From: Anadara kagoshimensis | Taxonomy: Eukaryota > Mollusca > Bivalvia > Arcoida > Arcidae | Direction of reading: 5' to 3' | Length of the DNA: 64,000 bases | Assembly (NCBI GenBank): GCA_021292105.1 | Contig: CM037867.1 | Span: 43,836,096 to 43,900,095 of the forward strand | In this document: positions 1 through 64,000 of the stretch, in pieces | How the letters are laid out: the number at the start of each line of letters is the position of its first letter | Position numbering within the stretch: position 1 is the first letter of the stretch | Notes under the pieces: model-generated | The model's database searches: none | Told to the model about the DNA's origin: nothing | What the model saw: only the letters and a program-made list of their open reading frames with translations | Position numbers and translations under genes: made by a program

Positions 1-235
1 ATTATATTATTTTAAATGTTTGTTATTAATATTTACCTCATCATTGACATTTTTCAAACAACTTTTTGTTTGAAATTCCAATCTGGATTGATTGTGTTAG
101 GAATTTTCTTGGTGCAACACTCTTCCATGGTTGTATAGGGCACTTTGAACTTGGCATAAACATCCTTAAATATGTTAAAAAAATGCATACGTTAATATTG
201 AAAAAAAGACAAACTCACATGATAAATAATGGCCA

Positions 236-331
236 GTTCAAATGTTTTAAGACAAGATGCACAGGAGCTTTAACACTTACCTGAGGATATGTCCCATATC
301 TCATGCAGAAGTTCAATGGTCAATTACATTA
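236..331 (+). repeat. 5' fragment of hairpin-ended dispersed family
   Basis: The stretch from the CTTACCTGAGG box through the following 60 bases matches the 5' part of the copies that start at 14162 and 42025 (CTGAGG, then CATATCT, ATGCAGA, TTCAATGGTCAA and ACATTAAT in the same order). The match stops where the left inverted repeat of the DIRS-like element begins, so that element appears to have inserted into an older copy. The expected continuation is not seen on its right side. Positions 1-235 hold AT-rich sequence in which I recognise nothing. Confidence 0.6.
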
Positions 332-475
332 ATTCTCTTTCAATTCAGCCTCTATGGCTGTTCAACTTGGCAATAGTTCAAATGTATCAGCATGTGACCC
401 TATTTTGAAAGCTAAAAAATCAACACCCAAATTGGTTCCATACGGACACCCATGACACCTACAAATACCCGACTG
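332..475 (+). repeat. Left inverted terminal repeat of DIRS-like element
   Basis: The run from ACTTGGCAATAGTTCAAATG through AAGCTAAAAAATCAA and CCCAAATTGGTTCC to GACTGACCA is the reverse complement, with few differences, of 3839-3948. The outermost part (332-365, with CAGCCTCTATGGCTG) is instead complementary to the internal region at 3667-3714. Confidence 0.85.
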
Positions 476-533
476 ACCACGAAATACACGCTTCTTTAGG
501 CACGGACCAGAGCAGGTAAGATTTGTAAGTATT

Positions 534-1393
534 TTGTTTTACAGCACCATGGGGGAGAAAGCTAAAGCTATTAAACCTAAAAATTCTAGCACTTCCACAA
601 GTACTGCGAATAATGTTTCTAAAGGCACCTTGAGTGCACGTAGTGCGTTTTCATCTAGGCATAATCTTTTTGAGATGAATCCTTATGGTTCTGACTACGA
701 ATTGGATGGAAATTTAAGTTACATCCCTTGGAGATTGAGATTAATGATTTCTATAATGACATGAGGAAAGGTGCTCGATGAGCAAGTTGTTGTGTGTGAA
801 CCTTGTAAACAGTGTACCAATTCCAAGAAATGAATTTAGTGTCTAATTGTGAAAAGAAAACAGGACAAGGCCCACAATCAATAATAACCTAAATAAGAAA
901 TGGAGAGTTTTTTTACGATGATTGTACACTGACTACAGACAGGTTTGTCTCTTAAGAGAATAAATTGGTTAATTTAACTGGTGTGGTTAAAAATTTAGTT
1001 GGGTTATTGTGTACAGTAAAAAATGCTTTTGATAAATGGAACATGTGTGTGTCTGAAACTGAAAATAGGGAAGTTGAGGTCAATTATAATAACGATGTGA
1101 TTTATGATGATTTTATGATGGAGGTCGATCATAATGATAGTTCTGACGGTGAGGAATTTGATATTGATGTACCTCAGATATTTGAGGAAGACCAGTATGG
1201 TCCAGATTTAAACATTAAAGTAAAAAATTTGGTTCAGAAGGCTTGCTCTCAGGAGGCTCCTGAGTTAAACAAGGTTACTGATAAGTATTTGGTCCCCAAG
1301 AGTAGCTCTGATTTTTTAAGAGTGCTCAAGATTAATAGGGACATTTGGTCTGAATTGTATGTTTTAGAATTAATTTTAGGAAGTCTTCTTTAA
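534..1393 (+). pseudogene. Gag-like region of DIRS-like element
   Basis: Two open pieces (534-764 and 965-1393) in different frames, separated by about 200 bases with stops. The first is Ser/Thr/Asn-rich (MGEKAKAIKPKNSS at the start); the second is acidic (a Glu/Asp-rich stretch around 1075-1190) and ends with PKSSSDFLRVLKINRDIW, the kind of segment that joins Gag to the polymerase in DIRS elements. Position upstream of RT and RNase H and general composition support a Gag-like role; there is no zinc knuckle. No single frame covers the region, so it is not functional. Confidence 0.55.
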
Positions 1394-1396
1394 TCC

Positions 1397-2341
1397 CAAG
1401 CAAGGTTATTGTTCACTTGGGTTTTCTCATAAATTTTGAAATGTTTACTGTAGTGTGAACTTCAGAGAAAGTTGAAAAGATCAAGAAGACATGTCAAGAT
1501 ATTTTGCCCAAAAAATGTGTAGTGATACATCAGGTGGCCCGTTTAATTGGTTAATTTACATCTTATATGAGAGCTGTTACGAGGATTGGGCCCATTATAT
1601 TTTAGAAATATTGAAAGGGATAAAACCTTGGTTTTACAACAAGGAAAATCTTATGATGACAGTATGTGTTTGTCACAAAGTTCAATACATGAAATAAAGT
1701 GATGGCTATTCAATTTAGATAAAATGAATGGTAGGAAAATTTGACCAGATCCTGTTTCGGCAGTATTAGAAACAGATGCTTCTTTGGTTGGATGGGGAAC
1801 TAAATATAATAACAATTTTACTCAAGGTTTGTGGTCAGAATTAGAAAGTAGTTGACATATAGCTATTTGGTTTGGATTGAAAAGTTTATGCACCTTAAAA
1901 TATGGAATTCATATTCAGGTGTTATCTCATAATGTTACAGCTGTTTGTTATATCAACTGTTTTATAGGTTCATCTAAATCTTTGTTCGATTTGGACTTGG
2001 TGTTATGAAAAAGATATTTTTATTTCTGCTAAGTACTTACCAGTCAAGGATAATGCTGTGACAGATATTTAAGTTGTTGTTATGCAACTTCTAGTGAAAG
2101 GGAGCTTCATTCAGATATTTTTAATAGAATTTGCAATCAATTATTTTATCCTGATATTGACTTATTTGCAAATAGATTCAATAAAAAGGTAGGTTTGTTT
2201 GTTTCTTGGTTACCAGACCCAGAGGCTATAGATTCTGATCCATTTTCAATTAATTGGCATGATTTTTTATCATATATTTTTTGTCCTTTTAGTTTGGTTG
2301 GAAAAGTACTGGCCAAAGTAAAAAGAGGATCTGGTAAGGAA
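1397..2341 (+). pseudogene. RT thumb remnant plus RNase H region of DIRS-like element
   Basis: Reading across stops, about 1397-1560 gives HLGFLINFEMFTV, TSEKVEKIKKTCQDIL and HQVARLIG, the part that follows the catalytic palm in DIRS reverse transcriptases. The palm itself, with its Asp-Asp motif, should lie between the Gag-like end (1393) and this point, but the two are almost adjacent, so several hundred bases have been deleted. RNase H begins near 1760 with TDASLVGWGT, followed by LWSELES, an H-x-A segment and a DN-like position changed to HN. From 2159, IDLFANRFNKK and SWLPDPEAIDSDPFSINW match the conserved domain between RNase H and recombinase in DIRS elements. Several in-frame stops are present. 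Confidence 0.75.
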
Positions 2342-2559
2342 AGCTATAATTGTGATTTCTTTATGGAGGAATCAGGTGTGGTTTCCAGAAATAATTCATA
2401 TGATTGTAGACTATCTAATTAGTCTTCCTCAATGGAAGTTTTTGGTGAGGTCCCCAGGGGGCCAACCTCATCCCTTAGGCAAGCGACTGAAACTAGTCGC
2501 ATGCTGCATATCAGGCATAATCTCTGATGTAGAGGCATTTCGGAAAAGGCTACCCATAC

Positions 2560-3460
2560 AATCCAACATGCACGGAAAAAGTCAACAAATAAGCAATATG
2601 TTCTTGCCTTGAATGGTTGGTGTGTTTGGTGTCTTCGACACAAAGTTAGTTGGGTTAGTCCGTCTATCCCACAAGTTTTGAACTATTTATCTTACCTGGA
2701 GATTCAGGGTAAATGTTATAGTGTTATTAATACCCATAAGTCTATGTTAGTTCTCTGTTGAACAATTCTTTGATTTCCAAATTTATGAGAGGTTTATTTT
2801 TTACTAAACCTCCTGTTCCCAGATATACAGAGACATGAGATGTTGGTATTTTATTGAAATATTTAACATCACTTTTTCCTTTTAGCAGATTATCGTTATG
2901 TGATTTAACAATCAAATTAGTATTCTTTTGGCTTTAACTACAGCTTAGGGAGCTCAGACTTTGGTATCTTTAAATCTTAATTTCATGAAGAAACAGGGAA
3001 ATGAGATAATTTTTACAGTGCCTTTAATTAAAACTTCTAAAAGTAACAAACCGTTTTATCATGTATCATTAAAGCCTTTTAGACAGACTAAATTGTGTGT
3101 GGTTCACACACTGAATTATTATATTATGAAAACAAAAGGTCTTAGGAAATCTCAAAATTTATTAGTTTCTTTTAAAACGGGGAAAATGGTTTCAACATCT
3201 ACCATTGTAAGATGAAGTCATAAGGGGATGTCGGAGGCAGGAATAGATATAAATAAATTTAAGGCTCATTCTATTAGGAGTGCTGCCTCTTCAGCTGCCT
3301 TTAGGGCTGGTGTTTCATTAAAAGATATTTTGCAGACTGCGAATTGGTCATCAGCTCAGAGATTTCATACATTTTATAATAGACACATTGGGGAAAATAC
3401 CAGTACAAGATACAAGTACAAGATGTTTTTTCTGATGCAGTTCTCAGTTTGGGATGTTTA
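2560..3460 (+). pseudogene. Tyrosine recombinase of DIRS-like element, broken
   Basis: The N-terminal, core-binding half (about 2560-2930) is readable only across stops. The catalytic half is clear: VSLNLNFMKKQGNEIIFTVP and FRQTKLCVVHTLNYYIM (2961-3215), then after an in-frame stop near 3213 the block FKAHSIRSAASSAAFRAG (H-x-x-R box), ANWSSAQRFHTFYNRHI (with the Trp and the likely nucleophile Tyr) at 3228-3400. This is the usual layout of the R-H-R-Y recombinases that circularised DIRS DNA uses for integration. Stops around 3213 and upstream rule out an intact enzyme. Confidence 0.8.
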
Positions 3461-3661
3461 AATTTTCAGTTATTAATGTCTGGTGGATCATTGACTTTGA
3501 TACATTCAGGATTTGTATTGTGACATGTGTTTTGTGACTTGGGTAAGATGTAAAGGAATTAGAAACTTTAATTGAAATCCAGTATATAAAGTGTATTAGC
3601 AGATTTTTTAAGAGTTATTATTTTTTATGGATTAAGGTAGGTAAGTAATTTGTTGTTCTTT

Positions 3662-3966
3662 TAAGGATTGCCAAGTTAACCCAAACAGCCTGAGAGGCTG
3701 AATAGAAAAGAGAATCCCCCCTCTCATCCAAACTTGTGATGTAAATGAAGCCTGAAGGCTGGAGGGTTAACTTCCCTCCCACGTTCACCCTGTTGTTTTG
3801 TAGAAACAATAAATTTCTGGCTTTGTAATAGCGTGTGTGTCATGGTCAGTCAGGTATTTATAGGTGCGGAACCAATTTGGGTATTGATTTTTTAGCTTTC
3901 AATATAGGGTCAAGTGCTGGTACATTTGAACTATTGCCAAGTTAACCCTCCAGGCTTCGGGCTTCT
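3662..3966 (+). repeat. Internal complementary region and right inverted repeat of DIRS-like element
   Basis: 3667-3714 is complementary to the left outer edge (332-375): ATTGCCAAGTT, then AGAGGCTGAAT and AGAGAAT. About 3745-3776 is complementary to the right outer edge (3936-3966), with GAAGCCTGAAGGCTGGAGGG against CCCTCCAGGCTTCGGGCTTC. An AATAAA signal lies at 3808. Sequence complementary to both outer edges placed just inside the right repeat is the diagnostic feature of DIRS elements. Confidence 0.8.
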
Positions 3967-3974
3967 GCATCTGT

Positions 3975-4579
3975 AAAGAATGGAACAATCTAGAGGATTA
4001 GTGACGAATTCATTCAGAACATCCTCTGGATGTGAAATGATAAAGGTGACAACTTTCTCATTTTTAGCAGCGTATTACAGCACTTTTGAGGAAGTTGAGA
4101 AAAAAATTAAGGATTTTGCTCAAACTCTCTGAGTTTATGGAGTCTAATGCGATCTAGCTATTAAACTTGATTAGAATTTTGGGAAAACTTTGGATCATAC
4201 TTAATTTTGAGGTGAAACATGCAAAAAATAGACTTTTCAGAAAACAATTACGTTTAACGCACTCCTGTTCAATAACCGTTCATTATACGAAAAAGTCGTC
4301 CATTGACCAAAAAAAGTTTAAGATCTGACAGAAAAGACGGTATTTTTATATTTTTTCTATCTTGCACATAAAACACACAATAACTGTTTAAAGTCGACCC
4401 TATCATCCAAAATAAATTTAACGTACCGTTTTGAATTTGTACCCATAATAAAGTAACCAATTCTTTACCAAATTATTGGTAGGTTTGGCACTTATCGTTA
4501 GGTCTGTGTTAAACTTTTGAGTGGCAAGTTCTGTGGATGAGCTCTACTAATAGAAATCCTCTAGATTGTTCCATTCTTT
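3975..4579. mobile_element. 605 bp MITE with perfect 25 bp terminal inverted repeats
   Basis: 3975-3999 (AAAGAATGGAACAATC plus TAGAGGATT) is the exact reverse complement of 4555-4579. There is no coding capacity; the interior is AT-rich and holds several CCGTTCATT/CGTCCATTGACC-like words. No clear target duplication is visible (left flank ATCTGT, right flank CCTGCG), so the superfamily is undetermined. Perfect ends suggest a young insertion. It starts about nine bases after the right end of the DIRS-like element. Confidence 0.75.
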
Positions 4580-4589
4580 CCTGCGAAAC

Positions 4590-5168
4590 CCCTAAAGGTG
4601 TCGCCACACTAGTAACCTTTGAATCTATGATCTTCATCTATATATCAAAATGGGTTAAAGACTCAATGGGCCGGGTTTTTTTAAAAATTTCTATTGAATG
4701 AGTGTAAAATGTGGAAGAAATTTTAAATAATTGTACAAAGCAAGGTGCACAAGTAGTTTTTTTTCATACTTCACAGAAAGTCATGAAAAATGGGGAAAAG
4801 GTCCAACAATGACAATATATATGAAAGAGTAATGAAACAAATATATATATGTATTAGAAAAATCGCAATCATTTTAACATTTTCTAAAGCTACAGTAAAC
4901 TGAAAAAATGTGCACCAGAAACTTTACATTGGAATGACTGGACGAGATGGACAGTACAGGACAGATAGACAACAGGGTGATAGCACTGGCTCTCCATACT
5001 TTCATCCAGTAGCTAATAAACCAATGACTTTTAGAACATAAACATTTTTGTAGTTTTCTTTCATATATGTATAATAATCCTAATTTTTTTAAAGCTTTGA
5101 AATTTAAAACTTGTCACAGTAAGATGTAATGGCATACACTACATCCTTTGAAGCCAGTTGAGCTAAAA
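4590..5168 (+). repeat. Degenerate copy of hairpin-ended family
   Basis: Starts with a body-like segment (ACCTTTGAATCTATGATCTT, then ATATATCAAAATGGGTTA) and ends with AGCCAGTTGAGCTAA at 5152-5168, the 3' terminus also seen at 7684-7699. The middle (4680-5140) is AT-rich and not recognised. Confidence 0.45.
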
Positions 5169-5645
5169 ATTTAATCAGAATGCAATTGTTTATGTTCCAA
5201 CTAGGTTTATTTATAACTTAAGATGCAGCAGGAACTTTATGTCACTATGTCCTAGTGTTACAGGGGGTTAAGATGTTTTAAGCAATATTTTCAACAAAGT
5301 TTCATATTCCTGTGAAAGATCAGTGTAACTCACCAGCTTATATCATATTGAAATCCAAATACGTTTATGATCACTCCAATATGCCTCTAGAACATCAGTA
5401 TGACAGTTTGTATCTGATGAGTATATATGGTCAATATGGGAATGGTAGTCTGTTGTTTCTTAAATAAAAACTTAAGACGAAGTGGAAGTTGTTGAACATT
5501 TCCTGTGTAAATGATTTCATGGTTTTTTTTTAAGATCAATATTGAAGTCATTTAAATGGATGTTTGTTTAAACACTAAAATGCTTATGTTCTTGAAGTCA
5601 TTGGTTTATTGTTAACTACTACGATCATAGTTTTGTACTATTCAT

Positions 5646-5689
<44 letters not shown>

Positions 5690-6805
5690 TAAATAGTCTT
5701 TTGCATTCCTCCAGAGACAAGTTGTGAACCTATCATGCAGAATAAAATGGATATTAAATATAATCTGTCCATTTTTATACATATATATATCTCTTGTGAA
5801 ACAATGTAGGAGGAGTTATTTAACAAAAAAGGTACCCTTTTTTTAAACTCTGGAAAACAAAGCCATTAAGTCAGGTGCACATCTTTGATAATCTTTTGAT
5901 ATATACAGTACACAGTAACTAAGTTTCAAAGTCTGGAAAAATGGAAAAAAATCTTGAAATATTTCCATAAAGTCAGGTGCCCATCTTCAATATATATAAA
6001 AACATTCTGTGAAGTTTCAAGGTTTTTGGTTGAAAACTGTAGGTGGAGTTGAGTTCACAAAGTTAGTACCCTATTTCCCCGCCAGCCTGACCGCCAGCCC
6101 GCCCACCATTCACCATACTATAAACCGGATTTGCACTCTGTGCAACCCAATCAAAAATGATGATTAAACAAAGTTGATAGTTTTCCAGATTGATATTTAA
6201 ACTTTGATAGTGTGAAGTCAAGTTACTTCTGTCAAATGTTTAGCCATTGAGGGGTTCAAGCCACCGAACAATGAGATGAGATTCAAAGTTCAGGCTCCCA
6301 TGGTAATCATCAGTCAAATATCAAGAAATATTGAAGAAAAGTCATAGAAAATGCTAATTGCTAATTCAACAAATGTAAAAAACTTTAGATGTAGTCAAAA
6401 TTAAAAAATTTTCCCAGGTAATTAAGCATTTCAGTTATTTGTAGCATCTGTTACCTTGACCTTTGAACCAAGTAATTACTTTCAACTATATATCAAAATA
6501 GTCACTATACCTACAATATTCTAATATACATGCCTATACAAAATGTTTATGTTTTCCAGGGACAAGTTGTTCGAAGCTTGATAAATTTAATCAGGTGATT
6601 AGTCAAAGTTTGAATTTTGCATAATTTCAAGCATGTTGTGAAAATAATGTTGAAAATATCCAAAGTGAATAGAATTCAGATAATTAACCATTTCAGTATT
6701 CTTTTACATTTGTGACCTTGACTTTTGAACATCAATACCAGTAATTCATATATATTCTAATATAGAAGCCTATACAAAAAGTGTAAAGTTCTTCAAATTA
6801 TTAAC
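5169..6805. other. AT-rich non-coding stretch with repeat scraps
   Basis: No convincing exon on either strand. 5649-5687 is a CA microsatellite. From about 6440 the sequence turns into degenerate body units of the hairpin-ended family (ACCTTGACCTTTGAAC, then TATATATCAAAATAG, then ATACATGCCTATACAAAA), twice before the element that starts at 6806. Confidence 0.5.
5649..5687. repeat. CA dinucleotide microsatellite
   Basis: Uninterrupted CA repeat of about 19 units. Confidence 0.95.
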
Positions 6806-7213
6806 AAGAGGCCCAAAAGGGCCTGGAATGCTCAACAGACAAAATTTGACCCATCCAGAAAATTTGCATAATTTGCTAAAATTCTGTCAATGAAAAACCC
6901 TTTTCATATGTTATATGTTATATGACTAGGTATACTTTCTATATTTCATTTGAAGAAAATTTGTGGGAAATTGAATGCAAAATGGCCATGTTAGTGATTT
7001 TGCTATTTATAGTAATGGTGGCCATCTTGGATTTCATATTAGGTCGCTTTGCTGAAACTTTGACCTACTCCACCTAGGGACCTTCTACAACAAATTTAGT
7101 TTCAATTGGCCAAGTGGTTTCAGAGGATAAGATCAAAGTTTATGAAAGGACGTATGTATGCATGCACACTTCACCATGCCATAAGCTCAGCTGGCTACAG
7201 CCAGTTAAGCTAA
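6806..7213 (+). mobile_element. Short hairpin-ended (Helitron/Helentron-like) element
   Basis: Starts AAGAGGCCCAAAAGGGCC, a small hairpin, then ATGCTCAACAG; ends AAGCTCAGCTGGCTACAGCCAGTTAAGCTAA (7183-7213), in which CTGGC pairs with GCCAG and the last four bases are CTAA. No coding capacity. The interior has TTTCATTTGAAG, GGCCATGTT and a TTTCAGAGGATAAGAT segment shared with the other copies. Confidence 0.65.
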
Positions 7214-7699
7214 ATAATTTTAGTTTTTTAGATAAATTACCATTTCTGTATTGTTTAGCATCTTTGACCTTGACCTTTGAATCCAAGACCTTTTCTATAC
7301 ATCAAAAGGATCGTTGTATCAAAACCTATACCATTCTAATATACTAGCATATACAAAAAGTTAATAGTTTTCGAGATAATTAACAATTTCAGTATTCCTT
7401 CGCATCTGTGACTGATCTTTGAACCCATGGCCTTTATGTATATATCAAAATGATAATTGCATCAGTACCAACAATATTCTAAAATACATGCCTATACAAA
7501 AAGTTTTTTCTATTTTTAGTAATGGCAGCCATTTTGGATATCTGATCACCATGATTTTACCAAACTACAGTTAGACTCTAACAAGAACCTTCCACAGCAA
7601 ATTTGGTTTCAACTGACCCAGTAGATTCAGAGTTTTTGCTGGATTCGCACACACATGCATCATGCCAATAGTTCAACTGGCTTTAGCCAGTTGAGCTAA
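7214..7699 (+). mobile_element. Second short hairpin-ended element, abutting the first
   Basis: Contains two body units (TTTGACCTTGACCTTTGAA at about 7264, then CATCTGTGACTGATCTTTGAA) and ends with the hairpin AGTTCAACTGGC-TTTA-GCCAGTTGAGCT followed by AA (7671-7699). Its 5' hairpin is not visible, so it is a 5'-truncated copy or the second half of a tandem pair with the element before it. 7700-7925 continues with body sequence (AAGAATATGTCAAAACTGAA) shared with 41420-41530. Confidence 0.6.
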
Positions 7700-7925
7700 T
7701 AAAAACACAAAGGTAAAAAATAAGGTTATGAATTTCACCAATGACCTTCGCATCATTTTGAAGGGAATTACAAGAATATGTCAAAACTGAAAACCCTTTT
7801 GTCTGTTCAAATAGTGAAGTCATAACAATTTGAAGCTATCTTTCAATTTTTCAAAATTGAGTCCAAAAACCTGTAACTCATAACCCATTTTTCACCAAGT
7901 TTCATGAAATATATAAACTACAGAC

Positions 7926-8560
7926 TTAAGGTAGTTCCATACCATGGTGACGTCGTCATTTTGTGCGTATGGTCGAAATGTCAGATTTGACGTCTTTTTT
8001 ATCTATGACATCACGAATGTGTGGTCTTTGGCGCCTACAGAATTATGGTGGGAACACTGTTATGCTATCATTCAGTATAATAATTTTCTGCATTCACAAT
8101 AGATTAGAATTCACAATATCAATTCTGTGCACTTTTTGTAAGAAGAAAATGTAAATTGTACATAATGGAAATTAGGTAGATCTACACTGTTGAGAGTACT
8201 ATTCTAAATAATTGAAAGATTTGAGTACATTGTTTAAATTTTGTAGACGGTATTTTAAATGTCGCTGTATGTTTGTTTTTTTTTTTGGTGATTTTAAATA
8301 CAAATAGTAGGACACAAACTGACGATTCTTCAATAAACATAATGATGATAATTTTTCTCGGTGTCAAATTTTAGCAGTTTGATTATGCTCTTGTATTTGC
8401 GTTTCATTCAGCGGCCTAGAATCAAGAACGCTTCATCAATGTATACGAATCCCCTTTCCACTTTAACTGATCTGTGTTGGGTAACGGTTGCTATGGGTTT
8501 CTATGTGTGACAGACCATATGGAATTTAAATTGGTTTGTTTTGCACAACCAAATAGCTCA
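7926..8560. repeat. Dispersed element with AAGGTAGTTCCATA end
   Basis: 7929-7943 (AAGGTAGTTCCATA) and the following CCATGGTGACGTCGTCATTTTGTGCG are the inverted counterpart of 43490-43540 (CGATGACGTCACCATG, then TTTGGAACTGCCTTAA). Both copies also share a CCATAGCAACNGTTNC block (8477-8497 and 42997-43012, opposite orientation). Likely a MITE, about 600 bp, with the other terminus not resolved. No coding. Confidence 0.5.
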
Positions 8561-8858
8561 CAATCAGTGTTTTTGTGTATTTGTTAATATCTAACGAAAA
8601 ACATTGAGTTCATAATAGTATCCTACAACATATTATTGGTAACTTCTTACTTAAGGAATGAAGGTTTTTTTCTCGTTTCAGGATTTTGATGCAATTTATG
8701 AAACCAGAGGCTCAGTGTGGCTGAGCCTGTATCACTCAACTGACTAAAATGCTTTTAAAGCAAATTTGTATTCCAGTGATGAACAAATGCACTTTTTATA
8801 TCAGACAGAATGGCTAAGGAAATCACTGTAAAACTATATGTACCATTCACAGTTTTTT

Positions 8859-9150
8859 CAATCTGATTAAAATCACATCTCTCACTTGCTCCCCCATTTT
8901 TGATATAGGTGCGGAGTGGGAGATCTGAGGAACATTGTCGTAACATTTATTGTCCAATGAAATTTCAGTTTCCGAGATTTTGAAAGTGTTATGCCTTTAT
9001 TGTAAATGAAACGCAATTTGAATGGTTAGTTTTAGTTAATTACCATAAGGTCAATCACATATGACCCTCAACGGGGTTTCCTCAAATCTCCCACGACACA
9101 ACTATATCAGAAAAGGGCAGCAAGTGAGAGATCTGATTTTAATCAGATTG
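8859..9150. repeat. Inverted repeat (fold-back) about 290 bp
   Basis: 8859-8890 (CAATCTGATTAAAATCAC, then ATCTCTCACTTGCT) is the reverse complement of 9119-9150 with one or two differences (AGCAAGTGAGAGATCTGATT, then TTAATCAGATTG). Inner segments GAGTGGGAGATCT and TCTCCCAC also pair. It interrupts the first 5' module of the 167 bp element, after the TTGTATTCCA at 8767-8776. Probably a MITE; no target duplication resolved. Confidence 0.6.
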
Positions 9151-11158
9151 CAGTTTTTTTGGTTTTTTTTGCATTTGGTCCCATGTTCAACTATAAATAA
9201 ATAAATAAGTTTATTTAGAGCGGCATATACATAGATAAATTAAAAACATAAGCTCTGATGAGCTTTTGATCGATCGACTATGATCAGCTTTTGACTGACT
9301 ATGTTGACTGACTGGAAGTTATATTTTTTGTTGATAAAAAAATTTGGTCAATGTTACATTTCAGCTAGACTTTCCAAGATAAATCACTGTGATCGGCGTA
9401 TCAAATGGAATGTAGCTTTTTTCCTGGTAGTGCTATTGACAAGTTTTCTTTTGTGTTTAAAGTTGCACAATGCATCATTTAAAATGCAAAAGAAAGCTTT
9501 TTGGTAGATTAAACAAGAGAAAGGATATACACATTTCACTAACCAGAGTTGTACGTCTATCACAGTGATTTATCATGGTACATCTTTGGCTGTATTGTAG
9601 TAAAGGGTTTAATATATATAATTATTGTATAGAATGGATGAATTGCTTCAGTAGTTTCAAGAGATGGTTAAAATGTGTTTTCTTTTATCTATGTTGGTGG
9701 CCATGTGTTAGTGGAGGCAAGGAGGCAATCTTGGTGAATTTCTTTCATACATCATTCCTGTAAAGTTTGGTTAAATTTGCTTCAGTAGCTTCAGAGGAAA
9801 TAGCAAATATATGCTTTTCCCATAGGTCCAATGTGAAACAATGTTCTCTGCTGGCAGCCATGTTTTATGGCAGATCAGAAAAATTTTGGCAATCTATGCA
9901 AAGGACCTTCTATACATCATTCCTGTACAGTTTGGTTCAATTTGCTTCAGTCATTTCTGAGGACATAGTCAAAAATGCGTTTTTCCCATAGGGTCCAATG
10001 TTAAACTATCTTCTGCGCTGGCGGCCATGTTTTTTGGCGGATCAGAAAAATTTTGGCAATCTAAGTATAGGACCTTCTATACAACATTTCTGTAAAGTTT
10101 GGTTAAATTCGCTTCAGTCATTTCTGAGGAGATAGCCAAAAATTCGTTTTTCCCATAGGGTCCAATGTTAAACTATCTTTTGCCCTGGCGGCCATGTTTT
10201 TCGGCCAATCAGAAAAATTTTGGCAATCTAAGTAAAGGACCTTCTATACATCATTCCTGTGAAGTTTTGTTAAATTTGCTTCAGTCATTTCTGAGGACAT
10301 AGTCAACCAGAGGCTACGTGTGGATGAGCCTGTATCGCTCACCTGACTAAAATGCTTTTAAAGCAAATTTGTATTCCATTCGAAAAAATTTGTCAATCTA
10401 AGTAAAGGACCTTCCATACATCATTCCCATAAAGTTTGGTTCAATTTGCTTCAGTAGCTTTAGAGGAGATAGCAAATATATGCTTTTTCCATAGGGTTAA
10501 ACTATGTTCTGTGCTGGCAGCCATCTTTTTTGACGGATCAAAAAAATGTCTACAATCTAAGTAAAGGACCTTTCATACATCATTCCTGTAAAGTTTGGTT
10601 CAATTTGCTTCAGTAGCTTCAGAGGAAAAAGCAAATATATGCTTTTCCCATAGGGTCCAATGTTAAACTATGTTCTGTATTACGGCCATGTTTTAGGCGG
10701 ATCTGAAAAATTTTGGCAATCTAAGTAAAGGACCTTCTATACATCATTCCTGTGAAGTTTTGTTAAATTTGCTTCAGTCATTTCTGAGGACAGTCAACCA
10801 GAGGCTCAGTGTGGCTGAGTCTGTATCGCTCACCTAACTAAAATGCTTTTAAAGCAAATTTGTATTCCATTTGAAAAAAATTTGTCAATCTAAGTAAAGG
10901 ACCTTCCATACATCATTCCCATAAAGTTTGGTTTAATTTGCTTCAGTAGCTTTAGAGGAGATAGCAAATATATGCTATCCCCAAAGGGTTAAACTATGTT
11001 CTGTGCTGGCAGCCATCTTTTTTGGCGGATCAAAAAAATGTCTACAATCTAAGTAAAGGACCATCCATACATCATTCCTGTGAAGTTTGGTTCAATTTGC
11101 TTTAGTAGCTTCAAAGGAAATAGCAAATATATGGTTTTCCTATAGGGTCCAATGTGAA

Positions 11159-11712
11159 ACAAGAATAGAATTCCTGGGTCCCCCGCCGGTCAAGCAGTAT
11201 ACTAGTATACTGTATATGAAATTGCAATATTTTCAAACATTCAGGGCTGTTCCAGAATTAAATGTGTGGGGAGGTCGGGAGGAACATTTTTTTACCCCCA
11301 CCACGGAGTCATTATTGTGGTCAAAGTCCCATAACTCCAAGAAAAAGTATCGACCAAAGCTGATTTACGAACTTGACCAAGGTATTAGTGGTATAAACAT
11401 TTGGTATAAATTTCATGTAAATCCGTCAAAATTTGTAGTCATGAGAGCACTTACAAGGTCAAGTTTTGGATAAAACAGAGTCATTATTGTGGTCAAAGTC
11501 CCATAACTCCAACAAAAAGTATCGACCAATGCTGATTTTCGAACTTGACAAAGGTATAGTGGTATAAACATTTGGTATAAATTTAATATAAATCCGTCAA
11601 AATTTGTAGGCATGAGAGTGCTTACAAAAAAGTGTGATGGACGGAAACACGGACGCACGGACACACGCCCAGCATTTCTATGTCCCCGCTCCACGTTGCC
11701 GCGGGGGAGAAC
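11159..11712 (+). mobile_element. Hairpin-ended element inserted in the 167 bp array
   Basis: Interrupts one array unit between GTGAAAC and AATGTTCT; the uninterrupted unit reads GTGAAACAATGTTCT, for example at 9834-9848. The insert starts ACAAGAATAGAATTCC followed by a GGTCCCCCGCC box and ends with the hairpin TCCCCGC-loop-GCGGGGGA after a GGACGGAAACACGGACG linker. The interior has two copies of a unit around GTGGTCAAAGTCCCATAACT. The layout matches the other hairpin-ended families, with a different stem sequence. Confidence 0.7.
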
Positions 11713-12245
11713 AATGTTCTCCGCTGGCAGCCATGTTTTTTGGCGGATCAAAAAAATTTTTGCAATCTAAGTAAAGGACCTTCTATACATCATTCTTGTG
11801 AAGTTTTGTTAAATTTGCTTTAGTCATTTCTGACGACATAGTCAAAAATGCCTTTTTCCCATAGGGTCTAATGTTAAACTATCTTTTGCACTGGCAGCCA
11901 TGTTTTTTGGCCAATCAGAAAATTTTGGCAATCTATGTAAAGGACCTTCTATACATCATTCCTGTTAAGTTTGGTTCAGTTTGCTTCACTAGCTTCAGAG
12001 GAGATAGCATATATATGCTTTTCCCATAGGGTCCAATGTTAAACTATCTTCTGTGCTGGCGGCCATGTTTTTTGGCAGATCTGAAAAATTTTGGCAATCT
12101 AAGTATAGGACCTTCTATACATCATTTCTGTAAAGTTTGGTTAAATTCGCTTCAGTCATTTCTGAGGAGATAGCCAAAAATTCGTTTTTCCCATAGGGTC
12201 CAATGTTAAACTATCTTCTGCTCTGGCAGCCATGTTTTTTGGCAG

Positions 12246-12591
12246 CAGGGATTTATCAGGGTCTTTTGGGAAAAGGCCCTAAACTAAACATTGGGAAAAA
12301 CTATTAACTTTTTGTTCATTTTGGGAAAACTTAGACATCATTTTTGATGCCATTAATGATTAAATCACTGACCTCTTCATCCCCAGAACTGGAATCGTTA
12401 CTTTCAGCCACTGGGAATTTATAATTCTCATGATCACTTGTGAATCAGAATATAATCTTTTTCTGCTGCTAAGTGTTTATCAGTGTTTAATTTACTTTTG
12501 TTTTCATTTAAAAACAACAGAATTTTCTAATTGGGAATTTTCTCAGCAAATTTTGGGAAAAAATCAATGTTTTGCCCTTGATAAATCCCTG
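12246..12591. mobile_element. 346 bp TIR element with 5 bp target duplication
   Basis: Inside a 167 bp unit. Ends are CAGGGATTTATCAGGG and the inverse of CAGGGATTTATCAAGG. GGCAG is present on both sides (12241-12245 and 12592-12596), and the array consensus (TTTTTTGGCAGATCAGAAAA) carries it once, so the duplication is confirmed by the empty site. CAGGG ends resemble hAT elements, but those duplicate 8 bp; a 5 bp duplication does not fit, so the superfamily is left open. Confidence 0.75.
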
Positions 12592-13194
12592 GGCAGATCA
12601 GAAAAATTTTGGCAATCTATGTAAAGGACCTTCTATACATCATTCCTGTAAAGTTTGGTTCAATTTGCTTCATTAGCTTCACAGGAGATAGCATATATAT
12701 GCCATTCCCATAGGGTCCAATGTTAAACTATGTTCTGCCCTGGCGGCCATGTTTTTCGGCAGATCAGAAAAAAATTTGGCAATCTTAGTAAAGGACCTTC
12801 TATACATCACTCCTGTGAAGTTTTGTTAAATTCGCTTCAGTCATTTCTGAGGAGATAGCCAAAAATTCGTTTTTCACCCATAGGGTCCAATGTTAAACTA
12901 TATTCTGCGCTGGCGGCCATGTTTTTAGGCAGATCAGAAAAATTTTGGCAATTAAAGTAAAGGACTTTTCCATACATCATTTCTGTAAAGTTTGGTTAAA
13001 ATTGGTTCAGGGGTTTCAGAGGAGATAGCCAAAATGTGAAAAGTTTACGGACGGACTGACAGACGACGGACACCAAGTGATGGCAAAAGCTCACCTGGCC
13101 TTAGCTAAAAAGTAGCTTGACGACACCCTATTTTTTGTTTCCGAAAATCAAACTTATATATTCATGTGCAATATATGTGAACATCAGGGGTCGT

Positions 13195-13620
13195 ATTCAA
13201 CTTAGTTTTTTTTTTTTAATTTACAAATTTACGAAAAGGTGTTACTTTTAGTTTTCCGAAAATTTAATGTTCTCTCTTGATAGGTGGCGCTGTAGAAAAA
13301 TACCACGTGACCGGGACTAAAATTCCATTAGTCCAAATAACCTTCATGACATAGTGGTTAATTTAGATGCAAGAGACTTTTGGTTTCTAAGCATGACAAA
13401 AAATTATTAAAGCTTATTTGTTGATAACAGTAGTTATACTTTGATCATTTATGTCGTGAAAATGGCCACCAGGTGGCGCGTCAGAACTTCTTAAGCAAGT
13501 CAAATACCTGCCCTGAAATTTTGGCATGTTGAATGGTTTATGCCCATGTACAACATATCAAAATTTCAATATGTGTTTTCAGGCTATTTGTAAAGTATGG
13601 AACTGCCTTAGAGAAGCCAA
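13195..13620. repeat. Dispersed element, inverted copy of 40065-40475
   Basis: Runs from GGTGGCGCTGTAGAAAAATA through GAAAATGGCCACCAGGTGGC to TATGGAACTGCCTTA. This is the reverse complement of the copy at 40065, which reads AAGGTAGTTCCATAC, then CGCCACCTGGCGGCCATTTT, then CTACAGCGCC. Both end with the AAGGYAGTTCCATA terminus also seen at 7929. A non-autonomous family; the open frame at 13533-13766 partly overlaps it and has no other support. Confidence 0.55.
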
Positions 13621-13805
13621 ATAGTAATAATATCTCAGATCACTGTACCTTTTATCTGGCAAAGGTCACTGATTTGAGCAAACACTTTAAATGGTATCAA
13701 CCAAAGAATATTCCTACTATGAATGAATCCTATCCAGTGTTTTTAGAGAAGAAGTGGTTTAAGTAAACAGATGCAGGAATGACCACAGACAACTTATTAT
13801 GTTAA

Positions 13806-13840
13806 AAGCTCACATGAGCCTTTGACTTGGGTGAGCTGAT
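13806..13840 (+). repeat. 3' terminal hairpin of a hairpin-ended element
   Basis: AAGCTCACATGAGCCTTTGA followed by CTTGGGTGAGCTGA: a stem-loop like the CTAA-ended termini elsewhere. It is only the 3' scrap. Confidence 0.5.
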
Positions 13841-13921
13841 AAAATATAAAATATGTGAAAATAAAATATATATGTAAAAACAATAGTTCTTTGTACAGAT
13901 AATCTAAAAACCAAAACTTAC

Positions 13922-14068
13922 CGTGAATTTGTTTGGCAGTCCTCTTGCACTGTGTATATCTATTTGAAAGTGTACATCCTTGCCATAAAGTTCAATGGGA
14001 TTTTCTACAAATATGTCATCATTCTCTGTATAAATCTTACCCTTCTCATCACATGGCAGAAGTTCAAT
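13922..14068 (-). CDS. Kinesin-3 exon 8 (last visible)
   Basis: 147 nt, 49 codons, phase 0 at both ends. Acceptor ...TTTAG/ATTGAACTTC on the minus strand; donor TTCACG/GTAAGT. It reads IELLPCDEKGKIYTENDDIF, then ENPIELYGKDVHFQIDIHSA and RGLPNKFT. In the kinesin-3 family a PCDE-x-G turn followed by a P-x-EL-x-GK-x-hFQh-x-I-x-ARGLP segment lies in the conserved region C-terminal to the FHA domain (seen in KIF1 and KIF28 relatives), so family assignment is firm. It follows exon 7 directly in frame. The next exon was not found between 1 and 13921; that stretch is filled with mobile elements, so the gene's 3' end probably lies beyond the left edge. Confidence 0.85.
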
Positions 14069-14161
14069 CTAAACAAATAAAGAAAGCTACTTTTACTTTT
14101 CATTTCAGCTCATTTTTTCTAATGATAACATAACTGGAGTATTTATCATTACAAATATATA

Positions 14162-16059
14162 CAAGAGGCCCATGGGCCTTAACGCTCACCTGAGGAAGAG
14201 TACATATCTTATGCAGAGTTTCAATGGTCAATGACATTAATACAAGAGAATATCAAAATTTTCAGCAGTAAGGGCCAATAATATGCAAGTATTTTTGCAA
14301 ATTAATTATAATAATTATTATATAAGTATGCTATATATAACATATTTAAAGTCTAGCTACAATATATTATTTATAAATAGCTAAAACATCTGTATATTAA
14401 AATGTGCATTAGGCCAATACCTACAATATTCCCATATACATGCCTATACAAAAAGTTTATAGTTTTTGAGATAAGTAACCATTTAAGTATTCGTTTGCAT
14501 CTATGACCTTGACTTTCGAACCTATGACCTTCATTCATATATCAAAATGATTGTTGTGCAAATGCCTACAATATTCCAATATACATATGCCTATACAAAA
14601 AGTTTATAGTTTTTGAGATAATTAACCATTTAAGTATTTGTTCGTGTCTATGACCTTGACCTTTGAACCTATGACCTTCATTCATATATCAAAATGATTG
14701 TTAGGCCAATACGTACCTTATTCCAATATACATTCCTATACAAAAAGTTTTTAGTTTTTGAGATAATTAACCATTTAAGTATTCATTTGCATCTATGACC
14801 TTGACCTTTGAACCTATGACCTTTATTCATGTATCAAAATGATCGATAGGCCAATACCTACAATATTCCAATATACATGCCTATACAAAAAGTTTATAGT
14901 TTCTGAGATAATTAACCATTTAAGTATTAGTTTGCATCAATGACCTTGACCTTTGACCATATGAACTTCATTCATATATCAAAATGATTGTTGTGCAAAT
15001 GCCTACAATATTCTTATATACATGCTTATACAAAAAGTTTATAGTTTTTGAGAAAATTAACCATTTAAATATTCGTTTGCAGCTATGACCTTGACCTTTG
15101 AACCTATGACCTTCATTCATATATCAAAATGATCGTTAGGCCAATACCTACAATATTCCAATATACATGCCTATACAAAAAGCTTATAGTTTTTGAGATA
15201 ATTAACCATTTTAGTACTTGTTTACATCTGTGACCTTGACCTTTGAACCCATGACCTTTATTCATATATCAAAATGACCATTGTGTCATTACCTACAATA
15301 TTCTATATACATGCCTATACAAAAAATTCATAGTTTTGCAGATAATTAACTATTTTGGTATTCTTGGACATCTGTGACCTTGACCTTTGAACCCATGACC
15401 CTGATCTATGTATCAAAATGATCGTCATGTCAATACCTACAATTAACTGAAAATCCTATGCCATTATCACAAGAAATGTTAAAAAAAAAGCAATTTTTAT
15501 CAAAGGTCAAAAACTGGGACATGACCTTGACCTTCGACCTTGACATCAATTGGAAGAACATTGCAAGACAAGATCAACAGTGAAAACTCCATACAATTAT
15601 CTTCAGCTGTTATGAAGTTATAACAATAAATGTCTCATTTTAAAAATTACGTAATTTTATGCAAAAAACGCGTAACCTATTTTTCGTCTAATTTTCATGA
15701 AAAACACAATTTTAATGTTCCCAGGTATGCTGAATCTAAATATCCAATCAAAATTTGCCTGCACCTTTTGGTTTCAGAGAAGAAGATTTTTTTGTCTTTT
15801 TGCTATTTTTAGTAACAGCGGCCATCTTGTTGGGCGTGGCCAAACCCCGAACACAATTTTGAAAGGCTGTTACCCAGGCATGATATTCCCCAAGTTTCAT
15901 CAAATATGGCCCAGTAGTTTTGGAGGAGAAGATTTAAATGTAAAGTTTACACACGACGGACGACGGACGACGGACGACGGACGACGGACGACGGACGACG
16001 CACGACGGACGGTGATAGATTGCAATAGCTCATCTGAGCCTATGGCTCAGGTGAGCTAA
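14162..16059 (+). mobile_element. Full-length hairpin-ended (pearl/Helentron-like) element
   Basis: Starts ACAAGAGGCCCATGGGCC (hairpin), then TTAACGCTCACCTGAGG. Ends with a (GACGGAC)n linker, then AGCTCATCTGAGCC-TAT-GGCTCAGGTGAGCTAA. The arm CTCAGGTGAGC is the inverse of the 5' box GCTCACCTGAG. The body carries about eight tandem units of roughly 146 bp (ATGCCTATACAAAAAGTTTA, then TAATTAACCATTTAAGTATT, then TGACCTTGACCTTTGAACC, then TATATCAAAATGATTGT) between about 14400 and 15440, followed by a single-copy 3' part shared with 23317-24416. No protein-coding capacity. Non-autonomous Helitron/Helentron relatives with internal tandem units are known from bivalves; that affiliation is inference. 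Confidence 0.75.
15955..16012 (+). repeat. GACGGAC-type short repeat
   Basis: ACGACGGACGACGGACGACG and variants just upstream of the 3' hairpin of the element that ends at 16059. A linker of the same kind is found before the 3' hairpin of the other families in the window. Confidence 0.85.
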
Positions 16060-16299
16060 TAATATATAGTGGCTTATAATTAACAGATAAAAATGCTGAC
16101 ACATGCTGCAGCAGAGTGGTTGAAGCCATGGTTCAAAGATTGTAGCTTCAAACTCCAGTCGAGATGAATGATCTGTTCTTGGACAATTCATCATAATGGA
16201 TAAATGCTCCAGTTCACAAAGCTGCTAAATCCATGGATACATAACTTTGAAATCATTTGGAAATCTTTTATGTGCAGACATTGTCTATTGCTGATACAA

Positions 16300-16615
16300 A
16301 ATGATCAAGATGTTTAAGGTATTGATATAAATGGTGAAGAATATAAACACTCTCAATTTGCAGATGATACAACCCTTGTCTTATGATGGTACTGTTAAAT
16401 CATTTAAAAGATTACTAAAACTTGTAAGAAAATATGCCAGTTACTGTGGCTTTAATATAAATCTAAATGCAATTGGATGCAATCAATTCTGTTGGGAAAG
16501 TTTAAATCATAGATTGATAATTCATTTTCCCATAAGTTTATTCTGTTAGGTGTATAATTTTCAGTTGACTTAGATGAAATTTGCAAAATAAATTACTGTA
16601 GAATCATTAATATTT
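16300..16615 (+). pseudogene. LINE reverse-transcriptase fragment
   Basis: GIDINGEEYKHSQFADDTTL (about 16320-16380) contains the F-A-D-D catalytic motif of non-LTR retrotransposon reverse transcriptases. One frame over, DGTVKSFKRLLKLVRKYASY and CGFNINLN continue the same domain (16390-16470), and a third frame gives HKFILLGV and FSVDLDEICKINY (about 16530-16590), the post-palm segment. Three frames within 300 bases and no flanking domains mean a decayed scrap of a LINE; the clade cannot be assigned. No 3' tail is seen. A CTGTAGAATCATTAATATT end of another repeat follows directly. Confidence 0.7.
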
Positions 16616-17037
16616 GTAAGGCTAAAATTTTGGTTTTGAATTTTTTTTTTTTAAATTTCGTTGGGAGAAAATTTTGTGGAAAATAAATCCTGTGTGGACC
16701 CCAGTTTAATTGGTCATTTAAATATGCAATACTAAAAGTACAGTTGAATCTCGAACCGGAAGTCAAACTAATTTTAGGCCCACTGGATGAAAATTCAATG
16801 ATAATAATGTTTTTTAACTCGAACTAAAATTTTTCAGTCAACTTGAACTAAAATCCTTAAGTCCTATGAATTCAAAAAGTAACAAAACCCAGTTTTGATA
16901 AAATCCACTGTAGAGGGGATTATTTTCGGGTGGTTAATTTTTGCGATTTCTGAAATCTGACATTTCGCGTGGGTGTAATTTCTGCTTTACTGATATAAGT
17001 GGGTGTATATTCTGTATATTATATATAAACCTGTATA
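16616..17037. other. Repeat sequence around the pogo-like insertion
   Basis: Non-coding. 16921-17037 (from TTTTCGGGTGG through TTTGCGATTTCTGAAATC to AAACCTGTATA) is duplicated at 19757-19855. Motifs such as TTTCGTTGGGAGAAAATTTT mark a family of short elements with TTTTCGTGG-rich ends. Confidence 0.5.
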
Positions 17038-17366
17038 CTGTGAAATCATTTATTTTCGTGGCGTCCAATTTTCGTGGTTCTAAGAAAAAATATTATTTCG
17101 TTGGGGGGTGAATTCGTGGTTACGTGCATTTACCGCATTTTCTGGAAATATCTTCGTGTATCTTGTAACTTCCTATTCTTTTATGCGCACCTAATTGCCT
17201 ATAGAAAAGAGCGACGGTCTGAGTATCAACTCACAATTTAAGAATGTTGTTTTATAGTTAGTAGTACTCCAAGTATTAATAAAATGACTTGTTTAATCAC
17301 GTGTATGAGTTTTTAATCACATCTTCACGAATTTACAATTACGAAAAACTTCAGTTGGATAAAATC

Positions 17367-17754
17367 ATGTCTCTAAGTCAGTGGCTAAAAACGGGAAAAA
17401 TTAAACTGATTGTTCCATCAACACCCGGTTTGCCGGATCCAATTGAGGTGCTGATGGAAACGGGTTCTAATCGGGATGCTGTGGCAACACAAGCGGCAAA
17501 TGATAAAGTAGAACCACTCATTAAACAGACAGAAAAGAAAGAGGGGGTCCTACTTATATTATAACGATGAGACGAGGGCAAAAATTGCAAAATGTGCCAT
17601 TGATAATGGAGTTGCATTTACATCTAGAAAATTTAGCAAAGAATTGGAGAAAAATATAAGTGAAACAACCGTTCGCAGCATGAGAGACGACTTCATCAAA
17701 TTCAGAAAATTAAATCCTGGTAAGTTAAAAAATATACCAGTACGAGAGCGAGCG

Positions 17755-17799
<45 letters not shown>

Positions 17800-19026
17800 A
17801 ACAATACTATTAATAATAATAATAAAACATGTCATAATAAAAAATCTTCATTGTCAATTTAAAAAAAAAAACTTCAAAAACTGACTAGACTTTTTATCGA
17901 TAAATTGGTATAAAACTATAAAATACATTTTCTCTGTATTTTCAGATGAAATTAATCCATTAAGTCTACCAAAATCACCAAGAGGAAACCAATTATTACT
18001 AGGAAATTATGATAAGGACGTTCAGAACTGGGTTAAACGAGTTAGGCTTAATGGAGGAGTAATTAATACTCGCATAATCATGGCTGGGGCTGAAGCCATT
18101 ATGACAAAATTATGTAAACATAAATTAGAAAAGTTCGGTGGACATATAGTGATAACCAAACATTTTGCAAGATCTTTATTGTCAAGAATGGGATTTGTTA
18201 AACGAAAGGGTACAAAAAGTGTTAAAACGCTCCCGTCTGATTTTGAGGACATTAAATCTAAATTTGTTGAGAAAGTTAACAGTGTTGTGAAAAAGTATAA
18301 TGTGCCAGATACTTTGGTATTGAATTGGGATCAGACAGGTTGTCAGATGGTTCCTGGCGGCGAATGGACTATGGACCTCAAAGGTTCAAACCAAGTTTCT
18401 ATCTCTGGTTTAGACGATAAACGTCAAATTACAGTATTACTGGCAGTCACCAAATCTGGCGAGATGTTACCGCCCCAGGTCATTTATGCTGGTAAAACTG
18501 AGAGATGTCTACCCAAAGTTGATTTTCCACCTGAATGGGATATTTATTATACTGAATCTCATTGGAGTAATGAGGACTCGATGTTACGATTTGTAAAGAA
18601 GGTTGTTATACCTTATGTTAACAAAATACGCGAGTTACTCCCCTTGGTACAGGTTAATCAGACGGCCATTGCACTTTTGACGTTTACAAAGCTCATCGTG
18701 GTGAAACCCTTTTATCACTATTAAAAGAAAATGGAATTATTCCCTTATTTATACCGGCAGCATGCACGGACAAGCTACAACCGTTAGATCTTTCCGTTAA
18801 CTATGACTACAAAGAGGAACTTAAATCACATTTTCATGACTGGTATGCTTCACAAATTGTGAATCAAGTCGGAGATGACCATGGCGATGTTTCAACTGTT
18901 GTTGTTGATATGAAAACATCAACCATCAAGCCAATTCATGCCAAATGGCTAATTGAAACGCACGAAAACATTTCTATCAAAACTGGTGTTATACAAACAG
19001 GATTCCGCAAAGCTGGTTTGCTTTGA
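17367..19026 (+). pseudogene. pogo/CENP-B-like DDE transposase, two frameshifts
   Basis: Exon 1 (17367-17719) starts MSLSQWLKTGKI, breaks at a run of five G near 17542 (one extra base), and resumes as YYNDETRAKIAKCAIDNG and FSKELEKNISETTVRSMRDD, a helix-turn-helix-like segment. A 226 bp intron (GTAAGT...TTTCAG) holds a GA repeat. Exon 2 (17946-19026) joins in frame (P/DEINPLSLPKSPRGNQ). The DDE_1-type core gives LVLNWDQTGCQMVPGGEWTM (first Asp), then after a second frameshift near 18668 FDVYKAHRGETLLSLLKENG (second Asp) and AACTDKLQPLDLSVN (third Asp), ending AGLL-stop. All three catalytic acids remain, but two frameshifts break the protein. A Met at 18080 is internal, not a start. Confidence 0.85.
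17752..17795. repeat. GA dinucleotide microsatellite in transposase intron
   Basis: GAGCGAGCGAGC followed by a run of GA repeats. It lies within the intron between the two transposase exons. Confidence 0.9.
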
Positions 19027-19390
19027 ATCACCGGGAACATACTGACCTGTGCGTGGATATTTTTACTTTCTTATGTTTTAATTTTTTAATTGATCTGTTT
19101 TTTCTGAGGTTTTTAATATTTTATTCTGAGGATTTTAATTTTTTTTTCTGAGGATTTTAATATTTTTTCTGAGGATTTTATTTGATTTAATAAAGTGAAC
19201 TGCATGTTGTGAAAGCATCGTCTTATGTGTTCAGTGTTACCGGATTACTCACTTATTTCACTCATGTAGTCAGAGGTAAGTTGTTATAAACATATCTAAA
19301 ACTATTTCGTTGACATGTAAATTCGTGGGTGGAGGTGTCCACGAAAACAACGAAAATTGGGCTACCACGAAAATTGGTGATTTCACAGTA

Positions 19391-20733
19391 GTTGTCATTT
19401 TCGCATGGGTAAAAATTTTCGCAGTAATTTCTTTAGCGCGAAATAAGTGAAAATATTACCTACGCGAAAACTTCCATTTACAGTAAGTTTAACTACTGTC
19501 TGAAGCTTGGCACCTTCCTGTCATAAATAACTATGATTTTTATCTCAAACTGACCTCGTGGCTTCCATTAATTATTGTCTTTGCAAAAACAAAACAATTA
19601 CAGATTGAAAAGCCACTGTGTTAATTACTGCCAAGCTAAACATGACTCCTGACGGTTGAAGCCATGTGTGATCACTACTCTTTTTTAAAATCCGGAAGTA
19701 TGGGTGAGATTATAACATCCAAAGCATAACCTGAATATACATGATATAGACAAGATTTCGCGATTTCTGAAATCTGACATTTCGCGTGGGTGTAATTTCC
19801 GCTTTACTGATATAAGTGGGTGTATATTCTGTATATTATATATAAACCTGTATAGTTGTCATTTTCGCATGGGTAAAAATTTTCGCAGTAATTTCTTTAG
19901 CGTGAATATACATGATACAGACAAGACAGGATGACTTGTTTTGTCGACAAAATAAAATAATATCACATAAAGATCTAAAACTAACAGATATTAATTAAAT
20001 AAAGAAAACCACACATAAAACGGTCACTGTTAAGGAGATGATAAACATGGGAGTGAATAGAAAGTAACTTCCAGTTGGCAAAGGTTATCGCGAGAGGTTC
20101 CAAATAGGAATTCAGGTATCACGAATCACGATATAACGGGAACGGCTAAATGAGGTTCCAATATATAAATGTGAAATTAAAGATATTAATGCCTAACTTT
20201 TATCAAAATAAAATTTGATTGTGTTTCTGTATTTATTATTAAGGAAACAGTTATGAAGCGTGTAGCAGGTAATTTTCAACACCCCGCATGGAACCTCTTT
20301 GATAATGAACCGTCATCCTTGACCGACACTCGTTATGGCTTCTGTAATCAGCACAGTTACATCCATGCAATTATTACAAAATGAACACATTTTTAAAGAA
20401 AGTTGTGATGATTCTGACTGGAAAACAAAAAAAAAATACACTTGCAACACATCACTACTTAAGTCCACAGGTATTTACTGATTAATAAACAATCACCTGA
20501 TTATTAGATCTTAATACTGTTGTATATAGTTGACAGGTAAACATATACTTAGTGAAGTCAGGTAGAGTTTTAAAGACCGACACAGATCTTATGTGTACAA
20601 CAGAGTTGTTTTAAAACTAAAACTAACAGAAAACTGATTTGTCTGCTTAATATTCCTGTTGTAAAATTGAAAATGTCCGACTGGTGATTTTTCACATCGG
20701 TCAAAATAAATTTTTGTCTGATATGTCCTGCAA
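19391..20733. other. Intron sequence, no gene recognised
   Basis: 19391-19490 continues the element interrupted by the transposon (TTGTCATTTTCGCATGGG, then ATTTTCGCAGTAATTTC). 19757-19903 is a copy of its neighbourhood, described separately. The remaining 19910-20733 is AT-rich without exon-like frames; the minus-strand open frame at 20570-20761 has no recognisable features and runs into a MITE. Confidence 0.5.
19757..19903 (+). repeat. Empty-site copy of the pogo insertion locus, flanked by direct repeats
   Basis: The segment from TTTCGCGATTTCTGAAATC through CCTGTATAGTTGTCATTTTC to TTTCTTTAGCG reproduces 16950-17037 joined to 19389-19436. It is flanked by near-identical copies of TGAATATACATGATAYAGAC (19731-19752 and 19904-19925). 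Confidence 0.8.
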
Positions 20734-20734
20734 A

Positions 20735-20918
20735 TACAGTCCAACCTGCCTTTAAGGCCACCTGTATATAAGGACCACCTGCTAATAAAGGCCAGTAGAA
20801 TTATATCCCAATTGTTCTTTATTCATATTATTTGAACCTTTATATAAAGGCCACCTGCCCATAAAGGCCACTTTTACTGGTTCCCTTGGGTGGCCTTTAT
20901 AGACAGGTTTGACTGTAT
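20735..20918. mobile_element. About 180 bp MITE with CAGTC ends and TA duplication
   Basis: Starts TA-CAGTCCAACCTGCC, with TTTAAGGCCACCTG following; ends GGTGGCCTTTATAGACAGG, then TTTGACTG-TA. The ends are imperfect inverted repeats of about 28 bp. TA flanks and CAGT ends suggest a Tc1/mariner-type MITE. A second copy, inverted and interrupted, lies at 46117-47911. Confidence 0.75.
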
Positions 20919-20935
20919 GACTGTTTTCGGACCCC

Positions 20936-21935
20936 TGGCTGAAAGGGGGGTGTTAACTCTGGAATCACTAAAGGATGGATATGCTGGAGGGGAGTGTTAA
21001 CTCTGGAATCATTAAGTGATATATATGCTGGAGGGGAGGGTGTTAACTCTGGAATCAATAAGGGATGGATATGCTGGAGGGGGGGTGTTAACTCTGGAAT
21101 CAATAAGGGGTATATATGCTGGAGGGATTTTAATTCTTGAATCACTTAGTGATGGATATACTGGAATGGGGGGTGTTAACTCTGGAATCACTAAGGGATG
21201 GATATGCTGGAAGGGAGGGTTTTATTCTGGAATCATTAAGGGATGGATATGCTGGAGACGGTGTAAACTCTGGAATCATTAAGAGATGGATATGCTCGAA
21301 GGGATGTGTTAATTCTGGAACCACAAAGTAATGGATATGCTGGATGGGGTGTTAACTTTAGAATCACTAAGGGATGGATATGCGAGGGGTGTTAATTCTG
21401 AAATCATTTAGGGGTAAATATGTTGGAAGGGAGGATTTAACTCTGGCAAATATGACCATTTCCGGACCCCTGGCTGAAATGGGAGTGTTAACTCTGGTAT
21501 CACTAAGGGATGGATATTCTAGAGGGGAGGATTTAACTCTGGAATCATTGAGGGAAAGATATGCTGAAACGGGATTATTAACTCTGGTATCATTAAGGAA
21601 TATGTATGCTGGAGGGGTGTTAATTCTTGAATCACTTTGGGATGAATATGCTGGAAGGGAGGGTGTTAACTGTGGAATCAATAAGGAATATATATGCTGG
21701 AGGGGGTGTTAACTCTAGAATCATTAGGAATGGATATGCTGGAAGGGGTGTCATCTCTGAAATCACTTCGGGATGGATATGCTGGAATGGGGGTGTTAAC
21801 TCTTGAATCACTTAGAGTTGGATATGCTGGAAGGGAAGTATTAACTCTGGAATCACTTAGGGTTAAATATGCTGGAAGGGAGGTGTTAACTCTTGAATCA
21901 CTTAGGGATGGATATGCTGGAAGGGAGACGAGTTA
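20936..21935 (+). repeat. Minisatellite, about 43-44 bp unit
   Basis: About 23 degenerate units built from GTGTTAACTCTGGAATCACT, then AAGGGATGGATATGCTGGA, with a G-rich run of variable length. The phrase CGGACCCCTGGCTGAAA occurs just before the array (20929) and again inside it (21463). Several open frames on both strands are repeat artefacts. The array lies just downstream of exon 7 in the last visible intron of the kinesin gene. Confidence 0.9.
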
Positions 21936-21968
21936 TCTTTAACACAGTTTCCTTGATACAGTACTTAC

Positions 21969-22031
21969 ATTGAGAACTCCTACTTCTTTTCCTTGATAAT
22001 CTGTAATATCTAACTGTTCTTGTGTTTCAAT
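21969..22031 (-). CDS. Kinesin-3 exon 7
   Basis: 63 nt, 21 codons, phase 0. The acceptor TTTGTAG/ATTGAAACA and donor CTCAAT/GTAAGTAC are canonical. It reads IETQEQLDITDYQGKEVGVL with a final N. The DY-x-G-x-xVG-x-L segment is a conserved strand-turn in the region after the FHA domain of kinesin-3 motors and runs straight into exon 8 (IELLPCDEKG). It lies between the 43 bp minisatellite and a block of dispersed repeats. Confidence 0.85.
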
Positions 22032-22059
22032 CTACAAATGATAAAATATATATTGTAGA

Positions 22060-22998
22060 AACATTACTTATTATGGGGTTAAAATTTTGTGGTTTTGATA
22101 TTCCGAAACATTTTGTTGGGTTAATTTTTTTTATATTTTGATATATATTAGTGATGACAAAATTGGTTGAAAGCGAAAAGCCATTAATCGGACTGATATT
22201 TGAACAAACAAATTCACTGAATTGGTATTTCCACTTATGTTTGGAGGGCAATAACTCCCAGGAAAATTAGCAAACCAACTCATTATATGATATGCACATC
22301 TCATGTCAATTTTGATATTTGGCATCAAGTTTTTTGAAATAGTGCTACAAAGATTTGGAGAATTACTCCCGACAAAAAGTGTGTGCAAATAACAATTTGA
22401 AGGCATTTTTCAATTTTTAAAAAAATGTAACGCAAAAACACATAACAACACATTTTGCAACTAAATTTCACAAAATGAATTTTAAGACTATATCACATGA
22501 GATATTGGCTCCAGTCAGTTTACCATTTTACATTTTTCAGTCAAAGGGCCATAACTCCCAGAAAAAATTAGCAAACCAACTCAGATGAATGATATCTACA
22601 TTTCCTATCTTTGCATCAAGTTTCATGAAATAGAGCTTCATAGTTTTTGAGAATTCACACAGACAATAATTTTGTTTGTACATTACATTGTGAACTTCAA
22701 GGCATTTTTAAAATTTGTCAAAATTTAATGCAAAAATGTGTAACCCATGTTTTTTTTTTAGCAAATTTCACAAAATGAAAAAAATAATTAGTTTAAGACT
22801 ATAGAAAAGATAAATATCAAATCAGATTTTGGCTACAGTCATATCTTGATGCTTTGCAAAAAGTTTCATTAAGTAGTGCTTAACAGTTTTAGAGAATTAC
22901 CGCAGACAAGAATTTCAGATGGACGGACAGAAAAGTGGAGGAAAGAACTGACAGAAACTTAATATCCCCTTCTTTCTTTGAAAGGCAGGGGATAACAA
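22060..22998 (+). repeat. Hairpin-ended family with ATCCCC stem, 5' end unresolved
   Basis: The body has three diverged units around GGCCATAACTCCCAG, ATTAGCAAACCAACTCA and AAGTTTCATGAAATAG. The 3' end has a GGACGGACAGAAAAG linker and the hairpin ATCCCCTTCTTTC-TTT-GAAAGGCAGGGGAT (22965-22994). A scrap of the same family is at 27195-27310 (CCCATAACTCCAAG). 22076-22130 resembles the TTTTCGTTGG-rich elements near 16620. Confidence 0.55.
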
Positions 22999-23316
22999 TA
23001 ATGGATTCATCGGAAAATCATAAAAAATGAAACAAAAAACTTTAATGCAAAACATAACTTACAATACTTGGCACATGTATTGCCAGGCATTAATATCACT
23101 GGCATATTAACGGATCGTATAGTTCATTAATGAAGATCCAATGAAACCACTTATTAAATAGTTTATAAAAAAGTAACTTTTCTTTTATCCTTTGCTTTGT
23201 GATCATATTATCTTATTTTTTTAAAGAGGTATGGCAGGTTTGATGGGATTTTATCCTAAATGAACCGTTTTGGTTTTTAAAAAAATGAAACTCAAAATAT
23301 TCTTGCACTTAAATAA

Positions 23317-24416
23317 ACAAGAGGCCCATGGGCCTTAACGCTCACCTGTGACCTTGACCTTTGAACCCATAACCCTAATCCATATATCAAAATTATCATT
23401 AGCCAAATACCTACAATATTCTAACATACATGCCTATACAAAATATTTATAGTTTTCAAGATAATTAACCAATTCAGTATTCAATTGCATGTGACCTTAA
23501 CCTTTGAACTCATTACCTTCTTTCATATATATCAAAATGATCATTAGGCCAATGCCTATGATATTCAAATATATATGCCTATACAAAAAGTTTATAGTTT
23601 TCAGATAATAAACCATTTCAGTGTGACCTTGACCTTTGACCCCATGACCTTCATTCATATATCAAAATGACCATTGTGCCATTACCTACAATATTCTTAT
23701 ATGGATGCCTATACAAAAAGTTAATAGTTTTGCAGATAATCAACTATTACGGTAATAGTTTGCAACTTTGACCTTGACCTTTGAACCAATGACCTTGATC
23801 TATGTATCAAAATGATCGTCATGTCAAAACCTACAATAAATTGAAAATCCCATGCCATTATCACCTGAAATGTTTAAAAAATAGCATTTTTTATCAAGGG
23901 TCAAAAACTAGACATAACCTTGACCTTTGGCCTTGACATCAATCAGAAGAAAATAGCAGGACAAGATCAACAGTGAAAACTTCATACAATTATCTTCAGC
24001 CATTATTGAGTTATAACAATAAATGTCTCATTTTAAAAATTACATAATTTTACGTAAAAAACGCGTAACCTATTTTTCGTCCAATTTTTTTGAAAAACAC
24101 AATTTTAATGGTCCCAGTATGCTGAATCTAAATATCTAATCAAAATTTGCCTGTGCCTTTTGGTTTCAGAGAAGGAGATTTTTTTGTCTTTTTGCTATTT
24201 TTAGTAATGGCGGCCATCTTGTTGGGCGTGGCCAAAGCCCGAACACAATTTTGAAAGGCTCTTACCCAGGCATGATAATCACCAAGTTTCATCAAATTTG
24301 GGCCAGTAGTTTTGGAGAAGAAGATTAAAATGTAAAGTTTACACACGGCGGACGACCGACGACGGACGGTGATAGATTGCAATAGCTCATCTGAGCCTTT
24401 GGCTCAGGTGAGCTAA
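23317..24416 (+). mobile_element. Hairpin-ended element, second full copy
   Basis: Starts ACAAGAGGCCCATGGGCC and TTAACGCTCACCTG. It has about three body units instead of eight, then the same single-copy 3' part as 15440-16059, a GGCGGACGACCGACGACGG linker and AGCTCATCTGAGCC-TTT-GGCTCAGGTGAGCTAA. The comparison with 14162-16059 shows that unit number is what varies between copies. Confidence 0.75.
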
Positions 24417-24679
24417 AAAGCAACCTCATTTTATGTGAATGTTCATATTTGGCTCACATAAAGGTCTATTTTCAGGCATTTTTCTTAGTAAGCCCATCTT
24501 TGTGCTCTCATATGCTAAAATATGAAAAATGAGGGTGGTTTCCTGTCTATGATAATTATTTTTAAAGTGTTCTCCTCAGAACACCAACTTTTGAGTAATT
24601 GTTTCTGAAAATATTTTCAAAATGCAATCTTTACGAGTTTTCAAACACTGCACATACAACTAATTTTATATCTTTCAAT

Positions 24680-24771
24680 ACTGCTGATACTAACTGCTAT
24701 GGTAAGCTCAATGTGTAGCAAGTATGCTTTGGAACTAGTACGACATGGGTTCAAATCCCATCTGGTTATCT
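24680..24771 (+). other. tRNA-like segment with B box
   Basis: GGGTTCAAATCCC (about 24749-24761) is a good T-arm/B-box sequence, with CATGGGTTCAAATCCCATC forming the expected stem. Upstream, CTATGGTAAGCTCAATG resembles a D arm, and GATACTA at about 24684 pairs imperfectly with TGGTTATC at the 3' end. A T-rich run follows. The acceptor stem is poor, so this is more likely a tRNA-derived SINE head or tRNA pseudogene than an active gene. Confidence 0.35.
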
Positions 24772-25212
24772 TTTTGTTTTTGTTTTTTTAAATTTATATC
24801 TTTAATTTTGCCTTTTTTATAAGTATTTGTTTAAAAGTGATCATTTTCCTTTTTAAAACACACTTCTTACTAGCAGATCAAGCCAGTTGTATTTTTTACA
24901 CAATACAACTACACACATATCACCTGTGAATTCTTAGTGAAGTGAAATGTTAGTTAATACTTTGTTGTTCTAGTTTTCTTCCATTATATAAAGTTGAAAG
25001 GTTGAGATTACAAATGTTAATGTTTTTTTCAACATCCTCGGCTCTTTAAGGAAAAAAGTTTACAAAAAGGGAGCGCTTTGTTTGTTCAAGACCTGGTCTA
25101 ATTATATAATGCAAAATCCTCAGGCGTTTGAAAATATATCGTTACGTCATTCATCCATTCAAGCAGGGGGCAATGTAAAAAAAAACGTCTATCAAACCCG
25201 CCATACCGCTTT

Positions 25213-26260
25213 CAGGTACAGCAGTTCAAGATAATTAAACCAGATGAATATACAGGTTCACACTGCAAGTATTCCTGCAATTTGCCTACTGATATTTTAA
25301 ATCACGCATGTGAAAATCTTCCACATGATGTGCTCCAGTACCAGAGATTACAACTGAATAGTGAAACTGGAAAACCTGATTATATTAAAAGAACATATGC
25401 TGACACAGTTTCAAATTGGCTTAAAAACAAAGGTAAAGGTTTAAGGTCACAAAATGATTCTGTAATCGTGTTTTGTTACCATAGCAAAAACATGCCCCTT
25501 GCTAAATAGAAAATAAAGTCCAAAAGACATAATTAACCAGGATAAATATGGGAAAAAGCTGAAACTATAATACTGATGATGACATCGATAAGCCTGATGA
25601 AACTAATGAATCAGATTTGTTGGAGTTACAGTCGTAACTTTCATCCGTGATCACTAACTTGAACAAGTCTGGTAAGTTAAGAGGCCTTTAAGACATATTG
25701 TTAACTCCTACAAGTGACATCTTTTCGTATGACAATATATGTCATCTTCTGTTTCTGGATTTGGTAGAATGGCACAGCAGTAGTTCTATGACCTTAATGC
25801 ACTACAGGTGTAAAGAGACCATAAGCTTTTGTAGAATTGGCTACAGGCTCTTCAAAATAAAATTTCTTAGGTTATGAATGGCCCATAAAGTGTTTGTAAA
25901 ATTATTCGTGATTCTCAATATAAAGGTCAATTTAATCCAGAAATATCTGATGTGAATTTTGTCATTCCAAGCAGACTTTGATGGACAAATCTGAAAGTAT
26001 GCAGTCTTTGATGCCAGGCATAATAACTGAAACAATAAGTACTTTAACATCAGTTATGAGAGGCAGAATGCCAAAATTGGTGATTGATGGCAAACAATTG
26101 CGGTAAGTCCATGGGGATGTTGACTGCTGGGGCATGATAGACTATGAGGCAGAAGTGCATTTTACAACAAGTAACCAGTTGTCCCTAGCACTATAACATT
26201 ACAGGTATTATAAGCATGAAACCAACAATAATGAAATGTCTGAAAGAGGAATATTAATCA
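25213..26260 (+). pseudogene. Decayed coding sequence of unknown family
   Basis: 25213-25509 reads open as QQFKIIKPDEYTGSHCKYSC, then NLPTDILNHACENLPHDVLQ, YQRLQLNSETGKPDYIKRTY and ADTVSNWLKNKG before a stop: balanced composition with Cys, His and Trp, protein-like rather than random. After 25510 stops occur in every frame, but 25985-26100 again looks coding (MQSLMPGIITETISTLTSVM, then RGRMPKLVIDGKQLR). The plus orientation is opposite to the kinesin gene. I do not recognise the family; a transposon-derived or retrocopied gene is likely. It begins immediately after the 22 bp inverted repeat at 25191. Confidence 0.4.
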
Positions 26261-26471
26261 TGCATAGTATCACTTGTAAGCAACTTGTTATACTGTACAG
26301 GTACTTATTCTGAATTGTAAGAAAGGAAAATTAAAACAAATTTAAACAGATGCCATACTATCACTGAACGGATGCCATACCAGACATTAATTTTAAAGGT
26401 CAGTGCCGTACTAGAAAACATAGTTCAGAAATGATAAAGATGCCTGCTTAATTTCTATTCTCTTTGAGAGG

Positions 26472-26844
26472 TTGGTTGGTTGTATATTGCTTAACGTCGC
26501 ATCAGCAATTGTTCAGCTATTCACGATGAGAACTATTTTATTAATCTCTATGGATTAATCTATGAACAATTTCGTGTATGCATGTGAAGTGCGAGTGTGT
26601 TGTATGGTCTGCCTTGTACTAGCATGCACTTAGGGAAACTTTAAGGCGCTAGCTCACAGAGTAAGTATGCCGCAGACAAGCGAAACACTCCTCCAGTCCA
26701 TTATAATAAAACAAGGTAAATCAAGGCCAATGGTAAGGAAATTCACTTTCCCACAATCATGTGGTCTGAGCAGGACATGAACTAACAGCGGTGAGCGACC
26801 CTGGATTTGTAGACTAACATCTTATCCATTAGGCCACCGCAGCC
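26472..26844 (-). mobile_element. tRNA-derived SINE with (AACC)n tail
   Basis: On the minus strand it starts GGCTGCGGTGGCCTAATGGA, a tRNA-like head with an A box (TGGCCTAATGG), and about 50 bases on has AGTTCATGTCC, a degenerate B box. It ends GCGACGTTAAGCAATATACA, then ACCAACCAACC. Imperfect 12-13 bp flanking repeats (CTCTTTGAGAGG left, TTCTTTGAAAGG right) fit an old target duplication. The 3' segment GACGTTAA is shared with the SINE at 35395-35594. Confidence 0.75.
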
Positions 26845-26857
26845 TTCTTTGAAAGGG

Positions 26858-27385
26858 AAATAGTTACAATATTCATGTAAGAAAGTATTCCAAGTCTAAA
26901 AGGTAAGTTCTAGAATACTTGTGATGAATTAAAAACAGTTAGTTAGATGTATCTGTCAAACAACTATTTTTACTGCAATTGGAATGACATATTTTTAGCC
27001 CACGCATGGCAAAAATCGATTACATCATTTTCACTAGGCACAGATGGTGACAAAAACAATTTTTTGTTTACAAATCATGTTTTATATTGCAAATGTGTGA
27101 GAAAAAGAATCCTACACCAGTAACAGTGTAAGAATCTATTAATCTCACATGGCAAAAACCCTATCTCACATGAGCAGATAGTGAAAACTTTAAAGGCCCA
27201 TAACTCCAAGTAAATCAAATGGTGTAAATGATATGCACATCTATTATCACTGTTTAATAAAGTTGTCATTTATGTTTCTTTTCTCTTTCTGTACAAGGGG
27301 GGAATAAAAACTTCATACAAAGAAAAACCATTTGACAGTGATTATCATGATTTTAATTATAACGTGTATAAAGGAGTGTACTTAC
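26858..27385. other. Intron sequence, no gene recognised
   Basis: AT-rich. A scrap of the ATCCCC-stem dispersed family lies at 27195-27310 (GCCCATAACTCCAAG, then CAAATGGTGTAAATGATATG). The minus-strand open frame at 27075-27269 overlaps it and has no support. Confidence 0.5.
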
Positions 27386-27469
27386 AAGATAGGCTATTGA
27401 CTTTAACCAAAGTTTTACACTACCGATTGGGTAATCACAATTAGGATCATCTAAAAATGGATCCAACTC
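27386..27469 (-). CDS. Kinesin-3 exon 6
   Basis: 84 nt, 28 codons, phase 0. Acceptor TTTTTCAG/GAGTTGGAT, donor TATCTT/GTAAGTAC. It reads ELDPFLDDPNCDYPIGSVKL and WLKSIAYL. The DPF-x-D-P motif followed by an IG-x-V-x-LWLKS-x-AYL strand is a signature of kinesin-3 proteins in the conserved block after the FHA domain. It joins DDPWDVKP (exon 5) to IETQEQ (exon 7). Confidence 0.88.
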
Positions 27470-27589
27470 CTGAAAAACAAAACAACATTAACCAAATAAA
27501 TTCCAAGGCAATTATGACAGAAAAGAATTACGATACAGTATCTTTCTAATATATATTGATATATTCACATGAATCTTTTTATTTACAAA

Positions 27590-30500
27590 AGGTTCAACAT
27601 CTCATAGGTCTAGTCTAGATTATTTTCTAGGTGGATTACAACAGAAAGGTTCCACATCTCATAGGTCTACTCTAGGTGGATTACAACAGAAAGGTTCCAC
27701 ATCTCATAGGTCTAGTCTAGATTATTTTTCTAGGTGGATTACAACAGAAAGGTACCACATCTCATAGGTCTAGTCTAGATTATTATCTAGGTGGATTACA
27801 ACAGAAAGGTTCCATATCTCATAGGTCTAGTCTAGATTATTATCTATGTGAATTACAACAGAAAGGTACCATATCTTATAGGTCTACTCTAGGTGGATTA
27901 CAACAGAAAGGTTCCACATCTCATAGGTCTACTCTAGGTGGATTACAACAGAAAGGTACCACATCTCATAGGTCTAGTCTAGATTATTTTCTAGGTGGAT
28001 TACCACAGAAAGGTACCACATCTCATAGGTCTAGTCTAGATTATTTTCTAGGTGGATTACAACAGAAAGGTACCACATCTCATTGGTCTACTCTAGGTGG
28101 ATTACAACAGAAAGGTACCAAATCTCATAGGTCTAGTCTAGATTATCATCTAGGTGAATTACAACAGAAAGGTACCATATCTTATAGGTCTACTCTAGGT
28201 GGATTACAACAGAAAGGTACCACATCTCATAGGTCTACTCTAGGTGGATTACAACAGAAAGGTTCCACATCTCATAGGTCTACTCTAGATTATTATCTAG
28301 GTGGATTACAACAGAAAGGTACCACATCTCATAGGTCTACTCTAGGTGGATTACAACAGAAAGGTACCACATCTCATAGGTCTAGTCTAGATTATTATCT
28401 AGGTGGATTACAACAGAAAGGTACCACATCTCATAGGTCTACTCTAGATTATTATCTATGTGAATTACAACAGAAAGGTTCCACATCTCATAGGTCTACT
28501 CTAGGTGGATTACAACAGAAAGGTACCACATCTCATAGGTCTACTCTAGATTATTATCTAGGTGGATTACAACAGAAAGGTACCACATCTCATAGGTCTA
28601 GTCTAGATTATTTTCTAGGTGGATTACAACAGAAAGGTACCACATCTCATAGGTCTAGTCTAGATTATCATCTAGGTGAATTACAACAGAAAGGTACCAC
28701 ATCTCATAGGTCTAGTCTAGATTATTTTCTAGGTGGATTACCACAGAAAAGTTCCATATCTCATAGGTCTACTCTAGATTATTATCTAGGTGGATTACCA
28801 CAGAAAGGTACCACATCTCATAGGTCTAGTCTAGATTATTTTCTAGGTGGATTACAACAGAAAGGTACCACATCTCATAGGTCTAGTCTAGATTATTATC
28901 TAGGTGGATTACAACAGAAAGGTTCCATATCTCATAGGTCTAGTCTAGATTATCATCTAGGTGAATTACAACAGAAAGGTACCATATCTTATAGGTCTAC
29001 TCTAGGTGGATTACAACAGAAAGGTACCACATCTCATAGGTCTACTCTAGGTGGATTACAACAGAAAGGTTCCACATCTCATAGGTCTAGTCTAGATTAT
29101 TTTCTAGGTGGATTACAACAGAAAGGTACCACATCTCATAGGTCTAGTCTAGATTATTATCTAGGTGGATTACAACAGAAAGGTACCACATCTCATAGGT
29201 CTAGTCTAGATTATTATCTAGGTGGATTACAACAGAAAGGTACCACATCTCATAGGTCTAGTCTAGATTATTATCTCGGTGAATTACAACAGAAAGGTTC
29301 CACATCTTATAGGTCTAGCCTAGATTATTATCTATGTGAATTACAACAGAAAGGTACCACATCTCATAGGTCTAGTCTAGATTATTATCTATGTGAATTA
29401 CAACAGAAAGGTACCACATCTCATAGGTCTACTCTAGATTATTATCTAGGTGGATTACCACAGAAAGGTACCTCATCTTATAGGTCTAGTCTAGATTATT
29501 TTCTATGTGAATTACCTCAGAAAGTTACCACATCTCATAGGTCTAGTCTAGATTATTATCTATGTGAATTACAACAGAAAGGTACCATATCTCATAGGTC
29601 TACTCTAGATTATTATCTAGGTGGATTACAACAGAAAGGTACCACATCTCATAGGTCTACTCTAGATTATTATCTAGGTGGATTACAACAGAAAGGTACC
29701 ACATCTCATAGGTCTAGTCTTGATTTTTTTCTAGGTGGATTACAACAGAAAGGTACCTCATCTTATAGGTCTAGTCTAGATTATTTTCTATGTGAATTAC
29801 CTCAGAAAGTTACCACATCTCATAGGTCTAGTCTAGATTATTATCTATGTGAATTACAACAGAAAGGTACCACATCTCATAGGTCTACTCTAGATTATTA
29901 TCTAGGTGGATTACCACAGAAAGGTACCTCATCTTATAGGTCTAGTCTTGATTATTTTCTATGTGAATTACCTCAGAAAGTTACCACATCTCATAGGTCT
30001 AGTCTAGATTATTATCTATGTGAATTACAACAGAAAGGTACCACATCTCATAGGTCTACTCTAGATTATTATCTACGTGAATTACAACAGAAAGGTACCA
30101 CATCTCATAGGTCTAGTCTAGATTATTATCTATGTGAATTACAACAGAAAGGTACCACATCTCATAGGTCTACTCTAGATTATTATCTATGTGAATTACA
30201 ACAGACAGGTACCACATCTCATAGGTCTACTCTAGATTATTATCTATGTGAATTACAACAGAAAGGTACCACATCTCATAGGTCTAGTCTAGATTTTTAT
30301 CTATGTGAATTACAACAGAAAGGTACCACATCTCATAGGTCTACTCTAGATTATTATCTATGTGAATTACAACAGAAAGGTACCACATCTCATAGGTCTA
30401 GTCTAGATTATTATCTATGTGAATTACAACAGAAAGGTACCACATCTCATAGGTCTAGTCTAGATTATTATCTAGGTGGATTACAACAGAAAGGTACCAC

Positions 30501-33500
30501 ATCTCATAGGTCTACTCTAGGTGGATTACAACAGAAAGGTTCCACATCTCATAGGTCTACTCTAGATTATTATCTAGGTGGATTACAACAGAAAGGTACC
30601 ACATCTCATAGGTCTACTCTAGGTGGATTACAACAGAAAGGTACCACATCTCATAGGTCTAGTCTAGATTATTATCTAGGTGGATTACAACAGAAAGGTA
30701 CCACATCTCATAGGTCTACTCTAGATTATTATCTATGTGAATTACAACAGAAAGGTTCCACATCTCATAGGTCTACTCTAGGTGGATTACAACAGAAAGG
30801 TACCACATCTCATAGGTCTACTCTAGATTATTATCTAGGTGGATTACAACAGAAAGGTACCACATCTCATAGGTCTAGTCTAGATTATTTTCTAGGTGGA
30901 TTACAACAGAAAGGTACCACATCTCATAGGTCTAGTCTAGATTATCATCTAGGTGAATTACAACAGAAAGGTACCACATCTCATAGGTCTAGTCTAGATT
31001 ATTTTCTAGGTGGATTACCACAGAAAAGTTCCATATCTCTTAGGTCTACTCTAGATTATTATCTAGGTGGATTACCACAGAAAGGTACCACATCTCATAG
31101 GTCTAGTCTAGATTATTTTCTAGGTGGATTACCATAGAAAAGTTCCATATCTTATAGGTCTACTCTAGATTATTATCTAGGTGGATTACAACAGAAAAGT
31201 TCCATATCTCATAGGTCTACCCTAGATTATTATCTATGTGAATTACAACAGAAAGGTACCACGTCTCATAGGTCTAGTCTAGATTATTATCTATGTGAAT
31301 TACAACAGAAAGGTACCACATCTCATAGGTCTAGTCTAGATTATTATCTAGGTGGATTACAACAGAAAGGTACCACATCTCATAGGTCTAGTCTAGATTA
31401 TTATCTAGGTGGATTACAACAGAAAGGTACCACATCTCATAGGTCTAGTCTTGATTTTTTTCTAGGTGGATTACAACAGAAAGGTACCACATCTTATAGG
31501 TCTAGTCTAGATTATTTTCTAGGTGGATTACAACAGAAAGGTACAACATCTCATAGGTCTAGGCTAGATTATTATCTATGTGAATTACAACAGAAAGGTT
31601 CTACATCTCATAGGTCTACTCTAGGTGGATTACAACAGAAAGGTACCACATCTCATAGGTCTACTCTAGATTATTATCTAGGTGGATTACAACAGAAAGG
31701 TACCACATCTCATAGGTCTAGTCTAGATTATCATCTATGTGAATTACAACAGAAAGGTTCCACATCTCATAGGTCTACTCTAGGTGGATTACAACAGAAA
31801 GGTACCACATCTCATAGGTCTACTCTAGATTATTATCTAGGTGGATTACAACAGAAAGGTACCACATCTCATAGGTCTAGTTTAGATTATTATCTAGGTG
31901 GATTACAACAGAAAGGTACCACATCTCATAGGTCTAGTCTTGATTTTTTTCTAGGTGGATTACAACAGAAAGGTACCACATCTTATAGGTCTAGTCTAGA
32001 TTATTTTCTAGGTGGATTACAACAGAAAGGTACCACATCTCATAGGTCTAGGCTAGATTATTATCTATGTGAATTACCACAGAAAGGTACCACATCTCAT
32101 AGGTCTAGTCTAGATTTTTTTCTAGGTGGATTACAACAGAAAGGTACCAAATCTTATAGATCTAGTCTAGATTATTATCTAGGAGGATAACAACAAAAAG
32201 GTTCCATATCTCATAGGTCTAGTCTAGATTATTATCTAGGTGAATTACAACAGAAAGGTTCCATATCTCATAGGTCTACTCTAGGTGGATTACAACAGAA
32301 AGGTACCACATCTCATAGGTCTAGTCTAGATTATTATCTAGGTTGATCAATACAGATAGGTACCACACTCAAGGGATCTAGTCTAAATACATTATTATCT
32401 AGGTGGACCAATACAGATAGGTACCACACTCAAGGGATCTAGTCTCAATACATTTTATCTAGGTGTATCTAAGTGGATCAATACAGAAAGGTGCCACACT
32501 CAAGGGATCTAGTCTAAATACATTATTATCTAGGTAGATCAATACAGATAGGTACCACACACAAGGGATCTAGTCACAATACATTATTATCTAGGTGGAT
32601 CAATGCAGATAGGTACCACACTCAAGGGATCTAGTCTAAATACATTATTATCTAGGTGGACCAATACAGATAGGTACCACACTCAAGGGATCTAGTCTCA
32701 ATACATTTTATCTAGGTGTATCTAAGTGGATCAATACAGAAAGGTGCCACACTCAAGGGATCTAGTCTAAATACATTATTATCAAGGTGGATTACTACAG
32801 ATAGGTACCACACTCAAGGGATCTAGTCTAAATACATTATTATCTAGGTGGATCAATACAGATAGGTACCACACTCAAGGGATCTAGTCACAATACATTA
32901 TTATCTAGGTGGATCAATACAGATAGGTACCACACTCAAGGGATCTAGTCACAATATGTTATTATCAAGGTGGATTACTACAGATAGGTACCACACTCAA
33001 GGGATCTAGTCACAATACATTATTATCAAGGTGGATTACTACAGATAGGTACCACACTTAAGGGATCTAGTCACAATACATTATTATCTAGGTGGATTAC
33101 TACAGAAAGGTACCACACTCAAGGGATCTAGTCACAATACATTATTATCTAGGTGGATTACTACAGATAGGTACCACACTCAAGGGATCTAGTCACAATA
33201 CAATTTTTTTTAGGTGGATTACAACAGAAAGGTACCAAATCTCATAGGTCTAGTCTAGATTATTTTCTAGGTGGATTACAACAGAAAGGTACCACATCTC
33301 ATAGGTTTAGTCTAGATTATTATCTATGTGAATTAAAACAGAAAGGTACCACATCTCATAGGTCTACTCTAGGTGGATTACAACAGAAAGGTTCCACATC
33401 TCATAGGTCTAGTCTAGATTATTATCTAGGTGAATTACAACAGAAAGCAGCCCTTTCAACAGATTTTAAAGTAGCCGACAAATTTTCTGGAGTAGACAGC

Positions 33501-34680
33501 AAATTTAGTTGTAACTCTATATAAATGTAATACTGATGAATGAAAGTAGGCACCAGACAAAGTGTAGAAATACCAAAGTAGACGACAGGTTTTGCTGGTT
33601 GCTGGCTTCTATTGAAACCGCTGAGAAAGGTTCCATATCTCATAGGTCTACTCTAGGTGGATTACAACAGAAAGGTACCAAATCTTATAGGTCTAGTCTA
33701 GATTATTATCTAGGAGGATAACAACAGAAAGGTTCCATTCTCATAGGTCTAGTCTAGATTATTATCTAGGTGAATTACAACAGAAAGGTTCCATATCTCA
33801 TAGGTCTACTCTAGGTGGATTACAACAGAAAGGTACCACATCTCATAGGTCTAGTCTAGATTATTATCTAGGTGGATCAATACAGATAGGTACCATACTC
33901 AATGGATCTAGTCTAAATACATTATTATCTAGGTGGACCAATACAGATAGGTACCACACTCAAGGGATCTAGTCTCAATACATTTTATCTAGGTGTATGT
34001 AGGTGGATCAATACAGAAAGGTGCCACACTCAAGGGATCTAGTCTAAATACATTATTATCTAGGTGGATCAATACAGATAGGTACCACACTCAAGGGATC
34101 TAGTCACAATACATTATTATCTAGGTTGATCAATACAGATAGGTACCACACTCAAGGGATCTAGTCACAATATGTTATTATCAAGGTGGATTACTACAGA
34201 TAGGTACCACACTCAAGGGATCTAGTCTAAATACATTATTATCAAGGTGGATTACTACAGATAGGTACCACACTCAAGGGATCTAGTCACAATACATTAT
34301 TATCTAGGTGGATTACTACAGAAAGGTACCACACTCAAGGGATCTAGTCACAATACATTATTATCTAGGTGGATTACTACAGATAGGTACCACACTCAAG
34401 GGATCTAGTCACAATACATTATTATCAAGGGATTACTACAGATAGGTACCACACTCAAGGGATCTAGTCACAATACATTACTATCAAGGTAGATCAATAC
34501 TACAGAAAGGTGCCACACTCAAGGTATCTAGTCACAATACATTATTAACAAGGTGGATCAATACAGACATGTTCTACAACCTAGGGGTCTTGTCACAATA
34601 CATTATTAACAAGGTGGATCAATACAGATAGGTACCACAACCTAGGGGTCTTGTCGTAATGGATTATTATCTAAAAATAA
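27590..34680. repeat. 7 kb minisatellite, 57 bp and 61-62 bp unit families
   Basis: Main unit of 57 bp: AGGTCTAGTCTAGATTATTA, then TCTAGGTGGATTACAACAGA, then AAGGTACCACATCTCAT. A frequent 45 bp variant lacks 12 bases (the AGATTATTATCT part). From about 32340 to 33200 and 33870 to 34680 a diverged 61-62 bp family takes over (GATCTAGTCTAAATACATTA, then TTATCTAGGTGGATCAATAC, then AGATAGGTACCACACTCAAGG). Most units carry GGTACC. Order of variants is duplicated at larger scale, and one non-repeat island interrupts it at 33447-33625. It fills the intron between kinesin exons 5 and 6. Confidence 0.95.
33447..33625. other. Non-repetitive island inside the 57 bp array
   Basis: About 180 bp with no array homology, between CAACAGAAA and GAAAGGTTCC. 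Plus-strand reading gives FKVADKFSGVDSKFSCNSI and, in another frame, RNTKVDDRFCWLLASIETAE; neither is recognised. Two half-copies (AAGTAGCCGACAAATTTTCT and AAGTAGACGACAGGTTTTGC) suggest an internal duplication. Confidence 0.6.
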
Positions 34681-34691
34681 ATTATACATAC

Positions 34692-34829
34692 AGGTTTAAC
34701 ATCCCAGGGGTCATCTCCTTCCTGGAAGTCCAAATACATCTCATTCATCTTAAACTTTCTGTTTATAAATTTAGATTTTGGCCAGATCCACTCATATTTA
34801 GTTTCAATATCAGTGACTTTTACCATAGC
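34692..34829 (-). CDS. Kinesin-3 exon 5
   Basis: 138 nt, 46 codons, phase 0. Acceptor TTTCACAG/GCTATGGTA, donor AAACCT/GTATGTATA. It reads AMVKVTDIETKYEWIWPKSK, then FINRKFKMNEMYLDFQEGDD and PWDVKP. The MVKV-T-x-E-T-x-x-EW-x-W strand pair and NRKF-x-M-x-EMY helix are strongly conserved in kinesin-3 motors. It is preceded in the transcript by exon 4 (...GRTE), giving RTE-AMVKV across the junction; between the two lies the array made of exon 4 copies. Confidence 0.9.
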
Positions 34830-35089
34830 CTGTGAAAATAAAAGTAAATAACATGCATTCAAAATTGCTTCCATATTATTATAAGAAAAATTGTCAGAAG
34901 CCAGTCTAGCTAACCTGGACATCTAACAGTTACAGTTACAACTTTTGATTTTGTAACCAGATATGAAAGTGTTTCCTACAATATGGTAAATACAATGTAA
35001 ATGTAGTTGTCAGTTATATCAAACAGTTCTTTAGTTACATCATTTGACAGATTCTAATTATGACAATTGTTCTTATTTATTGCATAACC

Positions 35090-38000
35090 TTCATCACATC
35101 AAACTTGATATATTTATTGATATACTGACCTCAGTTCTACACAAGCGTTTACCTCTAGCATCAGGGGAGACAATCATTACATCAAACTTGATATATTTAC
35201 TGATATACTGACCTCAGTTCTACACAAGCGTTTATCTCTAGCATCAGGGGAGACAATCATTACATCAAACTTGATATATTTATTGATATACTGACCTCAG
35301 TATTACACGAGCGTTTACCTCTAGCATCAGGGGAGACAATCATCACATCAAACTTGATATATTTATTGATATACTGACCTCAGTTCTACCCGAGTGAGTG
35401 AGTGAGTAATGGTGTTTAACGTCCCAGTCAAGAATATTTCACTTATATCGAGACATCGCCAGCTATAGGCAGAATTTTTGCCTGTGCGTTGCACTGATGG
35501 CATTATACAGCAGGGTTCTTTAGCATGCCAAGCCCACCATGACACGGGACCTCGTTTATTTTAAGTTCCCATCCGAAAGAACCGTGACTTTCATTTCTAC
35601 CCGAGCATTTATCTCTAGCATCAGGGGAGACAATCATTAGATCAAACTTGATATTTATTGATATACAGACCTCAGTTCTACACGACCGTTTACCTCTAGC
35701 ATCAGGGGAGACAATCATTACATCAAACTTGATATTTACTGATATACTGACCTCAGTTCTACACAAGCATTTATCTCTAGCATCAGGGGAGACAATCATT
35801 ACATCAAACTTGATATTTATTGATATATTGACCTCAGTTCTACAGGAGCCTTTATCACTAGCATCAGGGGAGACAATAATCACATCAAACTTGATATATT
35901 TACTGATATACTGACCTCATTTCTACATGAGCGTTTACCTCTAGCATCAGGGGAGACAATCACTACATCAAACTTGATATTTATTGATATACTTTCCTCA
36001 GTTCTACACGAGAGTTCACCTCTAGCATCAGGGGAGACAATCATTACATCAAACTTTATATATTTATTGATATACTGACCTCAGTTCTACCCGAGAGTTC
36101 ACCTCTAGCATCAGGGGAGACAATCATTACATCAAACTTGATATATTTACTGATATACTGACCTCAGTTGTACACAAGTGTTTACTGCTAGCATCAGGGG
36201 AGACAATAATCACAACAAACTTGATATATTTATTGATATATGGACCTCAGTTCTACATGAGAGTTTACCTCTAGCATCAGGGGAGACAATCATTACATCA
36301 AACTTGATATTTATTGATATACCGACCTCAGTTCTACATGAGAGTTTACCTCTAGCATCAGGGGAGACAATCATTACATCAAACTTGATATTTATTGATA
36401 TATTGACCTCCGTTCTACACGAGAGTTTACCTCTAGCATCAAGGGAGACAATCATTACATCAAACTTGATATTTATTGATATACTGACCTCAGTTCTACA
36501 AGACCGTTTATCTCTAGCATCAGGGGAGACAATCATTACATCAAACTTGATATATTTACTGATATACTGACCTCAGTTCTACACGACCGTTTATCTCTAG
36601 CATCAGGGGAGACAATCATTACATCAAACTTGATATATTTACTGATATACTGACCTCAGTTCTACACGAGAGTTTACCTGTAGCATCAGGGGAGACAATA
36701 ATTACATCAAACTTGATATATTTACTGATATACTGACCTCAGTATTACACGAGCGTTTACCTCTAGCATCAGGGGAGACAATCATTACATCAAACTTGAT
36801 ATATTTACTGATATACTGACCTCAGTTCTACACGAGAGTTTACCTCTAGCATCAGGGGAGACAATCATTACATCAAACTTGATATATTTACTGATATACT
36901 GACCTCAGTTCTACACGAGCGTTTACCTCTACATCAGGGAGACAATCATTACATCAAACTTGATATTGATATACTGACCTCAGTTCTACACAAGAGTTTA
37001 CCTCTAGCATCAGGGAGACAATCATTACATCAAACTTGATATTTATTGATATACCGACCTCAGTTCTACACGAGAGTTTACCTCTAGCATCAAGGGAGAC
37101 AATCATTACATCAAACTTGATATTTATTGATATACTGACCTCAGTTCTACACAAGAGCTTACCTCTAGCATCAGGGGAGACAATCATTACATCAAACTTG
37201 ATATTTATTGATATACTGACCTCAGTTCTACACGAGAGTTTACCTCTAGCATCAGGGGAGACAATCATCACATCAAACTTGATATATTTACTGATATACT
37301 GACCTCAGTTCTACACGAGCGTTTACCTCTAACATCAGGGAAGACAATCATTACATCAAACTTGATATATTTACTGATATACTGACCTCAGTTCTACACG
37401 AGAGTTTACCTCTAGCATCAGGGGAGACAATCATTAAATCAAACTTGATATATTTACTGATATACTGACCTCAGTATTACACAAGCGTTTACCTCTAGCA
37501 TCAGGGGAGACAATCATTACATCAAACTTGATATATTTACTGATATACTGACCTCAGTTCTACACGAGAGTATACCTCTAGCATCAGGGGAGACAATCAT
37601 TACATCAAACTTGATATATTTACTGATATACTGACCTCAGTTCTACACGAGCGTTTACCTCTAACATCAGGGAAGACAATCATTACATCAAACTTGATAT
37701 TGATATACTGACCTCAGTTCTACACAAGAGTTTACCTCTAGCATCAGGGGAGACAATCATTACATCAAACTTGATATTTATTGATATACGACCTCAGTTC
37801 TACACGAGAGTTTACCTCTAGCATCAGGGGAGACAATCATCACATCAAACTTGATATATTTACTGATATACTGACCTCAGTTCTACACGAGCGTTTACCT
37901 CTAACATCAGGGAAGACAATCATTACATCAAACTTGATATTGATATACTGACCTCAGTTCTACACAAGAGTTTACCTCTAGCATCAGGGGAGACAATCAT

Positions 38001-39779
38001 TACATCAAACTTGATATTTATTGATATACCGACCTCAGTTCTACACGAGAGTTTACCTCTAGCATCAAGGGAGACAATCATTACATCAAACTTGATATAT
38101 TTACTGATATACTGACCTCAGTTCTACAAGACCGTTTATCTCTAGCATCAGGGGAGACAATCATTACATCAAACTTGATACATTTACTGATATACTGACC
38201 TCAGTATTACACGAGCGTTTACCTCTAGCATCAGGGGAGACAATCATTACATCAAACTTGATATTTATTGATATACCGACCTCAGTTCTACACAAGAGCT
38301 TACCTTTAGCATCAGGGGAGACAATCATTACATCAAACTTGATATTTATTGATATACTGACCTCAGTTCTACACGAGAGTTTACCTCTAGCATCAGGGGA
38401 GACAATCATCACATCAAACTTGATATATTTACTGATATACTGACCTCAGTTCTACACGAGCGTTTACCTCTACATCAGGGAAGACAATCATTACATCAAA
38501 CTTGATATTGATATACTGACCTCAGTTCTACACAAGAGTTTACCTCTAGCATCAGGGGAGACAATCATTACATCAAACTTGATATTTACTGATATACTGA
38601 CCTCAGTTCTACACAAGAGTTTACCTCTAGCATCAGGGGAGACAATCATTACATCAAACTTGATATTTATTGATATTGTGACCTCAGTTCTACACGAGCA
38701 TTTACCTCTAGCATCAGGGGAGACAATCATCACATCAAACTTGATATTTATTGATATACTGACCTCAGTTTACACGAGTTTACCTCTACATCAGGGGAGA
38801 CAATCATTACATCAAACTTGATATTGATATACTGACCTCAGTTCTACACGAGCGTTTACCTCAAGCATCAGGGGAGACAATCATCACATCAAACTTGATA
38901 TTTATTGATATACTGACCTCAGTTTTACACGAGCGTTTACCTCTAGCATCAGGGGAGACAATCATCACATCAAACTTGATATTTATTGATATACTGACCT
39001 CAGTTTTACACGAGCGTTTACCTCTAGCATCAGGGGAGACAATCATTACATCAAACTTGATATTTATTGATTTTGTGACCTCAGTTCTACACAATAGTTT
39101 ACCTCTAGCATCAGGGGAGACAATCATCACATCAAACTTGATATTTATTGATAGACTGACCTCAGTTTACACGAGCGTTTACCTCTAACATCAGGGAGAC
39201 AATCATTACATCAAACTTGATATTGATATACTGACCTCAGTTCTACACGAGCGTTTACCTCAAGCATCAGGGGAGACAATCATACATCAAACTGATATAT
39301 TTATTGATATACTGACCTCAGTTCTACATGAGAGTTTACCTCTAGCATCAGGGGAGACAATCATTACATCAAACTTGATATTTATTGATATACTGACCTC
39401 AGTTCTACACGAGAGTTTACCTCAAGCATCAGGGGAACAATAATCACATCAAACTTGATATATTATTGATATACTGACCTCAGTTCTGCACGAGCATTTA
39501 CCTCTAGCATCAGGGGAGACAATCATACATCAAACTTGATATTTATTGATATACTGACCTCAGTTCTACACGAGAGTTACCTCTAGCATCAGGGGAGACA
39601 ATAATCACATCAAACTTGATATATTTACTGATATACTGACCTCAGTTTACCTAAGAGTTCACCTCTAGCATCAGGGAAGACAATCATTACATCAAACTTT
39701 ATATATTTATTGATATACTGACCTCAGTTCTACCCGAAAGTTCACCTCTAGCATCAGGGGAGACAATCATCAAATCAAA
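35090..39779 (-). repeat. Tandem array of kinesin exon 4 3' ends with splice donors (81-83 bp unit)
   Basis: On the minus strand each unit is 57 nt homologous to the end of exon 4, encoding FDVMIVSPDARGKLSCRTE (real exon: FDLMIVSPDARGELSGRTE), then the donor GAG/GTCAGTATATCA and about 24 nt (26 in the longer variant) of intron before the next unit. About 55 units run without a break from the real exon (39723) to about 35090, apart from a SINE at 35395-35594. The 81 bp form keeps the reading frame from unit to unit; the 83 bp form and small indels break it. The donor GT is kept in almost all copies. Some units have short deletions. This is duplicated exon sequence, not new genes. Confidence 0.95.
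35395..35594 (-). mobile_element. 200 bp SINE inserted in the exon-derived array
   Basis: Flanked by an exact 11 bp duplication TTCTACCCGAG (35384-35394 and 35595-35605), present once in ordinary units. On the minus strand it ends GGGACGTTAAACACCATTAC, then TCACTCACTCA, a short-repeat tail. The inner segment GTCTCGATATAAGTGAAATA, then TTCTTGACTGGG, recurs as scraps at about 51395-51445, 52255-52310 and 52665-52700. Target duplication plus tail indicate target-primed insertion by a LINE. No clear tRNA head is visible at its 5' end. Confidence 0.85.
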
Positions 39780-39871
39780 CTGTTTCTTTTTATCTAGATC
39801 TTTACTGATATCATTAGCTTCTTGTATTTTTGGCAGTAAATCTAACAAATCATCTTGTAACAGAGAGTCAT
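39723..39871 (-). CDS. Kinesin-3 exon 4, source of the downstream array
   Basis: 149 nt: two bases completing a split Asp codon, then 49 codons, ending phase 0. Acceptor TTTTTAG/ATGACTCTC, donor ACTGAG/GTCAGTAT. It reads DDSLLQDDLLDLLPKIQEAN, then DISKDLDKKKQFDLMIVSPD and ARGELSGRTE. The EAN-x-IS-x-x-LDKK-x-xF-x-L-x-hVSP segment is typical of the post-FHA helix and strand in kinesin-3 proteins. The first 92 nt are unique; the last 57 nt plus donor match the array unit. The real copy differs from array units at several codons (GEL versus GKL, SGR versus SCR), which identifies it as the expressed exon because its Glu and Gly keep the unique upstream part in phase. Confidence 0.9.
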
Positions 39872-40064
39872 CTAAAAACAAGACAACATTTAACTTACAA
39901 TAAAGCTTTGATAACATGATCAGCAGGCCTCTGAATGCCATAAAACAAAGTCTTTTTTTTTCAACTGACTTTTGAAATCAAAAACTTTTATTCTGTTTGT
40001 GGAGTTTAGTTTAAACTTTTGACAACAAAACTAAGTAATCATAAAGCATGTGTAAACTGCATTA

Positions 40065-40475
40065 AGGTAGTTCCATACTTTACAAATCGCCTGAAAACAC
40101 AAATTGAAATTTTGATATGTTGTACATGGGCAACAACCATTTAACATGCCAAAATTTCAAGGCAGGTATTCGACTTACTTAAGAAGTTCTGAAGCGCCAC
40201 CTGGCGGCCATTTTCGTGACATAAATGATCAAAATACAACCACCGTAATCAACAAATAAGCTTTAATAATTTTTAGTTATGCTTAGAACCCAAAAGTGTC
40301 TTGCAATTAAATAAACCCTTATGTCATGACGATTATTTGGACCAATGGAAGTTTTACTTCCAGTCATGTGGTACTTTTCTACAGCGCCTCCTTCGAAGAG
40401 GCAGTTTCAATATTTCTGAATTCTGAAAGTACATCCCTTTCGTGAAATTGTAGATTATAAAAAAAACTAAGTCGA
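40065..40475. repeat. Dispersed element with AAGGTAGTTCCATA end
   Basis: From AAGGTAGTTCCATACTTTAC to CTACAGCGCC and AACTAAGTCGAATATGG it is the inverse of 13195-13620. See that entry for family features. Confidence 0.6.
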
Positions 40476-40532
40476 ATATGGCCTCTGATTTTCACATATT
40501 TTACACATGAATAAACAAGATTGATTTTAAAG

Positions 40533-41824
40533 AAGAGGCCCATTGGGCCTGATATGCTCACCTGTTAAATAATAGCTCGAATATCAAATGCAAAATCTTT
40601 CACAATAGTAACGATTTGAGGCTAAATTGTGAAAACAAAAGTACAAAAGTAAAAATACTAGGCCATTTTGGCATTTTTTGGTGTCTGTGACCTTGACCCT
40701 TGAATGTATGGCCTTTATTATTATATCAAAATGATTGTGATGCCAATACCCAACAGTCTAATATACATGCCTATATAAAATGTTTATAGTTTTGAGAAAA
40801 ACCTTTGAACCCATGTCCTTTTTCTATACATCAAAATGATCGTTGTATCAATACTAACAATATTCTAATATACATGTCTATACAAAAAGTTTATAGTTTA
40901 CAAGATAATTAACCATTTCGGTATTGTTTTGCATCTGCGACCTTGACCTTTGAAACCATGACCTTTTTCTATGCATCAAAATGATCCTTGTATCAATACC
41001 TACAACATCTAATATACATGCCTATACAAAAAGTTAGTAGTTTTCAAGATAATTAACCATTTCAGTAATATTTCGCATCTGTGACCTTGACCTTTGAACC
41101 CAAGACCTTAATCTGTATATCAAAATGATTGTTACATCAATACTAACAATATTCTAATATACATGTCTATACAAAAAGTTTATAGTTTTCGGGATAATTA
41201 ACCATTTCGGTATTGTTTTGCATCTGTGACCTTGACCTTTGAACCCATCACCTTTTCTATACATCAAAATGATCGTTGTATCAATATCTACAATATTCTA
41301 ATAAACATCCCTATACAAAAAGTTTATAGTTTTCCAGATAATAATTATAATCAGAGGTAAAAAAAAATTAGGTCATGACCTTCACAATTGACCTTGACCC
41401 CAATTTGAAGATAATAACAAGAATATGTCAAAACTAAAAACCCCATGTCATTATCTGGTCCAATAGTCAAGTTATAACAATTTGAAGCTATTTTACATTT
41501 TTTTTCAAAATTAAATGCAAAAAAACGTAACCTTAACCCTACAGTAGGCAAATATCACATCAGATTTTTTCTCTAATCATTGGTTTTGGAGAAGAAGATT
41601 TTTTAAGATTTTTGCACCCCTAGGTCACCTTGACCTAGATATGGTAGCCATGGCAACACCACGAACAAATCTAAGTTGCACCGGCCCTTATATTCTTCTT
41701 ACCAAGTTTCATTGAAATCTGTGCGGTAGTTTCAGAGGAGAAGTCAAAAATGTGTATTAATGAGGCACGCACGCACACACACACACACGCACATGCATGC
41801 ATGCACATACACACGCTGCGCTAA
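40533..41824 (+). mobile_element. Hairpin-ended element, 3' hairpin missing
   Basis: Starts AAGAGGCCCATTGGGCC, then TGATATGCTCACCTG. Four to five body units (ACCTTGACCTTTGAACCC, then ATACATCAAAATGATCGTTG, then ATACATGTCTATACAAAAAG). The single-copy 3' part has CACCTTGACCTAGATATGG, GTAGTTTCAGAGGAGAAG and an AC-rich linker. It stops at GCTGCGCTAA (41815-41824); in the sister copy (42025-42956) the same point is followed by 35 bases of hairpin, so the tip is deleted. Confidence 0.65.
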
Positions 41825-42024
41825 CAAAAATTAGGGGGTCATCAAGCTACTTTTTTTTTAAATTCCCCTCAAAAATGGTGAAAATGAAAAACAATCGTCA
41901 TTGCGTACATAAAAATTTATGATAAATGTCTCAAAATAGTACAATATCATTCATTTGTCATTTTTATGCAGTGTGAGCAAATAAATATGCCAACGATTTC
42001 TTCAAAGATAATCTGCTTTTCAAC

Positions 42025-42956
42025 AAGAGGTCCATGGGCCTTAATGCTTATTTGAGGCAGAGTACATATCTCATGCAGAGGTTCAAAGGTCATTAACATT
42101 AATTAAAGAGAATGTCTTAATTTTCAGAAGTAAGGGTGAATTATATGCAAGGATTTTTGCAAATTAATCATAACTTGTCCTAAAATACTATATTATATAT
42201 CTAAAGTCTAGCTACAATACATTATTTATAAACAGCTAAAAAATGAAAGACAAAAGTATGAAACTATGACCTTAATCTAATATCAAAATAATTGTTAAGC
42301 CAATGGCTAAAATATTCTAATATACATGTCTATACCAGATAATAATTGAAATCAGAGGTAAAAAAAATTAGGTCGTGACCTTCACAATTGACCTTGACCC
42401 CATTTTGTAAGTAATTACTAGAATATGTCAAAACTGAAAACCCCATGTCATTATCTGGTCAAATAATCAAGTTGTAACAAATTGAAGCTATTTTACGATT
42501 TTTTCAAAATTAAGCGCAAAAATGTGTAACCTATTTTTTTGTAAAATTTGAAGCTATTTCACGATTTTTTCAAAATTAAGCGCAAAAACGCGTAACCTAT
42601 TTTTTTGTCTGAATTTCACAAAATGAACAAACTATAGGCTTAAGACCCTAGAGAAGCCAAATATCACATCAGAATTTTTCTCCAATCATCAGTTTCAGAA
42701 AAGAAGATTTTTTCAAGATTTCTGCACCCCTAGGTCACCTTGACCTAGTTATGGTAGCCATGGCAACGCCATGAACAAATCTGAATTGCATAGGCCCATA
42801 GATACTTCTGACAAAGTTTCATGGAAATCTGTCTGGTAGTTTCAGAGGAGAAGTTGAAAATAGGTGTTAATGACACACACACACACACACACGCACGCAG
42901 ATACACATGCTGCGCTATGCCATAAGCTCACTTGACCTTTCGGTCAGGTGAGCTAA
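42025..42956 (+). mobile_element. Hairpin-ended element with GGTCAGGTGAGC stem
   Basis: Starts AAGAGGTCCATGGGCC, then TTAATGCTTATTTGAGG; ends AAGCTCACTTGACC-TTTC-GGTCAGGTGAGCTAA. Shares its 3' part with 41340-41820. The segment AATTTGAAGCTATTTTACGA, then TTTTTCAAAATTAAGCGCAA, is locally duplicated (42480-42600). Confidence 0.7.
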
Positions 42957-42959
42957 GAA

Positions 42960-43545
42960 ACCATGAAAAAGTGAAATAACTTATGCTTTTATCCCATAGC
43001 AACGGTTGCTAAGCACAGATAGAGTCTAAAAAAAGCGTGACCCAACATCTGAAAAATAGAGACAAAAATGTGATTTTCGACAAAAATTGTTCAGCCCCAT
43101 CTGGTGGCATTATTTTACATACCAAAATGACCATTGCCAAACATTTAAAAACTGTTGCATAACTTTTCTAATTTTTTTCTCTGTGTTTTTGCTCTATCTT
43201 TTAACAAACTCTGCACGCCGTCTATGCCATTGTTTTGGAATGATCACTGCAATTAGGCAAGTGAAAGCCCAGAAAATGATATTTTAGCCACCAAAGCTTT
43301 AGATATAATTCCTTTCGTAATTAATTTCTGAAAGGAAGGGAAATGCAAATATCTATTCTGAAGTGAGATTTATTCTTTAGTTTGTAATTATAAAAGTTTG
43401 GAACCCTGTTTCTGCCATATTTCTACAGACGTTGAAGAACATATACTAATGACGTCATAGACAAAAAGACATCAAAAAAGATGTCAAGAAATTACGCACA
43501 GAACGATGACGTCACCATGATTTGGAACTGCCTTAAGTCATTAGG
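42960..43545. repeat. Dispersed element, inverted copy of 7926-8560
   Basis: Contains CCATAGCAACGGTTGCTA near one end and CGATGACGTCACCATG, then TTTGGAACTGCCTTAA, at the other; both blocks occur inverted at 7929-8497. The open frame at 43087-43287 is not supported by anything else. Confidence 0.5.
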
Positions 43546-43649
43546 ACAAATAATTAATATTTTTTGCAATCATCAATAATCAAATCTAAATTTACCTTGA
43601 TTTTTTTGTATCAATCTTTTTTATATGCCCAGACCACTGAGTGAAAGTG

Positions 43650-44200
43650 AATTTATTTATATATATATATGTGTGAACATGAAGTTTTATATGTATGTGT
43701 AAAACTGTTCTTTTATATATGTGTGAATATGAATTTTATATGTATGTGTAAAACTGTACTTTTATATATGTGTGAACAGGAATTTTATATGTATGTGTAA
43801 AACTGTACTTTTATATATGTGTGAACAGGAATTTTATATGTATGTGTAAAACTGTACTTTTATAATTATATATGTGTAAAAGTGAATTTTTAAATGTATG
43901 TTTAAAACTGTATTTTTGAATTTAACAATTAAACTATTTTGAAATGGCATTCATAGGTAATATGAATGCCAAACTTTTGCACAACAAACTGAATGATAGC
44001 GCATCATGATATCGATTTATGTGTATTATCATATTTTAAATTTATGTGTAAAAGTGTATTTTTGAATCTATTTGTAAAAGTGTTAAAAGTGTATTTTTGA
44101 ATCTATGTTTAAAATCATATTTTAAATTTATGTGTAAAAGCGTATTTCAAATCTATGTGTAAAAGTGTATTTTTGAATCTATTTGCAAAAGCATATTTTG
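43650..44200. repeat. Degenerate minisatellite, about 46-48 bp unit
   Basis: Four good units of ATATGTGTGAACAGGAATTT, then TATATGTATGTGTAAAACTG, then TACTTT at 43660-43870, continuing as looser TGTGTAAAAGTGTATTTTTG repeats to about 44200. Confidence 0.8.
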
Positions 44201-45096
44201 AACTTTCTGGATGGACCTGTATATACCTTGAAATTTCTTATTGTGTTGACAACATAATGAAAGACAAATGGATGGATTGATGAATGAACTAATGGGATAA
44301 AAAAACAGAGCAGCAACTATGTGAATATATACGAATGGATGAATGGGATGGATAGATGGATGGACAGAGAAAGCAGCAACTATATGCTCTGCTTTCCATT
44401 CTGGAAGCAACAAAAATGCTAGTAATTTTGAATTCTGAAAAATAATTGTTCATTTATGTATATTTTCATATAAACAAAATAAAATTTTATAGAGAACCTG
44501 TGAGTTTTCATAACCTTTATTAGCATATGAAATGAATTTTCAATTTTAATTATCTTTGCAAGGAAAAATAATCCAAAACATGAAAACACATTTCATAAAA
44601 ACATAAAACAAACAAAACACTTGCTTTATCCAGGACAGTAAGACATTTTAATGCATATTTCACAAATATTCATTGTTCATGATTCAACATTTTTAATCTA
44701 ATGTTTCTGACTTTATATCCTTTCTTGTTTTGTTCATAAGAACAATACTGGAAGCAGTGGCATAACATGCATATAACCAAATAATCCTGTGCTTAGACAT
44801 GCAAAAGGAAGGGCTTACCAGAACATGACACAAAAATGTATATCAAAGCTTTTTTCTTCTTTTTTGTCAATTCAAAATTTTATCAAGTCAAGGATTCCCC
44901 CACACACATAGCATGTCGCGACTTGGGGCCCAATATTTCAATCAGGCATTTTTAATCATGTCTGTTCCTCATCGAAGTCAAAGTTTTAACATTAATTAAG
45001 TATAGTGCCATTATGTGTTTACTATATGTTTTTATCTTCTATTATCTATTGACATGTGCTATGAAATAAAAGTAAAAAAATAATAAAAATTTGATC
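44201..45096. other. AT-rich intron, nothing recognised
   Basis: A short stretch of GGATGGAT/GAATGGATGAAT-type simple sequence at about 44265-44365; otherwise AT-rich without exon-like frames on either strand. Confidence 0.5.
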
Positions 45097-45342
45097 TTAT
45101 TGTTTTTGTGTTTGTGTGATCTCGGGGGCTACAACTATTTCAAGTACATTTTTCCAGCTGTATAACGGTCTTTGAGCCAAATTGTTTTCCGGAGACCATG
45201 CAACAGGTCCACCACCCTGTAGTGTGGGCAGGCCTAAAACATTTGTGGTGCCTTTGGCACTATGCTTGCACATTAATTCTTCTCTGGCTATACCACTGGG
45301 TAGATCACCAGTATGAAGTAACAGTCCATCACACAAATACAC
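45097..45342 (-). pseudogene. Coding-like 81-codon fragment of unknown family
   Basis: The minus-strand frame reads MYLCDGLLLHTGDLPSGIAR, then EELMCKHSAKGTTNVLGLPT, LQGGGPVAWSPENNLAQRPL and YSWKNVLEIVV. The composition, with Trp, Cys and Gly-Pro turns in a region otherwise AT-rich, is protein-like. There is no good splice acceptor upstream and it does not fit the phase between kinesin exons 3 and 4, so it is not an obvious alternative exon. Probably a scrap of a transposon or retrocopied gene; not recognised. Confidence 0.35.
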
Positions 45343-45826
45343 AAAATAACAAACACAAACTTTCTAGTTCTGTGGTCTAGTGGGTCACACATGCCCCTAC
45401 ATTAACAAACTTTCCTACATTAACTGTCCTAAATGGACTTTTAATGTCCCCACACATGACTGTTTGTAAATTACAACACATGTTCAATGTATAAAGAAAC
45501 AAACTGTAAAGTTTCAGACTTGTTGGTTTTAAACCTGTTAGAGAATTTGATTATACAATGGGTACCCTTCACATAGAGAGCGGGTATAGTAGGAGACTTT
45601 ACATATAAACCAATAACTAAAACAAATGCATTTGTATGTTTTTTCTTGTTTTGTTAAATTTTTATTACAGGAGCTCTGCATCAAATGGTCATGGTGGAAT
45701 CCAGCAAAATCTTGTTTAAATTATGTTGCAAAAATTATATATCTAAAAGTGTAATGTGCATGTATGTGTAAAATGTAATCCTATATGTATGTAAAGAAAA
45801 AGAATTAATAACAAATTGTGACATAC

Positions 45827-45981
45827 CAGCAGACTTCCCACTACCACTGACATCAAATCCTGATTTTTTGGCAACCTCCTCAGAAGCTTGGTCAAAAGTA
45901 AAATGAGGATATTGAATCTTAGAACTATCTCTCTCTTTTGGATTGATAAATAAGAAATATTTTGTTGTTCCAAATATCAAT
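45827..45981 (-). CDS. Kinesin-3 exon 3, end of FHA domain
   Basis: 155 nt, entering after two bases of an Arg codon and leaving one base of the Asp codon completed by exon 4. Acceptor TTATTTCAG/ATTGATATT, donor CTGCTG/GTATGTCA. It reads (R)LIFGTTKYFLFINPKERDSS, then KIQYPHFTFDQASEEVAKKS and GFDVSGSGKSA. HNDR-LIFG-x-x-x-YFLF-x-NP is the last strand pair of the FHA fold as found in kinesin-3 motors; the following acidic/Lys segment is the linker. Confidence 0.9.
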
Positions 45982-46116
45982 CTGAAATAAACAGGAATAT
46001 TAAATATGATAATGAAATGTACAGTCATACAGTGGCACTAAACACCAGTATAAAAATCAACAGAAATATATATACCAGATCAGAAATATATATATATACC
46101 AGATCAAATATATATA

Positions 46117-47911
46117 CAGTTAAACCTGTCTATAAAGGCCACCCCAGGGAACCAGTAAAAGTGGTCTTTATGGGCAGGTGGCCTTTATATACAGGTTCAA
46201 ATAACATGAATAAACAAGCATTCTGAGAATATTGCAAAACAATACATAGTCCCCTACCGGTCGCATATTTCACTAATCCCAAAGTTTTAGGTAAAATGTA
46301 CATTATTATATGGTACATAAATTATACGTGTTGTTGATGAAAGCAAAACTTGATCATAGTAAAATCAAAAACCAGCAATGAAGTTCTCATTAATTCATTA
46401 TCTGCAAGCATGTAGAAAAAAGTGCAAAAAAATGAAATTTCATTGAATTTTCAAAGTTCAAAGGTCCATAATTCCTATAAAAACTAGTGGAATGAAACGA
46501 AACGTAAACTTGATCTGTAACTCGTCATGGTTGACCTGCATACCAAAAAACAATTTATTAACTGCAAGCGTGTAGAAAAAAAGAGCAGAAAACTGAAATT
46601 TCAGTGAATTTTCAAAGTTCAAAGGGCCATAACTCCTGTAAAAATTAGCAGATGGAAACCAAACATAAACTTGATCTGTAACTCATTATGGTAGAGTCAT
46701 ATACCAAACATTAGTTCCATTTCTGCAAGCGTGTAGAAAAAATGCGCGGAAAACTAAAATTTGTGTGAATTTTCAAAGATCAAAGGGCCATAACTCCGGT
46801 AAAAATTAGCAGATGGAACAAAACATAAACTTGATCTGTAACTCATCATGGTAGACTCATATACCAAAAATCAGTTCATTATCTAAAAGCATTTAGAAAA
46901 AATGTGTGGAAAACTAAAATTTCTGTGAATTATTAAAGTTCAAAGGGCCATAACTCCGGTAAAAATTAGCAGATGGAAACGAAACGTAAACTTGATCTGT
47001 AACTCATCATGGTAGACTCACATACCAAAAATCAGTTCATTATCTAAAAGCATTTAGAAAAAATGTGCGGAAAACTAAAATTTCTGTGAATTTTCAAAGT
47101 TCAAAGGGCCATAACTCCGGTAAATATTAGCAGATGGAAACAAAACGTAAACTTGATCTGTAACTCATCATGGTAGACTCATATACCAATAATCAGTTCA
47201 TTATCTAAAAGCATTTAGAAAAAAAGTGCGGAAAACTGAAATTTCAGTGAATTTTCAAAGTTCAAAGGGCCATAACTCCGGTAAAATTAGCAGAGCAGAT
47301 AGAAACGAAACGTAAACTTGATCTGTAACTCATCATGGTAGACTCATATACCAAAAATCAGTTCATTATCTAAAAGCATTTAGAAAAAAAGTACGGAAAA
47401 CTGAAATTTCAGTGAATTTTCAAAGTTCAAAGGGCCATAACTCCGGTAAAAATTAGCAGATGGAAACGAAACGTAAACTTGATCTGTAACTCATCATGGT
47501 TGACTCACATACCAAAAATCAGTTCATTATCTAAAAGCATTTAGAAAAAAAGTGCGGAAAACTAAAATTTCAGTGAATTTTCAAAGTTCAAAGGGCCATA
47601 ACTCCGGTAAAAATTAGCGGACCACAATGAAACGCTAACTTGATCTGCAACTCACCATGGTAGACTCACATACCAAAAATCAGTTCATTATCTACAAGAG
47701 TTTAGAAAAAAAGTGTGGAAAACTGAGGTGTGACAGACGGACGGACGGACAGACGGACGCACGGACGGACGGACGGACAGACAGAGTGCAAACCTAAAGT
47801 CCCCTTCGGCTTTCGCCGGTAGGGGACTAAAAACAATTGAGATACAATTCTACTGGCCTTTATAAGCAGGTGGCCCTTATATAGAGGTGGCCTTTAAGGC
47901 AGGTTGAACTG
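46117..47911. mobile_element. CAGTT/C MITE, split by a larger element
   Basis: Left part CAGTTAAACCTGTCTATAAA, then GGCCACC; right part GGTGGCCTTTAAGGCAGG, then TTGAACTG, with TA outside both. Removing 46214-47830 leaves about 178 bp, close to the intact copy at 20735-20918, in inverted orientation. Confidence 0.8.
46214..47830 (+). mobile_element. Hairpin-ended element with AGTCCCC stem and 160 bp tandem body
   Basis: Starts ACAAGCATTCTGAGAATATT (small hairpin ATTCTGAGAAT); the box AGTCCCCTACCGG is at 46248-46260. Ends with a GGACGGACGGACAGACGG linker and AGTCCCCTTCGGC-TTTC-GCCGGTAGGGGACTAA, whose 3' arm is the exact 13 bp inverse of the 5' box. The body has about eight units of roughly 160 bp (AAAGGGCCATAACTCCGGTA, then CGTAAACTTGATCTGTAACT, then AAAAATCAGTTCATTATCT). 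Comparison with the intact MITE shows no duplicated target bases. Confidence 0.8.
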
Positions 47912-48323
47912 TATATACCAGATCAGAAATATATATATATATATATATATACCAGATCAGAAATATATATATACCAGATCAGATATACCAGATCAGAAAT
48001 ATATATATACCAGATCAGAAATATATATATACCAGATCAGAAATATATATATACCAGATCAGAAATATATATATACCAGATCAGAAATATATATACCAGA
48101 TCAAATATATATACAAGATCAAACATGTTGACTCAATCATGTGATATAACAAATTATTAACAATGGATGTTGACTCAATCATGTCATTTAACAAACAATT
48201 AACACTGGATGTTGACTTAATCATGTGATATGACAAACAATTAACACTGGATGTTGACTTAATCATGTGATATGACAAACAATACGTGATATCGCGATTA
48301 CTCGTTCGTCGGAACTCTCTAGT

Positions 48324-48805
48324 GATGGAAGATAGAAAAGCGTTGTTGTCTGGGGACAAACATGGCAACAAATCGGCGTCCGTCACAACCCAGACGAGAT
48401 TTGATCATCAGAAAATTATTAGAGTCGTTAAAAAGAGAAGAACTATGTCAATACGTCGGAGAACACGATGTTATTCATTCTAATGAAAGAAAAGAAGAGT
48501 TGCTGGCCCTTTGTTTACATACTGCGAGATTGAACGCACCTGTTATAGACAGGGTGACGATTGTGGCATCCAGAACACCAGGCGACGGACAGTGCGCGAC
48601 AGAGAAGTTTTGGAACCTGTCAACGAGTTTACAATGGTCCAGCGATTTACGGGGTTGTCAACAATTGCCATGTTAGATGTTGGTTAGTTCTTGTTGTCAT
48701 AGTGTGGTTGGTCAAAGCAGAGAATCCATGATAGAAAGAAGGACAGCACGCCTATCAGCTGCATTCAAGTGGCCATGCCCATGGTGTTCAGAGAGCAGAT
48801 ATAAG
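48324..48805 (+). pseudogene. First coding-like exon in the 5.2 kb insertion
   Basis: Best frame starts at ATG 48362: MATNRRPSQPRRDLIIRKLL, then ESLKREELCQYVGEHDVIHS, then NERKEELLALCLHTARLN, a helical segment reminiscent of SAP-like N-terminal domains in mobile-element proteins (weak inference). It runs on to RTPGDGQC and then closes at 48676. A later frame reads CHSVVGQSRESMIERRTARL, then SAAFKWPCPWCSESRYK (about 48694-48805), ending in a good donor AAG/GTATGT. At least one frameshift therefore separates the two halves. GC content is higher than the surrounding intron. Another possible ATG at 48324 opens a shorter frame. Confidence 0.45.
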
Positions 48806-50502
48806 GTATGTACAGTCGTTGTATAATAATAAGTATTATTATAAATCGTTTATTGAGAAAACTGAATTTAGTGTTCACTCCATATAAGCACCTGTTTCTG
48901 GTATTTAAAAAATAACACTGTTATATTTTGGGTATATAGTGTAATTTTTTAAATATCAGAAACAAGTGCCTGTAAATGCTTCAGATGGACCAGGGTCTGA
49001 TCCTGAGACCACTCTGAAGCACCGGGGTCTGTAAAAAAGATTATAAAAAATATATGGTCAAATTACAGTAACTACTGTAAAATAATAATAATAATAAAAA
49101 CAAATATGGTCACATAACTATTTTGACCAAATTTCTTTTTTTTAAATTGTTACAGGGCCCTGTGTCTAAACAGGTACACTTAGGATGGTTTCAGTAAATA
49201 TTTTATGGTTTTAAGGTGTCACATATATGCATTTGAAACACTTTAGAAACATTCCAAAATGGTTCTTTATAATGTCAACTTGATTAGAAAATCAAGTAAC
49301 CAAATTCAGTCCCATAACACAATTTGGGGGACTATTCAATATACATATAAACTATAGTGTGGGTCCCTATAAAGACCCCATATTTGAAGATCACTGACTT
49401 TTCAATAATTATCCCCTTTTCATTAACAGATCTGAATCCACACAGCTTAAATTAATCCACACCACAGTCAAAGCATGTTTTATTATTACCAGAAATGTAT
49501 ACTAGTACATGCAACAAATGTATATAGAAATTATTAATTATAATGTATATGACATGAGACAGTTTGTAATCAGTCATTATCTTTTATGCAAATACTAGTA
49601 TCTCAAAGGTAGTGTTACATGTTATAATTATTATTTCAGGTGGTAATGGTGTACATCATCTAGCACAATGTGTACCGGAGTCAAGACAATCTGCAGAACC
49701 TTATAAATGATGGATTTTGTTAGAAAATACTGGGCAGGTATATATACCAGTATGAAATTGCTCTTTTGTAGCTCATCCTTACAAAATGTTTAAATCCATT
49801 AGAATACAAATGTTTGCTGAACCAGAACCACAGACAATAATGTAAACCAAATAGCTTACCATCTCTGGTTTGATTGGAGATGTTCATTTGAGGCCATTTG
49901 AGATAGGCAAAAATTGGTTTTAAAAGATTTCTTTTCTAACAGTGTGTTCATTATAGAAGTGTTGGTTGGGCCCATATTTTGCCAAATGAGCCATTTTTAA
50001 GGCCTTAGTAGACCATATTTAACATTACATGAATACAACAATATTTATGTTATGGTGTTGTTAAGGAATGTTTTTGAAAATGGCTTCGCTGAAAAATCCT
50101 AATTGAACACTGTATCAGGAATAAGATTAAGACTCTTATACAGTAAAACATTGTTATTTTTATTCCCAATAAACAATATTTTGAAGTTCCAAATCCATTA
50201 CTTTTATGTTTTGTTCTCCATGTCAACCTTAATGTATCACTAAAATCCTTTATTATGCTAATATTTGACCAAACAAAATCAATAGGGGTGATTTGTCAAT
50301 GTTTAACTGTAAATTGAGATCATGGTTTATAGCAAGGATAAAACCATAAGATCTTCCATTATTTCTCTGGTGTAAGCAAGTCATACATTATCATACATAA
50401 GTAATTAAAGCAAATCCAGTAACCAGCAACTCTTAATTTTTATGTAAAATAAGACTTGTATTAAACATTTTGAAAAATAAATTTATATCTTATATATTTC
50501 AG

Positions 50503-50845
50503 ATGTGATATTACTGTCTATAAGAAACCTGGCCCCACACTAAATGATGGCTACCAGACACTACCTTATGAGACACTGGACAGGAAGGAAATAGAAAGAG
50601 ATGTCACAAAATTATTAAAGCGGTCAAATTCATCCAGTGTAGCACTTTATGTATTATCCTACTCAGATTCAAATGAAAGTCTAGATTTTGATGAACATAA
50701 TCTGTATATAATAGACATAATTAAGAAATATGGAGATGACAATATTAACCAATTTATGGATGAAGATGACATAAAAATGTTAGCAAATGTACTACTGGAC
50801 AATCAGATAATTATTTATGGAATTATCAAAGGAGGGACAGACTAA
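50503..50845 (+). CDS. Terminal coding-like exon of unknown protein in the 5.2 kb insertion
   Basis: After acceptor ATATATTTCAG, a 113-codon frame reads CDITVYKKPGPTLNDGYQTL, then PYETLDRKEIERDVTKLLKR, then SNSSSVALYVLSYSDSNESL, DFDEHNLYIIDIIKKYGDDN, INQFMDEDDIKMLANVLLDN and QIIIYGIIKGGTD-stop. It is uninterrupted, with amphipathic helices and strands, and looks like genuine protein sequence. The family is not recognised. Between the first coding-like exon and this one, only a weak exon-like stretch occurs (about 49641-49738, GNGVHHLAQCVPESRQSAEP before a stop). Whether it is transcribed with the upstream exon is inference. Confidence 0.45.
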
Positions 50846-53089
50846 CAATCACAGTTTTATAGTGCTTTACATTATAGGAGAAACAATTCACCCAACAGAG
50901 TGAGAACTTGCCATATTATATTCAGATTTTGGGACAAATGGCAGTGTGTAGTGCACCTTTTTGTGACTTTATTCTTTATACACAGAAAGGTATTTATATT
51001 GAATGTGTACCATTCAGTACAAATTTATGGAACTCTGTATTAACTAAACTCAAAGTTTTCTGTCAGAATTGTTTATATCCTTCACTCTTATCTGCTTTGT
51101 AATTTTTAGGTAAGAAAGTTATTTAAAAATGAATTAATTTAATGAAGAATTTATTCAGCTGTTTTATTCATTCTTCATCAGGAATGATGATTAGCAGGGG
51201 CCCAGGGGTCAATGGCTACTAAAAATCAATCTGGGCCCCTTAATGTTTACATGTTTTAGCTATTTATTACTATCACAACTTCTTTTCTGAAGTGAGCTGG
51301 GCTCCCAACTCAAAAAAGTTCCAATTTGTCCCTGTTTCATTCAAATCGTTGAGCAGTAACAGAGTGCTAACTCCGTAAGTAACATGTCTATAGCTGGCAA
51401 TGTCTCAATATAAGTGAAATATTCTTGACTGGGCATTAAACACTATTATCTACTCATTGAGCAGTAACAAGTATGATGAACCAAATGAGAACTGTTGTAA
51501 TTGTATACAGCCCTGAAGGTATTTAAAAATTTAAATGTAATGATATTGTACTGAAAAATTGCTGATCAAATTAGAGTCCTCATTTCATCAAGATCAAATT
51601 ACATCTAGTGTATCTGATCAAATTTCATCAGCTGATGGATGCATATGTGTTGTACTTGTGAAAACTTAAAATTCTTTTAGATATTCAAATTTACAAAATG
51701 GACAGACAAGATATTATCTGTATATGTAGTTACAGTACATATATCTACATTCTTTTGTATTTATTTACGAGAGGTGAATGTCATTTCATGATCAGCCTGA
51801 GATTGTTTTAACTTTTAAAATGTGCCTTGTTCTTCCCAAGTGTTTTAAACACTTGTATATCAACATCACTCGTACCTTATAAATTTTAATGGATTTATGA
51901 AATAAATTAATTTATTTGTTGAATTTTTTCATTAGTTAGAACCACAGATGTTCAAGAATTTCATATTTTTAGTCAAAACAATTTTTCAAAATGTGTACCA
52001 GTCACTTTATAGTAGGTGTCTTATGTAGAAGCAATATGCAGCTTATTCTCTACAGAGTTGGGTGAATCCACAATGATTTTAAGACTCATCACTAACACTG
52101 TCTTGTAAACATTTTACAATAAATTATGAAAATCGTTTCAGAAAATCTGTAATATTCTTACATGTTTGAACCCACAACCCTCAATTTTAAAGCCAGTAAC
52201 TACACCTCTTACATGACAAGATGCTGATTAAATGTGATTGATTGAAGGGTGTGTTACATCCTAGTGAAGAATATTTCACTTATATTGAGACTTCACCATC
52301 TATAGTCATACAGGTGAATTGACTGATTTTTTAAAAATCTTTTCAGTGTGCTCAGAACAATAGGGGGATTATTTAGCCACACACAGGACTTCCATTTTAA
52401 GTCTCCTTGGTTTGAATCCCAATCTCCCAAATACATAGCAAGCAATTTAACATCTCAGCTACCATGACAAGAAAATAAATTCATAAAATGTTGCCTGAAG
52501 CACAAGTCAGGCTCTTTGCAAGTAAATCAGTCAATTCACACAAAATCAGCTGAAAAAACTTTCATCTGATGTGTTTTAATCCCTCCTGTGAAAATTACAT
52601 TACTACTTATTTAGGTTCAGTCAATATATTCATTATTATTAGTCTGATTGAATTAAAAAATATACCTCCAGTCAAGATTATTTCACTTACATCAAGATCA
52701 TGAAAGTGCTGCTAAATGCAGAAAATATAACTATGCATTTTACTAAAATTATATGGTGATAGGCCAGGGTAGCATGTCATGTATAATGACAATGGAGGAG
52801 GGGGTCTTTCACTATCAAGGTCTCATCCAATATTAATTTAAATCAACATGTAGCAGCACACTTTACCAAATGAGCTGGATATCATTTGTTTTACTGTCAA
52901 ACCAATTAATTACCAGAGCTCTGGTTCATGTGATGTCTCATTTCACCTAATACATATCCATGGGTAGCATACAGATGACTCATCTAACCCAGATTCCTTT
53001 ATTAATCTTATTTTCTATACAGGCGTCATTCTTGGCCTTCCAGATTCGTCCCATTGTCGTTACGACGTCCCGACGATTTTTTTTTTTCT
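50846..53089. other. Non-coding part of the 5.2 kb insertion
   Basis: AT-rich, no convincing exon. Three scraps of the SINE core seen at 35395 occur at 51365-51455 (inverted), 52245-52310 and 52660-52730 (CCAGTCAAGATTATTTCACT). Possible polyadenylation signals (AATAAA) at about 51900 and 52121. 48806-50502 is likewise AT-rich intron-like sequence. Confidence 0.5.
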
Positions 53090-53109
53090 GCCTTTCCCCC
53101 GTTGTTAAA

Positions 53110-53403
53110 AGTGGTTATACCTAAACAGTGAGGGGCATAGAATAAGTGTATGGGCTCTGCATCTTCACAATGTTAAGAGCAGACAACTAAATGGCGGAAA
53201 TCGTAGCGGTGATTTCCTGACAAGGTGGTATTTATCTGCTGCTCTAATCCATCTCTACGGATTAATCTTAGCCAGTTTTTTCTTACACTTCGTACCTTTG
53301 GAAGTGAAAAAAAGAAATATCGACATTTCCCTTCTACTATCGGCCGCACAGCCTTCAGCAACGTAATGTAAAGTCGCATTGTTTTGTCATGCCATGCTGA
53401 CAT
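53110..53403 (-). pseudogene. Broken THAP zinc-finger domain
   Basis: The minus-strand frame from ATG 53403 contains FFFSLPKVRSVRKNWLRLIR and RDGLEQQ, the conserved middle of a THAP DNA-binding domain (F-x-h-P-x...R-x-x-W-h-x-x-h-x-R). It ends ...FRHLVVCS at a TAA; reading through in the same frame gives HCEDAEPIHLFYAPHCLG, so the stop sits inside the expected C-x-x-H zinc-binding motif. The N-terminal Cys pair is also not visible. THAP domains are found in P-element transposases and host proteins derived from them. The fragment is 110 bp from the right end of the insertion and on the opposite strand to the other coding-like exons. Confidence 0.6.
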
Positions 53404-53423
53404 TCATGTTTACACTGGTTACG

Positions 53424-53459
53424 GTTGTCCCGCAAATCTCGCGAGATTTACGGGACAAC
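53424..53459. repeat. 36 bp near-perfect palindrome
   Basis: GTTGTCCCGCAAATCTCG followed by CGAGATTTACGGGACAAC: 18 bp arms, no loop, one mismatch, with a central TCTCGCGAGA. It lies between the THAP fragment and the right end of the 5.2 kb insertion. TCTCGCGAGA is a known core-promoter/ZBTB33-type motif, so it could have been a promoter element of the THAP gene. Confidence 0.8.
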
Positions 53460-55224
53460 ATACTTTTCGCGTCTTCATCACTTAAGAGTTCTGTAACTCC
53501 GGGATATCACGTATTAACACTGGATGTTGACTCAATCATGTGATATGACAAATAAATAACACTGGATGTGGACTCAACCATGTGATATGACAAATAAATA
53601 ACACTGGATGTTGACTCAATCATGCAATATAACAAATAAATAACACTGGATGTTGACTCAATCATGTGATATGACAAATAAATAACACTGGATGTTGACT
53701 TAATCATGTGATATGACAAACAATTAACACTGGATGTGGACTCAATCATGTGATATGACAAATAAATAACACTGCATGTTGACTCAATCATGTGATATGA
53801 CAAACAATTAACACTGAATGTGGACTCAATCATGTGATATGACAAACAATTAACACTGGATGTTGACTCAATTATGTGATATGACAAATAAATAGCACTG
53901 GATGTTGACTTAATCATGTGATATGACAAACAATTAACACTGGATGTTGACTTAATCATGTGATATGACAAACAATTAACACTGGATGTTGACTCAATCA
54001 TGTGATATGACAAATAAATAACACTGAATGTGGACTCAATCATGTGATATGACAAATAAATAACACTGGATGTGGACTCAATCATGTTATATGACAAACA
54101 ATTAACACTGGATGTTGACTCAATCATGTGATATGACAAATAACACTGGATGTGGACTCAATCATGTTATATGACAAACAATTAACACTGAATGTGGACT
54201 CAATCATGTGATATGACAAATAACACTGGATGTGGACTCAATCATGTGATATAACAAATAAATAATGCTGGATGTGGACTCAATTATGTGATATGACAAA
54301 TAAATAACACAGAATATTGACTCGTGTGATATGACAAACAATTAACACTGAATATGGACTCAATCATGTGATATGACAAATAAATAACACTGGATGTGGA
54401 CTCAATCATGTTATATGACAAACAATTAACACTGAATGTGGACTCAATCATGTGATATGACAAATAACACTGGATGTGGACGCAATTATGTGATATAACA
54501 AATAAATAACACTGGATGTGGACTCAATCACAATTAACACTGAATGTGGACTCGATCATGTGATATGACAAATAAATAACACTGAATGTGGACTCAATCA
54601 TGTAATATAACAAATAAATAATTACACTGAATGTGGACTCAATCATGTGATATGACAAATAACACTGGATGTGGACTCAATCATGTGATATAACAAATAA
54701 ATAATGCTGGATGTGGACTCAATTATGTGATATGACAAATAAATAACACAGAATATTGACTCATGTGATATGACAAACAATTAACACTGAATATGGACTC
54801 AATCATGTGATATGACAAATAAATAACACTGGATGTGGACTCAATCATGTGATATGACAAATAACACTGGATGTGAACTCAATCATGTGATATAACAAAT
54901 AATTAACACTGGATGTGGACTCAATTATGTGATATGACAAATAAATAACACAGAATATTGACTCATGTGATATGACAAACAATTAACACTGAATATGGAC
55001 TCAATCATGTGATATGACAAACAATTAACACTGGATGTGAACTCAATCATGTGATATGACAATAAATAACACTGGATGTTGACTCAATCATGTGATATGA
55101 CAAATAAATAACACTGGATATCCACTCAATCATGTGATACTACATAAACTGTTTGTACAGACAAGATATATATTAAGATATATTAAAACAACAAATTAAT
55201 ATAGATGTAATAAATAAATATTAC

Positions 55225-55356
55225 CTATCATTATGAGCTATTGGAGTCTTTGATGCTATAGTTTTACCATTATGTAAAACACGAGTCACCTGAGAACATG
55301 GCTCTACACTAAATTTTCCCTCTTCTTCTCGAATAACTGCATGTTTCTCTGCAATA
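55225..55356 (-). CDS. Kinesin-3 exon 2, FHA domain core
   Basis: 132 nt, one base completing a Ser codon, 43 codons, then two bases of Arg. Acceptor TTATTTAG/TATTGCAGAG, donor GATAG/GTAATATT. It reads (S)IAEKHAVIREEEGKFSVEPC, then SQVTRVLHNGKTIASKTPIA and HND. The H-A-x-I, N-G-K and L-x-H-x-DR positions are those of the phosphothreonine-binding FHA fold; in kinesin-3 motors this domain follows the neck coil and helps autoinhibition and cargo binding. The splice into exon 3 restores DR-LIFG. Confidence 0.92.
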
Positions 55357-55566
55357 CTAAATAAAATAAAAACAGATATAAGAGATTTGTTAGCTGAATC
55401 TAATTTTATGTGATATCTGTAATATTTCAGCTATTTGCAATCTTTAAGAATAAATCTAAATATAAATTTATGTGGTGTATAAATTTTACCTGCTTTGTAC
55501 TGCAAATGTAAGGTGGTCTTCAGAATGTTTTCAGGGTAAAGGTTGATATATATTTGATAAGCTTAC

Positions 55567-55745
55567 CTAGGACCATGTGCATCAATATCTGCTGGTGGGT
55601 CACCTTTCCCATTACCGATTGTCTTTTCAGGACCATCAATGAAGTGAATAATCTGACCACTTAGCTGTTCATCTGAATTTAAGTTAGATAGATGAGGAAC
55701 CGTTTTCTTCTTTTCTAAAATGGCTGCCATACCAATTGCTTCTGC
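55567..55745 (-). CDS. Kinesin-3 exon 1 of the window, start of FHA domain
   Basis: 179 nt, 59 codons plus two bases of a Ser codon completed by exon 2. Acceptor TTATATAG/GCAGAAGCA, donor GTCCTAG/GTAAGC. It reads AEAIGMAAILEKKKTVPHLS, then NLNSDEQLSGQIIHFIDGPE and KTIGNGKGDPPADIDAHGP. The P-H-L-x-NLN-x-D-x-x-L-S segment is the entry to the FHA domain in kinesin-3 proteins; the next strands (IIHFI, K-T-IG) follow the usual order. The intron to exon 2 is only 210 bp. Upstream exons with the neck coil and motor lie beyond the 8 kb array to the right. Confidence 0.9.
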
Positions 55746-55884
55746 CTATATAAAATAAATCCTCATGAAATAAGTCACATGATTAACAAAGAATGAAATA
55801 TAACTATATATCCCACGAAATGACAGGAAAGAACATTGTCAAGAGTTATCACACTTAACAACACTGAACACTACTAAACAAAAA

Positions 55885-58800
55885 CAACAACAACAACAGA
55901 TAACAGTAGTTCACAGGGAATGTTGTCAGAGTGGTCTGTAATGACAACAGCAACAGATAACAGTAGTTCACAGGGAATGTTGTTAGTAGTCTCTAATGAC
56001 AACAGCAAAAGATAACAGTAGTACACAGGGAATGTTCTCAGTGGTCTGTAATGACAAAAGCAACAGATAACAGTGGTATACAGGGAATGTTGTCAGTGGT
56101 CTCTAATGACAACAGCAACAGATAACAGAAGTATACAGGGAATTTTGTCAGTAGTCTGTAATGACAACAGCAACAGATAACAGTAGTACACAGGGAATGT
56201 TGTCAGTGGTCTCTAATGACAACAGCAACAGATAACAGTAGTACACAGGGAATGTTCTCAGTGGTCTGTAATGACAAAAGCAACAGTTAACAGTAGTATA
56301 CAGGGAATGTTGTCAGTGGTCTGTAATGACAACAGCAACAGATAACAGGAGTATACAGGGAATGTTGTCAGTGGTCTGTAATGACAACAGCAACAGATAA
56401 CAGTAGTACACAGGGAATGTTGTTAGTTAACAATGTTGTCAGTGGTCTATAATGACAACAGCAACAGATAACAGTAGTATACAGTGAATGTTGTCAGTGG
56501 TCTGTAATGACAACAGCAACAGATAACAGGAGTATACAGGGAATGTTGTCAGTGGTCTGTAATGACAACAGCAACAGATAACAGTAGTACACAGGGAATG
56601 TTGTTAGTTAACAATGTTGTCAGTGGTCTATAATGACAACAGCAACAGATAACAGTAGTATACAGTGAATGTTGTCAGTGGTCTGTAATGACAACAATAA
56701 TAGTTAACAGGAGTACACAGGGAATGTTGTCAGTGGTCTGTAATGACAACAGTAATAGTTAACAGGAGTACACAGGGAATGTTGTCAGTGGTCTGTAATG
56801 ACAAAAGCAACAGTTAACAGGAGTACACAGGGAATGTTGTCAGTGGTCTGTAACACAACAGTAATAGTTAACAGGAGTACACAGGGAATGTTGTCAGTGG
56901 TCTGTAATGACAAAAGCAACAGATAACAGTAGTATACAGGGAATGTTGTCAGTGGTCTGTAATGACAACAACAACAGATAACAGTAGTATACAGGGAATG
57001 TTGTCAGTGGTCTGTAACACAACAGTAATAGTTAACAGGAGTACACAGGGAATGTTGTCAGTGGTCTGTAATGACAAAAGCAACAGTTAACAGTAGTATA
57101 CAGGGAATGTTGTCAGTGGTCTGTAACACAACAGTAATAGTTAACAGGAGTACACAGGGAATGTTGTCAGTGGTCTATAATGACAAAAGCAACAGTTAAC
57201 AGGAGTACACAGGGAATGTTGTCAGTGGTCTGTAACACAACAGTAATAGTTAACAGGATTACACAGGGAATGTTGTCAGTGGTCTGTAATTACAACAGCA
57301 ACAGATAACAGGAGTACACAGGGAATGTTGTCAGTGGTCTGTAATGACAACAGCAACAGATAACAGTAGTATACAGGGAATGTTGTCAGTGGTCTATAAT
57401 GACAACAGCAACAGGTAACAGTAGTATACAGGGAATGGTGTCAGTGGTCTGTAATGACAACAGCAAGAGATAACAGTAGTGCACAGGGAATGTTGTCAGT
57501 GGCCTGTAATGACAACAGCAACAGATAACAGGAGTATACAGGGAATGTTGTCAGTGGTCTATAATGACAAAAGCAACAGATAACAGTAGTATACAGGGAA
57601 TGTTGTCAGTGGTCTGTAATGACAACAGCAACAGATAACAGTAGTGTACAGGGAATGTTGTCAGTGGTCTATAATGACAACAGCAACAGATAACAGTAGT
57701 ATACAGGGAATGTTGTCAGTGGTCTATAATGACAACAGTAATAGTTAACAGGAGTACACAGGGAATGTTGTCAGTGGTCTATAATGACAAAAGCAACAGA
57801 TAACAGTAGTATACAGGGAATGTTGTTAGTGGTCTGTAATGACAACAGCAACAGATAACAGTAGTATACAGGGAATGTTGTCAGTGGCCTGTAATGAAAC
57901 AGCAACAGATAACAGTAGTATACAGGGAATGTTGTCAGTGGTCTGTAATGACAACAGCAACAGATAACAGTAGTATACAGGGAATGTTGTCAGTGGCCTG
58001 TAATGACAACAGCAACAGATAACAGTAGTATACAGGGAATGTTGTCAGTGGTCTATAATGACAACAGCAACAGATAACAGTAGTATACAGGGAATGTTGT
58101 CAGTGGTCTGTAATGACAAAAGCAACAGTTAACAGGAGTACACAGGGAATGTTGTCAGTGGTCTGTAATTACAACAGCAACAGATAACAGGAGTATACAG
58201 GGAATGTTGTCAGTGGTCTATAATGACAACAGCAACAGATAACAGTAGTATACAGGGAATGTTGTCAGTGGTCTATAATGACAACAGCAACAGATAACAG
58301 TAGTATACAGGGAATGTTGTCAGTGGTCTATAATGACAACAGCAACAGATAACAGTAGTATACAGGGAATGTTGTCAGTGGTCTGTAATGACAACAGTAA
58401 TAGTTAACAGGAGTACACAGGGAATGTTGTCAGTGGTCTGTAATGACAACAGTAATAGTTAACAGGAGTACACAGGGAATGTTGTCAGTGGTCTGTAATG
58501 ACAACAGTAATAGTTAACAGGAGTACACAGGGAATGTTGTCAGTGGTCTATAATGACAACAGCAACAGATAACAGTAGTATACAGGGAATGTTGTCAGTG
58601 GTCTGTAATGACAACAGTAATAGTTAACAGGAGTACACAGGGAATGTTGTCAGTGGTCTGTAACACAACAGTAATAGTGAACAGGAGTACACAGCAAATG
58701 TTGTCAGTGGTCTGTAATGACAACAGTAATAGTTAACAGGACTACACAGCCAATGTTGTCAGTGGTCTGTAATGACAACAGCAACAGATAACAGTAGTAT

Positions 58801-61800
58801 ACAGGGAATATTGTCAGTGGTCTGTAATGACAACAGCAACATATAACAGTAGTATACAGGGAATGTTGCCAGTGGTCTGTAATGACAACAGCAACAGATA
58901 ACAGTAGTATACAGGGAATGTTGTCAGTGGTCTGTAATGACAACAGCAACAGATAACAGTAGTATACAGGGAATATTGTCAGTGGTCTGTAATGACAACA
59001 GCAACATATAACAGTAGTATACAGGGAATGTTGTCAGTGGTCTATAATGACAACAGCAACAGATAACAGTAGTACACAGGGAATGTTGTCAGTGGTCTGT
59101 AATGACAACAGTAATAGTTAACAGGAGTACACAGGGAATGTTGTCAGTGGTCTGTAATGACAACAGTAATAGTTAACAGGAGTACACAGCAAATGTTGTC
59201 AGTGGTCTGTAATGACAACAGTAATAGTTAACAGGAGTACACAGGGAATTTTGTCAGTGGTATGTAATGACAAAAGCAATAGTTAACAGGAGTACACAGG
59301 GAATGTTGTCAGTGGTCTGTAATGACAACAGTAATAGTTAACAGGAGTACAAAGCAAATGTTGTCAGTGGTCTGTAATGACAACAGCAACAGATAACAGT
59401 AGTATACAGGGAATGTTGTCAGTGGTCTGTAATGACAACAGCAACAGATAACAGTAGTATACAGGGAATGTTGTCAGTGGTCTGTAATGACAACAGCAAC
59501 AGATAACAGTAGTATACAGGGAATGTTGTCAGTGGTCTATAATGACAACAGCAACAGATAACAGTAGTATACAGGGAATGTTGTCAGTCGTCTGTAATGA
59601 CAACAGTAATAGTTAACAGGAGTACACAGGGAATGTTTTGTCAGGGGTATGTAATGACAAAGCAACAGTTAACAGAGTACACAGGGAATGTTCTCAGTGG
59701 TCTGTAATGACAACAGCAACAGATAACAGTAGTATACAGGGAATGTTGTCAGTGGTCTATAATGACAACAGCAACAGATAACAGTAGTATACAGGGAATG
59801 TTGTCAGTGGTCTGTAATGACAACAGCAACAGATAACAGTAGTATACAGGGAATGTTGTCATGGTCTGTGACAACAGTAATAGTTAACAGGAGTACACAG
59901 GGAATGTTGTCAGTGGTCTGTAACACAACAGTAATAGTTAACAGGAGTACACAGCAAATGTTGTCAGTGGTCTGTAATGACAACAATAATAGTTAACAGG
60001 AGTACACAGCGAATGTTGTCAGTGGTCTGTAATGACAACAGCAACAGATAACAGTAGTATACAGGGAATGTTGTCAGTGGTCTGTAATGACAACAGCAAC
60101 AGATAACAGGAGTATACAGGGAATGTTGTCAGTGGTCTATCATGACAACAGCAACAGATAACAGTAGTATACAGGGAATGTTGTCAGTGGTCTGTAATGA
60201 CAACAGTAATAGTTAACAGGAGTACACAGGGAATGTTGTCAGTGGTCTGTAACAACAGTAATAGTTAACAGGAATACACAGCAAATGTTGTCAGTGGTCT
60301 GTAATGACAACAGTAATAGTTAACAGGAGTACACAGGGAATTTGTCAGTGGTATGTAATGACAAAGCAATAGTTAACAGGAGTACACAGGGAATGTTGTC
60401 AGTGGTCTGTAATGACAACAGTAATAGTTAACAGGAGTACAAAGAATGTTGTCAGTGGTCTGTAATGACAACAGCAACAGATAACAGTAGTATACAGGGA
60501 ATGTTGTCAGTGGTCTGTAATGACAACAGCAACAGATAACAGTAGTATACAGGGAATGTTGTCAGTGGTCTGTAATGACAACAGCAACAGATAACAGTAG
60601 TATACAGGGAATGTTGTCAGTGGTCTATAATGACAACAGCAACAGATAACAGTAGTATACAGGGAATGTTGTCAGTCGTCTGTAATGACAACAGTAATAG
60701 TTAACAGGAGTACACAGGGAATTTTGTCAGTGGTATGTAATGACAAAGCAACAGTAACAGGAGTACACAGGGAATGTTGTCAGTGGTCTGTAATGACAAC
60801 AGCAACAGAAACAGTAGTATACAGGGAATGTTGTCAGTGGTATAATGACAACAGCAACAGATAAAGTAGTATACAGGGAATGTTGTCAGTGGTCTGTAAT
60901 GACAACAGCAACAGATAACAGTAGTATACAGGGAATGTTGTCAATGGTCTGTAATGACAACAGTAATAGTTAACAGGAGTACACAGGAATGTTGTCAGTG
61001 GTCTGTAACACAACATAATAGTTAACAGGAGTACACAGCAAATGTTGTCAGTGGTCTGTAATGACAACATAATAGTTAACAGGAGTACACAGCGAATGTT
61101 GTCAGTGGTCTGTAATGACAACAGCAACAGATAACAGTAGTATACAGGGAATGTTGTCAGTGGTCTGTAATGACAACAGCAACAGATAACAGGAGTATAC
61201 AGGGAATGTTGTCAGTGGTCTATCATGACAACAGCAACAGATAACAGTAGTATACAGGGAATGTTGTCAGTGGTCTGTAATGACAACAGTAATAGTTAAC
61301 AGGAGTACACAGGGAATGTTGTCAGTGGTCTGTAACACAACAGTAATAGTTAACAGGATACACAGCAAATGTTGTCAGTGGTCTGTAATGACAACAGTAA
61401 TAGTTAACAGGAGTACAGGCGAATGTTGTCAGTGGTCTGTAATGACAACAGCAACAGATAACAGTAGTATACAGGGAATGTTGTCAGTGGTCTATAATGA
61501 CAACAGCAACAGATAACAGTAGTATACAGGGAATGTTGTCAGTGGTCTGTAATGACAACAGCAACAGATAACAGTAGTATACAGGGAATGTTGTCAGTGG
61601 TCTGTAATGACAACAGCAACAGATAACAGAGTACACAGCAATGTTGTCAGTGGTCTATAATGACAACAGCAACAGATAACAGTAGTACACAGGGAATGTT
61701 GTCAGTGGTCTGTAATGACAACAGTAATAGTTAACAGGAGTACACAGCCAATGTTGTCAGTGGTCTGTAATGACAACAGCAACAGATAACAGTGTATACA

Positions 61801-64000
61801 GGGAATGTTGTCAGTGGCCTGTAATGACAACAGCAACAGATAACAGTAGTATACAGGGAATGTTGTCAGTGGCCTGTAATGACAACAGCAACAGATAACA
61901 GTAGTATACAGGGAATGTTGTCAGTGGTCTATAATGACAACAGCAACAGATAACAGTAGTATACAGGGAATGTTGTCAGTGGTCTGTAATGACAACAGTA
62001 ATAGTTAACAGGAGTACACAGGGAATGTTGTCAGTGGTCTGTAATGACAACAGTAATAGTGAACAGGAGTACACAGCAAATGTTGTTAGTGGTCTGTAAT
62101 GACAACAGTAATAGTTAACAGGACTACACAGATAATGTTGTCAGTGGCCTGTAATGACAACAGCAACAGATAACAGTAGTATACAGGGAATGTTGTCAGT
62201 GGTCTGTAATGACAACAGCAACATATAACAGTAGTACACAGGGAATGTTGTCAGTGGTGTATAATGACAACAGCAACAGATAACAGTAGTATACAGGGAA
62301 TGTTGTCAGTGGCCTGTAATGACAACAGCAACAGAAAACAGTAGTATGCAGGGAATGTTGTCAGTGGTCTGTAATGACAACAGCAACAGATAACAGTAGT
62401 ATACAGAGAATGTTGTCAGTGGTCTATAATGACAACAGCAACAGATAACAGTAGTATACAGGGAATGTTGTCAGTGGCCTGTAATGACAACAGCAACAGA
62501 TAACAGTAGTACACAGGGAATGTTGTCAGTGGTCTCTAATGACAACAGTAATAGTTAACAGGAGTACACAGGGAATGTTGTCAGTGGTCTGTAATGACAA
62601 AAGTAATAGTTAATAGGAGTACACAGCAAATGTTGTCAGTGGTCTGTAATGACAACAGCAACAGATAACAGTAGTATACAGGGAATGTTGTCAGTGGTCT
62701 GTAATGACAACAGCAACAGATAACAGTAGTATACAGGGAATGTTGTCAGTGGTCTGTAATGACAACAGCAACAGATAACAGTAGTATACAGGGAATGTTG
62801 TCAGTGGTCTATAATGACAACAGCAACAGATAACAGTAGTATACAGGGAATGTTGTCAGTGGTCTGTAATGACAACAGTAATAGTTAACAGGAGTACACA
62901 GGGAATTTTGTCAGTGGTTTGTAATGACAAAAGCAACAGTTAACAGGAGTACACAGGGAATGTTGTCAGTGGTCTGTAATGACAACAGTAATAGTTAACA
63001 GGAGTACACAGGGAATGCTGTCAGTGGTCTGTAATGACAAAAGCAACAGATAACAGTAGTATACAGGGAATGTTGTTAGTGGTCTGTAATGACAACAACA
63101 ACAGATAACAGTAGTATACAGGGAATGTTGTCAGTGGTCTATAATGACAACAGCAACAGATAACAGTAGTATACAGTGAATGTTGTTAGTGTTCTGTAAT
63201 GACAACAGCAATAGATAACAGTAGTATACAGAGAATGTCAGTGGTCTGTAATGACAACAGTAATAGTTAACAGGAGTACACAGGGAATGTTGTCAGTGGT
63301 CTGTAACACAACAGTAATAGTTAACAGGAGTACACAGCAAATGTTGTCAGTGGTCTGTAATGACAACAGTAATAGTTAACAGGAGTACACAGCGAATGTT
63401 GTCAGTGGTCTGTAATGACAACAGCAACAGATAACAGTAGTATACAGGGAATGTTGTCAGTGGTCTGTAATGACAACAGCAACAGATAACAGGAGTACAC
63501 AGGGAATGTTGTCAGTGGTCTATAATGACAACAGCAACAGATAACAGTAGTATACAGGGAATGTTATCAGTCGTCTGTAATGACAACAGTAATAGTTAAC
63601 AGGAGTACACAGGGAATGTTGTCAGTGGTCTTTAACACAACAGTAATAGTTAACAGGAATACACAGCAAATGTTGTCAGTGGTCTGTAATGACAACAGTA
63701 ATAGTTAACAGGAGTACACAGCGAATGTTGTCAGTGGTCTGTAATGACAACAGCAACAGATAACAGGAGTACACAGGGAATGTTGTCAGTGGTCTCTAAT
63801 GACAACAACAACAGATAACAGTAGTATACAGGTAATGTTGCCAGTGGTCTCTAATGACAACAGCAACAGATAACAGCAGTACACAGGGAATGTTGTCAGT
63901 GGTCTCTAATGACAACAGCAACAGATAACAGTAGTACACAGGGAATGTTGTCAGTGGTCTGTAATGACAAAAGCAACAGATAACAGTAATACACAGAGAA
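55885..64000. repeat. 55 bp minisatellite, at least 8.1 kb, runs off the window
   Basis: Unit ACAGGGAATGTTGTCAGTGG, then TCTGTAATGACAACAGCAAC, then AGATAACAGTAGTAT, about 145 units. Two variants alternate in blocks: A (CAGCAACAGATAACAGTAGT) and B (CAGTAATAGTTAACAGGAGT, often followed by ACACAGCAAATG). Units lacking TGA in TAATGACAACA also recur. 55 is not a multiple of three, so open frames over several units are accidental. It lies in the intron upstream of the first visible kinesin exon. Confidence 0.95.

Follow-up and report, generated by a model that had tools for sequence, protein, structure and literature searches.

The closest described counterpart of the locus reported here is the human gene IFI6, whose minisatellite has a repeat unit of 12 bp. 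According to a 1995 paper, this minisatellite reportedly supplies several splice donors. PMC4526556 describes the IFI6 repeat units as serving as splice donor sites, with three mRNA species. Repeats at the exon boundaries of human duplicated genes are likewise able to change splicing and either stay in exons or form novel introns (PMC2812944). A duplication across an exon-intron border in potato is a single duplication on the acceptor side. Splicing decoys and decoy exons, which are linked to intron retention (see also PMC8706089), add donors that can be rivals of the real one.

The kinesin array analysed here resembles the IFI6 minisatellite in being a tandem repeat across an exon-intron junction, with 53 of 54 array donors keeping their GT; unlike the much shorter IFI6 repeat, its unit includes 57 nt that are coding exon, and it occurs in 54 copies over 4.6 kb. 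It shares the exon-boundary position with the repeats of the human duplicated genes but lies wholly inside an old intron; it crosses an exon-intron border like the potato duplication, and its unit also has an internal AGGT, but no new intron has arisen. Its extra donors, like the decoys, may compete with the real one, but they form an array and not a single conserved decoy exon. A minisatellite supplying several donors has already been reported; what sets the present one apart is its scale, the coding sequence inside its unit and its built-in stop. Phrase searches of open papers found, among the matches listed, neither the same phenomenon in bivalves nor a report on competing donors; we make no claim of unpublished status.

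The features to which we refer are listed below with their positions in the window (the whole stretch of 64,000 nucleotides that was analysed).

39723..39871, minus strand: kinesin exon (exon 4), 149 nt, phase 0 end, encoding ...FDLMIVSPDARGELSGRTE (translation)
34692..34829, minus strand: next exon (exon 5), acceptor CACAG/GCT (translation, PDB match, acceptor scores, BLAST)
34830..39722, minus strand: host intron, 4893 nt, array almost throughout
39717..39722, minus strand: real donor GTCAGT, preceded by GAG
39723..39779, minus strand: 57-nt exon end, array founder; with the first 26 intron nt it makes up unit u00 (unit split, alignment, BLAST)
35104..39696, minus strand: array units u01-u54, 54 units of 76-83 bp, one interrupted (TRF, unit split, alignment)
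reaching 35091, minus strand: partial tail of 13 nt (unit split)
35353..35646, minus strand: u51, carrying a SINE-like insertion (5'-truncated, ~200 bp) with ACTC tail and ~11 bp flanking repeat (CTCGGGTAGAA)
36054..36136, minus strand: u45, encoding FDVMIVSPDARGELSGRTE, the unit nearest to the exon copy
39699..39701, minus strand: in-frame TAA at intron +22 to +24, found by read-through of the exon and within every extension to an array donor

Exons 4 and 5, joined, match PDB chain 7wrg_A with E 1.8e-17 (residues 2-94 of 96); the database entry itself reads 'Kinesin-like protein', and we take 7wrg to be KLP-6. The joined exons also match Kif13b weakly (E 0.013), and two bacterial chains score weakly with them as well (E 0.0096 and 0.025), which we took as chance. 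Two exons at 55745-55225 match 7wrg_A, KIF1A and KIF1B, and kinesin-3 structures are matched by the FHA-type exons and the post-FHA region of the host gene. The FHA exon ending at 55225 joins the exon starting at 39871 with a phase mismatch, and a three-frame search of the ~15 kb between them against the PDB did not find the exon expected there. In the 20 kb upstream, a Kinesin_assoc match was weak and below the cut-off, and the motor domain was not found. As corrections to the initial annotation, the exon limits are 39871..39723 and the first intron base is 39722.

That the following intron contains a tandem array whose unit is the end of this exon with its donor had been proposed before, and unit split, alignment and BLAST all bear it out. 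By alignment, each unit is made up of the last 57 nt of the exon, the donor GAG/GTCAGT and 20-26 nt of intron. The proposed ~55-fold array beginning at the real exon is present as the exon copy and 54 further units, with the unit length corrected to 76-83 bp. TRF reports an 81-bp unit in 51.7 copies (35591-39781) and an 83-bp unit in 3.6 copies (35091-35389); among the 53 uninterrupted units 20 measure 81 bp, 19 measure 83 bp and five 77 bp, the others being 82 bp (three), 80 bp (three), 76 bp (two) and 79 bp (one) long. A fuzzy junction scan gave 56 matches, which after removal of a spurious one are the real donor and 54 array donors. As the initial annotation stated, almost every unit keeps the donor GT, and the dozens of decoy donors that it envisaged are there: GTCAGT is exact in 41 of the 53 uninterrupted units, the internal GT of the duplicated AGGT is retained in 47, and the exact 9-mer of the real donor, GAGGTCAGT, recurs 42 times in the intron besides the real one (chance level: mean 0.03, maximum 1 in 200 first-order Markov simulations), with two more copies outside the intron when both strands are counted. 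The CAAG said to precede each 57-nt segment ends 51 of the 53 uninterrupted units in an alignment counted by eye, and so holds for most but not all. BLASTed against the window, the exon returns itself and 54 partial matches, 51 of which begin at exon nt 91. The acceptor of the founding exon is absent from the copies, which are therefore not duplications of a complete exon together with its two splice sites. When four further exons of the gene were tried as founders by BLAST against the window, each matched only itself.

The exon segment itself is older than the array. The 57 nt align with FEIVLVSPEMRGLTSGLTE of 7wrg_A, and a paralog (contig C13) reads FELALISAQARGQKDGRTA at the corresponding place, followed by an intron of ~1.2 kb at the same place and in the same phase as the host intron, as read from the translation. 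TRF finds no such array there, and when the exon end was compared by BLAST with 4 kb around the paralog, the best E was 0.084, which is not significant. Thus the exon came first and the array arose from it; the host intron is not new either, since the paralog has one at the same place, so that the case does not count as intron gain. Near its 3' end, the paralog intron (L024:1820-2021) carries repeats of its own, 82 bp in 2.5 copies, with an acceptor-like TTTTTCATTAG/GTT directly before the real acceptor, so that here, too, a splice junction is the site of a duplication. Within the array, u45 differs from the exon copy at three of 83 columns (six for the next nearest unit, nine for the adjoining u01) and shares with it the TATAAAG end; it is either near the founder or was copied from the exon at a later time. 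A 301-bp query gave 26 matches in the 1.115-Gb genome, every one of them at the array locus, in a search that scores only the best candidates and skips very common words; as these copies are at one locus and not at several, we rejected dispersed satellite DNA. A 28-base pattern had no relatives in viral contigs. The insertion in u51, a truncated copy, is flanked on each side by a direct repeat of ~11 bp (read by eye) and was therefore inserted after the array had formed; its family is dispersed, with at least 41 genome matches when 40 of 2919 first-look candidates were scored. This SINE-like family, with its ACTC tail, is represented at 35400-35600 and counts at least 40 copies of ~93-94% identity, again from 2919 first-look candidates.

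The units are not equally related to one another. Nearest-relative distances average 0.85 differences in u14-u40 (n=27) and 3.42 in the other 26 units (p 1.6e-7, for core limits that were set after the distances had been seen), and thus the centre of the array is its most homogeneous part. A homogeneous core with old edges is the pattern expected of unequal exchange. A regular higher-order repeat was rejected, the mean distance barely changing with lag (best lag 9, 6.3 differences); near-identical pairs are most frequent at lag 7 (6 of 46), and the nearly flat profile leaves room only for irregular block duplications. The same data bear on whether the assembler invented the array or badly mis-sized it. 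Tandem arrays are hard to assemble; however, the units differ among themselves by 7.4 positions in mean pairwise comparison, one contains a SINE-like element with flanking repeats, and the window is free of N within a contig of 44.2 Mb, so that we regard an artefact as highly improbable. The exact copy number of the array is uncertain. The surroundings are rich in similar sequence: tandem repeats with a period of at least 10 occupy 46.2% of the window versus 11.8% across eight fixed places totalling 48 kb, and 46.3% of 48 kb from other loci (three beside the window, four at other kinesin-like matches). The window ends ~315 kb from the end of its contig.

What the copies could contribute to a protein is limited by a stop codon close to the exon. 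Reading through from the exon adds eight residues before the TAA at 39701-39699. As this TAA lies inside any extension past 39699, every donor beyond it, GAG-preceded or not, gives a stop. When all 100 GAG/GT sites from the exon start to the intron end were joined to exon 5, a single one (39723) gave an open frame, and the other 99 stopped at codon index 47 or 56, which rules out protein variants by donor shift. Thus all array donors lead to a stop and in-frame variants of this kind are excluded, unlike in IFI6. Nor do the copies look like maintained coding sequence. Of the 53 uninterrupted units, 42 have their 57-nt part intact and free of stops, and the 36 distinct variants of this part comprise nine synonymous and 27 other changes, one variant making a stop; with a synonymous fraction of 0.25 versus 0.24 expected without selection, we see no selection on the copies as coding sequence. 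Diversity at codon positions 1, 2 and 3 is 0.031, 0.108 and 0.072, the second position being highest, and the exon-derived part (0.070) is no better kept than the intron part (0.046). These data also bear on the initial annotation's idea that single 57-nt copies are spliced in as frame-neutral inserts of 19 codons. Frame neutrality stands for 41 of 52 candidates, which are in frame and stop-free, but the acceptors that such inserts would use, AG/TTTGAT, are very poor (n=54, mean -7.1, best -3.2) compared with five real acceptors of the host gene (1.2 to 7.9), all scored with a simplified acceptor matrix. The better acceptor-like GATGCTAG/ sites (n=42, mean 1.1 by the same matrix, similar to the exon's own acceptor at 1.21) would yield frame-shifting pieces of 25 nt. 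With no codon constraint in the copies either, splicing of such inserts is extremely unlikely, and the predicted proteins with extra FDVMIVSP-type segments are not upheld, given the 99 closed joins, the weak AG/TTTGAT acceptors and the synonymous fraction.

Because its anatomy, the lack of codon constraint, the single locus and the minisatellite-rich neighbourhood all fit, we consider the array to be a neutral single-locus minisatellite, seeded by duplication of a splice junction, with the exon-proximal donor in use (probability roughly three in four). An ancestral tandem duplication of the last 57 nt of the exon, the donor and ~24 nt of intron, still visible in the sequence, would have been multiplied inside the intron by repeated unequal exchange; the surrounding region is rich in minisatellites and lies close to the end of its contig. 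As the donor at 39722 is the only one with an open frame and the nearest to the exon's own acceptor, we infer that the spliceosome pairs these two, in which case the array would leave with the intron. Transcripts using an array donor would carry the premature stop seen above and should be destroyed. The protein is most likely unchanged by the array.

All the same, 53 of the 54 array donors have their GT, and among 471 intronic GTs there are 47 whose score equals or exceeds that of the real donor (3.73; donor scores are from an approximate human-type matrix), so that the array cannot simply be taken as harmless. Dozens of its donors could bind U1 without being used, slow the removal of the intron and, through its retention, lower the yield of full-length kinesin in a copy-number-dependent way. 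In favour of such decoys are the 42 exact 9-mer copies inside the intron and two units with donors stronger than the real one by the same matrix (AAG/GTAAGC 7.09, GAG/GTAAGC 6.29). According to PMC8706089 an added donor caused intron retention in human VWF, but donors at other places had no effect in the same work, and the units of the array show no sign of selection. Donor retention does not decide the matter, as unequal exchange could homogenise the units and so preserve the likeness of the donors even where selection is absent; on balance, we think an effect as decoys unlikely. Structure that hides the decoys is not supported: in predicted openness the real donor ranks only 38th of 43, and hence predicted structure does not explain its choice. 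One unit, u38, carries CTACAG/GTAAAC at 36677, an acceptor-like (4.53) and a donor-like (3.66) signal at one point that resembles a recursive splice site; its acceptor-like part is the best in the intron after the real one by the simplified matrix.

Hexamers resembling polyadenylation signals are numerous as well. The sense strand of the intron holds 30 AATAAA and 21 AGTAAA, versus one of each on the opposite strand (Markov expectation for AATAAA: mean 4.8, maximum 11), and in 19 copies, the exon's own included, donor and AATAAA lie within one 20-mer. With a U1 site and AATAAA per unit, transcripts might end early inside the intron and give a truncated kinesin (...RTEVSISINI), an outcome that U1 would restrain; in human, mouse and Drosophila, U1 shields transcripts against such signals within introns (PMC5499120). 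However, AATAAA is already present once in the founding unit, so that the hexamer count follows from amplification alone, and the hexamer sits 5' of the stop; early ends of this kind therefore strike us as very unlikely. A related idea, that the array acts as a copy-number rheostat whose length sets intron retention or early ends, with individuals differing in full-length versus tail-less kinesin-3, is speculative and in our view rather improbable.

The locus is a natural experiment on how donors are chosen, since a single real donor faces 42 nine-base-identical copies within one intron. If splicing nevertheless takes the first donor nearly every time, the sequence of the donor is insufficient by itself, and exon definition or the order of synthesis must explain the choice. 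Individuals are likely to differ in array length, which would make the effect of decoy number on splicing measurable without engineering. The array also illustrates how a coding exon can become the seed of a minisatellite.

Other arrays lie close by. The next intron (27626-34673) is nearly filled by one with units of 45, 57 and 61 bp, which starts ~20 nt past the exon; by BLAST, the exons beside it have no copies inside it. On the plus strand, 27721-31137 contains a stop-free frame of 1138 residues that consists only of the 57-bp array (19 codons per unit) and is a trap for gene finders. Arrays of 42 bp and 55 bp adjoin the exons of the FHA region (53515-55139 and 55887-64000), the latter continuing through 4.6 kb of a further locus (L009), and the 10 kb preceding the window (L011:1-9999) consist entirely of a 43-bp array in 235 copies.
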